From an uncultured Pelagibacteraceae bacterium (GTDB lineage: Bacteria > Pseudomonadota > Alphaproteobacteria > Pelagibacterales > Pelagibacteraceae), in assembly GCA_902617025.1 (NCBI GenBank), contig CACMVB010000003.1:106352-170351 (forward strand): a DNA stretch of 64,000 nucleotides. The letters run 5' to 3'. The translations under genes and the position numbers were made by a program. Shown here one piece after another: positions 1 to 64,000 of the stretch. Each line of letters starts with the position of its first letter. The stretch's first letter is position 1. The notes beneath the pieces are model-generated. The model had not been told where the DNA came from, searched no databases, and was given only the letters and a program-made list of their open reading frames with translations.

Positions 1-391
1 AATTATTCTTTTTTGCATACTATTTGCTTGTATTGCTTCAGATACAGGCGGTTATATTATTGGTAATCTGATAGGAGGTCCAAAATTAGCAAAAATTAGC
101 CCAAAAAAAACTATTTCTGGTGCCATTGGATCTATAATATTTTCCAGCATTATATTTTCAATTTTAATATATTTTTTTTCAAATAATATAAATTTTATTG
201 TTATGATAATTGGCGCGTTTACCTCTTTAGCATGTCAATTAGGAGATTTATTTTTTTCATATTTAAAAAGAAAAGCAAAAATTAAAGATACAGGAAATTT
301 TTTACCAGGACATGGAGGTGTTTTGGATAGATTAGATGGAATATTAATTGGTTTACCGCTAGGATATTTTGGGTTTATATTATTCTATTAA
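1..391 (+). CDS. cdsA: Phosphatidate cytidylyltransferase, C-terminal part (5' truncated by window)
   Basis: Frame is open from base 1; contains SDTGGYIIGNLIGGPKLAKISPKKTISGAIG and DLFFSYLKRKAKIKDTGNFLPGHGGVLDRLDG, typical CdsA signatures; sits upstream of dxr. Confidence 0.93.
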   Translation, partial: IILFCILFACIASDTGGYIIGNLIGGPKLAKISPKKTISGAIGSIIFSSIIFSILIYFFSNNINFIVMIIGAFTSLACQLGDLFFSYLKRKAKIKDTGNFLPGHGGVLDRLDGILIGLPLGYFGFILFY

Positions 392-1564
392 ATGAAAAAA
401 ACAATTTCAATACTAGGATCTACTGGATCAATAGGATTATCAACTTTAAAAATAATAGATAAAAAAAAAAACTTATTTAGTATAGATTTATTATCAGCCC
501 ACAAAAATTATGTCTCTATAGTTTCCCAAATAAGAAAATATAAACCTAAAGTTTTTGTAATTTCAAATAATAGAATATTTGAAAAAATAAAGAAAAAATT
601 TAAAAATAAAAAAAAAATTATTATTTTAAACAACTTTAATCAAATAAAATCAAAAAGAAAAACTGATATCACGGTGTCAGCTATACCCGGATTAGTTGGC
701 TTACAACCAACAATCAAAATGCTTAAAATAAGTAAAAAAATTTTAATTGCAAATAAAGAGTCGATTATTTGTGGTTGGAGTATTATTAAAAAAATTGCAT
801 TAAAAAACAAAACTAAAATAATTCCAGTCGACTCAGAGCATTTTTCCATTTTGAAATTACTAGAAAACAACAATCTAAATGAGATTAAAAAAATCTATAT
901 TACAGCGTCTGGTGGCCCTTTTTTAAAATATAAAAGCCATCAATTTAAAAAAATAACACCTAGTCAAGCAATTAAACACCCCAAATGGAAAATGGGAAAA
1001 AAAATAAGTGTAGATTCCTCAACATTGATGAATAAGATTCTAGAAATAATAGAAGCTCAAAAATTATTTAACATACCAAGTAATAAGCTTGATATCTTGA
1101 TACACCCTAACTCGTTGGTTCATGCTATTGTCGAATTAAAAAACGGTTTGAGCAAATTTATCTTTCATGAAACTACGATGATAATACCTTTAGCAAATGC
1201 AATATTTGATAATAGATTAGATATTGAAGAATTTATCAAACTTAAAAAAAACAGAATATCTGCTGAAAATAAAAACTTAATATTTCAGAAAGTTGATGAA
1301 AAAACTTTTCCGGTAATTAGGCTTAAAAATAGAGCCAATGAACATACATCCACTTCAATAATTTTGAATGCTGCTAATGAAATATTAGTTGATCATTTTC
1401 TTGGTAAAAAGTTACCTTTTTTAAGTATTTCCAAAATCATTTTGGGCATTCTTAATGATAGAAATTATTTAAAATATGCTATAAAGATCCCTAAAAATAT
1501 AGATCAAATCATAGAAATCGACAAATGGGCAAGAAATTTAACTTTGAGCAAAATACAATTATGA
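392..1564 (+). CDS. dxr: 1-deoxy-D-xylulose 5-phosphate reductoisomerase
   Basis: GSTGSIGLSTLKII, ANKESIICGW, PVDSEHFSI, ASGGPF and HPKWKMGKKISVDSSTLMNK motifs. Confidence 0.96.
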   Translation: MKKTISILGSTGSIGLSTLKIIDKKKNLFSIDLLSAHKNYVSIVSQIRKYKPKVFVISNNRIFEKIKKKFKNKKKIIILNNFNQIKSKRKTDITVSAIPGLVGLQPTIKMLKISKKILIANKESIICGWSIIKKIALKNKTKIIPVDSEHFSILKLLENNNLNEIKKIYITASGGPFLKYKSHQFKKITPSQAIKHPKWKMGKKISVDSSTLMNKILEIIEAQKLFNIPSNKLDILIHPNSLVHAIVELKNGLSKFIFHETTMIIPLANAIFDNRLDIEEFIKLKKNRISAENKNLIFQKVDEKTFPVIRLKNRANEHTSTSIILNAANEILVDHFLGKKLPFLSISKIILGILNDRNYLKYAIKIPKNIDQIIEIDKWARNLTLSKIQL

Positions 1565-3792
1565 AAAAAATCTCAGTAATAATATCTATATTTTTTTTAT
1601 GCCTCTCAACAACAAAGGCAGAAATAGTCAAACAAATAACAATTGAGGGAAATAAACGTATATCAGATGAAACAGTAAAAATTTATGGAGAGATTGAAAA
1701 TAACAAAAATTATACAGATGAGGATATTGATATAGTTTTAAAAAATCTCTATTCCACAAATTTTTTTGAAGATGTGCAAATTTCATTGGAAAATAATGTA
1801 CTAATTATAAACTTAAAAGAATATCCTATTATTAATCAACTTATTGTAGTAGGTGAAAAAAATAAAAGATATTTAGATCAAATAAAAAAGATTATTTCTA
1901 CTAAAGAAAGAAGATCATTTATAAAATCAAACTTATCTAAAGATATCGAGATAATTAAAAAATTATACTCATCTTTAGGGTACAATTCACCCAAAATAGA
2001 AACTAAATTAAAAGAGATAGACGAAAATAACTTAGATTTATTAATTGAAATAGAGCGAGGAAATCAAACTAAAATTTCATCTATAAAATTTATTGGCAAT
2101 GACAGCATTAGATCAAAAAGATTAAAAGACGTGATAGTGAGTGAAGAGGATAAATTTTATAAAATAATCTCAAAAAACACTAATTTTAACGAAAGTTTAG
2201 TTGAACTAGATAGGAGACTCTTATCTAATTATTACAAATCATTAGGATTTTATGATGTTAAAATTACTTCAAACTTTGCAGAGATAAATCTAAAAGGTAA
2301 CGCTGAGCTAGTATATTCAATTGATGAAGGTAATAGATTCACAATTAATAAAATTTCGACAAATGTTGATCCTGTATTTGATAAAAGTTTATTTCTTCCA
2401 CTTAATCAAATTTATTTAAAATATGTTGGTGAATACTATTCTCCCTTTAAAATAAAAAAGTTATTAGAAGAATTAGATGAGTTAATAGATAAGAATAACT
2501 TACAGTTTGTTGAACATAACGTTCAAGAAATCGTTCAAGAAAACTCTATTAATATAGTTTTTAATGTTTTTGAAGGGCAAAAAGTTTTAATTGAAAGAAT
2601 AAATATAAAAGGAAACAATATAACAAACGAGGATGTAATAAGAGGAGAATTGATTTTAGATGAAGGTGATCCATTTACAAATTTAAATCTTGAAAAATCT
2701 ATCGCCGAAATTAAGGCTAGAAATATATTTAAAGAAGTCGATTATGAAATAAAAGAAGGAAGTAAAAAAAATCTTAAAGTTATAAATATTGTAGTAGAGG
2801 AAAAACCCACAGGTGAAATTAGTGCCGGAGCAGGAGTTGGAACAAGTGGAGGTAATTTTGCAATAGGCATTAGAGAAAATAATTGGTTAGGTGAAGGTAA
2901 ACGTGTTGGATTTGATTTAGAAATAGACGAAGAGTCACTAGCTGGCCAGTTAAGCTACTCTAATCCAAACTATGATTTTCTTGGCAATTCATTAAACTAT
3001 TCTTTAGCAAGTGAAAAAAATGATAAACCAGATCAGGGTTATGAAAACTCAATTATATCAGGAAGTATTGGCACTTCATTTGAGCAATACAAAGATGTAA
3101 TAGCTAGCTTAGGCTTGAGTTTTTCTCATGATGACCTAAGAACGTTAGATAGTGCTTCAGACTCTTTAAAAAAGCAAAAAGGCTCTTACGATGAGATTGC
3201 AGCAAATTACGGTTTTACATTTGATAAAAGAAATAGAGCTTTCATGCCGACAAGTGGATCAATTGTTTCTTTTAGACAAAGTTTACCTGTTTATGCTGAT
3301 AAATCTTTTTGGTCTAATACTTTTAGCGCAAGCACTTACAAAAGTTTAAATGAAGATATAGTTGGCGCTGGTAGATTTTATTTAGCTGCAGTGAACGGAC
3401 TAGGTTCAGATGATGTGCGACTAAGCAAAAGAAAAGGTTTAAGCAGTAAAAGATTAAGGGGATTTGAAAGAAATAAAATCGGTCCAGTAGATGGTTCGGA
3501 TCATATTGGAGGAAATTATGCTGCTGCATTAAACTTTGAGGCAAATTTATTAAAAATTCTACCAGAGGATACTAATACAGATATTAGTTTATTTTTAGAT
3601 TTTGCTAATGTTTGGGGTGTAGATTACGACAGTTCATTAGATGATAGTAATAAAATTAGGTCAAGTACGGGAGTTATGGCCAATTGGATGTCTCCTTTAG
3701 GACCCATTACTTTTGTGTTATCACAAAATCTCTCCAAAGCAAGCACAGACAAAACTGAAAGCTTTAATTTCAATCTAGGAACAACATTTTAA
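1561..3792 (+). CDS. bamA: Outer membrane protein assembly factor BamA (POTRA + Omp85 barrel)
   Basis: Likely start at ATG 1561 (signal peptide MKKISVIISIFFLCLSTTKA) rather than 1525; POTRA repeats; barrel with KRLRGFERNKIGP and a C-terminal Phe (NFNLGTTF). Confidence 0.95.
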   Translation: MKKISVIISIFFLCLSTTKAEIVKQITIEGNKRISDETVKIYGEIENNKNYTDEDIDIVLKNLYSTNFFEDVQISLENNVLIINLKEYPIINQLIVVGEKNKRYLDQIKKIISTKERRSFIKSNLSKDIEIIKKLYSSLGYNSPKIETKLKEIDENNLDLLIEIERGNQTKISSIKFIGNDSIRSKRLKDVIVSEEDKFYKIISKNTNFNESLVELDRRLLSNYYKSLGFYDVKITSNFAEINLKGNAELVYSIDEGNRFTINKISTNVDPVFDKSLFLPLNQIYLKYVGEYYSPFKIKKLLEELDELIDKNNLQFVEHNVQEIVQENSINIVFNVFEGQKVLIERINIKGNNITNEDVIRGELILDEGDPFTNLNLEKSIAEIKARNIFKEVDYEIKEGSKKNLKVINIVVEEKPTGEISAGAGVGTSGGNFAIGIRENNWLGEGKRVGFDLEIDEESLAGQLSYSNPNYDFLGNSLNYSLASEKNDKPDQGYENSIISGSIGTSFEQYKDVIASLGLSFSHDDLRTLDSASDSLKKQKGSYDEIAANYGFTFDKRNRAFMPTSGSIVSFRQSLPVYADKSFWSNTFSASTYKSLNEDIVGAGRFYLAAVNGLGSDDVRLSKRKGLSSKRLRGFERNKIGPVDGSDHIGGNYAAALNFEANLLKILPEDTNTDISLFLDFANVWGVDYDSSLDDSNKIRSSTGVMANWMSPLGPITFVLSQNLSKASTDKTESFNFNLGTTF

Positions 3793-3795
3793 ATA

Positions 3796-4320
3796 ATGAA
3801 ATACACAAAAAGATTATTTTTACTAATAGCTCTCTGCTTACTATTTCAAAAACCATTATTTGCAGAAGTACCGCATTTTTTGGATTTTAAATATATTTTA
3901 AACCAAAGCGATGCCGGGAAAAAAGCTCAAACTTTTTTACAAAATAAGTTACAAAAAGGTATCAAAGATTTACAAGTGAAAGAAAAAAAAATTCTAGAAG
4001 AGGAAAAAAAACTTATCCAACAAAAAAAAATTATTTCACCAGAAGCTTATAAAGATAAAGTAACAGAGCTTAGGAAAAAAGTTTCATCATTACAAAAAGA
4101 GAGAAATACTTTGTTAGAAAGTGTTGCAAAGCAGAGAGCAAAAGCTAAAAACGAATTATTAAAAAATTTAAATCCAATTATTAAAGATTATATGAACAAA
4201 AAAAATATAAGAATGGTTGTTGATAAAAAAAGCCTCCTATTAGCTGATGAAAAATTAAATATTACTAATGATATAATTGGATTACTAAATAAAAAATTAA
4301 AGTCAATTAAACTAAATTAA
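3796..4320 (+). CDS. skp: OmpH/Skp-family periplasmic chaperone
   Basis: Signal peptide, Lys/Glu-rich coiled-coil, position between bamA and lpxD. Confidence 0.85.
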   Translation: MKYTKRLFLLIALCLLFQKPLFAEVPHFLDFKYILNQSDAGKKAQTFLQNKLQKGIKDLQVKEKKILEEEKKLIQQKKIISPEAYKDKVTELRKKVSSLQKERNTLLESVAKQRAKAKNELLKNLNPIIKDYMNKKNIRMVVDKKSLLLADEKLNITNDIIGLLNKKLKSIKLN

Positions 4321-4326
4321 ATTTGA

Positions 4327-5295
4327 ATGAAATCAAATTTTTTTTTTAAAAAAAAAAAACTTAAAGTAAAACAAATTTTTCCAAATTTAAAATTATCAGA
4401 TAATTTCATAATAAACGATATAAAGCCTTTAAATTCTGCAAACAGAAATGACATAACTTTTTTTGATACTTTAAAATACAAAAACGATGCATACAAAACA
4501 AAATCTAGAGTATGTATAACTACCAGGAAACTTGAGAGCCATTTACCTAAAACAACCTATAAAATTATCGTTGATAATGTTTTGTTTGAACTTGCAAGCA
4601 TATTAAAAAAGATTTACCCCACTGCAGATATTGATTATCCAGATGATACTCTTAAATCTCCTTCAAAAAAAACTCACAAATTTGTTAAATTTGGTAATAA
4701 TGTTTTAATTGGACAAAATGTTAAAATTGGTAAAAATTCTATTATAGGGCCTAATTCAGTTATTGAAAAAAAAGTTTTGATTGGAAAAAACTGTGTGATT
4801 GGGTCAGGTGTGATTATAAAAAATACAGTTATAGGAGATAATGTGGTGATACAGGACGGTTGTAAAATTGGTCAAAAAGGTTTTGGATTTATCCCTCAAA
4901 AATTAAAAAACATTAAATTTCCACATATAGGAAAAGTTATAATTCGAAATGATGTTGAAATAGCTTCGTCTTGTACAATTGATAGAGGCTCAGTAGATGA
5001 CACAATTATCGGTAAAAATACTTATTTGGATAATCAAGTACACGTTGCTCATAATGTAAAAATAGGTTCAAACTGCATGATTGCTGGTCAAGTGGGTTTT
5101 GCAGGAAGCACTTTTATCGGAGATAATGTTTCAATTGGTGGTCAAGCAGGTATATCGGGTCATTTGAAAATAGGAAATAATGTCAAAATTGGTGGGGGGA
5201 GTGGAGTAGTCAATGACATAGATGATGGTCAAATTGTTATGGGCTATCCAGCAGTTTCTTTAAGAGATTTTTTAAAAGGTCAAAAAAAAAAATGA
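4327..5295 (+). CDS. lpxD: UDP-3-O-acylglucosamine N-acyltransferase
   Basis: Left-handed beta-helix hexapeptide repeats; DRGSVDDTIIGKNTYLDNQVHVAHNVKIGSNC motif. Confidence 0.94.
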   Translation: MKSNFFFKKKKLKVKQIFPNLKLSDNFIINDIKPLNSANRNDITFFDTLKYKNDAYKTKSRVCITTRKLESHLPKTTYKIIVDNVLFELASILKKIYPTADIDYPDDTLKSPSKKTHKFVKFGNNVLIGQNVKIGKNSIIGPNSVIEKKVLIGKNCVIGSGVIIKNTVIGDNVVIQDGCKIGQKGFGFIPQKLKNIKFPHIGKVIIRNDVEIASSCTIDRGSVDDTIIGKNTYLDNQVHVAHNVKIGSNCMIAGQVGFAGSTFIGDNVSIGGQAGISGHLKIGNNVKIGGGSGVVNDIDDGQIVMGYPAVSLRDFLKGQKKK

Positions 5296-5744
5296 GCGAC
5301 AAAGAATTAAATAAAAAACAGATAGAAAAATTGCTGCCTCATAGAGAGCCAATGCTATTAATTGATAAATTAACTAATATTGTTAATCTTAAATCAGCAA
5401 CGGCAATCATGTACGTCAAAAAAAACGGTTTCTATGTCCAAGGCCATTTTCCAGATCAACCAGTGATGCCTGGTGTTTTAATAGTTGAAGCTTTTGGCCA
5501 AGCAGCAGCTGCTTTGACAGCACACGGTATTGATCCAAAGGAGTATGCAAATAAATTAGTGTATTTAATGGCAGTGGATAAAGCTAGATTTAGAAATCCA
5601 GTTATACCTGATTGTGAATTACATCTGGAGATAGAAGCTATTAGATCTCACGGAAGAGTTTGGAAATATAAAGGTATCGCAAAAGTAGATGGAAAAAAAA
5701 TGGCAGATGCTGAGTGGTCAGCAACTATAGTAGATAGAAAATAA
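5292..5744 (+). CDS. fabZ: 3-hydroxyacyl-[acyl-carrier-protein] dehydratase FabZ
   Basis: LLPHREPMLLIDKL, GHFPDQPVMPGVLIVEAFGQAAA; overlaps lpxD by 4 nt. Confidence 0.96.
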   Translation: MSDKELNKKQIEKLLPHREPMLLIDKLTNIVNLKSATAIMYVKKNGFYVQGHFPDQPVMPGVLIVEAFGQAAAALTAHGIDPKEYANKLVYLMAVDKARFRNPVIPDCELHLEIEAIRSHGRVWKYKGIAKVDGKKMADAEWSATIVDRK

Positions 5745-6523
5745 TGATAAATTATTCTAGTGTAATTGATAAGAAAGCTAAGATTTCTAAAAATGTAAAA
5801 ATAGGGCCCTTTTGTTTCGTAGGACCAAATGTCGAATTAGCTGAAAATGTAGAATTAGTTTCTAACGTTCATATAGAAGGAAATACAAAAATTGGAAAAG
5901 GTACAAGAATTTTCCCTTTTGCTTGTATTGGAACTCAGCCACAAGATTTAAAATTCAAAGGCGAAAAAAATTATTTAGTTATTGGTGAAAATAATTTAAT
6001 TAGAGAATATGTTACTATAAATCCTGGCACGGTGGGAGGCGGTTCAAAAACAACAATTGGAAACAATTGTTTATTTATGATTTCATCACACATAGCTCAC
6101 GATTGTAAAATAGGAAATAATGTAATAATAGCTAACAATGTTCCATTAGGAGGACACGTTACTATAGAAGACTCAGTCGTGATTGGTGGCAATTCAGCAG
6201 TTCAACAATTTACAAGAATTGGTAGATTAGCAATGATTGGAGGAATGACAGGTGTTTTAAAAGATGTTATTCCATTTGGTTTATCAATAGGTAATAGGAA
6301 TTTTTTACAAGGGCTTAATTTAATAGGTCTAAGACGTCATAAGTATGAAAATCAAAAAATTATTGGTTTAGATAAAGCCTATAAAGAAATTTTTTCCTCA
6401 AAAAATTTACATGAAAATTTAATTAAAATTAATGGTGAATATAAAGATAACGAACTGGTAGGCGAAGTCATTAAATTTATAGAACAGGATAAAAAAAGAC
6501 CAATTTGTTTGCCAGAAAATTAA
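5744..6523 (+). CDS. lpxA: UDP-N-acetylglucosamine acyltransferase
   Basis: Hexapeptide repeats, HDCKIGNNVIIANNVPLGGHVTIED, GLNLIGLRRH. Confidence 0.95.
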   Translation: MINYSSVIDKKAKISKNVKIGPFCFVGPNVELAENVELVSNVHIEGNTKIGKGTRIFPFACIGTQPQDLKFKGEKNYLVIGENNLIREYVTINPGTVGGGSKTTIGNNCLFMISSHIAHDCKIGNNVIIANNVPLGGHVTIEDSVVIGGNSAVQQFTRIGRLAMIGGMTGVLKDVIPFGLSIGNRNFLQGLNLIGLRRHKYENQKIIGLDKAYKEIFSSKNLHENLIKINGEYKDNELVGEVIKFIEQDKKRPICLPEN

Positions 6524-6530
6524 AAAATTT

Positions 6531-7322
6531 ATGATCGGTTTAATTTTTGGGGAAACAGAATTTCCAAAATATATTTTAAAAAAGATTAAAAAAAAAGAAA
6601 AATACTTAATAATAGACTTAACAAAAAAAAAGATATTCAAAAAGGATAAAAATTCTTACTCTGTATCAATTGGACAGTTTGGGAAAATAATTTCAATTCT
6701 AAAATCTAAAAATTGCAAAAAAGTTTTATTTGCAGGAAAAGTAACAAAACCAAATTTCAAATCTTTAAAATTAGATTTCAAAGGGATGTATTATATCCCA
6801 AAAATTATAAAAAGTTCAAAATTAGGGGATGCAGCAATTTTAAAACAAATAATAAATATTTTAAAAAGAGAAAAAATTCAAACTGTGAGCTCAAACAAAT
6901 TTACTCCAGAAATAAGTCTGCCTAAGGGAAATTACACAACAATTAAACCAAATGCTTCTGATAAAAAAGATATTCTTTGCGGGCAAAAAGCTCTTAAAAA
7001 GTCTGGTAATTTTTCATTTACCCAAGGCGCTATTTGTAGAAATAATAAGATTTTAACAATTGAGGGAAGTGGAGGAACACAAAAAATGATTAAAAAAGTG
7101 AAAAAAATAACTAAATTCCCAAATGGAGTACTAATAAAATTCCCAAAAAAAAGACAAGACTTGAGAGTCGATCTTCCAACCGTAGGACTAGGAACTTTGA
7201 AACAATGTAAAATGGCAGGACTAAAAGGAATAGTTCTAAAACATAAATTAAATATTTTTTTAAATAAAAGTCAAAGTATTCAATATGCAAATAGAAATAA
7301 AATGTTTATTTTAATTAAATGA
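6531..7322 (+). CDS. lpxI: UDP-2,3-diacylglucosamine diphosphatase LpxI (DUF1009 family)
   Basis: Position between lpxA and lpxB; KKVLFAGKVTKPNF, GDAAILKQIINIL, DLRVDLPTVGLGTL. Confidence 0.88.
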   Translation: MIGLIFGETEFPKYILKKIKKKEKYLIIDLTKKKIFKKDKNSYSVSIGQFGKIISILKSKNCKKVLFAGKVTKPNFKSLKLDFKGMYYIPKIIKSSKLGDAAILKQIINILKREKIQTVSSNKFTPEISLPKGNYTTIKPNASDKKDILCGQKALKKSGNFSFTQGAICRNNKILTIEGSGGTQKMIKKVKKITKFPNGVLIKFPKKRQDLRVDLPTVGLGTLKQCKMAGLKGIVLKHKLNIFLNKSQSIQYANRNKMFILIK

Positions 7323-8374
7323 AAAAATTATTATCAATTTTTCTACTACTATTCACAAATTTAAGCGCTGAAGACTTTAAATTAGAGAAAATTGTTCAAG
7401 GGTTTGATAGCCCATGGAGCTTAACATTTATAGACAACCAAAATTTATTGATTACAGAAAAACCAGGAAATATAAAATTTATAAATTTAAAAGAAAAAAA
7501 AATAAAAGATATAAGCCATAATCTTAAGGTCTTAGAAGATGGCCAGGGAGGGTTATTAGATATACTTCACAATGACAGCATTGTATTTGTTTCATACTCT
7601 GAAAATAGATCAAACGGGATGTCCAGCACCTCTGTTGCTAGAGCAAAACTTAATACTGAGAAACTTAATTTTGAAAACATCTTTCAAGCCCAACCCCCCA
7701 TAAATTCAGGATATCATTTTGGATCTAGACTAGTCATAAAAAATAAACATTTGTATGTAACCGCTGGTGAGAGAGGACAAGGGATGATAGCCCAAGATCA
7801 TAATAAACACCCTGGTAGTATTATAAGAATAAATTTAGATGGATCGATACCAAAAGATAATCCAAAATTTATTAATAAAAAAGATTGGTTACCTGAAATT
7901 TATCAAATTGGTGTAAGGAATCCTCAAGGAATGTCTCTTTCACCATTTGATGACAAAATATATTTGACCAATCATGGTGCTAGAGGTGGTGATTGGTTTG
8001 GAACAGCTAATTTTGGAGAAAACTATGGTTGGAAGATTTTAGGTTGGGGAGGAACTAACTACTCAGGGACTAAAATTGGTCCAAAATGGAAACCTGGTTT
8101 TACAAAAGCAATTAAGTACTGGGTTCCTTCTATCGCAGTAAGTGCAATGACAATTTATAAAGGTGAAACATTTAAAGAATGGAACGGTGAGGCTTTAATT
8201 ACATCTCTTAAAGACCAATCTTTAAGAAAAATAAGATTTAATAAATCAAATTTTATTGATGAGAAAATTTTATTCAAAGGTGATATAGGAAGAATAAGAG
8301 ATATCAAAACACATGAGAGTGGAGATCTTTATTTACTATCTGACAAGGGTGAACTTTGGAGAATGTACAAGTGA
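7319..8374 (+). CDS. PQQ-dependent sugar (aldose) dehydrogenase-like protein, exported
   Basis: Signal peptide; FDSPWSLTFIDNQNLLITEKPG, GVRNPQGMSLSP, LTNHGARGGDWFG...NYGWK of the soluble aldose dehydrogenase (YliI) family. Confidence 0.88.
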   Translation: MKKLLSIFLLLFTNLSAEDFKLEKIVQGFDSPWSLTFIDNQNLLITEKPGNIKFINLKEKKIKDISHNLKVLEDGQGGLLDILHNDSIVFVSYSENRSNGMSSTSVARAKLNTEKLNFENIFQAQPPINSGYHFGSRLVIKNKHLYVTAGERGQGMIAQDHNKHPGSIIRINLDGSIPKDNPKFINKKDWLPEIYQIGVRNPQGMSLSPFDDKIYLTNHGARGGDWFGTANFGENYGWKILGWGGTNYSGTKIGPKWKPGFTKAIKYWVPSIAVSAMTIYKGETFKEWNGEALITSLKDQSLRKIRFNKSNFIDEKILFKGDIGRIRDIKTHESGDLYLLSDKGELWRMYK

Positions 8375-9501
8375 AAAAAATATTTATTTTAACAGGCGAG
8401 CCTTCTGGAGACAAACTCGCATCAAAAGTAATTAAAGAATTTAAAAAAGATAATTCCGAAATCGAGTATTTAAGTGTAGGAGGTGAAAATTTAGAAGCTT
8501 TAGGTATAAAATCGATTTATGATTTAAAAGAGGTTACCTACATAGGTTTTACAAATGTTATAAAAAATATTTTCAAAATTAATAAAAAAATTAATGAAAC
8601 TGTAAAAGCTATAAAAGATTTTAATCCAGATATTTTATTTACAGTTGATAGTCCTGATTTTACTTTAAGAGTTGCTGAACGCGTAAAAAAACAAAATTCA
8701 AATATAAAAACAATTCATTACGTTGCACCACAAGTTTGGGTTTGGAGAGAAGGGAGGGTTAAGAAAATTAAGAATTTTATTGATCATATATTATTATTAT
8801 TTAATTTTGAAAAACCGTATTTTGATAAAGAGAATATGAGCAATGAATTTGTGGGCCATCCCTTATTAGATGAAACTTCTGAAGGTAAAATCGACATCAA
8901 TCAAATATTTGAAAAAAATAAAGCGTTAATATCAATTTTTCCAGGAAGTAGAACAACTGAAATTGATGTCTTAATGCCTATACTCTTAGATTTTATAAAA
9001 TTAATGAACAAAAATTATCAAGATTTTATTTATATATTTCACTCGACAAAGCAACATTATGATTTAATTCAATCTTACATAAAATCTCAAAATATAGGTA
9101 ACTGTGAAATTATTAGTGATGATAAAATAAAGTCTCACACTCTTAAGAAATCTGTATTTGCAGTTGCTAAATCAGGAACGGTCTCGCTTGAAATTTGCAA
9201 ATCTAAAGTTCCATCCATCATTCTCTATAAAATGAATTTTTTAAACTATTTAATTGTTAGATCTTTGATTAAAGTTAAATTCGCTAATATTATAAATATT
9301 GCAGCAGGTAAGGAGGTAATACCTGAATTACTTCAATCTAAGTGTAATCCAAAAGATTTATTTAAATCTGTAAGCTCTTTTATCGATAATCCAAGTAAAA
9401 TTAAGGAGCAAATAGAAAAAACACAATCAATACTAAATTCATTCAAAACTGAAATTTCTTCAGCAAAACTCGCGAGTAAAGCTTTAGTGAAATTTTTATA
9501 A
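8371..9501 (+). CDS. lpxB: Lipid-A-disaccharide synthase
   Basis: LTGEPSGDKLASKVI, HYVAPQVWVWREGRVKKI, FPGSRTTEI; GTG start at 8371 overlaps the upstream TGA. Confidence 0.94.
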   Translation: MKKIFILTGEPSGDKLASKVIKEFKKDNSEIEYLSVGGENLEALGIKSIYDLKEVTYIGFTNVIKNIFKINKKINETVKAIKDFNPDILFTVDSPDFTLRVAERVKKQNSNIKTIHYVAPQVWVWREGRVKKIKNFIDHILLLFNFEKPYFDKENMSNEFVGHPLLDETSEGKIDINQIFEKNKALISIFPGSRTTEIDVLMPILLDFIKLMNKNYQDFIYIFHSTKQHYDLIQSYIKSQNIGNCEIISDDKIKSHTLKKSVFAVAKSGTVSLEICKSKVPSIILYKMNFLNYLIVRSLIKVKFANIINIAAGKEVIPELLQSKCNPKDLFKSVSSFIDNPSKIKEQIEKTQSILNSFKTEISSAKLASKALVKFL

Positions 9502-9516
9502 AGCCGAAAATCTTAT

Positions 9517-10647
9517 TTAAAAAATGACCCATTTTTTTTTAGATGAAGATCTAACACAACCATCTATAAATTTTGCTGTAAGCAAACCCTCGTAAGCAGT
9601 TGGATAATAAAATCTTTTTTTACTTTTTTTTGAATTTATTTTTAAAGCAATTTCTTTATATAAATTAGAAAAAGCACTTAAATATCCCTCAGGATGTCCG
9701 TACTTAATTCTAGAGAAGTTTTTTGAGAAACCACTTTCATTGAAACCTCTTTCTAAAACTTTTGTAGCACCATTAGCAGCATTATATCTTAAATAGTTAG
9801 GATCATTCTGTACCCATTCTAAACTTCCCATCGTACCAAATATTCTTATTCGTAATCCATAAACACCACCTTTAGCAGTAGTTGATGCCCAAAATAAACC
9901 CTTAGCTCCATTCTCGTAATTTATGAAAACTTGAGCATTTGTATCAAATTTAATTTTTTTTGAATATTGCTTGATATCTGCAAATAAGTTTTTTCCTTTA
10001 AGCCCAGTAATGTAATTACATAAATGATATGCATGGGATCCTATTTCATTTAGCACTGTAGAAACTCCGGCTATTTTTTTATCTAATTTCCATTTAAATA
10101 TTTTTTTTGCTGAAACAGGAGTAACTTTTTTACCATTAGACCAATCCTGAATATATTCGACATTAATATATTCAATATTTCCAAGTTTTTTATCCTCTAC
10201 CAATTTTTTAGCATGTCTAACCATTGGGTAGGCCGAATAATTATGTGTAAGCCCGTAAACGACTTTTTTATTATTTTTAATTGTTTTATAAAGTTTTTTA
10301 GCTTGAGCTAGAGAACCTGCAAATGGTTTATCAGATATTACATGAATGTTGTTTTTAATAAATAATTCCGCTATTTCTTGATGACTCCCAGGGGGTGTCA
10401 TGATTGCAATTACATCAATACCATCTTTAATTTTTTTTTCAGAATAGCAAAGATCTTTATAATTTTTGTAACACCTATTTTTTTTTATTCCTATACTTGT
10501 CCCAAAAGATTGATTGATTTTATAATTTCTTGAAAAAACGCCAGCTACAATTTCATATTTATCATCGAATCTTGAAGCTATTCTATGTACATGACCAATC
10601 CAAGATCCAGGGCCACCACCAATGATACCAAGTTTAAGTCTTTTCAT
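9517..10647 (-). CDS. Gfo/Idh/MocA-family oxidoreductase
   Basis: N-terminal GIIGGGPGSWIGHVHR nucleotide-binding fold, ISDKPFAGSLAQAKKL (EKP-like motif). Confidence 0.9.
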   Translation of the reverse strand: MKRLKLGIIGGGPGSWIGHVHRIASRFDDKYEIVAGVFSRNYKINQSFGTSIGIKKNRCYKNYKDLCYSEKKIKDGIDVIAIMTPPGSHQEIAELFIKNNIHVISDKPFAGSLAQAKKLYKTIKNNKKVVYGLTHNYSAYPMVRHAKKLVEDKKLGNIEYINVEYIQDWSNGKKVTPVSAKKIFKWKLDKKIAGVSTVLNEIGSHAYHLCNYITGLKGKNLFADIKQYSKKIKFDTNAQVFINYENGAKGLFWASTTAKGGVYGLRIRIFGTMGSLEWVQNDPNYLRYNAANGATKVLERGFNESGFSKNFSRIKYGHPEGYLSAFSNLYKEIALKINSKKSKKRFYYPTAYEGLLTAKFIDGCVRSSSKKKWVIF

Positions 10648-11687
10648 TAGTTTACTCTTATTTTTTTCCCAGTTTTAGTACTTCTTAGTATGGCATCAAA
10701 TATTTTAAGCGATTGCAAGCCATCATTTCCACTTACTTTTGGTTTAGCTTTTCCAGACACAACATCGCATAAGTGATCAATTTGATTTATTAAAGTAAAT
10801 CTACTCAAACGAATATTAAAATCTTTATGATAGATTGGTTTCCACCAACTTCTCTCACCTCTATTGTACCAATGTTTTAAATTAGGAAATTGTATCGAGC
10901 CTTTAGTTCCTCCAATAAAATACGCTGATTGATTTGTTACAGGGTAGGCCGGATTTTCTCCAGCTGTAAGCTCATAACTATAAGGAGCTACAATTGTATC
11001 AGAAACACTTAATGTACATAAAGCACCTGATCTAAAGGTAAAATTAACAATTGCGGTATCTTCAACTTCATATTTTCTAATTTTATTTGAGGTTGTTGCT
11101 TGAACATGTGTTATAGGACCTAGCAAGTAACAAATAAGATCAATATCATGGACTAAATTAATACCTAAAGGTCCTCCTCCTTTTTTAATACGCCATTTTT
11201 CTTTGTACCAATCTTTATTTTTATATAACCAGCACATAACGTTAGCAGCAACAATTTTTCCAAGATTTCCACTATCAATCTGTTTTTTTACTTTAGTAAC
11301 AATACTGTTGTGCCTTCTATGATAGCCAATAAGTAGGTGTGTTTTATTTTTTTTGGAACTTTGAATAATTTTTTTTGCTTTTGAGATACTATTTGAAATT
11401 GGTTTCTCTAATAAAACAGGTATTTTAGCATTTAAGAAACTGATTGTATGTTTTTCATGAAATTGATTAGGAGTAGCTACAATTACTGCATCAGGCTTAT
11501 TTTTTTTTAATAAATATTTTGATGACCTATAAAATGGAACTTTAAATTTTTTGGCATGTAATTCTGATTTTTTATTTAAATCAACAATTGAATGTAGCTT
11601 AGCTCTTTTGGAAAGATTTAAAGCTTTTAAATGCTGACTGCCCATCAGTCCAATACCAACAACTGCTATTTTTATCTTTTTTTTCAT
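10647..11687 (-). CDS. Gfo/Idh/MocA-family oxidoreductase
   Basis: VAVVGIGLMGSQHLKAL, VLLEKPISNSISKAKKI, GGPLGINLVHDIDLICYLLG. Confidence 0.92.
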   Translation of the reverse strand: MKKKIKIAVVGIGLMGSQHLKALNLSKRAKLHSIVDLNKKSELHAKKFKVPFYRSSKYLLKKNKPDAVIVATPNQFHEKHTISFLNAKIPVLLEKPISNSISKAKKIIQSSKKNKTHLLIGYHRRHNSIVTKVKKQIDSGNLGKIVAANVMCWLYKNKDWYKEKWRIKKGGGPLGINLVHDIDLICYLLGPITHVQATTSNKIRKYEVEDTAIVNFTFRSGALCTLSVSDTIVAPYSYELTAGENPAYPVTNQSAYFIGGTKGSIQFPNLKHWYNRGERSWWKPIYHKDFNIRLSRFTLINQIDHLCDVVSGKAKPKVSGNDGLQSLKIFDAILRSTKTGKKIRVN

Positions 11688-12337
11688 GTAAATATCTTAT
11701 TTGATATATCAACTTGATTTGGATGAATACATGCTTTACCACCAAAACCTAATTTTTTTACTATATTACATGAGGTCTCAAACCCATTTAAATCTTTAAA
11801 ATTTAAATATGAGGTATCAATCGGTTTTTTAATATTTTTAGATTTATTTACTATATTTTTTCTAAATTCTAGTATTTCATTTTCATCTTCTGAAACTTTC
11901 AGATTTATTGATTTTGCTAAATCATGAGAACCAAAAGATATTATTTGAATTCTTTCTGAAAAAGAACAAATTTCCTCAAGATTAGCTAGACCGTTTATAC
12001 TTTCCAAAATTGGTATTACATCGGTTTTCAATCTTTCTGTTTTTTTTAATAATGTATCTATCTCAACTAACTGTTTTTTTGACTCTGTAAAAGGCAAGAA
12101 TATACCAGGAAATTTTTCAGAAGTTACAAATTCTAAATCAGAATTCTTATCTATTCTAATATATGTATGATCTTTATTAACATTGCATTCTTTAATTATT
12201 TTTTTTGCATGTTCTTTCTGATCCTCAGGAACTGTTGATTCTAAATCGAGAACTATTAAATCTGCATTTAATGTATAAGCCTTTTTAATTTTTTTTTCTT
12301 CATGTCCTGGAACGAATAAAACAGATCTATATTTCAT
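11684..12337 (-). CDS. CitE-like / HpcH/HpaI aldolase-citrate lyase beta family protein
   Basis: RSVLFVPGHEEKKIKKA, DLIVLDLESTVPEDQK, PILESINGLANLEEIC, GKACIHPNQV. Confidence 0.9.
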   Translation of the reverse strand: MKYRSVLFVPGHEEKKIKKAYTLNADLIVLDLESTVPEDQKEHAKKIIKECNVNKDHTYIRIDKNSDLEFVTSEKFPGIFLPFTESKKQLVEIDTLLKKTERLKTDVIPILESINGLANLEEICSFSERIQIISFGSHDLAKSINLKVSEDENEILEFRKNIVNKSKNIKKPIDTSYLNFKDLNGFETSCNIVKKLGFGGKACIHPNQVDISNKIFT

Positions 12338-13415
12338 ACTTACTTAATTTATTAAAATCTAAATCAATTCCAAGTCCTGGTCCTGAAGGTAATTTATACT
12401 TTCCATTTAACGCTCTTTTAAAATTTGGATAAAATTCTTGATCAATATCCAAATAGAATCTTTCTATATAGGTGTCCTTTTCCATTAACGCAGCTAATTG
12501 AAGTGTAGCTAAAAAACCTGGTCCAAAATAAGCAGTATGAGGCATTACAGAGATATCATTTTTTTCTGCATGCTGAATTATTTTGAACATCTCGTAAATA
12601 CCACCAACTTTTATTACTGACGGTTGAACAAAAGTAACTGCTTTTTGTTTAATCATTGATTTAAACTCAAATTCTGTACATGCATTCTCTCCACAAGCTA
12701 TAGGTAATCCTAGTTCTTTATTTAATTTTGCGAGAGTTTCATAATCTTCTGGTGGGTAAATAGGTTCTTCTAACCAAGTGAGTTTCATGCTTTTTAAAAA
12801 ATCTTTTTTGGATAGTGTTTCTTCATAAGTCCAAGGACAATTAGTGTCTAACATCAAAGGAAGATTACCTGTTCCTTTTCTTCCAGCCTCAATGCAATCA
12901 TTTTCTATTTCATGAAGTTTTATAGCTTGGTAACCATCATCTAATGATTGCTTACATTTCTGTTCTATAATTTTCGGATCTCCATATCTAAAAAGACTTG
13001 AATAAGCTTTGAATAAATCTTTATTTTTTTTTCCTAACAATTCATGAATTGGCTTATTCTTTTCTTTGCCTAAAGCATCCCATAATGCAATTTCAACACC
13101 AGATATTGCAAACATTGTTATCCCATATCTACCAAATAAGTGCAAAGATTTTTGAAGGGTTAAAAGAAGTTCCGGTATATTACTCATATCTTTTCCAACG
13201 AGTAAGGGAGCCACCATTTCTTCAATTGCTATTTTTACTGCTTTCCAACTTGTATAACCAAAGGCTTCACCCCAACCAGTGATACCTTTATCTGTTTCAA
13301 TTTTTACTAAGTTAAATTCTAAACTTTTCCATTCTTTTCCATGAAAAATTACCTTTTTTCCTCCATGGCTAAACGGCATACTCAAAGTGATTGCTTTGAT
13401 TGATTTAACTTTCAT
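12327..13415 (-). CDS. Mandelate racemase/muconate lactonizing enzyme family protein (enolase superfamily)
   Basis: Metal ligands readable as LMLDTNCPW, WLEEPIYPPED and CGENACTEFEF; VMPHTAYFGPGFLATLQLAA; AIKLHE on the base strand. Confidence 0.92.
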   Translation of the reverse strand: MKVKSIKAITLSMPFSHGGKKVIFHGKEWKSLEFNLVKIETDKGITGWGEAFGYTSWKAVKIAIEEMVAPLLVGKDMSNIPELLLTLQKSLHLFGRYGITMFAISGVEIALWDALGKEKNKPIHELLGKKNKDLFKAYSSLFRYGDPKIIEQKCKQSLDDGYQAIKLHEIENDCIEAGRKGTGNLPLMLDTNCPWTYEETLSKKDFLKSMKLTWLEEPIYPPEDYETLAKLNKELGLPIACGENACTEFEFKSMIKQKAVTFVQPSVIKVGGIYEMFKIIQHAEKNDISVMPHTAYFGPGFLATLQLAALMEKDTYIERFYLDIDQEFYPNFKRALNGKYKLPSGPGLGIDLDFNKLSKYEI

Positions 13416-14185
13416 TATCTAAATTTTTTAAAATTTGGCTTTCTTTTTTCTAGAAAGGCTTTGGCGCCTTCTGCCTGTTCACCAGTTTTAAAATAACCAG
13501 GAGCAACTTCTTCAACCATTCCTTTTTGGGTAATCTTTAAAATTTCTTCAAATTGTTTTCTAAAACTGGCTTTCAATATCTTCAAACAAGTTGGAGCAGC
13601 TTTTAATATTTCATCGCCATACTTTTTAACTTCCTCGTCTAATTTATCTTTTTTTACTACTGAATTTACCAAGCCCCAATTCATCATCTCTTTTGCTGAG
13701 TATCTTTTGCAAGTCATCCACATTTCTCTTGCACGTTTGTGTCCTAAAATATTTGCAGAGTGGGCAACGATAGCTCCTCCGGCTGGAGAACCAACTCTGG
13801 GGCCATTTTGACCAAATATAGAATTCTCACTTGCTATAGTTAAATCACAAAAATAAGCCATATGATTTCCACCGCCAATCGCGTATCCATCCACTTTAGC
13901 TATGATTGGTTTGCTACATTTTGTTAAGTGAATGTGAAATTCGTATTCATGATCTTGAAATTCTTTAGAGCTTTCCCAGTTCATATCTCCACCTGAACAA
14001 AATGCTCTATCTCCAGCACCTGATAAAACAATTACTCCAACTGCTTTATCTTTTTCTGCATTGTCGAGAGCTGCCTTAAGTTCTTGAAGAGTTACTGGTG
14101 TAAAAGCATTTAATACCTTAGGTCTATTAATAGTGACATGAGCGTAATCACCTTTAACTTCATATAATATATCTTTAAATTGCAT
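13415..14185 (-). CDS. Enoyl-CoA hydratase/isomerase family protein, MenB/BadI-like subgroup
   Basis: VTINRPKVLNAFTPVTLQEL, FCSGGDMNW, KVDGYAIGGGNHMAYFCDLTIAS, GPRVGSPAGG, REMWMTCKRYSAKEMMNWGLVN, EGAKAFLEKRKPNFKKFR. Confidence 0.92.
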   Translation of the reverse strand: MQFKDILYEVKGDYAHVTINRPKVLNAFTPVTLQELKAALDNAEKDKAVGVIVLSGAGDRAFCSGGDMNWESSKEFQDHEYEFHIHLTKCSKPIIAKVDGYAIGGGNHMAYFCDLTIASENSIFGQNGPRVGSPAGGAIVAHSANILGHKRAREMWMTCKRYSAKEMMNWGLVNSVVKKDKLDEEVKKYGDEILKAAPTCLKILKASFRKQFEEILKITQKGMVEEVAPGYFKTGEQAEGAKAFLEKRKPNFKKFR

Positions 14186-16088
14186 GAGATCTAATCTCCT
14201 CTATAGATTCTGGATTTAATAGCGTTGATAAATCACCTGGATCTTGGTTTGCTAAACATGATTTTATAACTCTTCTCATAATTTTCATATTTCTTGTTTT
14301 AGGCAAATCTTTTACAAAAATTACTTTATCAGGCTTAAATGATTTCCCTAAATCTTTTATAACTAAATCTTCAAAAAAACTTTCTTTTTGATCATTATTT
14401 TCTGCAGGAACTATAAATAAAATAATTTTTGACCCTTTATTTTCATCAGGTATTCCAACAGCAGCAACCTCTTTTGTTTTTCCACTTTTTACTATAACAC
14501 TCTCTAGCTCAGAAGGACCTATTCTTTTTCCTGATACTTTAATAGTATCATCAGATCTTCCATGTAAATACCAATGACCATCAGCATCTCTACTTGCAAG
14601 ATCACCATGCACCCAATAATCTTTAATTACACTCCAATAATTATCGATGTAACGTTTATCATCGTTCCATAAGCTCTTAGTTAATCCGATTGATGATTTT
14701 CTCATGACTAATTCACCCATCTCATTTGTGGAAACTTTTTGTCCATCTAAATTTAAGATATCTGCGCTCATTCCGGGAATAGGAGCATTAAAAGATCCAA
14801 CTTTAAAAGGACGATGTAAACAACAATGTAAAATAGAACCAGAAACTTCAGTGCCTCCAGCTGAATTCATTATAGGAACTTTAGATTTACCTATGACTTG
14901 AAATAACCATTTCCAAGGTTTTTCCGTCCAAGGTTCTCCTCCAGTACAAATCATTCTTAATGAACTTAAATCTAAATCTTTAAAAAGTTTTTCATTTTTA
15001 ATCATTTGCGCTCTGATCAGAGCAGGGGAAAGCTCTGTCCAGGAAACCTTATATTTTTCAATAAGCTTCCAAAAACGAACCTCATCAGGAAAATCAGGAA
15101 CGCCCTCAGCGATTACCATTTGTGCTCCATGTGCAGAAGCTATTGTTGCAGACTTTGAACCCACCATCCATCCCATATCAGCCATACATAAATGAATATC
15201 GGTTTGTCTAAAGTCTGCTAAAACTCCTTCATCAAAAGACATCTTAGCAACTAAACCAATATGAGTATAAACACATCCTTTCGGTTTTCCGGTTGTACCT
15301 GATGTAAAGTGGATAATAGCAGGATCTTCAGCATCGGTTTCCTCAGTTTTTAAATTATCAGAAACATTTTGAAAATTTTCCCAATTAAAGATTTTCTTTC
15401 CTTTCTCTTTTCCTAATAAAAAAATTTTTTCTAAAGAAATGACTTGATCTAATTCATTTTTAATTTGATCAAACATTCTTATTTCTTTTGCTTTTCTAAA
15501 TGTTTTTTCAACAGTAAAAATACCTTTAGCTTTTGCTATATTGAGTCTTTCAATAACTGCTTTTGATCCATATCCAGAGAATAAAGGTAGCACCACACAA
15601 CCAATTTTTAAAATAGCAAAGTAAGCAATGTAAGTTTCTATAAATTGAGGCATGTAAAGTGCGATTACATCACCTTTTTTAAAGCCATTTATTTTTAAAG
15701 TATTTCCAACCTTTGAGATTTGCTTTTCAAATTCTTCATAAGTGATTGAACTTTCTTTGCCATCTTCTCTTTCAGCATAAATAAAAGTGTTTTTGAAAAA
15801 TTTCTTGTCTTTATGTCGATCTATACAATTTAAAACTATATTAGTTTTTCCCTCTATACACCATCTAGTCCAAGGAATACCTTTTGAATCATCTAATATT
15901 TTTGAATAGGGTTTATAAAATTTTAAATCTGAAAATTTTATTACACTGTCCCATAACCATCCTGGATCGGAAAAACTTTTTTTTTCTAACTCATCATAAT
16001 TTTTTAATTTACAATGCTGTATAAACTTAGTTAGCTTTGAATTTTCAATTAGTTCTTTTGATGGTTGCCAAATAATTTCTTTAGACAC
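14175..16088 (-). CDS. AMP-forming acyl-CoA synthetase (acetyl/acetoacetyl-CoA synthetase-like)
   Basis: HFTSGTTGKPKGCVYTH P-loop, DYWVHGDLASRDADGHWYLHGRSDDTIKVSGKRIGPSELES, KTRNMKIMRRVIK catalytic Lys region. Confidence 0.95.
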   Translation of the reverse strand: MSKEIIWQPSKELIENSKLTKFIQHCKLKNYDELEKKSFSDPGWLWDSVIKFSDLKFYKPYSKILDDSKGIPWTRWCIEGKTNIVLNCIDRHKDKKFFKNTFIYAEREDGKESSITYEEFEKQISKVGNTLKINGFKKGDVIALYMPQFIETYIAYFAILKIGCVVLPLFSGYGSKAVIERLNIAKAKGIFTVEKTFRKAKEIRMFDQIKNELDQVISLEKIFLLGKEKGKKIFNWENFQNVSDNLKTEETDAEDPAIIHFTSGTTGKPKGCVYTHIGLVAKMSFDEGVLADFRQTDIHLCMADMGWMVGSKSATIASAHGAQMVIAEGVPDFPDEVRFWKLIEKYKVSWTELSPALIRAQMIKNEKLFKDLDLSSLRMICTGGEPWTEKPWKWLFQVIGKSKVPIMNSAGGTEVSGSILHCCLHRPFKVGSFNAPIPGMSADILNLDGQKVSTNEMGELVMRKSSIGLTKSLWNDDKRYIDNYWSVIKDYWVHGDLASRDADGHWYLHGRSDDTIKVSGKRIGPSELESVIVKSGKTKEVAAVGIPDENKGSKIILFIVPAENNDQKESFFEDLVIKDLGKSFKPDKVIFVKDLPKTRNMKIMRRVIKSCLANQDPGDLSTLLNPESIEEIRSHAI

Positions 16089-16093
16089 AAGTC

Positions 16094-17038
16094 TTATACG
16101 TACATACCCTCTTTAATCTTAATAATATTATACATGAGGTCATTTAAAGGTGTTTTAATCCCATGTTTTTTTCCAATTTTAGAAACAGCTCCACTTATGA
16201 AATCAATTTCTGTTTTTCTATGCTTTACAACATCGAATGCCATAGATGATTTATTAGTTTGTCTTGAGTCTACTATTCTATTGAACATTTCTAAGCAATC
16301 GTTTTCACTTACATCAACTCCATCGGCTTTAGCTACTTCTCTAGTTTCAAGGATTATATCCTTACCTAATTTTCGAGACATAGTTTGATTTTTATTAGAA
16401 ATGTATAAATCCGTATGATGTAAATCAAATATTGCTGATAATGGACCAATTGCTGTTAAAGCAAATAATTTCATCCATTTTCTTCTTTTGATATTTTCTT
16501 CTGCAATAGTTTCTAAGCCATGTGCAGTAAAAGTTTCAGCTAAATCTTTTACTCTATCGCTTGAACCACCTTCGTATTCACCAATCCATGAAGGCAAACT
16601 TGCGTGGTTTTGGATTATTCCAGGACCTTGAATACTAGAGGCTTGTGTTGTTGATCCACCTAAAACTTTTTCTTTACCAGCTATTTTTTGCATGATTTCT
16701 TCATGCCCAATGCCATTTTGAAATGACATCAGCAATGTATTATCACCAATAATATTTTTTGAATTAGATAAAGCTTGCTCTAAAGCTGTAGCTTTACACA
16801 TAATAATTATTGCATCGACTGGCTTTAATGTTTTTGGATCAGTTGTAGCATGGATTTTAATTGTTCTATCTCCGCCATGACCCATCATTTTTAAACCTTT
16901 ACTATTAATTTCGTCCACATGTTCTTTCCAAACATCAATAAGATGAACCTCTAAACCTTTTTCAGCTAACAACCCGCCGAAAAGACAGCCCATAGCACCA
17001 GCACCTAATACTGCAACTTTTGTATCTTTCTTTATCAT
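16094..17038 (-). CDS. Ketopantoate reductase-like (ApbA/PanE family) oxidoreductase
   Basis: KVAVLGAGAMGCLFGGLLAEKG, FQNGIGHEE, KWMKLFALTAIGPLSAI. Confidence 0.88.
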   Translation of the reverse strand: MIKKDTKVAVLGAGAMGCLFGGLLAEKGLEVHLIDVWKEHVDEINSKGLKMMGHGGDRTIKIHATTDPKTLKPVDAIIIMCKATALEQALSNSKNIIGDNTLLMSFQNGIGHEEIMQKIAGKEKVLGGSTTQASSIQGPGIIQNHASLPSWIGEYEGGSSDRVKDLAETFTAHGLETIAEENIKRRKWMKLFALTAIGPLSAIFDLHHTDLYISNKNQTMSRKLGKDIILETREVAKADGVDVSENDCLEMFNRIVDSRQTNKSSMAFDVVKHRKTEIDFISGAVSKIGKKHGIKTPLNDLMYNIIKIKEGMYV

Positions 17039-18093
17039 TAAGCTTTCATTTTTACTTGAACACCAAAGAAGCCTGTTGGTTTGATCATTAAAACAACTAT
17101 CATTAGTAAAAAGGCGTATAAATCTTTGTGACTTCCAGAAATATAAAAAGATGAGGCTGTTTCAAATATTCCAACTGTAAAACCTCCAACTATTGCACCA
17201 GGCAGATTACCAAAACCACCTACGACCGCAGCAGCGAAAGCTTTCATAAGAATGATATAACCCATGAATACAACAACTTGATAAGTTGGGCCTACTAAAG
17301 TTCCTCCAATACCTGCTATGGCACAAGCAATACCAAAAATAATTGATATGTATAGTGGTACATTTATCCCAACCAGATTTGAAACATCTTTGGAGTATGC
17401 TACAGCTCTGATACCTAATCCCATTTTTGTTTTATTTAAAAAGAACCAAAGACCTGCAGCTACAGATAAACCAACTACAATCATCCAAATATAAGTAATC
17501 GGTAAAAATAGTCCTCCAATTTCCATTGGCAAACCTAATTCAGCAGGGAAAGGTTTTGCTACTGGATTCCAAATTAAATAAGCAACATTAATTAAAACTA
17601 CTGAAAGACCAAATCCACATATGATTATTCCCATTCCAGCTACTGTGTAACCACCACCTTTTTTTGTTAGCGGTCTTAAGAAAACTCTTTCAATAAAAAC
17701 CCCAAATAAACCCATTGAAACAAAGGCTGTAAATAAACAAACGACATAAATTATCCAACCATAAGCATCAGGAAATATATTAAAAATCCAATCTTGATTT
17801 CCCAAAAGATTAAACATGGTAAGACCGGCAAAAGCACCTATCATGAAAAATTCGCCGTGAGAAAAATTAACTACATCTAGACCTGTGTAGATTAAGGAAA
17901 TTCCAAGTGCTACTAAGCCGTAAATAATACCAACAGAAAGACCAATTGTTAAAACTGATTTTAGCGATTCAATATTCATATCGGGGCTATTCACACACCA
18001 ACCGATATAGAGAAGCACAAATGTTCCGAATATGATATTTTCACCTTTTTTTCCAATTCTCAGTTTATTAAACATTGGCTTTAGTCCCTCCAA
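17038..18093 (-). CDS. Branched-chain amino acid-type ABC transporter permease (LivH-like)
   Basis: Polytopic; ALGISLIYTGLDVVNFSHGEFFMIGAF and MGLGIRAVAYSKDVSNLVGINV LivH-family signatures. Confidence 0.92.
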   Translation of the reverse strand: MEGLKPMFNKLRIGKKGENIIFGTFVLLYIGWCVNSPDMNIESLKSVLTIGLSVGIIYGLVALGISLIYTGLDVVNFSHGEFFMIGAFAGLTMFNLLGNQDWIFNIFPDAYGWIIYVVCLFTAFVSMGLFGVFIERVFLRPLTKKGGGYTVAGMGIIICGFGLSVVLINVAYLIWNPVAKPFPAELGLPMEIGGLFLPITYIWMIVVGLSVAAGLWFFLNKTKMGLGIRAVAYSKDVSNLVGINVPLYISIIFGIACAIAGIGGTLVGPTYQVVVFMGYIILMKAFAAAVVGGFGNLPGAIVGGFTVGIFETASSFYISGSHKDLYAFLLMIVVLMIKPTGFFGVQVKMKA

Positions 18094-18787
18094 GATATGA
18101 CTCTTTTACACTTTCATCGTACATTAATTTCTTACTATCGCCTTCAACATTGATCACACCGTCTTTAATTACATATCCGTAATCAGCAAGTAATAATGCC
18201 ATCCTAACATTTTGTTCAACGACTAGAACTGTTAATCCATCTTGTCTAATTCTATTAATATTTTTAAAAATATCTAAAACAATTTGAGGCGCTAAAGCAG
18301 CACTAGGTTCGTCTAGCATTATCATTTTAGGATTAGACATTAATCCTCTTCCAATACATAACATTTGCAGCTCTCCACCTGATAAAGTTGCAGCCAACTG
18401 ATCTTTTCTCTCATTTAATCTTGGAAAATAGTTATAAACCTTTTCTAAATTATCTAAAAGTTGTTGTTTGCTTTTTAAAATAAAGCCGCCCAATTTTAAA
18501 TTTTCAGTGACAGACATTGCAGGGAAAACATCCTTTCCTTGAGTTACTTGCACTAATCCTTTTCCAACTATTTCGTGAGCAGGCAAGTTTTGAATTTGTT
18601 CACCATTAAATTCGATCGTACCTTTCCATGATCTAATTAATCCAGATGCAGCTCTTAGAATTGTTGATTTGCCTGTTCCATTACCACCGAGCAATGCAAC
18701 TATAGATTGTTTTTCAACTTTCATATTAGCTCCATTTAAAATTTGCACCGAGCCATATCCAGAAATAAGTTGATTAATCTTAAGCAA
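18068..18787 (-). CDS. Branched-chain amino acid-type ABC transporter ATPase (LivF-like)
   Basis: LLGGNGTGKSTILRAASGL, LSGGELQMLCIGRGLMSNPKMIMLDEP, VEQNVRMAL; TTG start with GGAGG 5' of it. Confidence 0.93.
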   Translation of the reverse strand: MLKINQLISGYGSVQILNGANMKVEKQSIVALLGGNGTGKSTILRAASGLIRSWKGTIEFNGEQIQNLPAHEIVGKGLVQVTQGKDVFPAMSVTENLKLGGFILKSKQQLLDNLEKVYNYFPRLNERKDQLAATLSGGELQMLCIGRGLMSNPKMIMLDEPSAALAPQIVLDIFKNINRIRQDGLTVLVVEQNVRMALLLADYGYVIKDGVINVEGDSKKLMYDESVKESYLGGTKANV

Positions 18788-18886
18788 TTATCCTCCAATT
18801 TTTTTTTCTGATTTACCAAAAATGTAACTATTAGTCATAGACATTATAACTATTATTTTATAGCCTTAGCAACAATTAAATAACAA
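18788..18886. promoter_or_regulatory. Shared divergent intergenic region between livF-like and the substrate-binding protein gene
   Basis: 99 bp AT-rich gap between head-to-head operons, with several TATAAT-like hexamers; no specific operator identified. Confidence 0.55.
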
Positions 18887-18898
18887 ATGGGGGAAATA

Positions 18899-20089
18899 AT
18901 GAATAAACTTAAATTTGTTTTTTCAGCAATTGTCTTTTCCGCAGGTTTAGTAATCACAACTTTAGCTCAAGCAGAAACAATCAAAATTGGTGTTTCTTTT
19001 AGAATGCTATCAGATGTTGGTTATAAACACGGAGAGTTAATTACTGATACTGTTGCAAAGTGGAATAAAGAAGGCACTATCAACGGTCAAAAAATCGACT
19101 TAACACTTTATAACGATGAGTGTAAATCTGAAAAAGGTGTAGCAAACGCAACAAAACTTGCTTACCAAGATAAAGTTCACGTTATAATTGGATCTAGCTG
19201 TAGTTCTGTAACATTACCTATGGTACCTGTTTCAGCTAAAGCTAAAGTTCCACAAATCATACCTCACTCAACAAATGCTGACATTACTAAAAAAGGTAGT
19301 GAATACATTTTTAGAGTACCTGTATCATCAAGATTTTACAAAATCGTACAAGGTAAATTTACTGCAGAAAATCAAGGTACTAAGATAGCGTATATCTATG
19401 GTCCAGATGCTGCTGGTAAAGATTTTGCATTATCTTTAGCTGATTACATGAGAGAGAACTACAACGTTGAGCCAACTTATATGGTTCAATCTGGAGAAAA
19501 AGAAACTGACTTTAGAAGTTACTTAACTAAAGCTAAAGCTACTAATCCAGAAGTTCTTGTAATTTCAGCTTTATTGGATGAAACAGTTAGAGGACTTGTA
19601 CAATCGTATGAAGTTGGAATACCAAAATCTGTTCACAGAGTAACAGCTTCTATTGGTTCTAAAGTAGAGATACCAATAAATGCTGGTTCTGCTGCAAAAG
19701 GTGTAACTTTCTCAGCTGCATTCGCTGCATCTGACACTAGACCTGTAGCTAAGAAATTTGTGAAAATGGTAAAAGACAAATATGGTGTTGTACCTGGTCA
19801 CGACTTTTCACAAATGATGGACTTACTAGATATTCTAGAGATAGCTCTTAAAAAAGTTAAATTCACTGGAGATTTAGCAGCTGACAGAAATAAAGTTAGA
19901 GACGCAATTGCTGCGACAACTGACTTTAGAGGTTTAGCTTCTGGTCCAATCAATTTCTGTAAATCAGGAACGCCTGAGTGTAGAGATGGTAACAGAACTC
20001 CTGTTATGATTGAGTACACTAAAGGTGGAAAAAACTTTAAGACAAAAGTTGCTGGTACTGTAACATTTAATGCTAGCGCTGGTTTATAA
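18899..20089 (+). CDS. Liv-type ABC transporter periplasmic substrate-binding protein
   Basis: Signal peptide MNKLKFVFSAIVFSAGLVITTLAQAE; IKIGVSFRMLSDVGYKHGE, VHVIIGSSCSSVTLPMVPVSAKAKVPQI; ATG 18899 preferred over 18887 because GGGG sits upstream as an SD-like site. Confidence 0.92.
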   Translation: MNKLKFVFSAIVFSAGLVITTLAQAETIKIGVSFRMLSDVGYKHGELITDTVAKWNKEGTINGQKIDLTLYNDECKSEKGVANATKLAYQDKVHVIIGSSCSSVTLPMVPVSAKAKVPQIIPHSTNADITKKGSEYIFRVPVSSRFYKIVQGKFTAENQGTKIAYIYGPDAAGKDFALSLADYMRENYNVEPTYMVQSGEKETDFRSYLTKAKATNPEVLVISALLDETVRGLVQSYEVGIPKSVHRVTASIGSKVEIPINAGSAAKGVTFSAAFAASDTRPVAKKFVKMVKDKYGVVPGHDFSQMMDLLDILEIALKKVKFTGDLAADRNKVRDAIAATTDFRGLASGPINFCKSGTPECRDGNRTPVMIEYTKGGKNFKTKVAGTVTFNASAGL

Positions 20090-20105
20090 TAGTTAAAAAA
20101 ATTGT

Positions 20106-20136
20106 GAGCGGTAGGTAAAACTACCGCTCTTTTTTT
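20106..20136 (+). terminator. Rho-independent terminator-like hairpin after the substrate-binding protein gene
   Basis: Perfect 9-bp stem GAGCGGTAG / CTACCGCTC with GTAAAA loop, followed by T7. Confidence 0.9.
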
Positions 20137-20152
20137 CAAGGAAACCACAAAA

Positions 20153-21019
20153 ATGATAAACGTTAATAAATTGAAGAAAGTAAAAAGCAACTTTCCTGTA
20201 ATGGTTGGCAAAGGCGCTATTTCAAAAAAAGATTGTGAAAAACTTATACACGAAATTCGAAATGCAAAATCATTTGATGATTTAATACAAGGTGGCAGAA
20301 ATAGAATTAACAAAGGGTCAAGTAATTTTAAAAATTATTTAAAAAAATCAAAATTATCTAACAAATTATATAAACAATTTAATAGCCAATCTTTTTACAA
20401 AAAAGTTGAAAATAGATTTAAAAAAACTTTTAAGGATTACGGATGGTCAAATGCATACTTGCCTAGCAAATTTTTGAGGGAAAAATTTACAAATAAAAAA
20501 TTGATGAATTCAAAAGAATTAATGAAAATGTTAGGTAAAACTTATAAAAACCCGAATGTAAATTTAGACATAGATTTTTCTGTTTCAAGGGGCGGATATA
20601 GGTTAAGGCCGCACAGAGATGATGTAACACGACTTTATAATTTTCTTATTTATTTAAACGATATACCAAAAAAAAATGGCGGAGCTTTATCAATTTTTAA
20701 AAAGAAAACTGATATGAAATATAGAAAAAGTTTTAAAAGATTTCCTGGTATTTCTGAACTAGCAAAAGTTAAAGAATTTACTCCGTCAAAAGGGAGTGTA
20801 ATTTTTTTCCAATCTACACCTAACTCTTACCATGGTGTATCTTTATTTAGAGAAATCAAAGGCAAAAAAAGATTTTTCATTTATGGAAGTTATGCTTTAA
20901 GTAAACCTGTTGTATGGAGATATAAAAACGTAAGCTATTTACCTAAAATTAAAAAAACAAACAAAAGAATGCTCACATCTTCACATGACTCAGATTATTT
21001 AATGAGAGAAGTTGGATAA
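20153..21019 (+). CDS. 2OG-Fe(II) oxygenase, prolyl-4-hydroxylase-like
   Basis: RLRPHRDDVTRLYNFLIYLNDIPKKNGGALSIF (HxD), FFQSTPNSYHGVSLF (distal His), KRFFIYGSYA. Confidence 0.82.
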   Translation: MINVNKLKKVKSNFPVMVGKGAISKKDCEKLIHEIRNAKSFDDLIQGGRNRINKGSSNFKNYLKKSKLSNKLYKQFNSQSFYKKVENRFKKTFKDYGWSNAYLPSKFLREKFTNKKLMNSKELMKMLGKTYKNPNVNLDIDFSVSRGGYRLRPHRDDVTRLYNFLIYLNDIPKKNGGALSIFKKKTDMKYRKSFKRFPGISELAKVKEFTPSKGSVIFFQSTPNSYHGVSLFREIKGKKRFFIYGSYALSKPVVWRYKNVSYLPKIKKTNKRMLTSSHDSDYLMREVG

Positions 21020-22011
21020 TGGAAAAATTTAAATCGATTATCAGAGATTATCCTTTTATTGCTTTTATTATAGCTTTCATCATCTTAGCTTTTGTACCGT
21101 CAGTAGTTTTCACGGATGTTTATCAGTCACATTTAGCTACTTTAATATTTGTGAATATTGTGGTTGCCGCAGGACTAAACATTGTTAAGGGTTATTGCGG
21201 TCAAGTTACAGTTGGACACGTTGGCTTATTTGCAGTTGGTTCTTATACCGCTGGAACATTGTTTTTATATTTAGGACTTGGTTTTTGGGCAACTTTACCC
21301 ATAGCCATAATAGTTACTGCGTTTTTTGGAGTAGCAATGGGAATTCCATCTTTTAGATTGGAAGGTCCTTATTTAGCCTTAGCGACACTGGGAGGAGGTG
21401 AGGCAATAAGATTATTTATTGAAAACGGAAATTTTTTTAGATCCACATTTGGTATTTCTGATATTCCAACACCTTCTTTAATGGGTTACAACTTCGACTC
21501 TCCGGATAGATATTATTTCATCTCAATGACAATAATGATTATAGCGGTTTACTTCTCATTCAGTATTTTAAGATCTGGAGTTGGAAGAGCATTTATGTCT
21601 ATCAGAGAGGATCCAATTTGTGCTGCAGCCGCTGGAATTAATGTAAAAAAATATAAAATCTTAGCTTTTATTTTGAGCGCTATGTTCGCTGGTGCGGCAG
21701 GTGCAGTTTATGCTCACATGCCTCCAGGATACATACATCCTAATAATTACACAGTTATAGAAATGGTAACTTTCTTAGCTATGGTTGTCCTAGGAGGTCT
21801 CGGCCATATTTGGGGTGGAATTATTGGAGCTATAGTAATTACAATTGTTTATGACTTAACTAGACCATTATATAAATATCAACTTTTAATATTTGGTTTA
21901 ACAATAGTCTTAACTATTTTATTTATGCCTAAGGGTTTAGGCGGTTTTATTGACAGATATTTCTTAGAAAAGAGATTTAAAAAGAAAACTGGAACAGAAA
22001 AAACAACATGA
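21019..22011 (+). CDS. Branched-chain amino acid-type ABC transporter permease (LivM-like)
   Basis: GLNIVKGYCGQVTVGHVGLFAVGSYTAG, GRAFMSIREDPICAAAAGINVKKYKILAF. Confidence 0.94.
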   Translation: MEKFKSIIRDYPFIAFIIAFIILAFVPSVVFTDVYQSHLATLIFVNIVVAAGLNIVKGYCGQVTVGHVGLFAVGSYTAGTLFLYLGLGFWATLPIAIIVTAFFGVAMGIPSFRLEGPYLALATLGGGEAIRLFIENGNFFRSTFGISDIPTPSLMGYNFDSPDRYYFISMTIMIIAVYFSFSILRSGVGRAFMSIREDPICAAAAGINVKKYKILAFILSAMFAGAAGAVYAHMPPGYIHPNNYTVIEMVTFLAMVVLGGLGHIWGGIIGAIVITIVYDLTRPLYKYQLLIFGLTIVLTILFMPKGLGGFIDRYFLEKRFKKKTGTEKTT

Positions 22012-22805
22012 TTTTAAAAACTAAACAATTATCTAAATCATTTGGTGGCTTGAAAGCTATAAATAAAGTTGATTTTGAACTTCCAAAAAATGAAATTAGA
22101 GGAATAATTGGACCCAATGGCTCAGGCAAAAGTACATTTTTTAATTTAGTTTCAGGAATCTATGATAGCGATCCTGGAAGCTATATTGAGTTTGATGGTC
22201 ATGATATTACTTTTGCACCTCCACATGAGATTGCTAGCTATGGTTTATCAAGAACGTTCCAATTACTAAGACTTTACCAAGATATGACAGTTATAGATAA
22301 TGTTATGTCGGGATATCATACTAGAGTGCCTTACAAGTTTTTCGATGCAGTCATAGGAAGAAAAAAAATCTGGGATCAAGAAAGAGCTATCAAAGAAGAA
22401 ATGATGGAACTTCTTTCTTTTGTGGGATTAGCAGACTATGCAGAGCTAAACGCTAGTGAGCTTTCTGGAGGTCAGAGAAGATTATTAGTTTTAGCAAGAG
22501 CAATCGCTATGAAACCAAAATTATTAATGTTAGACGAACCAGCCGCAGGTTTATCTCCAGTCAATGTAGACAATTTAATGAAAATTATAATGCAGCTGAA
22601 AGAAAAATATGGCCTTACTCTTATTATTATAGAGCATATTTTAAAAGTCGTAATGGATACTTGTAATTCAGTAACTGTTTTTGACCATGGTCAGAAAATT
22701 GCAGAGGGTACTCCAGCTCAAGTAAAAGATGACAATGCTGTAATCGAGGCGTATTTAGGTAAAAAAATGGACGATGAAGAGATGAGAAAAGCCCTTGCAG
22801 TCTAA
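22008..22805 (+). CDS. Branched-chain amino acid-type ABC transporter ATPase (LivG-like)
   Basis: IIGPNGSGKSTFFNLVSGIYD, SRTFQLLRLYQDMTVIDNVM, LSGGQRRLLVLARAIAMKPKLLMLDEPAAGLSP, IIEHILKVVM. Confidence 0.95.
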   Translation: MILKTKQLSKSFGGLKAINKVDFELPKNEIRGIIGPNGSGKSTFFNLVSGIYDSDPGSYIEFDGHDITFAPPHEIASYGLSRTFQLLRLYQDMTVIDNVMSGYHTRVPYKFFDAVIGRKKIWDQERAIKEEMMELLSFVGLADYAELNASELSGGQRRLLVLARAIAMKPKLLMLDEPAAGLSPVNVDNLMKIIMQLKEKYGLTLIIIEHILKVVMDTCNSVTVFDHGQKIAEGTPAQVKDDNAVIEAYLGKKMDDEEMRKALAV

Positions 22806-22843
22806 AATGAATTTGGTAATATTTTAACACTTAAATCGATTCA

Positions 22844-23827
22844 ATGGTTCAAAACATAAAAAAAATTTTTGAGAAACAAGGTTTCATAAAATTAAAGGGT
22901 GTTTTAGATTATAAAGAAGATTTAGAACCAATTTTAAATGATATGGCTTTTATCATGGATAGGCTTATTCATAGATTTGTTCCTAAAAGTGATAAAGTAA
23001 AAGTACTAAATTATGAGTTTAAGAAAAAATATTCATATTTGGTTTCTTTAGATATTCCTGAACTTGATCAATATTTTAACATAAGACTTCCTGAAAAAAA
23101 CATAAACGCTAATAGTGATTTTTTTGCGAGTCAATCAATATGGAATTTAATTAAAAATAAAAAGATTTTAGATAAGATTGAAAAAATTCTAGGTCCCGAG
23201 ATAGCTTCTAATCCTTGTCAAAATTCAAGAATTAAACAACCTGAAAAAGGTGTTGCAAAAAAGAATTTAAATGACGGCTTAGTTGGAAGAACACCTTGGC
23301 ATCAAGATGCTGGCGTTATGAATAAAAAAGGACAGAAGGGTACTGAATTAGTAACGTGTTGGATACCTTTTACAAAAACAAGAATAGAAAATGGTTGTAT
23401 GCTTGCTGTAAAAGAAAGTCATAAATTTGGACTTGTTAACCACGATTTTGGAAGTAAGGGACAAGTAGAAGTTAGAGGCAAAGAAATAATCGATAAATTA
23501 TCAACCGTGCCTCTTGAAGCTGATGTCGGCGATATAATATTGTTAAATAGATATCTACTTCATTGTTCACTACCAAATAAATCAAAAAATTTTAGAATAA
23601 GTATGGACTTGAGATATAATAAAGCAGGCCAACCCTCTGGAAGAGACCCATTACCTAATTTTATTGTCAAAAGCAAAAACAAAAATAAAATTAAAGTACA
23701 AAATTACAAACAATGGATAGCTTTATGGGAAAAAGCTAAAATAAAATGTATTCCAAGAAAATGGTCTTATAAATATCCTCTTCCTACTTTCAAAGGAACT
23801 AAAAGAGATTTAGCAAATATTATTTAA
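22844..23827 (+). CDS. Phytanoyl-CoA dioxygenase (PhyH)-family protein
   Basis: TPWHQDAGVM (HxD), ENGCMLAVKESHKFGLV, VGDIILLNRYLLHCSLPNKSKNFRISMDLRY (distal H and R). Confidence 0.87.
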   Translation: MVQNIKKIFEKQGFIKLKGVLDYKEDLEPILNDMAFIMDRLIHRFVPKSDKVKVLNYEFKKKYSYLVSLDIPELDQYFNIRLPEKNINANSDFFASQSIWNLIKNKKILDKIEKILGPEIASNPCQNSRIKQPEKGVAKKNLNDGLVGRTPWHQDAGVMNKKGQKGTELVTCWIPFTKTRIENGCMLAVKESHKFGLVNHDFGSKGQVEVRGKEIIDKLSTVPLEADVGDIILLNRYLLHCSLPNKSKNFRISMDLRYNKAGQPSGRDPLPNFIVKSKNKNKIKVQNYKQWIALWEKAKIKCIPRKWSYKYPLPTFKGTKRDLANII

Positions 23828-24753
23828 TGAATTCAAAATTATCGGAGAAGAATTATCTTCCCGAATTTTTTCTAGCTTGTCTTGGATATTTTTTATTTGT
23901 AACTCAAGATGCAATAGTAAAATATATTGCTGAAGATTACGACATAATACAGATAATTTTCGTCAACTCCTTGTTCGCTCTTATACCTATTATTTTGTAC
24001 ACCCAAACCCTCGACGGCTGGAAAGAATTAAAGGGTGCTAATTTAAAAATTCATTTTTTTAGAACTTTAACGATGGTATTAGCCGTTTTTTTTGCCTACA
24101 CAGGATTCTATTTATTACCAATGGTTACTATGTACAGTATTGTATTTTTAATACCATTATTAATTACCATCGGATCAGTTTTATTTTTAGGTGAAGTTGT
24201 TAGATGGAAAAGATTTACTGCTATAGTAATTGGTTTTATCGGAACACTTATTTCTATTAATCCTTTTGGAGCCGAAATTAATAGTTACGCATTTATAGCT
24301 TTGTTGTGCCCAATTTTTGCGTCTGCAAGTTATTTAATAGTAAGAAAATATGGTTATGAGGAGAGCTTGTTCTCATTTTTAATTTTCGGAAAAATTTTTA
24401 TGATATTGTTTTCTGGTATATTTGTATTCTTTGTTTTCAAAGAGATGACTTTTAATGATTTAGTGTTGAACGCTATTTCTGGAATTTCTAGAGGAACAGC
24501 CATGATATTTGTTATCAATGCTGCTAGACACCTGCCTGGAGCAATTTTTGGATCAATTTTATATACTCAAATTTTTGCAGGTGTATTTTTGGGTTATGTT
24601 GTTTTTAATGAGATACCTACAATTAATAATTATATAGGAAACTTAATAATAATTGCAGCAGGTGTATATATCGTTTTGAGAGAAGTAAAATTAAAGAAAA
24701 ACATTGTTACTTCAACAGCAAGACACCCAACTATTCCTATTAAAAAAGATTAA
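23827..24753 (+). CDS. DMT-superfamily (EamA) transporter
   Basis: Ten hydrophobic segments, FFRTLTMVLAVFFAYTGFYLLPM, LFLGEVVRWKRFTAIVIGFIGTLI. Confidence 0.88.
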   Translation: MNSKLSEKNYLPEFFLACLGYFLFVTQDAIVKYIAEDYDIIQIIFVNSLFALIPIILYTQTLDGWKELKGANLKIHFFRTLTMVLAVFFAYTGFYLLPMVTMYSIVFLIPLLITIGSVLFLGEVVRWKRFTAIVIGFIGTLISINPFGAEINSYAFIALLCPIFASASYLIVRKYGYEESLFSFLIFGKIFMILFSGIFVFFVFKEMTFNDLVLNAISGISRGTAMIFVINAARHLPGAIFGSILYTQIFAGVFLGYVVFNEIPTINNYIGNLIIIAAGVYIVLREVKLKKNIVTSTARHPTIPIKKD

Positions 24754-25562
24754 AGTTTCTTTTTAAAATTTTCTAGAATTTCTTCACTAACATTTACTGA
24801 ATTTTCAGGCCCAGGAAATTTCCCCTCTAAACTATCTTTGATAAATGCTTTTAAGGCTTTAACTCTTTCGATTTCAATTTCATCTTTCATCTTTTTTAAA
24901 TTTGTATAAGCTTTTGCATGTCTAGGAGACTTTTCTTGCTCTCCACAGATATCGTTCATGAATAGATACATAACATCAGCTTTTTTTCCAGATCCTAGAG
25001 ATACAGTTACAATACTCGTCCTTTTTGATATTTCCCCCATAATATTTTCAGGAATAACTTCACATTCGGCTGAAAAGGCCCCAGCATCCTCTAAACGTTT
25101 AAATTTTTTAAATAGTTCGTATGCTTCATCAGCAGTTTTACCTACAGCTCTTAGGCCACCAATCCATGTAGATTTTCTAGGAACCAAACCTAAATGACCC
25201 ATAACTGGAACATCTTCTTTTGCAAGCATAGAAACAACATCCATACTTCTGGCAGTCATAACCGCATCAGCACCATTCTCTAAAGCTTTAAAGGCTCCAC
25301 GTAAAACATCCTCGGCTGTAGGATAATTATGTAGTTCGAGTGCTGCCGTATAAAAAAGAGACTTGGATCCTTCCCGAACCTTCTTAACATTTGAAGCACT
25401 TCCTATTATCATGTCAAAACCTGCTTCTTCAGCTGCTTTTGCCTCTAATGAATTATTTGCAGTTACTTGTGTAAGAATTTTTTTTCCTTTAGCTTCAATA
25501 ATATCACCGACAGTGACAGTTCTTTTTGCAGGATTAGCTGCCCACGTATAAATATTTTTCAT
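24750..25562 (-). CDS. PanB-like protein (3-methyl-2-oxobutanoate hydroxymethyltransferase / PEP mutase-like superfamily), divergent
   Basis: VPVMGHLGLVPRKSTWIGGLRAVGKTADEAYELFKKFKRLEDAGAFS resembles the PanB core; the canonical DSLGM metal-binding segment is not evident. Confidence 0.7.
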   Translation of the reverse strand: MKNIYTWAANPAKRTVTVGDIIEAKGKKILTQVTANNSLEAKAAEEAGFDMIIGSASNVKKVREGSKSLFYTAALELHNYPTAEDVLRGAFKALENGADAVMTARSMDVVSMLAKEDVPVMGHLGLVPRKSTWIGGLRAVGKTADEAYELFKKFKRLEDAGAFSAECEVIPENIMGEISKRTSIVTVSLGSGKKADVMYLFMNDICGEQEKSPRHAKAYTNLKKMKDEIEIERVKALKAFIKDSLEGKFPGPENSVNVSEEILENFKKKL

Positions 25563-25579
25563 ATTTATATTTAATCAAA

Positions 25580-26542
25580 CTAATTAGTATTTTTCAATTC
25601 CTTGTAAATATTGTTTACTCTATGGACTTCTTCGGCGGTATTGAAATAGCATTCATATTCAATTTCATTGGGGGTTACATCGAAATGATAATGACCTGCA
25701 TCCTGAGCACCTTTATAAGAATGAAAATGAGTGTGTTCTCCTGATTCTCTTAAATCTAATTTTCCTCCAGAGGGATCATTAGTCCATAAAACTGAATAGC
25801 ATTGAAAATGTGGCCCTATAGGATCGTAAAATTGTAAAAAATCCCTAACACATTTCATTTGTTTTGGATCATAATATTCGTGTTTTATATCTGCATAGTC
25901 TGGTTGGACATGCGATTTAATCTTACCATTTAAGATCCTAAACACACCACCCAGCGCAACACTAAAGTTTGTTTGTAAATTTTCAATTAGTGCAGTTCTC
26001 ATAGATTGAGGTAAAGAGCCTTGCTCACCTGACCTTCCTTTAATTTTAATCTTTATAACATCTCCTTTTTTCCCCTCAGAGTAATAGATATTTCCTAGTC
26101 CGCCATGTTTTCGGTGATTGTAAGGAGTTGATTTACATTTATTATTTTTATCTACTTGAGCAATTATAGATTTTGACTCGTTAGTAATTAAATTCTCATT
26201 AATGATAAGTTCTCCACAGTGACCCTCTAAACACGACATAGCTCCTGAACCTGCACCTAAAGCATATGATTTTTCAGAGCCTATTCTTTTTGCTATTTCT
26301 TCATAATCAAATTCTGTACCTATGAACCTTTTATCGTGCATGTATGGTTCGCCTCCAACATCAACAATTCTTTGGTTTCCACTTATACCTTCAGCAGGGC
26401 AATCCCATTTTCTTAGATCAGGGCATTCAACAATCGAAACATCAACTTCAACATAGTTTTTAGATAAACCTTTTTTTAAAGCTTCGCTTACTTGTTTTAA
26501 GGAAATTTGATGAAAATTAGCTTTTTCGATTGTTAATTCCAT
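25580..26542 (-). CDS. DUF1907 (C11orf54/PTD012-like) putative zinc-dependent ester hydrolase
   Basis: VEVDVSIVECPDLRKW, GISGNQRIVDVGGEPYM, YALGAGSGA, ALGGVFRILNGKIKSHVQPDYAD, EHTHFHSYKGAQDAGHYHFDVTPNEIEYECYF match remembered vertebrate C11orf54 motifs (HxHxxxxxxxxxH-type zinc site). Confidence 0.85.
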   Translation of the reverse strand: MELTIEKANFHQISLKQVSEALKKGLSKNYVEVDVSIVECPDLRKWDCPAEGISGNQRIVDVGGEPYMHDKRFIGTEFDYEEIAKRIGSEKSYALGAGSGAMSCLEGHCGELIINENLITNESKSIIAQVDKNNKCKSTPYNHRKHGGLGNIYYSEGKKGDVIKIKIKGRSGEQGSLPQSMRTALIENLQTNFSVALGGVFRILNGKIKSHVQPDYADIKHEYYDPKQMKCVRDFLQFYDPIGPHFQCYSVLWTNDPSGGKLDLRESGEHTHFHSYKGAQDAGHYHFDVTPNEIEYECYFNTAEEVHRVNNIYKELKNTN

Positions 26543-26593
26543 AATCTATTAATATCATTTAAAGAAGTTTATCAATTAAATATAATTTTTATT
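26543..26593. promoter_or_regulatory. Divergent intergenic region between DUF1907 gene and hydratase-like gene
   Basis: 51-bp AT-rich gap between head-to-head genes. Confidence 0.45.
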
Positions 26594-27373
26594 ATGAACA
26601 AGTTGGGCACAGAACTAGCTAATGCATGGATGAAGAAAACTTTAGTTGATCTAAATGGGTTCAGCGAAAATGAAATCCCAAAAAATCGAGATGAAGCATA
26701 CAAAGCTTTAAATTTATTTTATGAAGAATTGGATAAAAAAACAGTAGGTTGGAAAATAGGGGCAGTCGCAAAAGAAGTTCAAAAAGAGGAAGGCTTTGAT
26801 GGGCCTGTTCCAGGTAAAATTTTTAAAGAAACTATCTTACCTTCTAATTGCTCGATTAAATATTCAGAAATCCCTTACTCCAACTTGGAATGTGAATATG
26901 CATTTGAAATTGATCAAGATGTAAAAATTGATGACGAATTACTAAACAAGATAGATAATTTTAAATTATATACAGCTATTGATATTACATCTTCTAGATA
27001 TGTACAAAGTTCAAAAAATAAATTTGATAAACTAGTTCAAATGTATCTTGGAATTTCTGACCATGGAAATGGAGGTAAGATTATTATAGGAGAAGAGATA
27101 AAGAATTGGCATATAAAAGATATTAATAAAATTAAGATTAGATTAAAAATCAACGATAAAGTTACTGAACCTTATTTCACTGGAACAAAGAGAATAGATC
27201 CTAGAGTCTCATTAAAAGCTTTTGTTGATGAGTTTAAAGATAAAAATATAAGCTTTAAAAAAGGAGATTATCTACTTTGTGGTTCTTTGACTCAACCATA
27301 TAAAATTAATATGAAAGACAAAATTATTGTGACTTACGAAAATTTAAGAGATATTAATATTAAGATCTTATGA
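26594..27373 (+). CDS. 2-keto-4-pentenoate hydratase / fumarylacetoacetate hydrolase-family protein
   Basis: VGWKIGAVAKEVQKEEGFDGPVPGKIF, LECEYAFEI, KGDYLLCGSLTQPY. Confidence 0.83.
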   Translation: MNKLGTELANAWMKKTLVDLNGFSENEIPKNRDEAYKALNLFYEELDKKTVGWKIGAVAKEVQKEEGFDGPVPGKIFKETILPSNCSIKYSEIPYSNLECEYAFEIDQDVKIDDELLNKIDNFKLYTAIDITSSRYVQSSKNKFDKLVQMYLGISDHGNGGKIIIGEEIKNWHIKDINKIKIRLKINDKVTEPYFTGTKRIDPRVSLKAFVDEFKDKNISFKKGDYLLCGSLTQPYKINMKDKIIVTYENLRDINIKIL

Positions 27374-28116
27374 AAACAGCATTAATCACAGGGGCTAGCC
27401 AAGGCATCGGAGCAGCAATAGCTGATAAGCTTAATGACAAAAAAATTAAAGTTATTTTAGTTTCAAGATCAAGAAATAAATTAAAAACTTTTCAAAAGTA
27501 TTTAAAATTTCCTAAAAATTCTTTAATCATTTCTAAAGACTTGAGATCATTACATGCATGTAATTCAGTTGCTAAAAAAATTAAAAAATTGGATTACCTC
27601 ATAAATGTAGCAGGGGCAACAAAGGGAGGAAAATTTTTAAATTTGAATGACAATATCTGGGAAGATGGATTTAATTTAAAATTTAAAGCTGCAGTAAGAT
27701 TAAGCAGAGCTTTTTGGCCTGCTCTCAAAAAGAGCAAAGGAAAAGTTATTAATATTGGAGGAGGGGCCGCTAGAAATCCTTCAAACACATTTATGATAGG
27801 CGGCGCTGTTAATTCAGCATTAAATAATTTTTCAAAAGCTTTAGCTATGCAAGGTAAGATTGATAAAGTTTCTGTATCGATAATTCATCCAGGTATGACT
27901 TTAACAAGTAGACTAGAAAAACTTTTACAAACAGACGCAAAAATATTTAAAAGAAGCGTTAAACAAATTTTAAAACAAAGGTGCAAAATTGAGAAAATTA
28001 AAAGACCTACAAAACCTGAAGAAGTCGCAAATTTAGTTTATAAACTAATTAAAGATAAAAATTCAAATTTTAAAAACTTTTCAATAGACGGCGGAAAAAT
28101 TAAAAATTTAAGATGA
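27370..28116 (+). CDS. Short-chain dehydrogenase/reductase
   Basis: TALITGASQGIGAAIADKL, LDYLINVAGAT; the usual YxxxK segment appears altered (see findings). Confidence 0.88.
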   Translation: MKTALITGASQGIGAAIADKLNDKKIKVILVSRSRNKLKTFQKYLKFPKNSLIISKDLRSLHACNSVAKKIKKLDYLINVAGATKGGKFLNLNDNIWEDGFNLKFKAAVRLSRAFWPALKKSKGKVINIGGGAARNPSNTFMIGGAVNSALNNFSKALAMQGKIDKVSVSIIHPGMTLTSRLEKLLQTDAKIFKRSVKQILKQRCKIEKIKRPTKPEEVANLVYKLIKDKNSNFKNFSIDGGKIKNLR

Positions 28117-29042
28117 TTGTATACAGTCATCCAGATTGTTTACTAAAATTTAATGGACAAGGTCATCCAGAGAGAAAAGAAAGATTAGATAGTATTCTAG
28201 AATCTATCAAATCATCTGATTTAAAAGTGGAGTTTAAAGATGCTCCTAGGGTTGATTTAGAAATAGTTTCATTAGTGCATCCTAAGAAACATATTGAACA
28301 GATATTTGCTAATATTCCAAAAGAAGGGATTGTTGGTGTCGAGAAAGAACCTTACGCAGATACAATGTTATGTCCTGATAGTGAAAATGCAATTTTAAGA
28401 TCTTGTGGTTCAGGTATTGCCGCTTGTGATGATTTAATTAAGAATAATGAGCGAGTTTTTTGTGCAATTAGACCCCCAGGACATCATGCGGAAACCGTTC
28501 GTGCTAACGGCTTTTGTTTCATAAATAACGTAGCAGTTGCGGCACGATATTTACAAAAAAAATATGATATAGGAAAAGTAGCTATTATTGATTTTGATGT
28601 TCATCATGGTAACGGAACCCAAGAAATCTTTTTTAAAGATAAGTCTGTTGCTTATGGATCTTCTCATGAATTTCCATTATTTCCAGGCACCGGAGCTGAA
28701 AATGAAACTGGTGTAGGTAATATTTATAACGCCACTTTAAAAGCTGGCACAAAAAGTGAAGAATTTCATGATATTTTTGAAAAAAAAGTTTTAACTCCTG
28801 TAGAAAAGTTTAAGCCAGAAGTTATTTTAATTTCTGCTGGTTTTGATGCCCATAAAAGAGACCTTCTAGCAAATATAAACTTAGAGTCTAGTGATTTTTT
28901 TACGATAACAAAAAAAATAATTGAGATTGCTAATATTCATTCAAAAGGAAGAGTAATTTCTTTTCTGGAAGGCGGTTATGATTTACAAGCTTTATCTGAA
29001 AGTATAATTGAGCACCTTAAAGGGTTAGAGTCCCATATTTGA
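28113..29042 (+). CDS. Histone deacetylase-family (arginase-deacetylase fold) deacylase
   Basis: AIRPPGHHAE, IIDFDVHHGNGTQEIF, LISAGFDAHKRD, FLEGGYDL: zinc ligands and His-His dyad present. Confidence 0.94.
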   Translation: MIVYSHPDCLLKFNGQGHPERKERLDSILESIKSSDLKVEFKDAPRVDLEIVSLVHPKKHIEQIFANIPKEGIVGVEKEPYADTMLCPDSENAILRSCGSGIAACDDLIKNNERVFCAIRPPGHHAETVRANGFCFINNVAVAARYLQKKYDIGKVAIIDFDVHHGNGTQEIFFKDKSVAYGSSHEFPLFPGTGAENETGVGNIYNATLKAGTKSEEFHDIFEKKVLTPVEKFKPEVILISAGFDAHKRDLLANINLESSDFFTITKKIIEIANIHSKGRVISFLEGGYDLQALSESIIEHLKGLESHI

Positions 29043-29147
29043 CCAGTTATCTGGATTTTCAAATTTCTCTATTTCTTTTTTTGTTACAGGCCTAAAAAGA
29101 TAATAAATAATATATGCCGTCAAAAAAAATAGAAAAATTAAATTCAT
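29025..29147 (-). CDS. Possible 40-aa single-TM microprotein MNLIFLFFLTAYIIYYLFRPVTKKEIEKFENPDNWSNMGL
   Basis: Manually translated minus-strand ORF (123 bp incl. stop); N-terminal hydrophobic helix then positively charged segment; below the size cutoff of the ORF track; overlaps the HDAC 3' end convergently. Confidence 0.45.
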   Translation of the reverse strand: MNLIFLFFLTAYIIYYLFRPVTKKEIEKFENPDNWSNMGL

Positions 29148-29281
29148 TAATTGATATTATCAAATTTTGAGTAAATTTTATCATTAAAATCTCAATATTT
29201 TCTTATTTTTTTATTCACACAGCACCCAAATCGTTCACATATAAAGGTGATTTAATAGACCAAAAGTTTAGAATCCGACTC

Positions 29282-29941
<660 letters not shown>

Positions 29942-29942
29942 A

Positions 29943-30710
29943 TTAAAATTTCTTTCCACCTTCAAGATAAGCACACTTTTCGCAAGTTTTTTCAATTTTA
30001 GGTGGTTCATCTAAGTTTAGCACATCTTTCATTTCAATTATTTTTTTCTCTATCCAATCAGTATTTACTCGGTATGGGATTAGTGTAGTTTTAAAATCTA
30101 TCTTATTATCAAATTTATTATTTGTTTTCTCCCCATTACAAACATAAAAAAAAGTTCGGTCTGAAACTTTAAAATTCATTTTTCTTAAGATATGAACATA
30201 AATATCCATCTGTAATTTATAACTAAGATGCCATTCAGCATCGAGATAAGAAGAAACTGTTATGGGATAAGTAGAAGATTGGGCTTTATAATCTACAACA
30301 ACTAATTTTTTTTCAGTCAAATCAAACCAAATATCATCAATACCTCCATGAATTATTAGGTTTGTATTTTCATCTAAATATGAAATGCCACCTTTTAAAG
30401 AATTTCTCCACACATCTAAATCTTTGTGCTTATAGGGAACAAAGTTGAGTTTATGTTTAACCATAATTGGATGAGGTTTTTGTTCTTTTCTATACTGATC
30501 AAATTCTTTCTTTAATAACTCATCGACTGCAACGTTTAGAGCCCATCCAGGCATTGAGGGTTCTTTTAGTCCTTTTACACGATCTAGATAAAAGCACCTT
30601 TTACAGCTCATAAAGTTGAAAAATTTAGACCTACTAATTTTAAAAGGAGTATTTGATTTTTTATCGTAAATAGAAGTTCTTCTTGTTCTGAAAGATACAG
30701 CGTCTTTCAT
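29943..30710 (-). CDS. PD-(D/E)XK nuclease-family protein with Cys pairs (Cas4/RecB-nuclease-like)
   Basis: IHGGIDDIWFDLTEKKLVVVDYKAQSS (D...DYK core), YKLQMDIYVHIL (QxxxY-like); Cys pairs CKRC near the N terminus and CEKC near the C terminus. Confidence 0.8.
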   Translation of the reverse strand: MKDAVSFRTRRTSIYDKKSNTPFKISRSKFFNFMSCKRCFYLDRVKGLKEPSMPGWALNVAVDELLKKEFDQYRKEQKPHPIMVKHKLNFVPYKHKDLDVWRNSLKGGISYLDENTNLIIHGGIDDIWFDLTEKKLVVVDYKAQSSTYPITVSSYLDAEWHLSYKLQMDIYVHILRKMNFKVSDRTFFYVCNGEKTNNKFDNKIDFKTTLIPYRVNTDWIEKKIIEMKDVLNLDEPPKIEKTCEKCAYLEGGKKF

Positions 30711-32098
30711 TAAATTTGTTTTAGTCTTTTAAGTACTTCAGCCTTATCTAATGAGAGAATAACATCATAAAGACCAGGCCCAAATCTTGAGCCAACTAGC
30801 GCTATCCTTAAAGGTTGACCTACACCTTTAAAGTTAGTTTTATATTTATCAATTAGAGACTTTATTAAAGGTTCTAAAGTTTCTCTAGATAATGAGGAAA
30901 GTTTTTCATATTCATTAATAAATTCATTTATTATTTTTTTTGATAAATCATCAATTAATTTTTTATCATCTGCACTTATCTCAATTTTTTCATTAATAAT
31001 ATACTGAGCGTTATTCCAAATATCCTCTAAAGTTTTTGCTTTATTTTTTAAAAAAACCATAGATTTTAAAAGAATACTCTCTTTTGATTGATTTAGAGGT
31101 TTTTTGTATTTTGAAACATATTCTTTAAAAAAATTAAAAAGATCTTTCTGATCGATACTCTTTATATATGTTTCATTTATCGAATAAATTCTATTCATAT
31201 CTAATTTTGAGGGAGACTTACCAACCCCGCTTAAATCAAATAAATCAATACTTTCTTGCTTTGTAAAAATTTCTTTATCTTTGTAAGACCATCCTAATCT
31301 TAATAGATAATTTCTTAAAGCGTCTGATATAACTCCTATTTTAATATAATCTTCAAGAGTGGAAGCATTGTCTCTTTTTGATAATTTTTTTCCTTGTTCA
31401 CTATGAATTAAAGGGATATGTGCAAAGTTTGGAACCTCCCAACCCATAGCTTCGTAAATTTGCCTCTGTTTAAAAGAATTGATCATATGATCATCTCCTC
31501 TAATAACATGAGTTATCTTCATTTCATGATCATCAACCGTGGCTGAGAGCTGATATGTTGGAGTATTATCTTTTCTTAGAATTACAAAATCCTCAATAGT
31601 AGAATTTGAAATATTTCTTTCCCCTTGAACTAAATCTTTTATAATCGTATTCCCTGATATTTTGCTTTTAAATCTTACTACTGGTTTTACTCCCTCAGGA
31701 ATTTTTAAATCTTTGGCATCTCTCCATTTTCTATTATAAACATATGGTATTCCTTGTTTTTTACATTTTTCTTTTTGCTCATTTATTTCTTCCTCAGAAC
31801 AATAACATTTGTAGGCAAAACCTTTTTTTAACAATTCCTCTGCAACTTTAATGTGTTTAGATATATTTTTTGATTGTATATATTCATCTCCATCATGCTC
31901 AATACCAAGCCAAGCTAAGGATGCAATAATTTGTTTTTTGAATTCATCTTTAGATCTTTCTTTATCAGTATCCTCGATCCTAAGAAAATATTTCCCGTTA
32001 TTTTTTTTTGCTAAAAGCCAATTGAATAAGGCTGTTCGAACTCCGCCAATGTGAAGAGGCCCAGTAGGAGAGGGCGCAAACCTACAATTAAAAGACAT
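30710..32098 (-). CDS. gltX: Glutamyl-tRNA synthetase
   Basis: RFAPSPTGPLHIGGVRTALFNWL, KLSKRDNASTL (KLSKR), HVIRGDDHMINSFKQ. Confidence 0.97.
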   Translation of the reverse strand: MSFNCRFAPSPTGPLHIGGVRTALFNWLLAKKNNGKYFLRIEDTDKERSKDEFKKQIIASLAWLGIEHDGDEYIQSKNISKHIKVAEELLKKGFAYKCYCSEEEINEQKEKCKKQGIPYVYNRKWRDAKDLKIPEGVKPVVRFKSKISGNTIIKDLVQGERNISNSTIEDFVILRKDNTPTYQLSATVDDHEMKITHVIRGDDHMINSFKQRQIYEAMGWEVPNFAHIPLIHSEQGKKLSKRDNASTLEDYIKIGVISDALRNYLLRLGWSYKDKEIFTKQESIDLFDLSGVGKSPSKLDMNRIYSINETYIKSIDQKDLFNFFKEYVSKYKKPLNQSKESILLKSMVFLKNKAKTLEDIWNNAQYIINEKIEISADDKKLIDDLSKKIINEFINEYEKLSSLSRETLEPLIKSLIDKYKTNFKGVGQPLRIALVGSRFGPGLYDVILSLDKAEVLKRLKQI

Positions 32099-32117
32099 TA
32101 ATATTAATTAGACTATT

Positions 32118-32792
32118 TTAATGAAAGTTTCTATATAAAGAAACAAGTTTACCTTGAATTTTTATTCTATTTGCAGCGTAAATTTTAGTTCCGTAATTTC
32201 GATTTGCTGCCTCAAGAGCGATAGTGTTCCCTTTTTTTCTTACTCTTTTTAAAGTAGCTTCCTGGTCGTCTATTAAGACTACTGCAATCTGACCATTGTC
32301 TACATTTGAAACTTTTTTTATGATAACCGTATCACCGTCAGAAATACCTGCTTCAATCATTGAATCACCTTTTACTTTAAGACCAAAGTGCTCACCATTA
32401 TTTTGAAGATCTTCCGGTAAAGCAACCTTATCAACTTCTTGTTGAATAGCTTCAATTGGTGTACCAGCAGCAATACTTCCTAATACTGACACGTCAGTAG
32501 ATTTATTATCATTCTTATCTAATCCGCCTTTGATAACGCTTGGTGTAAACGTATTAAATATATCATTTGCGCTCGCGTTTTCAGGTAATTTCACCACTTC
32601 CAAAGCTCTTGCTTTATGTGCTAATCGCTTAACAAAACCTCTTTCTTCTAATGCAGAAATTAATCTATGTATTCCTGATTTCGACTTAAGGTTGAGTGAA
32701 TTCTTCATTTCTTCATAAGATGGAGAAATCCCTGAAGATCTAATCTTCTTATTGATGAATATTAATAAATTTTTTTGTTTTTTTGTTAGCAT
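32118..32792 (-). CDS. lexA: LexA repressor
   Basis: MLTKKQKNLLIFINKKI HTH domain; cleavage-site-like GSIAAGTPIEA; catalytic Ser in KGDSM and Lys in EATLKRV. ATG at 32792 preferred over the track start at 32810. Confidence 0.95.
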   Translation of the reverse strand: MLTKKQKNLLIFINKKIRSSGISPSYEEMKNSLNLKSKSGIHRLISALEERGFVKRLAHKARALEVVKLPENASANDIFNTFTPSVIKGGLDKNDNKSTDVSVLGSIAAGTPIEAIQQEVDKVALPEDLQNNGEHFGLKVKGDSMIEAGISDGDTVIIKKVSNVDNGQIAVVLIDDQEATLKRVRKKGNTIALEAANRNYGTKIYAANRIKIQGKLVSLYRNFH

Positions 32793-32814
32793 AGAACAAA
32801 CCTCGTACATCTAT

Positions 32815-32829
32815 GTTCTATAAAAGTTC
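32815..32829. promoter_or_regulatory. Alphaproteobacterial-type SOS/LexA box GTTC-N7-GTTC
   Basis: Exact GTTCTATAAAAGTTC, 22 bp upstream of the lexA ATG. Confidence 0.85.
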
Positions 32830-32862
32830 TTTTTGAATTACAACTTCAAATAAATGGCTAAT

Positions 32863-33654
32863 TTATTGAGTAATTTGAATTAATTTTTTCATTAATTCAC
32901 TAGGATTGTCGGATTTTAAAAGTGATTCTCCAATAAGAAAATTTTTAATTCCGGTTTTTTCATAAATATATTTTGCGTCACTTGCAGTTTTAATTCCGCT
33001 TTCAGAAATAATAGGCCCTTTATGTGTTTTGATAACTTCAAAAATAGAAATAGTATTATTTATTGAAACCTCAAGTGTTTTTAAATTTCTATTATTTATT
33101 CCAATTAATGCTTGATCAAATTTTAAGGCTATTTCAGCTTCTTTTTGACTATGCACTTCAACTATGACTGATAGATTATGTTTTAATGCTTCAGAATAAA
33201 TCTCATCTGCTTGGGTTCCATTAAGTGCTGCAATTATTAACAAAACACAATCGCAACCATAGCTTTTTGATAAAGCGATTTGATAAGGATCTATAAAAAA
33301 ATCTTTAGCTAGAACTGGTATTTTAAATTGTTTTTTTATATCTTGAATATAATCTAGTTTTCCTAAAAAATGCTTTTCCTCAGTCAAAACCGAAAGGCAA
33401 ATAGCACCATTATCTATATACATTTTTGCAATGTTTAAATGATCAAAATTATCTACAAGAACGCCAGCAGATGGGCTAGCTTTTTTAATTTCGGTTATTA
33501 AAGAAATACCCCTATTTTTTTGGATTGTTTCTTTAAAATTTAAAAAACTTTGCTCTTTGATATTTTTTTCTAAAACACCTAAAGATTTTTCTTTTTTAAT
33601 TAGGTCTAAAGAGTGTCTTTTTTCCTCGATAATTTTTTCTAAAATATTAGTCAT
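32863..33654 (-). CDS. trpC: Indole-3-glycerol phosphate synthase
   Basis: LITEIKKASPSAGVL, VLAKDFFIDPYQI, IGINNRNLKTLEV, ISESGI. Confidence 0.96.
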   Translation of the reverse strand: MTNILEKIIEEKRHSLDLIKKEKSLGVLEKNIKEQSFLNFKETIQKNRGISLITEIKKASPSAGVLVDNFDHLNIAKMYIDNGAICLSVLTEEKHFLGKLDYIQDIKKQFKIPVLAKDFFIDPYQIALSKSYGCDCVLLIIAALNGTQADEIYSEALKHNLSVIVEVHSQKEAEIALKFDQALIGINNRNLKTLEVSINNTISIFEVIKTHKGPIISESGIKTASDAKYIYEKTGIKNFLIGESLLKSDNPSELMKKLIQITQ

Positions 33655-34649
33655 TAATTTGATTGGATTTTCACTAAGTGCTGAAATACTTGTCCTGAAT
33701 TTAAGTGTTTCGTAGCCTTTTCGTACGACATCTTAAAATCGCTTTCTTTACCAGAAACTATTAAACCTGCTGCTACATTAAGAGCAACAGATTGAGAAAA
33801 TTCATTATTTTTTCCTTTAAATATCTCAATAATTTTTTCAGAATTATACTCTGCATTTTTTCCTTTTAAATTTTCCTTATTTGAAGAGTCAATTCCTAAA
33901 GTTTTTGGATCAATTATAAATTCTTTAATCATTGAATCTTTAAGTTCAACCACATTTGTTTTTGCAAACGGAGATATCTCATCCATTCCATCCTCGCTAT
34001 GAACGATAAATGCGTGAACAACTCCGTTTTCTTTAAGTGCCTCAGCAAAAGGTTTCATCCATTTTTTATCAAATACCCCTATTACCTGTCTTTTTACCTG
34101 TGCGGGACTACTTAAAGGGCCAATTAAGTTAAAGATTGTTTTCTTCCCCATTTTTTTTCTAGCAGGTCCCACATGTTTCATTGCCGAATGATAATTAGGC
34201 GCGAACATAAAAGCGAAATTAAAGTTTTTGATACTTTCCTCAGCTTCATTTGGTTTTAAATTAATATTTATTTTTAAAGCTTCTAATACGTCTGCAGACC
34301 CACAATTTGAAGAAACAGCTTTATTTCCATGCTTGGCAACTTTTACACCCATACTTGCTAAAACTATAGCTGCAGCAGTAGAAATATTTAAAGAGTTTTG
34401 ACCGTCTCCTCCTGTTCCACATGTATCTATAGTATCTTGATCAGTTCTAACTTTAGTAGCTTTTTCTCTTAAAACAAAAATTCCTCCAGCTAGTTCATCT
34501 TTAGTTTCACCTTTTTTTAGAAGAGTCTCTAAAATTTCTATAATCGAACTTTCATCGTATTTTCCTTCCATAAGTTCGTTAAATAGAGCTTTGCTTTCTT
34601 CAAAAGAAAGGTTTTGGCCTTTTTTTAAACTTTCTACAAAATTAGACAT
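33654..34649 (-). CDS. trpD: Anthranilate phosphoribosyltransferase
   Basis: DTCGTGGDGQNSLNISTA, KHGNKAVSSNCGSADVLEAL, GPLSSPA. Confidence 0.97.
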   Translation of the reverse strand: MSNFVESLKKGQNLSFEESKALFNELMEGKYDESSIIEILETLLKKGETKDELAGGIFVLREKATKVRTDQDTIDTCGTGGDGQNSLNISTAAAIVLASMGVKVAKHGNKAVSSNCGSADVLEALKININLKPNEAEESIKNFNFAFMFAPNYHSAMKHVGPARKKMGKKTIFNLIGPLSSPAQVKRQVIGVFDKKWMKPFAEALKENGVVHAFIVHSEDGMDEISPFAKTNVVELKDSMIKEFIIDPKTLGIDSSNKENLKGKNAEYNSEKIIEIFKGKNNEFSQSVALNVAAGLIVSGKESDFKMSYEKATKHLNSGQVFQHLVKIQSN

Positions 34650-35216
34650 TTAATTAGTTATAAAGTTTTTTATTAATTTCATTCCTAATTTAGTGTTTAT
34701 ACTCTCAGGATGAAATTGAAACCCATGAATATCATAATCTTTATGCATTAATCCCATTATTGTCTTATTTTGAGTTTCAGCTGTAATTAACAGTTTTTTT
34801 GGGAATTTTTTACGATCGACTACTAAACTATGATATCTGGTAGCTACAAAGTTATTTTGAATATTCTTAAACAAACCCAATTTATTATGCCTTATTTTAC
34901 TTGTTTTCCCATGCATTAAATTTTTTGCATTAATTATATTTCCACCGAAAACCTGACCTATGATTTGATGTCCCAAACAAACCCCAAGAATAGGGATCTT
35001 TTTATAAACGTCTTTTACAATCTTAATACAATTCCCAGCTTGATTAGGATTCCCAGGTCCAGGTGATATAACAATTTTATCGTATTTTTTTCTTAAAACT
35101 GTTTTTGCATCAATCTTATCGTTTCTTACTACTTCTACATTTTTCTTAATTTTTGAAATGTAATGAAATAAGTTGTAAGTAAAACTATCGTAATTATCTA
35201 TTAATAAAATTTTCAT
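34650..35216 (-). CDS. trpG: Anthranilate synthase component II (glutamine amidotransferase)
   Basis: LLIDNYDSFTYNLFHY, ISPGPGNP, LGVCLGHQIIGQVFGG, GFQFHPESI. Confidence 0.96.
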   Translation of the reverse strand: MKILLIDNYDSFTYNLFHYISKIKKNVEVVRNDKIDAKTVLRKKYDKIVISPGPGNPNQAGNCIKIVKDVYKKIPILGVCLGHQIIGQVFGGNIINAKNLMHGKTSKIRHNKLGLFKNIQNNFVATRYHSLVVDRKKFPKKLLITAETQNKTIMGLMHKDYDIHGFQFHPESINTKLGMKLIKNFITN

Positions 35217-36674
35217 CTAATCTACTGCTTTCATTAAAGCCTTAGCTTTGTTAACAGTTTCTGCATATTCTTTTTCTGGTCTACTATCAGCTACAATACC
35301 CGCACCAGCTTGAACATAAAACTTATCTTTCTTTATTAGAGCTGTTCTTAAAGCAATACATGTATCAAATTCACTATTAGGCGTGAAGTAACCGATACCA
35401 CCTGCGTATAATTTTCTTTTATTTTTTTCAAGTTCGTCAATTATTTCCATCGCTCTAATTTTTGGTGCACCACTTACTGTACCTGCAGGAAAACCAGACA
35501 AAAGTGTTTCAAAAATAGAGGTTTGCTTGTTGAATTTTCCAATTACATTTGAGACGATGTGCATTACATGAGAATATTTTTCTACTTTAAATTTTTCAGT
35601 TACTTTAACAGTATTTACTTTTGCAACTTTTCCTACGTCATTTCTTCCAAGATCTAAAAGCATAAGATGTTCAGCCAATTCCTTTTTATCCTTTAACAAG
35701 TCACTTTCATATTTTTGATCCTCATTTAAATTCCTCCCTCTTGGTCTTGTACCAGCTATAGGTCTTATTGTAACTTCACCTTTTCTAAGTCTAACTAATA
35801 TTTCTGGACTACTTCCTAAAACGTTAAAATCTTCATAATTAAAATAAAACATAAAAGGAGAAGGATTAGACTTTCTCAGATGATTGTAAATTTCTATAGG
35901 TTTTTTATAAATTTTTCTTTCAAATCTTTGACTTAATACAACCTGAAAAATATCTCCTTTTTTAATATAGTCTTTTGCTTTTTTAACTAAAGAGATAAAT
36001 TTTTTTTTAGAAGTATTGGATTTTATTAAATTTTTATTTGGTTTAAATGTAAACTGATCTGGAAGTTTTATATTTTCAAAGTCCGAATATAATTCAAATT
36101 TTTTAAGAATTGAATCGTATACTGCCTTATAATTTTTTATTTTTACATCACCATATACGTTTTCAATATAGTGTATTTTTTTTTTTAAGTTATCGTATAT
36201 AACTAAATTTCGTGGACGAGAAAGCCTTACGTCTGGTATCTTAAGATCATCAAAACATCTATTAGGAATATTTTCAATATAACGTATTATATCGTATGAA
36301 AAATATCCAACTAACATTGAAGCCATAGACGGTAGTTGAACTGGTATTTTAATTTTAAATTCTTTAATCAGTTTATTTAAAAATCTTAAAGGTTTAGTTT
36401 TTATTTCAGTTTTTTTTCTTTCAGAAATTATTGTGACTGTATTTTTGTTAATATCCCATATTTTGTCTGGGTTAAGCCCAATAATTGTATATCTTCCTTT
36501 TGAAACTCCCTTTTCAACTGATTCAAAAATAAAGCTATTTTTTTCAGCTAAAAGAAATTTGTAAAGATTTTCTACTTTAAAGTAATCTTTGCATTTTAAA
36601 GTTCTAAATAAAATTTGGTGTTTTTTTTTAGTGTGTTCTTTTTTAAATTCTTTAAAGCTTTTATTTATTTGCAT
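35217..36674 (-). CDS. trpE: Anthranilate synthase component I
   Basis: QVVLSQRFER, GSSPEILVRL, IRPIAGTRPRG, LLDLGRNDVGKV, TVSGAPKIRAMEII. Confidence 0.96.
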   Translation of the reverse strand: MQINKSFKEFKKEHTKKKHQILFRTLKCKDYFKVENLYKFLLAEKNSFIFESVEKGVSKGRYTIIGLNPDKIWDINKNTVTIISERKKTEIKTKPLRFLNKLIKEFKIKIPVQLPSMASMLVGYFSYDIIRYIENIPNRCFDDLKIPDVRLSRPRNLVIYDNLKKKIHYIENVYGDVKIKNYKAVYDSILKKFELYSDFENIKLPDQFTFKPNKNLIKSNTSKKKFISLVKKAKDYIKKGDIFQVVLSQRFERKIYKKPIEIYNHLRKSNPSPFMFYFNYEDFNVLGSSPEILVRLRKGEVTIRPIAGTRPRGRNLNEDQKYESDLLKDKKELAEHLMLLDLGRNDVGKVAKVNTVKVTEKFKVEKYSHVMHIVSNVIGKFNKQTSIFETLLSGFPAGTVSGAPKIRAMEIIDELEKNKRKLYAGGIGYFTPNSEFDTCIALRTALIKKDKFYVQAGAGIVADSRPEKEYAETVNKAKALMKAVD

Positions 36675-38128
36675 TAAAATGAATTTTTAACTCTTTCTAT
36701 TGTTTTTTGATTTATTTCAACTTTATACTTTTTATTGAGATTATTATCATGTGACTGATAAATTTTATTAATCAAATTTAAACGAGCTTTTGCTTCAAAC
36801 TGTTCATACTCATTACTTCCTTTTTTAAGCTCTTTATACTCCGTTTTGATTGCTAGTATTAAAAAACTTTTTGTTAGAGTATTGTTAGTAATAAGATCTA
36901 TTTCACCATCTTTTGTGAGAAAAATTCTTTTAATAATACCTTCAGAAAAAATTTTATTTTCTTTTAAATTATTAATTTTTAAATCTTTTACCTCTAATCC
37001 ATTATCAGATGCAAATTTTAAAAATTTTTCTTTATCTAGTGCCCCCATACTAATATCTTTTAATATTGAAGAATTGTTTTCAATTTTAATTTTAAAATTC
37101 AATTGAGCATTTAAAGCTTCTTGTACTTCAGGATCATTAAAGGGTCTGAGCTTTTTATCAATTTTTGATATTTCTGCTAGATAGTATTTGTTATCTACAT
37201 TGATAACTTCTGGAGAATTAATTTCATTTAAGTTATAAATTTTCTTAAATAAATTATCTGATAAATCATTAATTTTATTTTTGTTCTCATCTTCTTTTTT
37301 TGAATTAATCATTTTTATAGATAAAGTTTTTAAATTATTATTACTAACTGTATCAAAAAATGATTGTCCATCTAAAACATTATTTTCTATAATATCTAAT
37401 TGTTTGAAAAAATTTTCGTTATACTCATTACTGCCACTTATTTTTTCAGGAGTAATCTCAACATAATTGAGGGTTTTAAATTCTGTAAAAAAAACATTTT
37501 TATTTCTATCGTAAAGTTCTTTTTTACTTTCTTCTGTAGCTTTATTTTTGGAATGATATTTTTCAAGGTCAATATATTTAATAGTCTTTGATTGGTTTTC
37601 CTTTCTGTATTCTTTAACAACTAATATTTCTGGTATTACTATTCCACCTGACAATGAGCTTAAAAATTGTCGTCTCTTTTCTTGCTCAACAATATTGGCC
37701 TCAAAAAGTGGAGCAGTAACGCCACTTTTAATTAAGAATTTTTCATATTCAGTTCTAGAAAATTTATCATCTTTAAAAAACATTTTATCATTTTTTATTA
37801 TATTTCTTAAGGCATCATCATTTACATTTATACCAAGTTGACTAATTTCTAATGCCATAACCTTTTTACCTATGTATTCAGACAAAATTTTTTCTATCAA
37901 ATCCGTTTTGGGTAAATTTTTAATTTGTTTCTCGTTTAAATTTAGTCTTCTAAGGTAATCTACAAATTCCTGGGTGCTCACCTTTTCAGAGTCAATTGAA
38001 GCGATTACATTTTGATTTCCTCCTCTAAACACATCACCCATTCCCCAAAAAACAAAAGGAAGAATAATTATACCTACTAAGAGTTTTACAAAAAAAGATT
38101 TTGAATATTTACCTATTGAAGTTAACAT
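36674..38128 (-). CDS. SurA-N/PpiD-like periplasmic chaperone / peptidyl-prolyl isomerase
   Basis: Single N-terminal TM (FVKLLVGIIILPFVFWGMGDVF), SurA_N-like domain; position between trpE and tpiA. Confidence 0.82.
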   Translation of the reverse strand: MLTSIGKYSKSFFVKLLVGIIILPFVFWGMGDVFRGGNQNVIASIDSEKVSTQEFVDYLRRLNLNEKQIKNLPKTDLIEKILSEYIGKKVMALEISQLGINVNDDALRNIIKNDKMFFKDDKFSRTEYEKFLIKSGVTAPLFEANIVEQEKRRQFLSSLSGGIVIPEILVVKEYRKENQSKTIKYIDLEKYHSKNKATEESKKELYDRNKNVFFTEFKTLNYVEITPEKISGSNEYNENFFKQLDIIENNVLDGQSFFDTVSNNNLKTLSIKMINSKKEDENKNKINDLSDNLFKKIYNLNEINSPEVINVDNKYYLAEISKIDKKLRPFNDPEVQEALNAQLNFKIKIENNSSILKDISMGALDKEKFLKFASDNGLEVKDLKINNLKENKIFSEGIIKRIFLTKDGEIDLITNNTLTKSFLILAIKTEYKELKKGSNEYEQFEAKARLNLINKIYQSHDNNLNKKYKVEINQKTIERVKNSF

Positions 38129-38192
38129 TATAATAATCTATTAAGTTTTAAAATTATACACCTATAAATTAAATTTAATATTAAGGCAAATA

Positions 38193-38936
38193 ATGAAATA
38201 TTTTATTGGAAATTGGAAAATGTTTGGTGTTCCAAAATCTATCAATATACTTGATAAAGTTAATTCTTTTCACAAAAAAGATAAGAATCGTAAAAAATAT
38301 AGAGTTATTTTTACACCTCCTTTTACTCTTATTGAGTCTTATGCTAAATTTTTTAAGAACAAGAAGATTTTAATAGGTTCACAAAATTGTTTTCAAAAAG
38401 ATCGGTTCTCTTCCAATACAGCAGCAATCAGCCCTTATATGATTAAAAAAGTAGGTGCAAATTACACTTTAGTAGGTCACTCAGACAATCGAAGTGAGGG
38501 AGATACTGATGCAATGTTAAAAAATAAAGTATTTTTTGCTTTAAAAAATAATTTAAAAGTAGTTTTTTGTATTGGTGAAAATAAGATTGATAAAAGAAAT
38601 AAAAAGACTTTTAGTGTTCTTAAAAAACAACTAATTAGTATTTTAGAAAAAAAATTAGATAAAAAAAAAATTATTGTTGCCTACGAACCTGTATGGTCAA
38701 TTGGTACAGGAAAAATACCAACTAAAATTGAATTACAAAAAACCACAATTCATATAAAAAAAATTCTAAAAAAAATATTTGGTAAGAAAAGTCCAGCAGT
38801 CCTTTACGGAGGGTCAGTTGATGGTAATAATGTAAAAATGTTTAGAGAAATTAAAGAAATTGATGGTTTTTTAATAGGTGGAGCATCAAAATCAGCAAAA
38901 AAATTTATTGATATAATAAAGAATTACTATAGATAG
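38193..38936 (+). CDS. tpiA: Triosephosphate isomerase
   Basis: FIGNWKMFG, TLVGHSDNR, VAYEPVWSIGTGKIPT, YGGSVDGNN. Confidence 0.96.
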   Translation: MKYFIGNWKMFGVPKSINILDKVNSFHKKDKNRKKYRVIFTPPFTLIESYAKFFKNKKILIGSQNCFQKDRFSSNTAAISPYMIKKVGANYTLVGHSDNRSEGDTDAMLKNKVFFALKNNLKVVFCIGENKIDKRNKKTFSVLKKQLISILEKKLDKKKIIVAYEPVWSIGTGKIPTKIELQKTTIHIKKILKKIFGKKSPAVLYGGSVDGNNVKMFREIKEIDGFLIGGASKSAKKFIDIIKNYYR

Positions 38937-38941
38937 ACTTC

Positions 38942-39241
38942 ATGGAAAATTTACTTATTTTGATTAACATCATCTTAGCAATAATATTAATTATAGTTAT
39001 TCTTCTACAAAGATCAGAAGGCGGAGCTTTAGGTTTAGGTGTTTCACAAGATAATTTCACGTCAGCAAGATCAGTGGGAACCTTTCTGACAAAATTTACC
39101 TCAATTATCGCAACTTTATTTATTATTTGTAGTATAGCAATAGTGGCTATTTCAAGAGACGAGTTTCGTGAAACACAATCAGTTTTAGAAAAAGAGGAAG
39201 AAGAAAATTCAAACCTTCCACAAATACCCCAATCAAAGTAA
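38942..39241 (+). CDS. secG: Protein translocase subunit SecG
   Basis: IVILLQRSEGGALGLG; two TM helices; position between tpiA and pyrG. Confidence 0.93.
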   Translation: MENLLILINIILAIILIIVILLQRSEGGALGLGVSQDNFTSARSVGTFLTKFTSIIATLFIICSIAIVAISRDEFRETQSVLEKEEEENSNLPQIPQSK

Positions 39242-39285
39242 TTAAGACTTTGTAATTAATAAATAATGAAGTATAACATACTTCC

Positions 39286-40908
39286 ATGGCGCGATATATA
39301 TTCGTAACTGGCGGCGTGGTTTCATCTTTAGGAAAAGGACTATCATCTGCATCATTAGCATACCTATTACAATCAAGAGGTTACAAAGTTAGGATTAGAA
39401 AACTTGATCCTTACCTCAACGTAGACCCAGGAACGATGAGCCCGTTTCAGCACGGAGAAGTTTTTGTAACAGACGATGGCGCAGAAACTGATTTAGATTT
39501 AGGACACTATGAAAGATTTTCAGGAATTTCTGCAAAAAAATCAGACAATATTACAACAGGCAAAATTTATAGCGATGTATTAAAAAGAGAAAGACAAGGT
39601 AAATACTTAGGAAAAACTGTACAGGTTATTCCCCACATTACTAATAGAATTAAAGAATTTATAAAAAATGACGTGAATAAAGAGGATTTTGTTATTTGTG
39701 AAATTGGAGGAACTGTTGGAGATATTGAGAGCCTTCCTTTTTTAGAGGCAATAAGACAATTTTCAAACGAGATAGGAAGATCAAATACTTTATTTATTCA
39801 TTTAACCTTAGTTCCCTATATGAGAGCTTCTGATGAAATTAAGACTAAACCAACCCAACATTCCGTCAAAGAACTTAGAAGTATAGGAATTCAACCAGAT
39901 ATAATTATATGTAGATCAGAAAGAACTATTCCACTAGATCAAAAAAAGAAAATTTCATTATTTTGTAATGTTGCAATTGAAGATGTCATTGAAACAGTTG
40001 ATGTAAAAACAATTTACGAAGCTCCAATAAGTTTTAACAAACAAAAACTAGATGAAAGAGTGCTAAAGTTTTTTAATATAAAATCAAGAAAAAAAGTTAA
40101 TCTTAACCCGTGGAGGAAAATTACTAATTTAGTTTTGAATACAAAAAAAAGAGTTAATATTGCTATTATCGGTAAGTATGTAGAATTAAAAGATGCTTAT
40201 AAATCATTAGATGAAGCTTTAACACATGGAGGAATAGCTAATAATTTAAAAGTAAATTTAATTAGAATCGAGTCTGATTATTTAAAACTAAATGAAATTA
40301 ACAAAAAATTAAAAGATGTTTCAGGAATTTTAATACCAGGTGGATTTGGAAAAAGAGGAACAGAGGGAAAAATAGCAGCAATAAATTTTGCAAGAATAAA
40401 TAAAATTCCATTTTTAGGTATATGTTTTGGAATGCAAATGGCAGTTATAGAATTTGCAAGAAATAAATTAAATGTGAAAAAAGCGACATCTAGTGAATTT
40501 GGCCCCTCAAAAGCTTCGGTAGTAGGTTTGATGAGCGAATGGATAAAAGATGGAAAATTAATGAAGGGAACTGATAAAAACTTAGGAGGTACAATGCGAT
40601 TAGGTAGTTATGAAGCGAGACTTAAAAAAGACACAAAAATAAGTAAGATATATAATGCATTAAAAATACAAGAAAGACATCGTCATCGATATGAAGTTAA
40701 TATCAATTACAAAGAGGAATTTGAAAAGAAAGGAATGATTTTTTCAGGCTTATCACCAGACAATCAATTACCTGAAATTGTAGAATTAAAAGATCATCCT
40801 TGGTTTATTGGAGTACAATTTCATCCTGAATTTAAATCTAGACCTTTAGCACCACATCCTCTATTCTCGTCATTTATAAAAGCTGCAAAAACAATTTCAA
40901 AAAAATGA
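39286..40908 (+). CDS. pyrG: CTP synthase
   Basis: [64 protein letters not shown]. Confidence 0.98.
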
Positions 40909-41726
40909 ATAATCATTCAGTAAAATGTTCAAATTTCGAAATAGCTAACAACAAACCTTTTACTTTGATTTCAGGTCCTTGCCAGCTTGAAAGTGAGGAG
41001 CATGCTATTAAAATTTCAACCGAATTAAAAAAAATTACTGATGAATTAGGTATAAACTTTATCTACAAAACATCTTTTGATAAAGCGAATAGGACAAGTC
41101 TTAAAGGCAAAAGGGGTATAGGGTTAGAAAGATCACTTCCAATTTTTGATAAGATAAGAAAAGAAGTCGGAGTGCCTGTTTTGACAGACGTTCACACTGT
41201 AGATCAATGTTCTATAATTTCAAATCACGTTGATGTTTTACAAATTCCCGCTTTTTTATGTAGACAAACAGATCTTTTAATTGCTGCAGCCAAAACAGGA
41301 AAGATAATTAATGTGAAAAAAGGACAATTTTTAGCTCCGTGGGATATGGCCAACGTAATAAAAAAGATTGAAGACTCAGGAAATAAAAATATTTTAATTA
41401 CAGAACGTGGAGCAAGTTTTGGGTACAATACTCTAGTGTCAGATATGAGATCATTGCCTATAATGTCAAAATTTGGTTTCCCAATTGTTTTTGATGCTAC
41501 ACACTCAGTTCAACAACCAGGTGGAATGGGGGAGAAAAGTGGAGGTCAAAGAGAATTTGTTCCGTTCCTTGCGCGGGCAGCTATTGCTGTTGGTGTAGGG
41601 GCAATTTTCATGGAAACTCACGAAGATCCGAATAACGCTCCATCAGACGGTCCAAATATGGTTCCACTAAAAGAAGTTAAAACTTTGTTAAAAAAACTTA
41701 CTGAGATTGACAAATTAATAAAATAA
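40905..41726 (+). CDS. kdsA: 3-deoxy-8-phosphooctulonate synthase
   Basis: [52 protein letters not shown]. Confidence 0.97.
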
Positions 41727-41728
41727 AG

Positions 41729-42985
41729 ATGGTAAAAATTAAAAGTATTAAAGGCAGACAAGTCTTTGACAGTAGAGGAAATCCAACTGTGGAGGCAGAA
41801 GTTTTTCTAGAAAATAATATTTCTGCTACTGCGATTTCTCCATCTGGTGCATCAACTGGCGCTTTTGAAGCGCATGAATTAAGGGATAAAGATAAAAATA
41901 AATTTTTAGGTAAAAGCGTAAATATTGCTGTAGCAAATATAAATAACAAGATATCTGATAAACTAAAAGGATTTAACTCAGATGATCAAAAAAATATTGA
42001 TCAAGCATTGAGGGATTTAGATGGAAGTGAAAATAAAAAAAATTTAGGAGCTAATGCTACATTAGCAGTGTCATTGGCTAATTTTAAATGTTCAGCTTTA
42101 TCAAATAAAAAATCTTTATTTAGACATCTGGGAAATAATTTTTCTTTACCTATACCATTGATGAACATTATTAATGGCGGTGCACACGCTGACAATGATT
42201 TAAATGTTCAAGAATTTATGGTTAGACCTGACTCAGCCAAGAATTTCATGGATGCTATAGAGAAGTGTTATCTTGTAATTCAAAATTTAAAAAAATTGTT
42301 AAAATCTAACAAAATGCTCACCAATTTAGGAGATGAAGGCGGTTTTGCGCCATCAATCAATACTAATGAACAAGCTTTAGATTTAATTGTAGATGCAATT
42401 GAAAAGTCAAATTTAAAACCTGGAAAAGATATAGTTATTTGTTTAGATGTGGCTGCTAATGAATTGATCAATGAAAAAGGTGAATATTCAATCCAATCTA
42501 AGAGTTATACATCAGTTGAACAAAATATAAGTTATTATAAAAAACTTACATCGAGTTATCCTATTAAATCTATTGAGGATCCATTTGCTGAAGAGGATTG
42601 GGAATCTTGGAAAAAAATTACAAACGAAATAGGCAAAAATGTTCAAATTGTTGGAGATGATCTATTTGTAACTAATGAAAAGCGTTTGAGCAAAGGAATA
42701 AAAGAAAAGTCAGCAAATTCTATTCTAGTAAAACCAAATCAAATTGGCACTTTAACTGAGACTTTAGATGTAATATCAATTGCAAAAAAAGCTAATTTTA
42801 ACACAATTATTTCTCACAGATCTGGAGATACTGAAGATACATTTATTGCTGATTTGGCTTCGGCGACAATGTCATCTCAAATTAAAACTGGATCTTTAGC
42901 AAGATCCGAAAGAGTCGCTAAATACAATAGATTATTACGTATCGAAGAAGAGCTTGGAAATCAGGCCAAAATGGCTAAAATCTAG
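41729..42985 (+). CDS. eno: Enolase
   Basis: GRQVFDSRGNPTVEAEV, GDEGGFAPSI, SIEDPFAEEDWE, VGDDLFVTN, SHRSGDTEDTFIADLA. Confidence 0.98.
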   Translation: MVKIKSIKGRQVFDSRGNPTVEAEVFLENNISATAISPSGASTGAFEAHELRDKDKNKFLGKSVNIAVANINNKISDKLKGFNSDDQKNIDQALRDLDGSENKKNLGANATLAVSLANFKCSALSNKKSLFRHLGNNFSLPIPLMNIINGGAHADNDLNVQEFMVRPDSAKNFMDAIEKCYLVIQNLKKLLKSNKMLTNLGDEGGFAPSINTNEQALDLIVDAIEKSNLKPGKDIVICLDVAANELINEKGEYSIQSKSYTSVEQNISYYKKLTSSYPIKSIEDPFAEEDWESWKKITNEIGKNVQIVGDDLFVTNEKRLSKGIKEKSANSILVKPNQIGTLTETLDVISIAKKANFNTIISHRSGDTEDTFIADLASATMSSQIKTGSLARSERVAKYNRLLRIEEELGNQAKMAKI

Positions 42986-42988
42986 CTA

Positions 42989-43282
42989 ATGCGACTTATT
43001 GAAAGTTTAAAGAAAAAAAAATTTATATTATTTAATATCTTTTTTACCCTTTATATAAGCATTAATTTAATTGGAGGTGAAAGAGGACTAATTTCTTATT
43101 ATGATAAAAATAAAGTTTACGAAGGACTCAAAAATAAAGAAAAAGAGATTTCAGGTAAATTAAAAGATTTAGATCATAAAATAGCATTAATCAAAAAAAA
43201 TGATTTTGACTATTTAGATATGCTTTATAGAGAAAAATTTAAGTATGGGACAAAAGATGAGATTATTATCAAATTAAAATGA
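42989..43282 (+). CDS. ftsB: FtsB/DivIC-family septum formation initiator
   Basis: Single TM plus coiled-coil, [21 protein letters not shown]; immediately downstream of eno. Confidence 0.82.
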
Positions 43283-44223
43283 GCCAGAAACCTAGACATC
43301 CAGAAAAAGTAAACAAACCAACTAATCCAATTAAAAAGAAGCCTGAATGGATCAGGTCAAAAATAATTGACTCACAAATTTTCTTTCAGACAAAACAAGT
43401 TGTTAATCAAAATAATCTTGTTACTGTTTGTCAGGAAGCTAACTGCCCGAACATTACTGAATGCTGGAGTAAAAAGCACGCAACATTTATGATTATGGGA
43501 GATACATGTACAAGAGCATGTGCATTTTGTGATGTTAAAACTGGCAAACCAACTGATTTAGATATTTATGAACCAGCTAAAATTTCTAAAGCTGTTAAAG
43601 ATTTAAATTTAAAACATGTAGTTATTACATCAGTGGATAGAGATGATCTTGATGACGGTGGGTCGGAGCATTTTTATAAAGTTGTTAAAGCGACAAGAGA
43701 AAAAAATCCTGAAACATCGATCGAAGTTTTAACGCCTGATTTTTTGAGAAAAGGCGAAGCTTATAAAAAGATTTTAAAAGCTGATCTTGACGTTTTTAAT
43801 CATAACATCGAAACAGTTCCAAGACTTTACACAACAGTTAGACCAGGGGCTCGATATTTTGCTTCATTAGAGCTTTTAAAGAATGCAAAAAAATCTAATA
43901 AAAAAGTTTTTACGAAATCTGGAATAATGGTTGGTTTAGGAGAAAATAAAGAAGAAGTAATTCAAGTTATGGATGACCTTAGATCTGCTGAAGTTGATTT
44001 TATTACCATAGGACAATATTTGCAACCATCTCCAAAACATCATCCATTAAATCGTTACTATCATCCTGATGAATTTAAAGAGTTCGAGCAAATAGCTAAG
44101 ACAAAAGGGTTTTTACTTGTTTCTTCATCACCTCTAACAAGATCTTCTTATCACGCAGACGAAGATTTTAGAAAATTACAGGACGCAAGAAACAAACAGC
44201 TTGAATGTCTTCCGCATCAATAA
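43279..44223 (+). CDS. lipA: Lipoyl synthase
   Basis: [57 protein letters not shown]. Confidence 0.97.
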
Positions 44224-44648
44224 AAAAGATTATCCCTTGTAAGAAAGAACAACTAGTTGAAATGGTTCTTGATATCGAAAAATATCCAGAATTTGTTCCT
44301 TGGTGTATTGAGGGAAAAGTTAATGATAAAAATGAAAGTTCTGATTTAATTACTTTCAATGGAGATTTAAAAGTAGGGAAGAGCATTTTGAACGAGACTT
44401 TTTCAAGCCACGTATCTTATTATAAAGAAAAAGATACTATTATTGTAACAAATCTTGATGGGCCGCTTAAACACTTAAAAAATGAGTGGAAATTTAAAGA
44501 AGTAAACAATTCGACACAGCTTGAATTTTTTATTGATTTTGAATTGAAAAATCCAATTTTGAATGGGATAATGAAAAAATCTTTTGAGCTTGGTTTAAAT
44601 AAAATTGCCAAAGCTTTTGAAGAGAGAGCGATTAAATTATATAAATAA
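44205..44648 (+). CDS. COQ10/RatA-type polyketide cyclase-like (START-fold) protein
   Basis: [30 protein letters not shown]-type region; overlaps lipA end. Confidence 0.88.
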
Positions 44649-44959
44649 TGTTTACAATATCATCTTTATTAATTTTGTTTATTTTAACTTTTAAATTCTT
44701 ATCCTCATATATCAAAACGATTAGAACAGGTGACCCTAATGAAACAAATTTAACTTATTGGATGTTTTCATATGATTTCAAGTCTCAAAACCAAGAGTGG
44801 GTTCCTGAAGATAAAAAATTATTACAAAGAAAAAGGGCTAGAAATTTTTTAGTCTTTTTACTATATTTAATAGCCTTCAGTATTTTCTTACTACTCAACA
44901 GTTTTACAGCCCATCTATTAGATGTAATTGTTAACCCTGAGTTTAGCTATCCTGTTTAA
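44648..44959 (+). CDS. Hypothetical two-TM membrane protein
   Basis: Coupled to the upstream gene; two hydrophobic segments. Confidence 0.6.
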   Translation: MFTISSLLILFILTFKFLSSYIKTIRTGDPNETNLTYWMFSYDFKSQNQEWVPEDKKLLQRKRARNFLVFLLYLIAFSIFLLLNSFTAHLLDVIVNPEFSYPV

Positions 44960-45425
44960 TCAGTTGTGCTAATAAATTTAGAGACTTTTTTACCGTTTGC
45001 TTTTGAATAAAAATTCTTCCTTTATTCTTAAAGTTGCATTTATTAACAACAACTTTTTTTCCGACCCTAATTCCAATATAAACCAAACCAACTGGTTTTT
45101 GTTTAGATCCTCCTTTAGGACCAGCTATTCCCGTTATCGAAACACAGACTTTTGATTTACTGATTTTACTTAGGTTATTAACCATAGCCAAACAACATTG
45201 AACACTTACAGCACCAAATTTTTTAATTATTTTTTCTGGAACCTTTAATATGCTTGTTTTTGACTGATTAGAATAAGTAACTAAACCAATCGTAAAAACT
45301 TTTGACGAACCGCTAACTGATGTCATAGCACTAGAAAGCATTCCACCAGTACAAGACTCTGCGATTGCAATCTTTTGTTTTTTTCTTAAAAGTAGTGAAA
45401 CTATATTTTTATTTAATGCCATCAC
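44943..45425 (-). CDS. pncC: CinA C-terminal-domain nicotinamide-nucleotide amidohydrolase
   Basis: IAIAESCTGGMLSSAMTSVSGSSKVF, SITGIAGPKGGSKQKPVGLVYIG. Confidence 0.92.
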   Translation of the reverse strand: MMALNKNIVSLLLRKKQKIAIAESCTGGMLSSAMTSVSGSSKVFTIGLVTYSNQSKTSILKVPEKIIKKFGAVSVQCCLAMVNNLSKISKSKVCVSITGIAGPKGGSKQKPVGLVYIGIRVGKKVVVNKCNFKNKGRIFIQKQTVKKSLNLLAQLIKQDS

Positions 45426-45925
45426 AAAAACTTAGATTTTATTATCATAAAAATTATTAATGTAAGTACAACATATAAGCCTGCAATTATATCATCAAAT
45501 ATAACACCAAAACTATTTTTAAATTTTTTATCGAAGAAATTAATTGGAAATGGTTTTTTGATATCAAAAAATCTAAATAAAATAAAAATATATAAATAAA
45601 ACAAAACTGCTTCTTTCGCGTCCTTTGTTATACCATGTGAGATTTCATATAGGTAAATTGGAATAGATTGACCAATAAATTCATCTATAACAACCTCTTT
45701 AGGATCTTTATTTTCTTTGTGATTTATAAATTCAGATATTGCATAAAAAGAATATATAAAAACTATTAATAAAACTGTTAAAATTATATTACTGGAAAGA
45801 TCAATTACATGAAATAAACTGTATAAAAAAATAGTTGTAACTAAAGAAGCAATAGTCCCAGGAGCAAATCTTAACGATCCAATGCCAAAACATGTTACAA
45901 ACAAGTAATTTATAGTTTTAATCAT
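45422..45925 (-). CDS. pgpA: Phosphatidylglycerophosphatase A
   Basis: CFGIGSLRFAPGTIASL, KEVVIDEFIGQSIPI, FRFFDIKKPFPI. Confidence 0.9.
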   Translation of the reverse strand: MIKTINYLFVTCFGIGSLRFAPGTIASLVTTIFLYSLFHVIDLSSNIILTVLLIVFIYSFYAISEFINHKENKDPKEVVIDEFIGQSIPIYLYEISHGITKDAKEAVLFYLYIFILFRFFDIKKPFPINFFDKKFKNSFGVIFDDIIAGLYVVLTLIIFMIIKSKFL

Positions 45926-47063
45926 ATTTAATCACTGAACAAACAACTTCGCACGCTATTGCTTTTTCTTTACCTATGATACCTAATTTTTCAGTTGTTT
46001 TTCCTTTAATGTTAATCTGACTTTTTGAAATTTCACAAAGTCTAGCAATATTATCAATCATTTTATTTTTAAACTTTTTGATTTTAGGTGTTTGAGTAAT
46101 AATATTGATATCAATATTATTTATAAAATAACCTTTTAATTTAATTTGTTTTAAAACATACTGTAGTAAAACTGTAGATCTGATGTTTTTAAATTTTTTA
46201 CTTTGATCTGAAAACATTTGACCTATATCTCCCATCTTACATGCGCCTAAAATCGCATCAGTGATCGAATGTAGAACTGGATCTCCATCAGAATGTCCCA
46301 ATGTTCCTAGTTTTGATTTAAATTTTAATCCCGCTAGATAAAGTTTTCTTTTTGGAGCAAGTCTATGAACATCAAAACCTATTCCAACACTTTGATTAGT
46401 TTTATAAATACTCCTTAGATTTTCAAAATCTGATTTATCTGTAATCTTAAAATTGTCCTTTTCACCCTCAATAAACTTAACTTTATTTAAATCCATATAT
46501 AAAGAGATATCGTCATCTTTGTACTTACCAGAATTTGACTTATGTAAGTAATAGATCTCTTTTAGATTAAAAGCTTGAGGTGTTTGAGTTAAAAAAAAAT
46601 TTTCTCTTTTTTTACCAACTAAGTATTCTTCCTTACTAGAGTCTATGATTTGTTTTAATGCATCTTGAACTTTTATTTTAGGAACCACTGCTCTTGCGTT
46701 ATTCATACTTTTTAATATTTTTTCTAAAAATTTTGTTGAAAAGTTTGGCCTAGCAACATCATGAATTAAAACTTTCGATGCTTTTTTTTGATTAATTAAA
46801 TACTTAAGAGCGTTAAACGTAGATTGTTGTCTATTTTTTCCTCCAGTAATTAGTTTTACATTTTTAAGCTTCAGTGATTTGACTCGTTTTAAGTCTTTTT
46901 TATTATAGACTAGAACTATCTTTTTAATCTCTTTAAATTTATGTGCTTTATTAAGGTTAATTTCAATTAATGATTTGCCCCCAATTTTTTGATATGGTTT
47001 GCCAATATTAGACCTAAATCTATGGCTATTACCTGCAGCTAGAATTATTAAACAAAAACTCAT
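45918..47063 (-). CDS. ispDF: Bifunctional IspD/IspF enzyme
   Basis: N-terminal cytidylyltransferase (ILAAGNSHRFRSNIGKPYQKIGG, VLIHDVARPNF) fused to IspF (GIGFDVHRL, LGHSDGDPVLHSITDAILGA). Confidence 0.95.
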   Translation of the reverse strand: MSFCLIILAAGNSHRFRSNIGKPYQKIGGKSLIEINLNKAHKFKEIKKIVLVYNKKDLKRVKSLKLKNVKLITGGKNRQQSTFNALKYLINQKKASKVLIHDVARPNFSTKFLEKILKSMNNARAVVPKIKVQDALKQIIDSSKEEYLVGKKRENFFLTQTPQAFNLKEIYYLHKSNSGKYKDDDISLYMDLNKVKFIEGEKDNFKITDKSDFENLRSIYKTNQSVGIGFDVHRLAPKRKLYLAGLKFKSKLGTLGHSDGDPVLHSITDAILGACKMGDIGQMFSDQSKKFKNIRSTVLLQYVLKQIKLKGYFINNIDINIITQTPKIKKFKNKMIDNIARLCEISKSQINIKGKTTEKLGIIGKEKAIACEVVCSVIKYD

Positions 47064-47111
47064 GGTATAAACTTATATTATATTTATATAGATATTTAAT
47101 GCTTATTTAAG

Positions 47112-48893
47112 ATGTTTAAGATAATTAAAAACTTTAACTGGATTATTTTATCCTCATTTTTATGTATTTTCATGGGGATAATAACTTTTTTGACCTTTAT
47201 CAATGAGGGATTTGTTCCGTTAACAGATAAAAATCTACAAACACTTTTAATAATCGATATTTTATTACTTCTTATTTTTTTTTCACTTATTTTTAAAAAT
47301 TTCTATAGATTTTATTACACTGGCAAAAAAAATAAAAAAGGATCTCAAACTAATTTAAAATATATTTCCGTTTTTTCTCTTTTTACAGTTATACCATCAT
47401 TGATTGTTGCGATATTTTCACTCTTTATTTTTAATTTTGGAATTCAGAACTTTTTTGATAAACAAATTACAAAAGCCGTAAATAACTCATTTGATGTAGC
47501 AAAAAATTATTTAGAGGAAAGCAAAGAAAATGTTTTATCTGATGTGATATTAATGAGTGTTGGCTTGAATAGAGCTTCAAATGAATATTATTCTAACCCT
47601 AATCGTTTTAAAAATGTGATAAGGGCAGAAAAATTACTTAGACGGATTGATGATGTTTACCTAATCGATAGCTTAGGTAATATATTATTATCTGATGTAA
47701 GAGATATAACGGAGGAATTTGTTATTCCTTCGGATGAAGATTATGATCAAGTTTTAGAGGGTAAACCCGTTTTTGTATCAAATAATTTAGAAAACAAAAC
47801 AACTGTAATGGTTAAATTAACATCCTTGGTTGACACCTATCTTTATATATCAAGAAATATTGATACTGAAATTCTAAGATATTTGAATGAAACCGAAGAA
47901 GCGGTTAGTTTTTATTATTCAGTTGAAAATAGTCAAACTGGAATAAAAGTCACTTTTGCAATAATATATATAATTGTAGTTACTTTATTATTATTTCTTT
48001 CTACTTCAATAGCAATTACCTTCGCCTCTAGACTTACAAAACCTATAATAAATTTAATAGGTGCATCCGACTCAATTAGCAAGGGTACATTTGATGTTAA
48101 GGTACCTGAACTTGAGGGAGATGATGAATTTAAAGAGTTAAATAAAAATTTTAATCTAATGATACAAAGATTAAAAGAACAGCAAGATAAATTATTGTTA
48201 ACAGAGAGATACGAAGCATGGGAAAGTGTTGCAAGGAAACTTGCCCACGAGATAAAAAACCCGTTAACGCCTATTCAGCTATCAATAGACAGTTTGAGAG
48301 AGAAGTATAAAAATAAATTAAATAACGCTAATCAAGACTTCGAAAAATATTTAGAAACAATAAATAGACAAATTAAAGAAATTGAAAAACTAGTAAATGA
48401 ATTTTCAAATTTTGCTAGAATGCCAAGACCAATTCTAAAAAGATTGAGTGTTGAAAAATTAATCAAAAAAACTTTAGATTTTATTAAACTTACTTCAAAA
48501 AATTCTATTAATCTAAAAGTTAATAAAAAAAATGCTTATGTAAATGGAGATGAAGATCAGCTTAATAGAGTCTTTATAAATTTAATCAAAAACTCAGAGG
48601 AAGCCTTTTTAGATATTTTTGAAAAAGACCCTAATTTTAAAGGTAATATTGTCATAGAAATTGACGATAATAATGATTATATAACTTGTAGGTTGACAGA
48701 CAATGGGCCAGGTATTACAGACGCTAAAAAAGCCATGACACCTTATTTCACAACAAAAAAATCGGGGACAGGTCTAGGTTTGCCTATTGTAACTAAAATA
48801 ATTAATGAACACTCAGGATACATATCAATATCAAACAAAAAAAAAGAAACTGGAGCGGTAATTAATATTTCATTACCAAAATTTAATGCATAA
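47112..48893 (+). CDS. ntrY: NtrY-family sensor histidine kinase
   Basis: Multi-TM N terminus, HAMP, ARKLAHEIKNPLTPIQLSIDSLR H-box, GTGLGLPIV G-box. Confidence 0.93.
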   Translation: MFKIIKNFNWIILSSFLCIFMGIITFLTFINEGFVPLTDKNLQTLLIIDILLLLIFFSLIFKNFYRFYYTGKKNKKGSQTNLKYISVFSLFTVIPSLIVAIFSLFIFNFGIQNFFDKQITKAVNNSFDVAKNYLEESKENVLSDVILMSVGLNRASNEYYSNPNRFKNVIRAEKLLRRIDDVYLIDSLGNILLSDVRDITEEFVIPSDEDYDQVLEGKPVFVSNNLENKTTVMVKLTSLVDTYLYISRNIDTEILRYLNETEEAVSFYYSVENSQTGIKVTFAIIYIIVVTLLLFLSTSIAITFASRLTKPIINLIGASDSISKGTFDVKVPELEGDDEFKELNKNFNLMIQRLKEQQDKLLLTERYEAWESVARKLAHEIKNPLTPIQLSIDSLREKYKNKLNNANQDFEKYLETINRQIKEIEKLVNEFSNFARMPRPILKRLSVEKLIKKTLDFIKLTSKNSINLKVNKKNAYVNGDEDQLNRVFINLIKNSEEAFLDIFEKDPNFKGNIVIEIDDNNDYITCRLTDNGPGITDAKKAMTPYFTTKKSGTGLGLPIVTKIINEHSGYISISNKKKETGAVINISLPKFNA

Positions 48894-50253
48894 AGAAATT
48901 TTAGTCATAGATGATAATCCTGATATAAGATTACTTGTTAGCAACATCCTAAAGGAACAAAATTTTATAGTTAGAACAGCTGCAAATTATGATCAAGCTG
49001 TTTTTGAAATAAACAAAAAATTACCAGATCTTGCAATAATAGATATTAAGCTTGATAAAGTAGATAAAGATGGAATTGATTTACTTAAGTTGATCACTAG
49101 TAAAGAGAAATTAATTCCAGTTATAATGATTTCAGGTCACGCTACAGTACAAATTGCTGTAGAAGCAACACGACTAGGTGCTTATGAATTTATAGAAAAA
49201 CCTTTCTCAAAAGAAAAAATTCTTAATTATATTAACAGAGCTCTTGAGTCTTATGAGCTAAAAAAGGAAAAAAATATTATAGAAAATAAACTATTTCATT
49301 CTTTCGATTTAATTGGAAAAAGTATCTCAATAATAAAAGTAAAAAAAATAATTGATAAATTATCCAACTCAGAAAGCAGAGTGTTAATTTCTGGTCCAAC
49401 AGGTGCTGGAAAAGAGCTTGTGGCTAGAAAGATCCATAAAAATTCTAATCGATCAAATAAACCATTTGTAATAATAAATGCAGCTCTATTAAAAGAAAAT
49501 ACTTATGAAAAAGAATTATTTGGTGAAGAATTCGAAGATGGGAATATATCTTATGGAGCTCTTGAAAGAGCAAATAAAGGCACATTGTTAATTGATGAGG
49601 TTTCAGAAATTCCATTTGAAACCCAAGCTAACGTCTTAAGAGTTTTAATTGATCAAAAATTCAAAAGATTAAATGGCTCTAAAGATATAAACGTAAATAT
49701 AAGGTTAATTTCCTCTAGCTCAAAAGATTTAGAAGATTTAGTAAAGATAAATAAATTTAGAGAGGATCTCTTCCACAGATTAAATGTTATACCAATACAA
49801 CTTTCACCTTTGAGTTCAAGGACTGAGGATATTCCATTATTAATAGACTACTTCAAAGATAAACTTTCTGAGATCAATGGCGTGCAACAACCAAATATAA
49901 ATATAAACAATGATAGTTTATATACATATAGCTGGCCTGGAAATGTAAGAGAATTGAGAAATTTAGTAGAAAGAATTACTATTCTTTCATCAAATGAAAC
50001 TAAATCTAATATAAATAAAATTATTGATGATATATTAAATCCTAAGACAACACTAGTTTCAAACAAAGATCTGTTTGAAAAATCTTTTTCTTCGCCACTA
50101 AAAGAGGCGAGAAAACATTTTGAAAAAGAGTATTTAACCACTCAACTAAAAAAAAATCATGGCAATATATCTAAAACAGCTGATTTTATTGGCATGGAAA
50201 GATCTGCACTTCATAGAAAATTAAAAGAGCTTGGAATAAAAGGCATAAATTAA
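48886..50253 (+). CDS. ntrX: NtrX-family response regulator (receiver-AAA+-Fis HTH)
   Basis: ILVIDDNPDIRLLV, SGPTGAGKELVARKIH, GTLLIDEVSEIP, YSWPGNVRELRNLVERI, Fis HTH; no GAFTGA loop. Confidence 0.93.
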   Translation: MHKEILVIDDNPDIRLLVSNILKEQNFIVRTAANYDQAVFEINKKLPDLAIIDIKLDKVDKDGIDLLKLITSKEKLIPVIMISGHATVQIAVEATRLGAYEFIEKPFSKEKILNYINRALESYELKKEKNIIENKLFHSFDLIGKSISIIKVKKIIDKLSNSESRVLISGPTGAGKELVARKIHKNSNRSNKPFVIINAALLKENTYEKELFGEEFEDGNISYGALERANKGTLLIDEVSEIPFETQANVLRVLIDQKFKRLNGSKDINVNIRLISSSSKDLEDLVKINKFREDLFHRLNVIPIQLSPLSSRTEDIPLLIDYFKDKLSEINGVQQPNININNDSLYTYSWPGNVRELRNLVERITILSSNETKSNINKIIDDILNPKTTLVSNKDLFEKSFSSPLKEARKHFEKEYLTTQLKKNHGNISKTADFIGMERSALHRKLKELGIKGIN

Positions 50254-50254
50254 G

Positions 50255-51628
50255 ATGAATATAATTATATGTGGAGCTGGTAAAGTCGGCTTTTCAATTA
50301 GCAAACAACTATCTGCTCAAGGTCATTCCGTAACTGTAATCGATCAATCGTCTGAGGATATAAAAAAAATTAATGACACTCAAGATGTTAGAGGTATTGT
50401 TGGAAGAGCATCGCTTCCAACAGTTCTAGAAAACGCCGGAGCTGAGCAAGCCGATATGGTTATTGCAGTTACAAGAAACGATGAAACTAATATGATTGTA
50501 TGTCAATTAGCAAGTTCACTATTTAATGTTTCAAAAAAAATCGCTCGGATAAGAACTAAAGATTTCTTAGAAGGCAAATGGGGAAAATTATACAACAAAT
50601 CAAATATTCCCATTGACGTTATTATTTCTCCAGAGATAGAAGTCGCAAAATCCTTATATAGAAGACTAGAAGCCCCTGGAGCTTTAGACAATGTGCCTTT
50701 TGGAAAAAATAAAGTCAAAATGTTGGAAATTTCTATTGAAAAAAACTGCCCAATAAAAAACATTCCTTTAAAAAAATTAACAGAAAAATTTCCTGATTTT
50801 AAAGCTAATATAGTTGGTGCATTAAGAAAAGATAAATTTATATATCTTAAAAAAAATGATCAAATTCTTGAAGATGATAATGTTTATTTAGTTGTGAGTA
50901 GCGACCAATTAAATTCAATATTAAAAGCTTTTGGTCATGAAGAAAAAGTAGCTAAAAATATTTTGATAATCGGTGGCGGGAATATTGGATTAAACTTAGC
51001 TAAAATGCTCGAGGAAAACTTTGAGGACGTAAGAATTAAAATTATTGAAAAAAATAAGAAAAGAGCTGAAGAAATCGCAAATGAATTGTCATCATCAATA
51101 GTAATAAATGGAGATGCCCTTGATGAGGAAATTTTAAAAGAAGCAAATCTTGAGGGATCAGAAACAGTTTTAGCTCTTACTAATGACGATGAAAATAATA
51201 TGATGGCATGTGTATTAGCAGAAAAGACAGGTTTAAAAAAAAGAACTATAGCCATAGTAACTAAATCAAACTACAATTTGCTCCAAGACTCTTTAAATAT
51301 AGATGATCTTGTTGATCCAAGAATGACAACAGTATCTAGAATAATGGAACATGTTCATAAAGGAACAATCGGGACAGTATACTCATTATTAGATGGAGAA
51401 TATGAGTTTATAGAAGCTAAAATTTTAGAAAAATCAGAATTATTGAACAAAAGTATTAGAGATTCTAATTTACATGAAGATATTAGGATAGGAGCTATCG
51501 TAAGAAAAAATCAGGTTATAATTCCAAGATCAAATTTTGTATTTGAAAAAGATGATTTAGTTGTTTTCTTGGCGAAGAGAGAGCAGTTGAAAGCAGTTGA
51601 AAATATTTTTAGTGTCGGCTCTGTTTAA
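50255..51628 (+). CDS. trkA: Trk system potassium uptake protein TrkA
   Basis: Two RCK/TrkA_N domains: IICGAGKVGFSISKQL and LIIGGGNIGLNLAKML. Confidence 0.95.
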   Translation: MNIIICGAGKVGFSISKQLSAQGHSVTVIDQSSEDIKKINDTQDVRGIVGRASLPTVLENAGAEQADMVIAVTRNDETNMIVCQLASSLFNVSKKIARIRTKDFLEGKWGKLYNKSNIPIDVIISPEIEVAKSLYRRLEAPGALDNVPFGKNKVKMLEISIEKNCPIKNIPLKKLTEKFPDFKANIVGALRKDKFIYLKKNDQILEDDNVYLVVSSDQLNSILKAFGHEEKVAKNILIIGGGNIGLNLAKMLEENFEDVRIKIIEKNKKRAEEIANELSSSIVINGDALDEEILKEANLEGSETVLALTNDDENNMMACVLAEKTGLKKRTIAIVTKSNYNLLQDSLNIDDLVDPRMTTVSRIMEHVHKGTIGTVYSLLDGEYEFIEAKILEKSELLNKSIRDSNLHEDIRIGAIVRKNQVIIPRSNFVFEKDDLVVFLAKREQLKAVENIFSVGSV

Positions 51629-51634
51629 GATTTA

Positions 51635-53047
51635 ATGAATTTTAAAAGTATAATTTTTTATTTAGGCTTCTTTTGTTTTCCGATTAGTTTTTTATCATTT
51701 ATAAATATTCTTTATTCTGCTTATTTCGATTTTTTCTTAAGTATAGACGCTTATCTGGCAACACTAATTATATCATTTTTATCAGGCGCAACTTTTTGTT
51801 TTTACGGAAGAAATGCTGACAAAAAAATTAGTTTTATCTCTCAACTAATATTAATCTTGTCAGTCTATTTTTTTATTGGTTTTTTAATATCTTTACCTTT
51901 TTATTTAAGTAATTTTCAAATCAATTTTCAAAGTGCCTATTTTGAGTCTATATCAGGATTAACAGGCACAGGTTTTTCTATATTTAAAAATATAAAATAT
52001 TTAGATCCAACGTTAATTTTATGGAGATCATCATCGCAGTGGATAGGTGGGCTTTATTTTTTAATATTATTGATTTTACTATTTTCTAATAAATCATTTA
52101 ATTTCAAAATGACACAACTTACTTATTCTGGTGACAACAATTTTAAGTCAAAAGAAAATATAAAAAACAATATTTTAAAAATATTTATTTTTTATATTAT
52201 ACTAACTTTTCTTTGTCTTACTTTATTGAGTATGTCAGGAATAAGACTCTTTAATTCATTAAACTTAAGCATGACTTTAATTTCTGGTGGAGGATTTTTG
52301 CCCTCAGATAATTTAAGCAATATTATATCAACCACTTTTCAAAAATTTGTAATAATTTTTCTATTAATTTTATCAATGTTAAACTTCTTCTTGTTATTTA
52401 ATCTTTTCAATAAGAAAGTATTATTAAAAGACCATAAAGAAGATTTATATTTGTTATCAATTTCTCTAATTTTAACTCTATTAATCTTTTTTTATAATTA
52501 CGACTTATTAGATGTAATTATTTCTGTAATAAGCAGCTTAGCCAATTCTGGATTAACTCTAATGAGTTCAGATAGTAATTTAAGCCTATATTTTCTTTTA
52601 ATTACTATAATAGGAGGTTCATTAATTTCAAATAGTTCTGGAATAAAATTAACAAGATTTTATATTCTATTAAAAATTACATCTTCTGAAATAATAAAAT
52701 TAATTAGCCCAAACAGTGTAACTAATAGAACTATTTTTAGTAGTGAACACAAAATAACAGATGAAAATATAAAAATCTCTTTTCTTATATTTATCTCTTT
52801 TTTCATAAGTTTATTTATACTTTCTAGTTTATTGGTAATTGATAACATCGGATTTGACCGTTCATTTAAAATATCAATATTAACTTTAACTAATACTGTG
52901 AATTCAGAAATTTATAATTTAGAAAATTTTAATTTTTCAAATTTACTAACATCATCAAAAATTAGCTTGATTATTTTTATGATAATTGGAAAAATTGAGT
53001 TAATATCAATTTTTTTAATATTCAAAAAAATTTTATTTAAGGAATAA
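51635..53047 (+). CDS. trkH: TrkH-family potassium uptake membrane protein
   Basis: P-loop-like SISGLTGTGFSIF, LISGGGFLP, SLANSGLTL; coupled to trkA. Confidence 0.88.
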   Translation: MNFKSIIFYLGFFCFPISFLSFINILYSAYFDFFLSIDAYLATLIISFLSGATFCFYGRNADKKISFISQLILILSVYFFIGFLISLPFYLSNFQINFQSAYFESISGLTGTGFSIFKNIKYLDPTLILWRSSSQWIGGLYFLILLILLFSNKSFNFKMTQLTYSGDNNFKSKENIKNNILKIFIFYIILTFLCLTLLSMSGIRLFNSLNLSMTLISGGGFLPSDNLSNIISTTFQKFVIIFLLILSMLNFFLLFNLFNKKVLLKDHKEDLYLLSISLILTLLIFFYNYDLLDVIISVISSLANSGLTLMSSDSNLSLYFLLITIIGGSLISNSSGIKLTRFYILLKITSSEIIKLISPNSVTNRTIFSSEHKITDENIKISFLIFISFFISLFILSSLLVIDNIGFDRSFKISILTLTNTVNSEIYNLENFNFSNLLTSSKISLIIFMIIGKIELISIFLIFKKILFKE

Positions 53048-54094
53048 ATGTCAAAAATTGTAATTATTGGTGCAGGTGCAATGGGATCAGCTTTTGCTTT
53101 ACCTTGTTTAGATAATAATCATGATATAAATATTGTTGGGACACACCTAGAAAACGATTTTATTGATGAATTAAAAAAAAATAACAATTTACACCCAGGA
53201 TTAAAAGTAGAAATCCCACAAGAAGTAAAAATATTTAAGTTTGAAAAATTTGATGAGTTATTGAAATCAAATGTTGAATTGATAGTACTTGGTGTAAGCT
53301 CAAAAGGAATAGAATGGGTGGCAGATCAATTAAGTAGAATTTATCATGATGGAAAGGTTCCAAAATTGTTAATGCTTACAAAAGGCTTAAGTATTCATAA
53401 TAATGAATATGAATTATTAGTAGGTAAACTAGAAAGATTATTAGTAAAAAGAAAAATTAAAAATGTTGATATATCAGCAGTAGGAGGACCTTGTTTGGCC
53501 ACAGGTTTAGCTAATAGAGTTCACAGCAGTGTAGTAATTGCAAACAAAAATATTCAAATAGCTAAGAAAATAGCTGATATGCTTAACACAAGTTATTATC
53601 ATACATCTTATTCAGATGATCTAAATGGAGTTGAAGTATCAGCTGCAATTAAAAATATTTTTTCTATGGCAGTTGGAGCTGCAAAGGGATTGTGTAGTAA
53701 AAATATATCTAATGACATTAGAGAAAAGAATTATTTAAATACTGCCTCAGTGCTTATTAAACAATCAATTTTTGAAATGGAAATTTTTGTAGAGCATCTA
53801 AAAGGAAAAAAAGAGACCGTTAAAGGGTTAGCTGGATTAGGAGATCTCTACGTAAGTTCGGGCGGAGGAAGAAATGCTAAAATGGGAGCTTATATTGGAG
53901 AAGGCTTAACATTCTCAGAAGCAAAAAAAACAAAAATGGAAAAAGTTACTGTTGAAGGAGCTGATCTAGCAAAAGAGATAGCAAAAAAAGTAAATCAAGA
54001 TTTTGACGAAAAAAAATTACCTTTAATGCTAAGTATGATTAATGCTATTGTTGAAGATAAAAAACTTGATTTAAATTGGGAATCTTTTAGATGA
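53048..54094 (+). CDS. gpsA: Divergent NAD(P)-dependent glycerol-3-phosphate dehydrogenase (GpsA-like)
   Basis: IVIIGAGAMGSAFALPC, LTKGLS, GVEVSAAIKNIFSMAVGAAKGL, GLAGLGDLYVSSGGGRNAKMGAYIGEG. Confidence 0.82.
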   Translation: MSKIVIIGAGAMGSAFALPCLDNNHDINIVGTHLENDFIDELKKNNNLHPGLKVEIPQEVKIFKFEKFDELLKSNVELIVLGVSSKGIEWVADQLSRIYHDGKVPKLLMLTKGLSIHNNEYELLVGKLERLLVKRKIKNVDISAVGGPCLATGLANRVHSSVVIANKNIQIAKKIADMLNTSYYHTSYSDDLNGVEVSAAIKNIFSMAVGAAKGLCSKNISNDIREKNYLNTASVLIKQSIFEMEIFVEHLKGKKETVKGLAGLGDLYVSSGGGRNAKMGAYIGEGLTFSEAKKTKMEKVTVEGADLAKEIAKKVNQDFDEKKLPLMLSMINAIVEDKKLDLNWESFR

Positions 54095-55572
54095 AGAAGT
54101 TTATTATTTCAATTGATGCAGGAACAACATCTAATAGATCAATATTATTTGATTTGAAAGGTAAGCCAATTTTTTCTTCACAAAAAGAATTTACGCAATA
54201 TTTTCCGAAAAGTGGGTGGGTTGAACATAATCCAGATGAAATTTGGAAAACAACAATAAAAACTTTAAAGGACGTGATACAAAAAGCTAAACGTCTAAAA
54301 GGCAAAATCCTAAGCATTGGAATTACCAACCAAAGAGAGACCACGGTTTTATGGGATAAGAAAACAGGCAAACCTGTTTATAAAGCTATTGTTTGGCAAG
54401 ATAGAAGAACTGAAGATTTTTGTAAAAAGTTGAGAAAGCAAAATAAGGATACAATGGTTTTTAATAAAACCGGACTTTTGATTGACTCATATTTTTCAGG
54501 AACAAAAATTAAATGGATCCTAGATAATGTTCCAAAAGCACGGCAATTAATGAATAAGAAACAGTTGTTATTTGGAACTATTGATAGTTTTTTAATTTGG
54601 AGACTAACAAAGGGAAAAGTTCATGCTACAGATGCAACAAATGCTAGCAGGACAATGATATATAATATCTCCTCAAATAAATGGGATGATGCAATATTAA
54701 ATTTGCTAAAAATCAAAAAACATATTCTTCCCGAAGTAAAAAATTGTGCTGATGATTACGGTCAGACTCACTCATCGATTACAGGTAAGTCTATACCAAT
54801 AAATGGCGTAGTAGGGGATCAGCAATCAGCTACAATTGGACAATGTTGTTTTGAACCAGGTTCTTTAAAGAGCACTTATGGAACTGGAGCTTTTGTATTA
54901 TTAAATACTGGTTCTAAAAAGATTTACTCAAAAAATAGATTATTAACGACTATTGCTTACAGAATTAATGGAAAGACAACTTATGCGATGGAGGGGTCTA
55001 TTTTTATAGCTGGAGCAGGTATTCAATGGTTAAGAGATAGAATGAAATTTTTTAAGAAAGCTCCTGAAACAGAAAAAATAGTTAAATCACTTAAAGATAA
55101 CAATGATATTTATTTAGTTCCAGCTTTCACTGGATTAGGCGCACCTTATTGGAACGCTAATGCAAGAGGAGTGTTAAGTGGTATAACAAGAGACACAAGC
55201 CCAAAAGAAATAGTAAGAGCTACAATTGAAGCAGTGGCTTACCAAACTCATGATCTTTTTGAAGCCATGAAACACGACGGTTTAAGACCAAAAATTGTAA
55301 AAGTAGATGGTGGAATGGTTATGAATAATTGGTTTTCACAATTTTTATCTGACATTGTAAACGTAAAAGTTTTAAGACCAAAAGTACAAGAAACAACTGC
55401 ATTAGGTGCAGCTTTTATGGCTGGTCTTAATATTGGAGTTTACAAATCCTTAAAAGATATTTCTAAAAACTGGCAATTGGATAAAAAGTTTTCCTCAAAA
55501 ATGAAAAATTCATCGAGAAACATTCTAATTGATGGCTGGGAAAAAGCTGTTAAGCGCGCCTTAATCAACTAA
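54091..55572 (+). CDS. glpK: Glycerol kinase
   Basis: SIDAGTTSNRSILFD, GITNQRETTVLWDKKTGKPVYKAIVWQDRRT, YGTGAFVLLNTG, KVDGGMVMNNWFSQF. Confidence 0.96.
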   Translation: MKKFIISIDAGTTSNRSILFDLKGKPIFSSQKEFTQYFPKSGWVEHNPDEIWKTTIKTLKDVIQKAKRLKGKILSIGITNQRETTVLWDKKTGKPVYKAIVWQDRRTEDFCKKLRKQNKDTMVFNKTGLLIDSYFSGTKIKWILDNVPKARQLMNKKQLLFGTIDSFLIWRLTKGKVHATDATNASRTMIYNISSNKWDDAILNLLKIKKHILPEVKNCADDYGQTHSSITGKSIPINGVVGDQQSATIGQCCFEPGSLKSTYGTGAFVLLNTGSKKIYSKNRLLTTIAYRINGKTTYAMEGSIFIAGAGIQWLRDRMKFFKKAPETEKIVKSLKDNNDIYLVPAFTGLGAPYWNANARGVLSGITRDTSPKEIVRATIEAVAYQTHDLFEAMKHDGLRPKIVKVDGGMVMNNWFSQFLSDIVNVKVLRPKVQETTALGAAFMAGLNIGVYKSLKDISKNWQLDKKFSSKMKNSSRNILIDGWEKAVKRALIN

Positions 55573-55677
55573 TACACACTTAAGAGTTGTAATTTGGAAA
55601 CTTTCTGCACTGTACTTTTTAGTTTTATTTTGGTTCAATAAGAAATCAAAAAACAACAACAACGAGGGAAATAATCT

Positions 55678-57411
55678 ATGTTTAAAACATTAAAGAATAT
55701 TTTAGCTGTTGCTGTTTCAATTTCTCTTATAACTATTTCTAACGCTGTAGCTGACGGACACGGAGCTGCAATTAAGAAATGGTCTAATGGTGAGTTTAGT
55801 CTTTCAACAATTTCTGCAAAAGAAAGAGAGAAAGAACTTAATTGGTTTCATGATGCTGCAAAGCCATTCAAAGGAATGGAAATAAATGTATTGTCAGAAA
55901 CAATTCCAACTCACGAATATGAGTCAAAAGTTTTAACAAAAGCTTTTGAAGAAATAACTGGAATTAAAGTTAATCACCAGTTACTTGGAGAAGGAGAAGT
56001 AGTACAAGCTGTACAAACTCAAATGCAAACTGGAAGAAACTTATATGATGCATACATCAATGACTCTGATTTGATCGGTACGCACTCAAGACTTCAGTTA
56101 GCAGTAAACTTAACAAAGTGGATGAAAGGTGAAGGTAAAGATGTAACTTTACCAACATTAGATATCGATGATTTCATCGGTAAATCATTTACTACAGGTC
56201 CAGATGGTGATTTATATCAATTACCTGACCAACAATTTGCTAACCTTTACTGGTTTAGAAAAGATTGGTTTGACAGACCTGAAATCAAAAAAGGTTTCAA
56301 AGCTAAATACGGATACGATCTAGGTGTACCAGTAAACTGGTCTGCTTACGAAGATATCGCTGAATACTTTACAAAAGACGTAAAGAATATTGACGGTGTT
56401 AGAGTATACGGTCACATGGACTACGGTAAGAGAGCTCCAGACTTAGGATGGAGAATGACTGACGCGTGGTTATCAATGGCTGGCGCAGGTTCAGTTGGTA
56501 AACCAAATGGTGTACCAGTTGACGAGTGGGGAATAAGAATGGAAAAAGGTTCTTGTAACCCAGTTGGTGCTGACGTAGCAAGAGGTGGGGCTGCTAATGG
56601 TCCTGCTGCCGTATATGCAATCAGAAAATGGGACGAGTGGTTAAGAGCTTATGCCCCTCCAGGTGCTGCAGCGATGGACTTCTATCAGTCTCTGCCAGCT
56701 TTATCATCAGGAAACGTTGCACAGCAAATTTTCTGGTATACAGCATTCACGGCATCAATGGTTGCTCCAAAGAGTTCTGGAAACAAAACAGTTGATGATA
56801 ACGGTAATCCTTTATGGAGAATGGGACCATCACCAAAAGGTCCTTACTGGGATGAAGGTATGAAGCTTGGTTATCAAGATGCTGGATCATGGACTTTATT
56901 TAAGTCTACTCCAGTTGATAGAAGAAAAGCTGCATGGCTATACGCTCAGTTTGTAGTATCAAAAACTGTTGATCTTAAGAAAAGTGATGTTGGTTTAACT
57001 ATCATTAGAGATAGTACAATTAATCACAAGCACTTTACTAAAAGAGCTCCAAAACTTGGTGGACTTGTAGAATTCTACAGATCTAAAAATAGAGTATTGT
57101 GGTCACCGACAGGTATCAATGTTCCGGACTATCCGAAACTTGCTCAAATCTGGTGGCAACAAATTGGAGATGTAAACTCAGGTGCGTTTACTCCACAACA
57201 AGCTATGGATCGTCTTGCAGAAGAGATGAACTTAGTTATGTCTCGTATGGAAGCTGCTGATAAAGCAAACAATACATACGGTGGATGTGGTCCAAGATTA
57301 GCTAAGCCGAAAGGCGCTGATTATTGGTTGAAACAACCAGGATCGCCAAAAGCTAAACGTGATGAGAAACCTAAAGGTAAAACAGTTCCATTCGAAAGAG
57401 CTTGGAAGTAA
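55678..57411 (+). CDS. glpV: Glycerol-type ABC transporter periplasmic substrate-binding protein (GlpV-like)
   Basis: Signal peptide; family 1 solute-binding protein; immediately precedes GlpS/T/P/Q/U-like genes and follows glpK. Confidence 0.85.
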   Translation: MFKTLKNILAVAVSISLITISNAVADGHGAAIKKWSNGEFSLSTISAKEREKELNWFHDAAKPFKGMEINVLSETIPTHEYESKVLTKAFEEITGIKVNHQLLGEGEVVQAVQTQMQTGRNLYDAYINDSDLIGTHSRLQLAVNLTKWMKGEGKDVTLPTLDIDDFIGKSFTTGPDGDLYQLPDQQFANLYWFRKDWFDRPEIKKGFKAKYGYDLGVPVNWSAYEDIAEYFTKDVKNIDGVRVYGHMDYGKRAPDLGWRMTDAWLSMAGAGSVGKPNGVPVDEWGIRMEKGSCNPVGADVARGGAANGPAAVYAIRKWDEWLRAYAPPGAAAMDFYQSLPALSSGNVAQQIFWYTAFTASMVAPKSSGNKTVDDNGNPLWRMGPSPKGPYWDEGMKLGYQDAGSWTLFKSTPVDRRKAAWLYAQFVVSKTVDLKKSDVGLTIIRDSTINHKHFTKRAPKLGGLVEFYRSKNRVLWSPTGINVPDYPKLAQIWWQQIGDVNSGAFTPQQAMDRLAEEMNLVMSRMEAADKANNTYGGCGPRLAKPKGADYWLKQPGSPKAKRDEKPKGKTVPFERAWK

Positions 57412-57431
57412 TTTAGGTTTAATCTAAATTT

Positions 57432-57459
57432 AAAGGGGGCTTAACGGCCCCCTTTTTTT
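57432..57459 (+). terminator. Rho-independent terminator-like hairpin between glpV and glpS
   Basis: GGGGGC-TTAACG-GCCCCC followed by T7. Confidence 0.88.
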
Positions 57460-57479
57460 AAAACAGATTTCAAAAAAAT

Positions 57480-58544
57480 ATGAGCTTAGAATTAAAAAAC
57501 GTAGAAAAAAAAATAGGGTTAGATACTCATATTTATCCAACAAATTTAAAATTAGAAAAAAATACAATTAATATTCTCTTAGGGTCTACTTTAGCCGGAA
57601 AGACGACTTTAATGCAGATTATGGCTGGCCTAGATAAACCAACATCAGGAGAGATTTGGTTTAACAATGAGAATGTGACAGGTATGAAAGTTCAAAAAAG
57701 AAATGTCTCAATGGTTTACCAGCAATTTATTAATTACCCCAATTTCACAGTTTATGACAACATTGCATCCCCATTAAAAATTACTGGAGTAAGTTCAGAT
57801 GAAACAAAACAAAGAGTTGGGAAAGTTGCAGAATTACTAAAACTCTCTGGAATGTTGAATAAAAAACCAAATGAGCTTTCTGGAGGACAACAACAAAGAA
57901 CTGCTTTAGCAAGAGCACTTGTAAAAGACTCAGACCTAATTCTTTTAGATGAACCACTTGCAAACTTAGATTTTAAATTAAGAGAAGAATTAAGAGAAGA
58001 ATTACCAAAATTATTTGAAAATAGAGATTGTATTGTAGTTTACGCAACCACAGAACCCTCAGAAGCTCTACTCTTAGGCGGTAATACTGCAACGTTACAG
58101 GAAGGTAAGATTATTCAATATGGAAAAACTTTAGATACTTATAATAAACCTAACTCTTTAGTTTCAGCCCAGGTCTTTAGTGATCCACCAATGAATATTG
58201 CTAAAATAAAAAAATCAGGAGACCAGTGTTCATTTTTACAAAATGACATTCAATGGAAAACTAAATTAAATATCAAAGATGGTGAATATAAAGTAGGTAT
58301 TCGACCCCACAATATTACCACGTATAAAGAGGGCAACAATACACTTGAGATAAAAGGTAAAGTTTTAATTTCTGAAATTAGTGGCTCTGAGAGCTTAATC
58401 CACTTTACTAACGGAAATTTGAGTTGGGTTTCTTTATCAAACGGAGTTTTTCAAAAAAACGTTGGCGATGAGATGAACTTGTACATGAATACAGATGAGT
58501 TTGTTTATTTTGATCAAAATGAAAGGTTAGTATCTAATGGCTAA
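57480..58544 (+). CDS. glpS: Glycerol ABC transporter ATPase GlpS-like
   Basis: LLGSTLAGKTTLMQIMAGLD, VSMVYQQFINYPNFTVYDNIASPL, LSGGQQQRTALARALVKD, LLDEPLANLD. Confidence 0.85.
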   Translation: MSLELKNVEKKIGLDTHIYPTNLKLEKNTINILLGSTLAGKTTLMQIMAGLDKPTSGEIWFNNENVTGMKVQKRNVSMVYQQFINYPNFTVYDNIASPLKITGVSSDETKQRVGKVAELLKLSGMLNKKPNELSGGQQQRTALARALVKDSDLILLDEPLANLDFKLREELREELPKLFENRDCIVVYATTEPSEALLLGGNTATLQEGKIIQYGKTLDTYNKPNSLVSAQVFSDPPMNIAKIKKSGDQCSFLQNDIQWKTKLNIKDGEYKVGIRPHNITTYKEGNNTLEIKGKVLISEISGSESLIHFTNGNLSWVSLSNGVFQKNVGDEMNLYMNTDEFVYFDQNERLVSNG

Positions 58545-59601
58545 AGTTACATTGAAAGGTTTAAGCCATAGTTATTTAAAAACTCAGTCTTCAGAAGCTG
58601 ACTGGGCAATCAGAGGAGTAGACATTGATTGGAATGATGGTGGCGCTTACGCTTTATTAGGCCCTTCAGGTTGTGGAAAGACAACATTGTTAAATATCAT
58701 TTCTGGATTAATTACACCAACTAAAGGCGATATATTATTTGATGATAAAGTTATTTCAGGGTTGAATCCTGTAGAGAGAAATATTGCACAGATTTTTCAA
58801 TTCCCGGTTATTTATGACACGATGACAGTGTATGATAATTTAGCTTTTCCTTTAAGAAATAGAAAAATTCCAGAGGAAGAAATCAAAGCAAAAGTTCATG
58901 AGATAGCAGAAATGTTAGAATTATCTTCAACATTAAATAATAGAGCTTCTGGTCTAACTGCAGATGGTAAACAAAAAATTTCACTAGGGCGTGGATTGGT
59001 AAGATCAGATGTAAATGCTATTATGTTTGATGAACCATTAACAGTAATCGATCCACATTTGAAATGGATTTTAAGATCTAAACTTAAAGAACTTCATCAA
59101 AAGATTAATAGAACAATGATTTATGTTACACACGATCAAACAGAAGCTTTAACATTTGCTGATCAAGTAGTTGTAATGCATGAAGGTCAAATTGTTCAAA
59201 CAGGAACACCAGTAGATTTGTTTGAAAAACCAAAGCATACATTTGTTGGATATTTTATTGGTTCACCAGGCATGAATGTTTTACCTTGTCAAATTAAAGG
59301 AAATGATGTGATCGTTAATGGAAAAAAAATAGAAACTCACCAACAAATTAAAAAAAGTAATTTTAACAAGACAGAGGTTGGTGTGAGACCTGAATTTATA
59401 TCTTTTAGTAATGAAGGAGTTCCAGTTAAAGTTTTATCGGTAAGCAATACTGGAAGGCATAAAATTGTAGATACCGAAAGTGAAACCGGAAAAATTAAAA
59501 TCATTGCAAAATCTAATGAAGATATACCTTCAGGATCTGCATTTTTAAAATTTAAAAAAGAATATACTTACACATATGGAGATAGTTGGATAATTGAATG
59601 A
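58537..59601 (+). CDS. glpT: Glycerol ABC transporter ATPase GlpT-like
   Basis: LLGPSGCGKTTLLNIISGL, IAQIFQFPVIYDTMTVYDNLAFPL, LTADGKQKISLGRGLV, YVTHDQTEALTFADQV. Confidence 0.85.
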   Translation: MAKVTLKGLSHSYLKTQSSEADWAIRGVDIDWNDGGAYALLGPSGCGKTTLLNIISGLITPTKGDILFDDKVISGLNPVERNIAQIFQFPVIYDTMTVYDNLAFPLRNRKIPEEEIKAKVHEIAEMLELSSTLNNRASGLTADGKQKISLGRGLVRSDVNAIMFDEPLTVIDPHLKWILRSKLKELHQKINRTMIYVTHDQTEALTFADQVVVMHEGQIVQTGTPVDLFEKPKHTFVGYFIGSPGMNVLPCQIKGNDVIVNGKKIETHQQIKKSNFNKTEVGVRPEFISFSNEGVPVKVLSVSNTGRHKIVDTESETGKIKIIAKSNEDIPSGSAFLKFKKEYTYTYGDSWIIE

Positions 59602-60464
59602 ATAAAACAGTAAATCAAAAAGCATGGTTCTTTGTAATACCGGTATTTGTACTGGTAGCTTTCAATGCCATTATCCCACTAATGACAGTAGTAAACTATG
59701 CTTTCCAGGAAACTTTTGGGAATAATGTTTTTATGTGGGAAGGCACAAGATGGTTTAAACAAATCATGTTATCCGAAAGATTTCACGCATCACTCGGTAG
59801 ACAATTTTTATTTACATTTATAATTTTATTTATTCAAATTCCATTAGGAATAGCTATTGCTCTTACTATGCCTAAAGAGGGAATAGGAGTACCCGTTTGT
59901 TTAGTTTTAATGTCCATGCCACTTTTAATTCCTTGGAACGTTGTAGGAGCTATGTGGAATATTTTTGCGTTACCAGATATTGGTTTTTTAGGTCATTCAC
60001 TTAATGCTTTGGGATTTGATTATAACTTTACTCAACAAATTGGCGATGCTTGGTTCACAACTATACTAATGGATGTATGGCATTGGACATCGTTAGTAGT
60101 TTTATTGTCTTATGCAGGATTAAGATCTATCCAACCTGCTTACTATCAAGCAGCAGAAATTGATGGGGCTAGTCGTTGGGCAATTTTTACGAAAATTGAA
60201 TTACCTAAAATGAAAAAAGTATTAACGATAGCAATACTTTTAAGATTTATGGACAGTTTCATGATTTATACAGAGCCATTTGTTTTAACTGGAGGCGGTC
60301 CAGGCAATGCTACTGCATTTTTATCTATAGACTTAGTTAAAATGGCATTAGGACAGTTTGATTTAGGACCAGCTGCTGCGATGTCGTTGATATACTTTTT
60401 TATAGTACTTTTAGTTTGTTGGGTATTCTACACATTAATGATGAGAAATGAGGAGAAATCATGA
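59598..60464 (+). CDS. glpP: Glycerol ABC transporter permease GlpP-like
   Basis: Six TM; EIDGASRWAIFTKIELPKMKKV EAA-loop; follows glpT. Confidence 0.87.
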   Translation: MNKTVNQKAWFFVIPVFVLVAFNAIIPLMTVVNYAFQETFGNNVFMWEGTRWFKQIMLSERFHASLGRQFLFTFIILFIQIPLGIAIALTMPKEGIGVPVCLVLMSMPLLIPWNVVGAMWNIFALPDIGFLGHSLNALGFDYNFTQQIGDAWFTTILMDVWHWTSLVVLLSYAGLRSIQPAYYQAAEIDGASRWAIFTKIELPKMKKVLTIAILLRFMDSFMIYTEPFVLTGGGPGNATAFLSIDLVKMALGQFDLGPAAAMSLIYFFIVLLVCWVFYTLMMRNEEKS

Positions 60465-61261
60465 AGAAAGCTAAGTGGGTAGTTCCTACAATTTATATAA
60501 TTTTCTTGATGCTTCCAATTTATTGGTTGCTAAACATGTCATTTAAAACGACAACTGAGATTATAAACACTTACACATTATGGCCTCAAGAATTTACATT
60601 AGATAATTATAAGAAAATTTTTACCGACAGTACTTGGTATACTGGGTATCTTAATTCTATTTATTACGTAGTCATGAACACTGTGATTTCAGTGGCTGCT
60701 GCACTACCTGCAGCTTACGCTTTTTCTAGATATAAATTTTTAGGGGATAAACATTTATTTTTCTGGTTATTAACTAACAGAATGGCCCCACCAGCAGTAT
60801 TTGCTTTGCCATTTTTTCAATTTTATTCATCAGTAAACTTGTTTGATACTCATGTGGCTGTAGCTTTGTCACATTGTTTGTTTAATATTCCATTAGCGGT
60901 TTGGATTTTAGAGGGATTTATGTCTTCTGTGCCAAAAGAACTGGATGAAACAGCTTATGTGGATGGTTATTCGTTTTGGAGATTTTTCTTCAAGATATTT
61001 ATTCCAACAATTACTGCAGGCATAGGTATTACAATGTTTTTCTGTTTTATGTTTTCTTGGGTTGAATTATTATTAGCAAAGACATTAACTGCGGTGGCAG
61101 CAAAACCGATCGCTGCAACAATGACAAGAACCGCAAGTACATCAGGATATGAATTAGGACTACTTGCTGCTGCTGGAAGTTTGACAATTATACCTGGTGC
61201 AATAGTAATTTACTTTGTAAGAAACTATATAGCGAAAGGATTTGCATTAGGAAGAGTATGA
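60461..61261 (+). CDS. glpQ: Glycerol ABC transporter permease GlpQ-like
   Basis: Six TM; ELDETAYVDGYSFWRFFFKIFIPTITAGI EAA-loop. Confidence 0.88.
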   Translation: MKKAKWVVPTIYIIFLMLPIYWLLNMSFKTTTEIINTYTLWPQEFTLDNYKKIFTDSTWYTGYLNSIYYVVMNTVISVAAALPAAYAFSRYKFLGDKHLFFWLLTNRMAPPAVFALPFFQFYSSVNLFDTHVAVALSHCLFNIPLAVWILEGFMSSVPKELDETAYVDGYSFWRFFFKIFIPTITAGIGITMFFCFMFSWVELLLAKTLTAVAAKPIAATMTRTASTSGYELGLLAAAGSLTIIPGAIVIYFVRNYIAKGFALGRV

Positions 61262-61617
61262 TGATGTTTAATGTTTTAAATGCCGCCACGTGGGGTGATA
61301 TGGCAAAAAAGAAAGAGAAGGGTTTCTTCGATTTTGAATTTATCACTTGGATGGCATGGACTTGGCAAACTGCAGCATTTTTTGTTTTTATAGCTTTATG
61401 TTTAACAGCAATGGTTATTTGGGAAAAAAAATCACCAGGAGGCAGTCCGAGAAAGGGAATTTTAGGATTAGACACAACTAGAGGCGACAGATTATTTATT
61501 TCGTTACTAGGCAGTGCGTTCATTCATTTATTTTGGTTGGCTCTAGTTGGAAGTGTATTGTGGATTGCAACAATAATTTGCATTGGCTATGCTGTTGTTG
61601 TATTTAGATACGTCTAA
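61258..61617 (+). CDS. glpU: Small membrane protein GlpU-like (DUF2160)
   Basis: WMAWTWQTAAFFVFIALCLTAMVIWE, GILGLDTTRGDRLFISLLGSAFIHLFWL; last gene of the transporter cluster. Confidence 0.85.
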   Translation: MMMFNVLNAATWGDMAKKKEKGFFDFEFITWMAWTWQTAAFFVFIALCLTAMVIWEKKSPGGSPRKGILGLDTTRGDRLFISLLGSAFIHLFWLALVGSVLWIATIICIGYAVVVFRYV

Positions 61618-61641
61618 ATATTATTCATTAAAGGAGATTAA

Positions 61642-62646
61642 ATGGTTAAAGTTGGCATTAATGGTTTTGGTAGAATAGGTAGATTAATTTTAAGAGCTAT
61701 TTTAGAAAATTATAAAAATAAAATTCAAGTTGTTGCAATTAATGATTTAGGATCAATAGAAACTAATGCTCACTTAATTAAATATGATAGTACTCATGGT
61801 ACCATTAAGGAAGATATTCAAACGTCAAAAGACGGGTTTAAAATCGGAAATCAAGAAATAAAAGTTTTTGCAGAAAAGGATCCAGCTAATATCCCTTGGG
61901 GAAAAGTAGGTGCTGATGTAGTTTTAGAATGCACTGGTATATTTTTAGACAAATCATCAGCAGAAAAACATATAAAAGGTGGAGCAAAAAAAGTAATAAT
62001 TTCTGCTCCTGGTAAAGAAGTAGATTTTACAATCGTTCAAGGTGTTAATAGCAAGGAGTTAAAAAAAGAGCATAATATTATATCCAATGGCTCGTGTACG
62101 ACAAATTGTTTAGCTCCTGTTGCAATGGTTTTAGAAAAAACTTTTGGTATTAGCTATGGTTATATGACTACAATCCATAGTTATACAGGTGATCAAAAAT
62201 TGTTAGATACATTACATAAAGATTTAAGAAGAGCTCGTTCCACAGAAGGAGCAATGATACCTACTTCAACAGGAGCCGCCAAAGCAATGAGTTTAGTTTT
62301 GCCGAGTTTAAAAGGAAAGTTAGATGGAACAGCTATAAGAGTTCCGACACCAAATGTTTCATTAATTGATCTAACATTAGTTACTGATAAAGAAGCAACA
62401 CCTGAAAGTATTAACGAAGCTATGACGAAAGCAGCGAAAGGTGAATTAAAAGGAATTTTAGATGTAAACCAAAAACCTCTTGTATCAAAAGATTTTAATC
62501 ATAACCCTCATAGTTCAATTTTTGATGTAACCCAAACTCAAGTAATAAAAGGAAAATTTAGTCGAGTGCTTTCATGGTACGATAATGAATGGGGTTTCTC
62601 AAACAGAATGTGTGATACTTCAATACAAATAGCCGGTTTAATTTAA
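61642..62646 (+). CDS. gap: Glyceraldehyde-3-phosphate dehydrogenase
   Basis: KVGINGFGRIGRLILRA, SNGSCTTNCLAPVA, HSYTGDQKLLD, SWYDNEWGFSNRM. Confidence 0.98.
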   Translation: MVKVGINGFGRIGRLILRAILENYKNKIQVVAINDLGSIETNAHLIKYDSTHGTIKEDIQTSKDGFKIGNQEIKVFAEKDPANIPWGKVGADVVLECTGIFLDKSSAEKHIKGGAKKVIISAPGKEVDFTIVQGVNSKELKKEHNIISNGSCTTNCLAPVAMVLEKTFGISYGYMTTIHSYTGDQKLLDTLHKDLRRARSTEGAMIPTSTGAAKAMSLVLPSLKGKLDGTAIRVPTPNVSLIDLTLVTDKEATPESINEAMTKAAKGELKGILDVNQKPLVSKDFNHNPHSSIFDVTQTQVIKGKFSRVLSWYDNEWGFSNRMCDTSIQIAGLI

Positions 62647-62816
62647 TTATTTGATTTTTCAGCTTCCTCAATTAATTTTAAAGTATTTTTTGGAATATCA
62701 GAATTTTCAGTTTTAGCATTTGAAACGCTAGAAACGTTTTTAGTTTTATTCCTTTTTAAATTTTGAAGATCATCTACTGCTGAGAGAATCTCATCAATAC
62801 TATAATTGCCTTCCAT
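62643..62816 (-). CDS. Hypothetical 57-aa protein MEGNYSIDEILSAVDDLQNLKRNKTKNVSSVSNAKTENSDIPKNTLKLIEEAEKSNN
   Basis: Manually translated; start codon shares one base with the pyk stop (TAATG), indicating translational coupling; under the size cutoff of the ORF track. Confidence 0.6.
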   Translation of the reverse strand: MEGNYSIDEILSAVDDLQNLKRNKTKNVSSVSNAKTENSDIPKNTLKLIEEAEKSNN

Positions 62817-64000
62817 TAGGACCCAACTTTATAAAGTCTCACCATGTTTGTCATACCTGCCTTCCCAAAAGGTAAACCAGCAGTTATAACTACAAAATCA
62901 TTCTTTTTTATAAATCTTAGTTTTTTTATAATTTCTTTAGAAATAGACATCATATCTTTCCATCCATTTGCATCTCTACTATTTATAGATTGAACACCCC
63001 AAAGTAATGACACTTGTCTACTTACATTTATATTTGGAGAAATAGTTACTATTTTTGCTGCTGGGCGCATAGCAGAAACTAGTTTAGCAGATTTTCCAGA
63101 ATTAGAAAAAACAATTATAGCTTTAACGTCCGGATTATAAGCCATATCTTTGACAGAGAGGAGAATAGATTTAACCGGATCTTTGTTTGTAATGATAGAA
63201 TTTTTAAAATCTTCAATATGTTCTCTCTTATATTTTTCTGTAGATAGAATTGTTTGTGTCATAGTTGAAACAGCTTGAGTTGGAAATTTGCCAACTGCAG
63301 CTTCGGCAGATAACATTACAGTATCTGCACCTTGGAATATAGCTGTCGCAATATCGTTTATTTCTGCTCTAGTTGCAGTGTTATTCTCAATCATACTTTC
63401 TAACATCTGTGTAGCGACAATTACGGATTTAGAAAATTGAGAACATTTTTTTATTAGACTTAATTGAACTTTTGGTACTTCGCTATGACCAATATCAATT
63501 GCCAAATCTCCTCGTGCAATCATTATTGAGTCAGTATATTGGATAATCTTTTTAATATTTTTTAAGGCATGTTTATTTTCAATTTTAGAAATTATGCCCA
63601 TATCTTTTTTAATTAATTTTCTTGCCTCAAGAATTAGCTTTTCATTTTGTAAATAAGAAAGGGCAATCCAATTACATCCAAGTTTAATTGCGGTTTTAAT
63701 ATCCTTCTTATCTTTTAAAGTAAGTTTATTGAAAGTTATATCTAAATTTGGAACATGAAAACTTTTATTACTTTTAATTATACAATTTTGACTTCGACAT
63801 TTTGTTATTACGGAATTTCCTTTTTTTCCAATTACAGTGAATAGATACTTTCCATCATCGATTAAAATTTTATTACCTTTTTTTAATTTTTTTATAATTT
63901 TTGGATAAGGAAAAGCCACTCTTTGTGAGTCTCCAGGTGTTTTTTTATTATCAAATACAAATTTTTGATTAAAACTAATTTTTTGATTTTCATTTTTAAC
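62816..64000 (-). CDS. pyk: Pyruvate kinase, N-terminus truncated by window edge
   Basis: WIALSYLQNEKLI, MIARGDLAIDIGHSEVPKVQ, VIVATQMLESMIEN, DTVMLSAEAAVGKFP; reading frame continues past the track start (GTG at 63919) as KFVFDNKKTPGDSQRVAFPYPKI to the window edge. Confidence 0.96.
   Translation of the reverse strand, partial: VKNENQKISFNQKFVFDNKKTPGDSQRVAFPYPKIIKKLKKGNKILIDDGKYLFTVIGKKGNSVITKCRSQNCIIKSNKSFHVPNLDITFNKLTLKDKKDIKTAIKLGCNWIALSYLQNEKLILEARKLIKKDMGIISKIENKHALKNIKKIIQYTDSIMIARGDLAIDIGHSEVPKVQLSLIKKCSQFSKSVIVATQMLESMIENNTATRAEINDIATAIFQGADTVMLSAEAAVGKFPTQAVSTMTQTILSTEKYKREHIEDFKNSIITNKDPVKSILLSVKDMAYNPDVKAIIVFSNSGKSAKLVSAMRPAAKIVTISPNINVSRQVSLLWGVQSINSRDANGWKDMMSISKEIIKKLRFIKKNDFVVITAGLPFGKAGMTNMVRLYKVGS

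Follow-up and report, generated by a model that had tools for sequence, protein, structure and literature searches.

Complementary motif changes in GlpS and GlpT predict one competent and one degenerate ATP site in a MalK-type glycerol importer

The CUT1 importers MalFGK2, UgpABCE and LpqY-SugABC have one ATPase gene, the product of which forms a homodimer with two canonical ATP sites. In an ABC dimer, each site takes its A-loop, Walker A and B, Q-loop and H-loop from one subunit and its signature from the partner, and the D-loops are located centrally (PMC7756269). Heterodimers with one degenerate site have been reviewed for TM287/288, TAP1/2, ABCG5/G8, CFTR and Pdr5; such sites are conserved among orthologues, where bound ATP may be a kind of durable glue (PMC7756269). 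Every human degenerate site has an altered signature and several have an altered H-loop as well, while the degeneracy of ABCG5/G8 comes from changes in the signature and Walker A (PMC7756269). RbsA and NupO, fused ATPases of type II importers, have also been reported to carry one degenerate ATP site (PMC11466899). The glpSTPQUV operon mediates glycerol uptake in R. leguminosarum VF39, as cited in the passages found of PMC7912956, and the same passages describe that derepression of its homologue in Cupriavidus metallidurans made the cells more resistant to zinc and cadmium through an unexplained mechanism. The passages found of PMC7912956 and PMC11223650 cover uptake, metal resistance and expression, with no discussion of ATPase motifs. 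In the literature searched, which did not include the primary R. leguminosarum paper, we found no report of a degenerate site in a MalK-type importer and none on the motifs of GlpS and GlpT. Degenerate sites are already known in exporters and fused importer ATPases; the predicted one in a MalK-type importer is, as far as we found, new here.

The window (the whole stretch of 64,000 nucleotides that was analyzed) comes from a genome of 1.04 Mb and carries the same glycerol ABC operon as R. leguminosarum VF39 and, from what the passages found of PMC7912956 describe, C. metallidurans. Its GlpT is 99% identical to that of uncultured Pelagibacteraceae (SAR11), the closest named relatives at the glp locus. 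Open reading frames and a domain scan showed that the operon spans 54091-61617 in the order glpK-V-S-T-P-Q-U. The glycerol kinase-like ORF (glpK, 54091-55572), recognized by sequence and not by the domain scan, is located upstream of glpV. It is followed on the + strand by GlpV, a solute-binding protein with a homologue in glp loci (55678..57411; SBP_bac_1, PF01547), by the MalK-family ABC ATPases GlpS (57480..58544; ABC_tran, PF00005) and GlpT (58537..59601; PF00005 and OB_MalK), by the permeases GlpP (59598..60464) and GlpQ (60461..61261; both BPD_transp_1, PF00528), and by the small integral membrane protein GlpU (61258..61617; DUF2160, PF09928, E 2.7e-34). The gene set of glpSTPQUV, comprising two MalK-like ATPases, GlpP/GlpQ, GlpV and the DUF2160 protein GlpU with glpK nearby, is thus complete in the window, and by homology the operon product would be a glycerol transporter. 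No mention of DUF2160 (GlpU) was found in the literature searched. A GpsA-like glycerol-3-phosphate dehydrogenase lies immediately 5' of glpK (53048-54094), its best NCBIfam match being under the cut-off of that model. The R. leguminosarum operon differs from that of the window in that glpD and glpK flank glpSTPQUV.

GlpS and GlpT of the window are each 354 amino acids long and are encoded in frames that share 8 bases. The single-chain models (pLDDT 91.5 for GlpS and 89.5 for GlpT) have the MalK-family fold, with MalK-family ATPases as the best PDB matches, and both proteins carry the MalK-like C-terminal region. The Glp system has the ATPase fold, the regulatory region at the C-terminus, the permeases and the binding protein in common with MalFGK2, UgpABCE and LpqY-SugABC. 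It differs from these homodimers in having two distinct ATPase genes: where a MalK-type importer has one gene with the full canonical motif set, we found two genes in 179/179 loci, each with an incomplete set.

We collected operon stretches in two ways, 100 being anchored on DUF2160, which is independent of the ATPases, and 80 coming from named organisms through searches with GlpT patterns. The DUF2160 operon marker was present in 86/399 genomes of the phylum and in 27/61 near relatives, and the 100 anchored stretches are from these genomes. In all 179 loci with both genes in view, glpS is followed by glpT on one strand, and their frames overlap in several of them (the window, by 8 bases, L104 and L121); in the remaining two loci, the GlpT match starts <200 bases from the end of the stretch and glpS is out of view. 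The glp loci are distributed over Alpha-, Beta- and Gammaproteobacteria, with one in Desulfobulbaceae (L242). The 179 loci form 86 clusters below 80% identity, and this is the safer count because some genomes occur in both collections. Motif positions are given in MalK numbering by alignment of the 179 pairs.

The first-pass annotation had described the two ATPases of the window as carrying complementary degenerate motifs. Both ORFs were found at the coordinates given, and all of the quoted motifs were found letter for letter. In GlpS, Ile (57513..57515, + strand, as for all motifs below) replaces the A-loop aromatic (MalK Trp13), and the residue is non-aromatic in 177/179 GlpS, a call that depends on the alignment and leaves room for partial substitution by a nearby His or aromatic (residue 17 in the window). 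The Walker A GSTLAGKT (57582..57605) has Thr for Ser38 and Leu for Gly39 with the Lys kept. The description of this motif as non-canonical holds for these two departures from the ABC form GxSGxGK, but the sequence remains within the general P-loop consensus G-x4-GK[ST]. Thr38 and Lys42 are found in 179/179 GlpS, and position 39 is Leu in 130, Gly in 31, Gln in 11, Asn in 4, Ser in 2 and His in 1, so that 148/179 lack Gly39 and the overall form is GxTxxGKT. The Q-loop Gln82 (57720..57722), the Walker B Asp158-Glu159 (57948..57953), the signature LSGGQ (57876..57890) and the NLD of the D-loop ANLD (Asn163-Leu164-Asp165; 57960..57971) are all kept in 179/179. At the H-loop (YATTEP), Thr replaces the switch His (58050..58052); the residue is Thr in 137 and Ser in 42 of the 179 GlpS, and never His. 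The combination of an intact LSGGQ with a missing switch His, first noticed in the window, is thus present in every GlpS.

GlpT shows the opposite arrangement. The A-loop Tyr13 (58573..58575), the Walker A GPSGCGKT (58660..58683; canonical GxSGxGK, with Ser38, Gly39, Gly41 and Lys42), the Q-loop Gln82 (58798..58800), the Walker B Asp158-Glu159 with the predicted catalytic Glu (59029..59034) and the switch His192 (59131..59133) are canonical in 179/179, whereas LTADG stands in place of LSGGQ (58954..58968). Over the 179 GlpT, position 135, canonically Ser, is Thr in 124, Ser in 44, Gly in 6, Ala in 4 and Asp in 1; Gly136 is replaced by Ala (144) or Pro (35) throughout, and Gly137 by Asp in 178 and by Ala in 1. 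Gln138 is variable, and Arg141 is changed to Lys in 176. As a parallel, Gly137Asp falls on the position of CFTR G551D, a mutation that cripples the ATP site opposite. The D-loop is TVID for SNLD (59041..59052) with Asp165 kept, in 179/179. One of the GlpT search patterns was the D-loop stretch FDEPLTV, so the 80 pattern-found loci are biased to TVID, but the same D-loop is found in the 100 DUF2160-anchored operons and the window, which are free of this bias. The claim of a broken signature beside a canonical Walker A and switch His therefore extends to all 179 GlpT. The alignment of rhizobial and marine GlpS/GlpT that had been suggested as a check showed the complementary changes together in 179/179 operons.

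If GlpS and GlpT form a head-to-tail heterodimer, the crosswise pairing drawn from the window alone holds for the whole set, with five deviating motifs on one composite site and the other site canonical at every residue checked. Predicted site 1 combines Tyr13, Ser38, Gly39, Lys42, Gln82, Asp158, Glu159 and His192 of GlpT with Ser135, Gly136, Gly137, Gln138, Asn163 and Asp165 of GlpS, all canonical in 179/179; GlpT would be the donor of P-loop, Walker B and His to this competent site and GlpS the donor of the signature. Predicted site 2 is altered in 179/179 at the A-loop, Walker A and H-loop of GlpS and at the signature and D-loop of GlpT, of which the lost A-loop aromatic and TVID are additions to the first-pass annotation. 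One fully canonical site opposite a site in which the signature and other catalytic motifs deviate is the picture of a degenerate heterodimer; replacement of the Walker B Glu, common but not defining for such sites, is absent, as Glu159 is present in 179/179 GlpS. With random placement, all five deviating motifs would fall on one side with a chance of 1/16, so that the motif map alone is suggestive and conservation carries the weight. The substituted residues Thr38 of GlpS and Asp137, Thr162, Val163 and Ile164 of GlpT are fixed or nearly so over the 86 clusters, which argues for maintenance and not decay; decay or sequencing error is ruled out by the identical pattern in 179 operons. These comparisons of sequences indicate that the GlpS/GlpT pattern is real, ancient and well conserved.

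As in the degenerate exporter heterodimers, the GlpS/GlpT changes are spread over both nucleotide-binding domains (NBDs), gather on one composite site and include the signature. The known heterodimers, however, are for the most part exporters or channels whose NBDs are joined to membrane domains, whereas GlpS and GlpT are separate ATPase subunits of an importer that depends on a binding protein, and the predicted degenerate site keeps the Walker B Glu, unlike most described degenerate sites. RbsA and NupO are single fused polypeptides in which the second Walker A has no Lys, while GlpST are encoded by two genes, are of MalK type and keep the Lys.

E. coli MalK and UgpC have canonical motifs, with signature glycines and switch His kept. 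The UgpC/MalK-like members, of the same class, among 42 control ABC ATPases likewise have the switch His and the signature glycines, in LSGGQ or a motif close to it. LSGGQ and His are also present in the UgpC-like ATPase of the window genome itself (L154/L266), and this canonical protein rules out a SAR11-wide drift of ABC motifs. From the controls, neither SAR11 biology nor MalK membership explains the pattern.

We found another pair of adjacent MalK-family ATPases linked to dihydroxyacetone (DHA) kinase in 20 loci (L281-L283, L285-L301), some of which overlap, L282 and L293 being the same place. In L281 (1560-8737), the two ATPases are accompanied by a binding protein, a pair of permeases and a small membrane protein of about 119 aa, and dihydroxyacetone kinase (DAK) genes adjoin the tandem pair in L281 and L283; the system is likely to take up dihydroxyacetone or a related C3 compound. 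Subunit b has Thr38 in GPTGAGKT (19/20), and subunit a has L[AS][GS]GD, with Asp for the signature Gln (20/20), so that one site is slightly altered. In contrast to GlpS/GlpT, the switch His, the Walker B Glu and the Walker A Gly39 are intact in both subunits. Provided that a is the counterpart of GlpT and b that of GlpS, the pair would show the same polarity in a mild form. No paper describing a DHA-kinase-linked two-ATPase importer was found in the literature search.

The branched-chain amino acid importers (HAAT) look like another crosswise degenerate pair. In E. coli (L284), LivG (livG, 740-1507) has the His but LAYGD, and LivF (livF, 25-738) keeps SGGE, but its switch His is replaced by Gln and its Q-loop Gln by Glu, the latter change being shared by L158 of the window genome. 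In a LivG/LivF-like pair of the window genome (L162), the subunit that keeps His likewise has the changed signature, and its partner, with Gln for His, has the good one; over E. coli, L162 and L158, the signatures are LAYGD/LSFGQ in LivG and SGGE/LSGGE in LivF. The crosswise logic is like that of GlpS/GlpT, whereas LivG/LivF belong to a distantly related family of NBDs that lacks the C-terminal domain of MalK. A paper describing LivG/LivF as a degenerate pair was not found in the literature search. Judged from these motifs, complementary asymmetry recurs in importers. The statement that it is less discussed in importers than in exporters is fair as a description of emphasis, but a degenerate site is on record for RbsA/NupO (PMC11466899) and E. 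coli LivG/LivF is analogous.

These results suggest, with a probability of about 0.83, that GlpS and GlpT form an obligate heterodimer in which site 1 hydrolyzes ATP and site 2 binds it with little or no hydrolysis. We infer the heterodimer geometry from MalK homology; the nucleotide occupancy of site 2, its loss of hydrolysis and the ATP stoichiometry are likewise predictions. The head-to-tail dimer would power glycerol import through GlpPQ(U)V. Its site 1, formed by the A-loop, Walker A/B, Q-loop and switch His of GlpT and the LSGGQ and D-loop of GlpS, would be complete and hydrolyze ATP. At site 2, the GlpS P-loop GxTxxGKT, without switch His or A-loop aromatic, would stand opposite L-T-A-D and TVID of GlpT; it probably binds nucleotide, because the Walker A Lys, the Q-loop Gln and both Walker B acids are kept. 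Without the His and the signature glycines, hydrolysis there would be slow or absent, and the site may serve as a hinge or clamp during turnover at site 1, at a cost of about 1 ATP per glycerol. The main uncertainty is residual hydrolysis at site 2, which is possible because the catalytic Glu of GlpS is intact, whereas most described degenerate sites change the Glu too. The retention of Walker A Gly39 in about one sixth of GlpS also counts against this reading.

Alternatively, both sites may hydrolyze ATP in an asymmetric two-site cycle, the changes merely tuning the rates. The intact catalytic Glu of both subunits and the mild asymmetry of the related DHA-kinase-linked pair, which keeps all catalytic residues, agree with such a cycle, but the replacement of the site 2 switch His by Thr/Ser and of the signature glycines by Ala/Pro-Asp, changes absent at these positions in the UgpC/MalK controls, makes it distinctly unlikely. 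It is unlikely, too, that the heterodimer forms with site 2 no longer an ATP site, being empty or holding ADP or another ligand. The lost A-loop aromatic would remove adenine stacking in 177/179 GlpS, and in 178/179 GlpT an Asp stands where the signature should meet the gamma-phosphate; however, the constant Lys42, Gln82, Asp158 and Glu159 of GlpS are hard to explain without Mg-nucleotide. We regard as very improbable a regulatory pocket, formed by the GlpS P-loop and GlpT Asp137 for ADP, phosphate or glycerol 3-phosphate, that would sense a downstream metabolite and set the import rate; if true, GlpST would combine a motor site and a sensor site in one importer.

MalK-type ATPases, the nearest solved relatives, act as homodimers (MalFGK2, SugABC, PotABC), which would speak for GlpS and GlpT as separate homodimers, or for one of them as a regulatory decoy. 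Such an arrangement is extremely improbable, since a homodimer of GlpS or of GlpT would not contain any complete site and the two genes are never apart in 179 loci.

In symmetric MalK2, the ATP per substrate and the need for both sites are hard to test because any mutation hits both. GlpST, present in marine SAR11 bacteria and in laboratory rhizobia, would as the predicted heterodimer be an old, widely distributed and naturally occurring version that has just one competent site, so that mutation of a single gene would allow either site to be studied on its own. A cost of one ATP per glycerol, if true, would also amount to a natural saving on an inexpensive C3 substrate, for which glycerol kinase consumes a further ATP. 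The DHA-linked pair, with its mild asymmetry, may be an intermediate in which the origin of degeneracy can be studied.

In a tree built without the motif columns, GlpS and GlpT each formed one clade (100/100 for both) on long stems, with the ordinary MalK/UgpC/PotA-like set on one side of a branch (97/83). The internal orders of the two clades largely agree, as expected of a co-inherited pair. Regarding a glp-specific duplication versus one common with the DHA-linked pair, the groupings GlpS+dhaB (53/66) and GlpT+dhaA (59/78) were unsupported, and a GlpS+GlpT grouping was not rejected (p-AU 0.64). The GlpT+dhaA grouping seen on the tree with motif columns (95/88) was lost once these columns were removed. 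Among the 179 pairs, Gly at GlpS position 39 occurs with Pro at GlpT position 136 in 31 cases, and Leu with Ala in 129/130, but this covariation was rejected as contact evidence, being one event on the tree and having no statistical weight. The pairing of GlpS Gly or Asn39 with GlpT Pro136 is found in essentially one clade.
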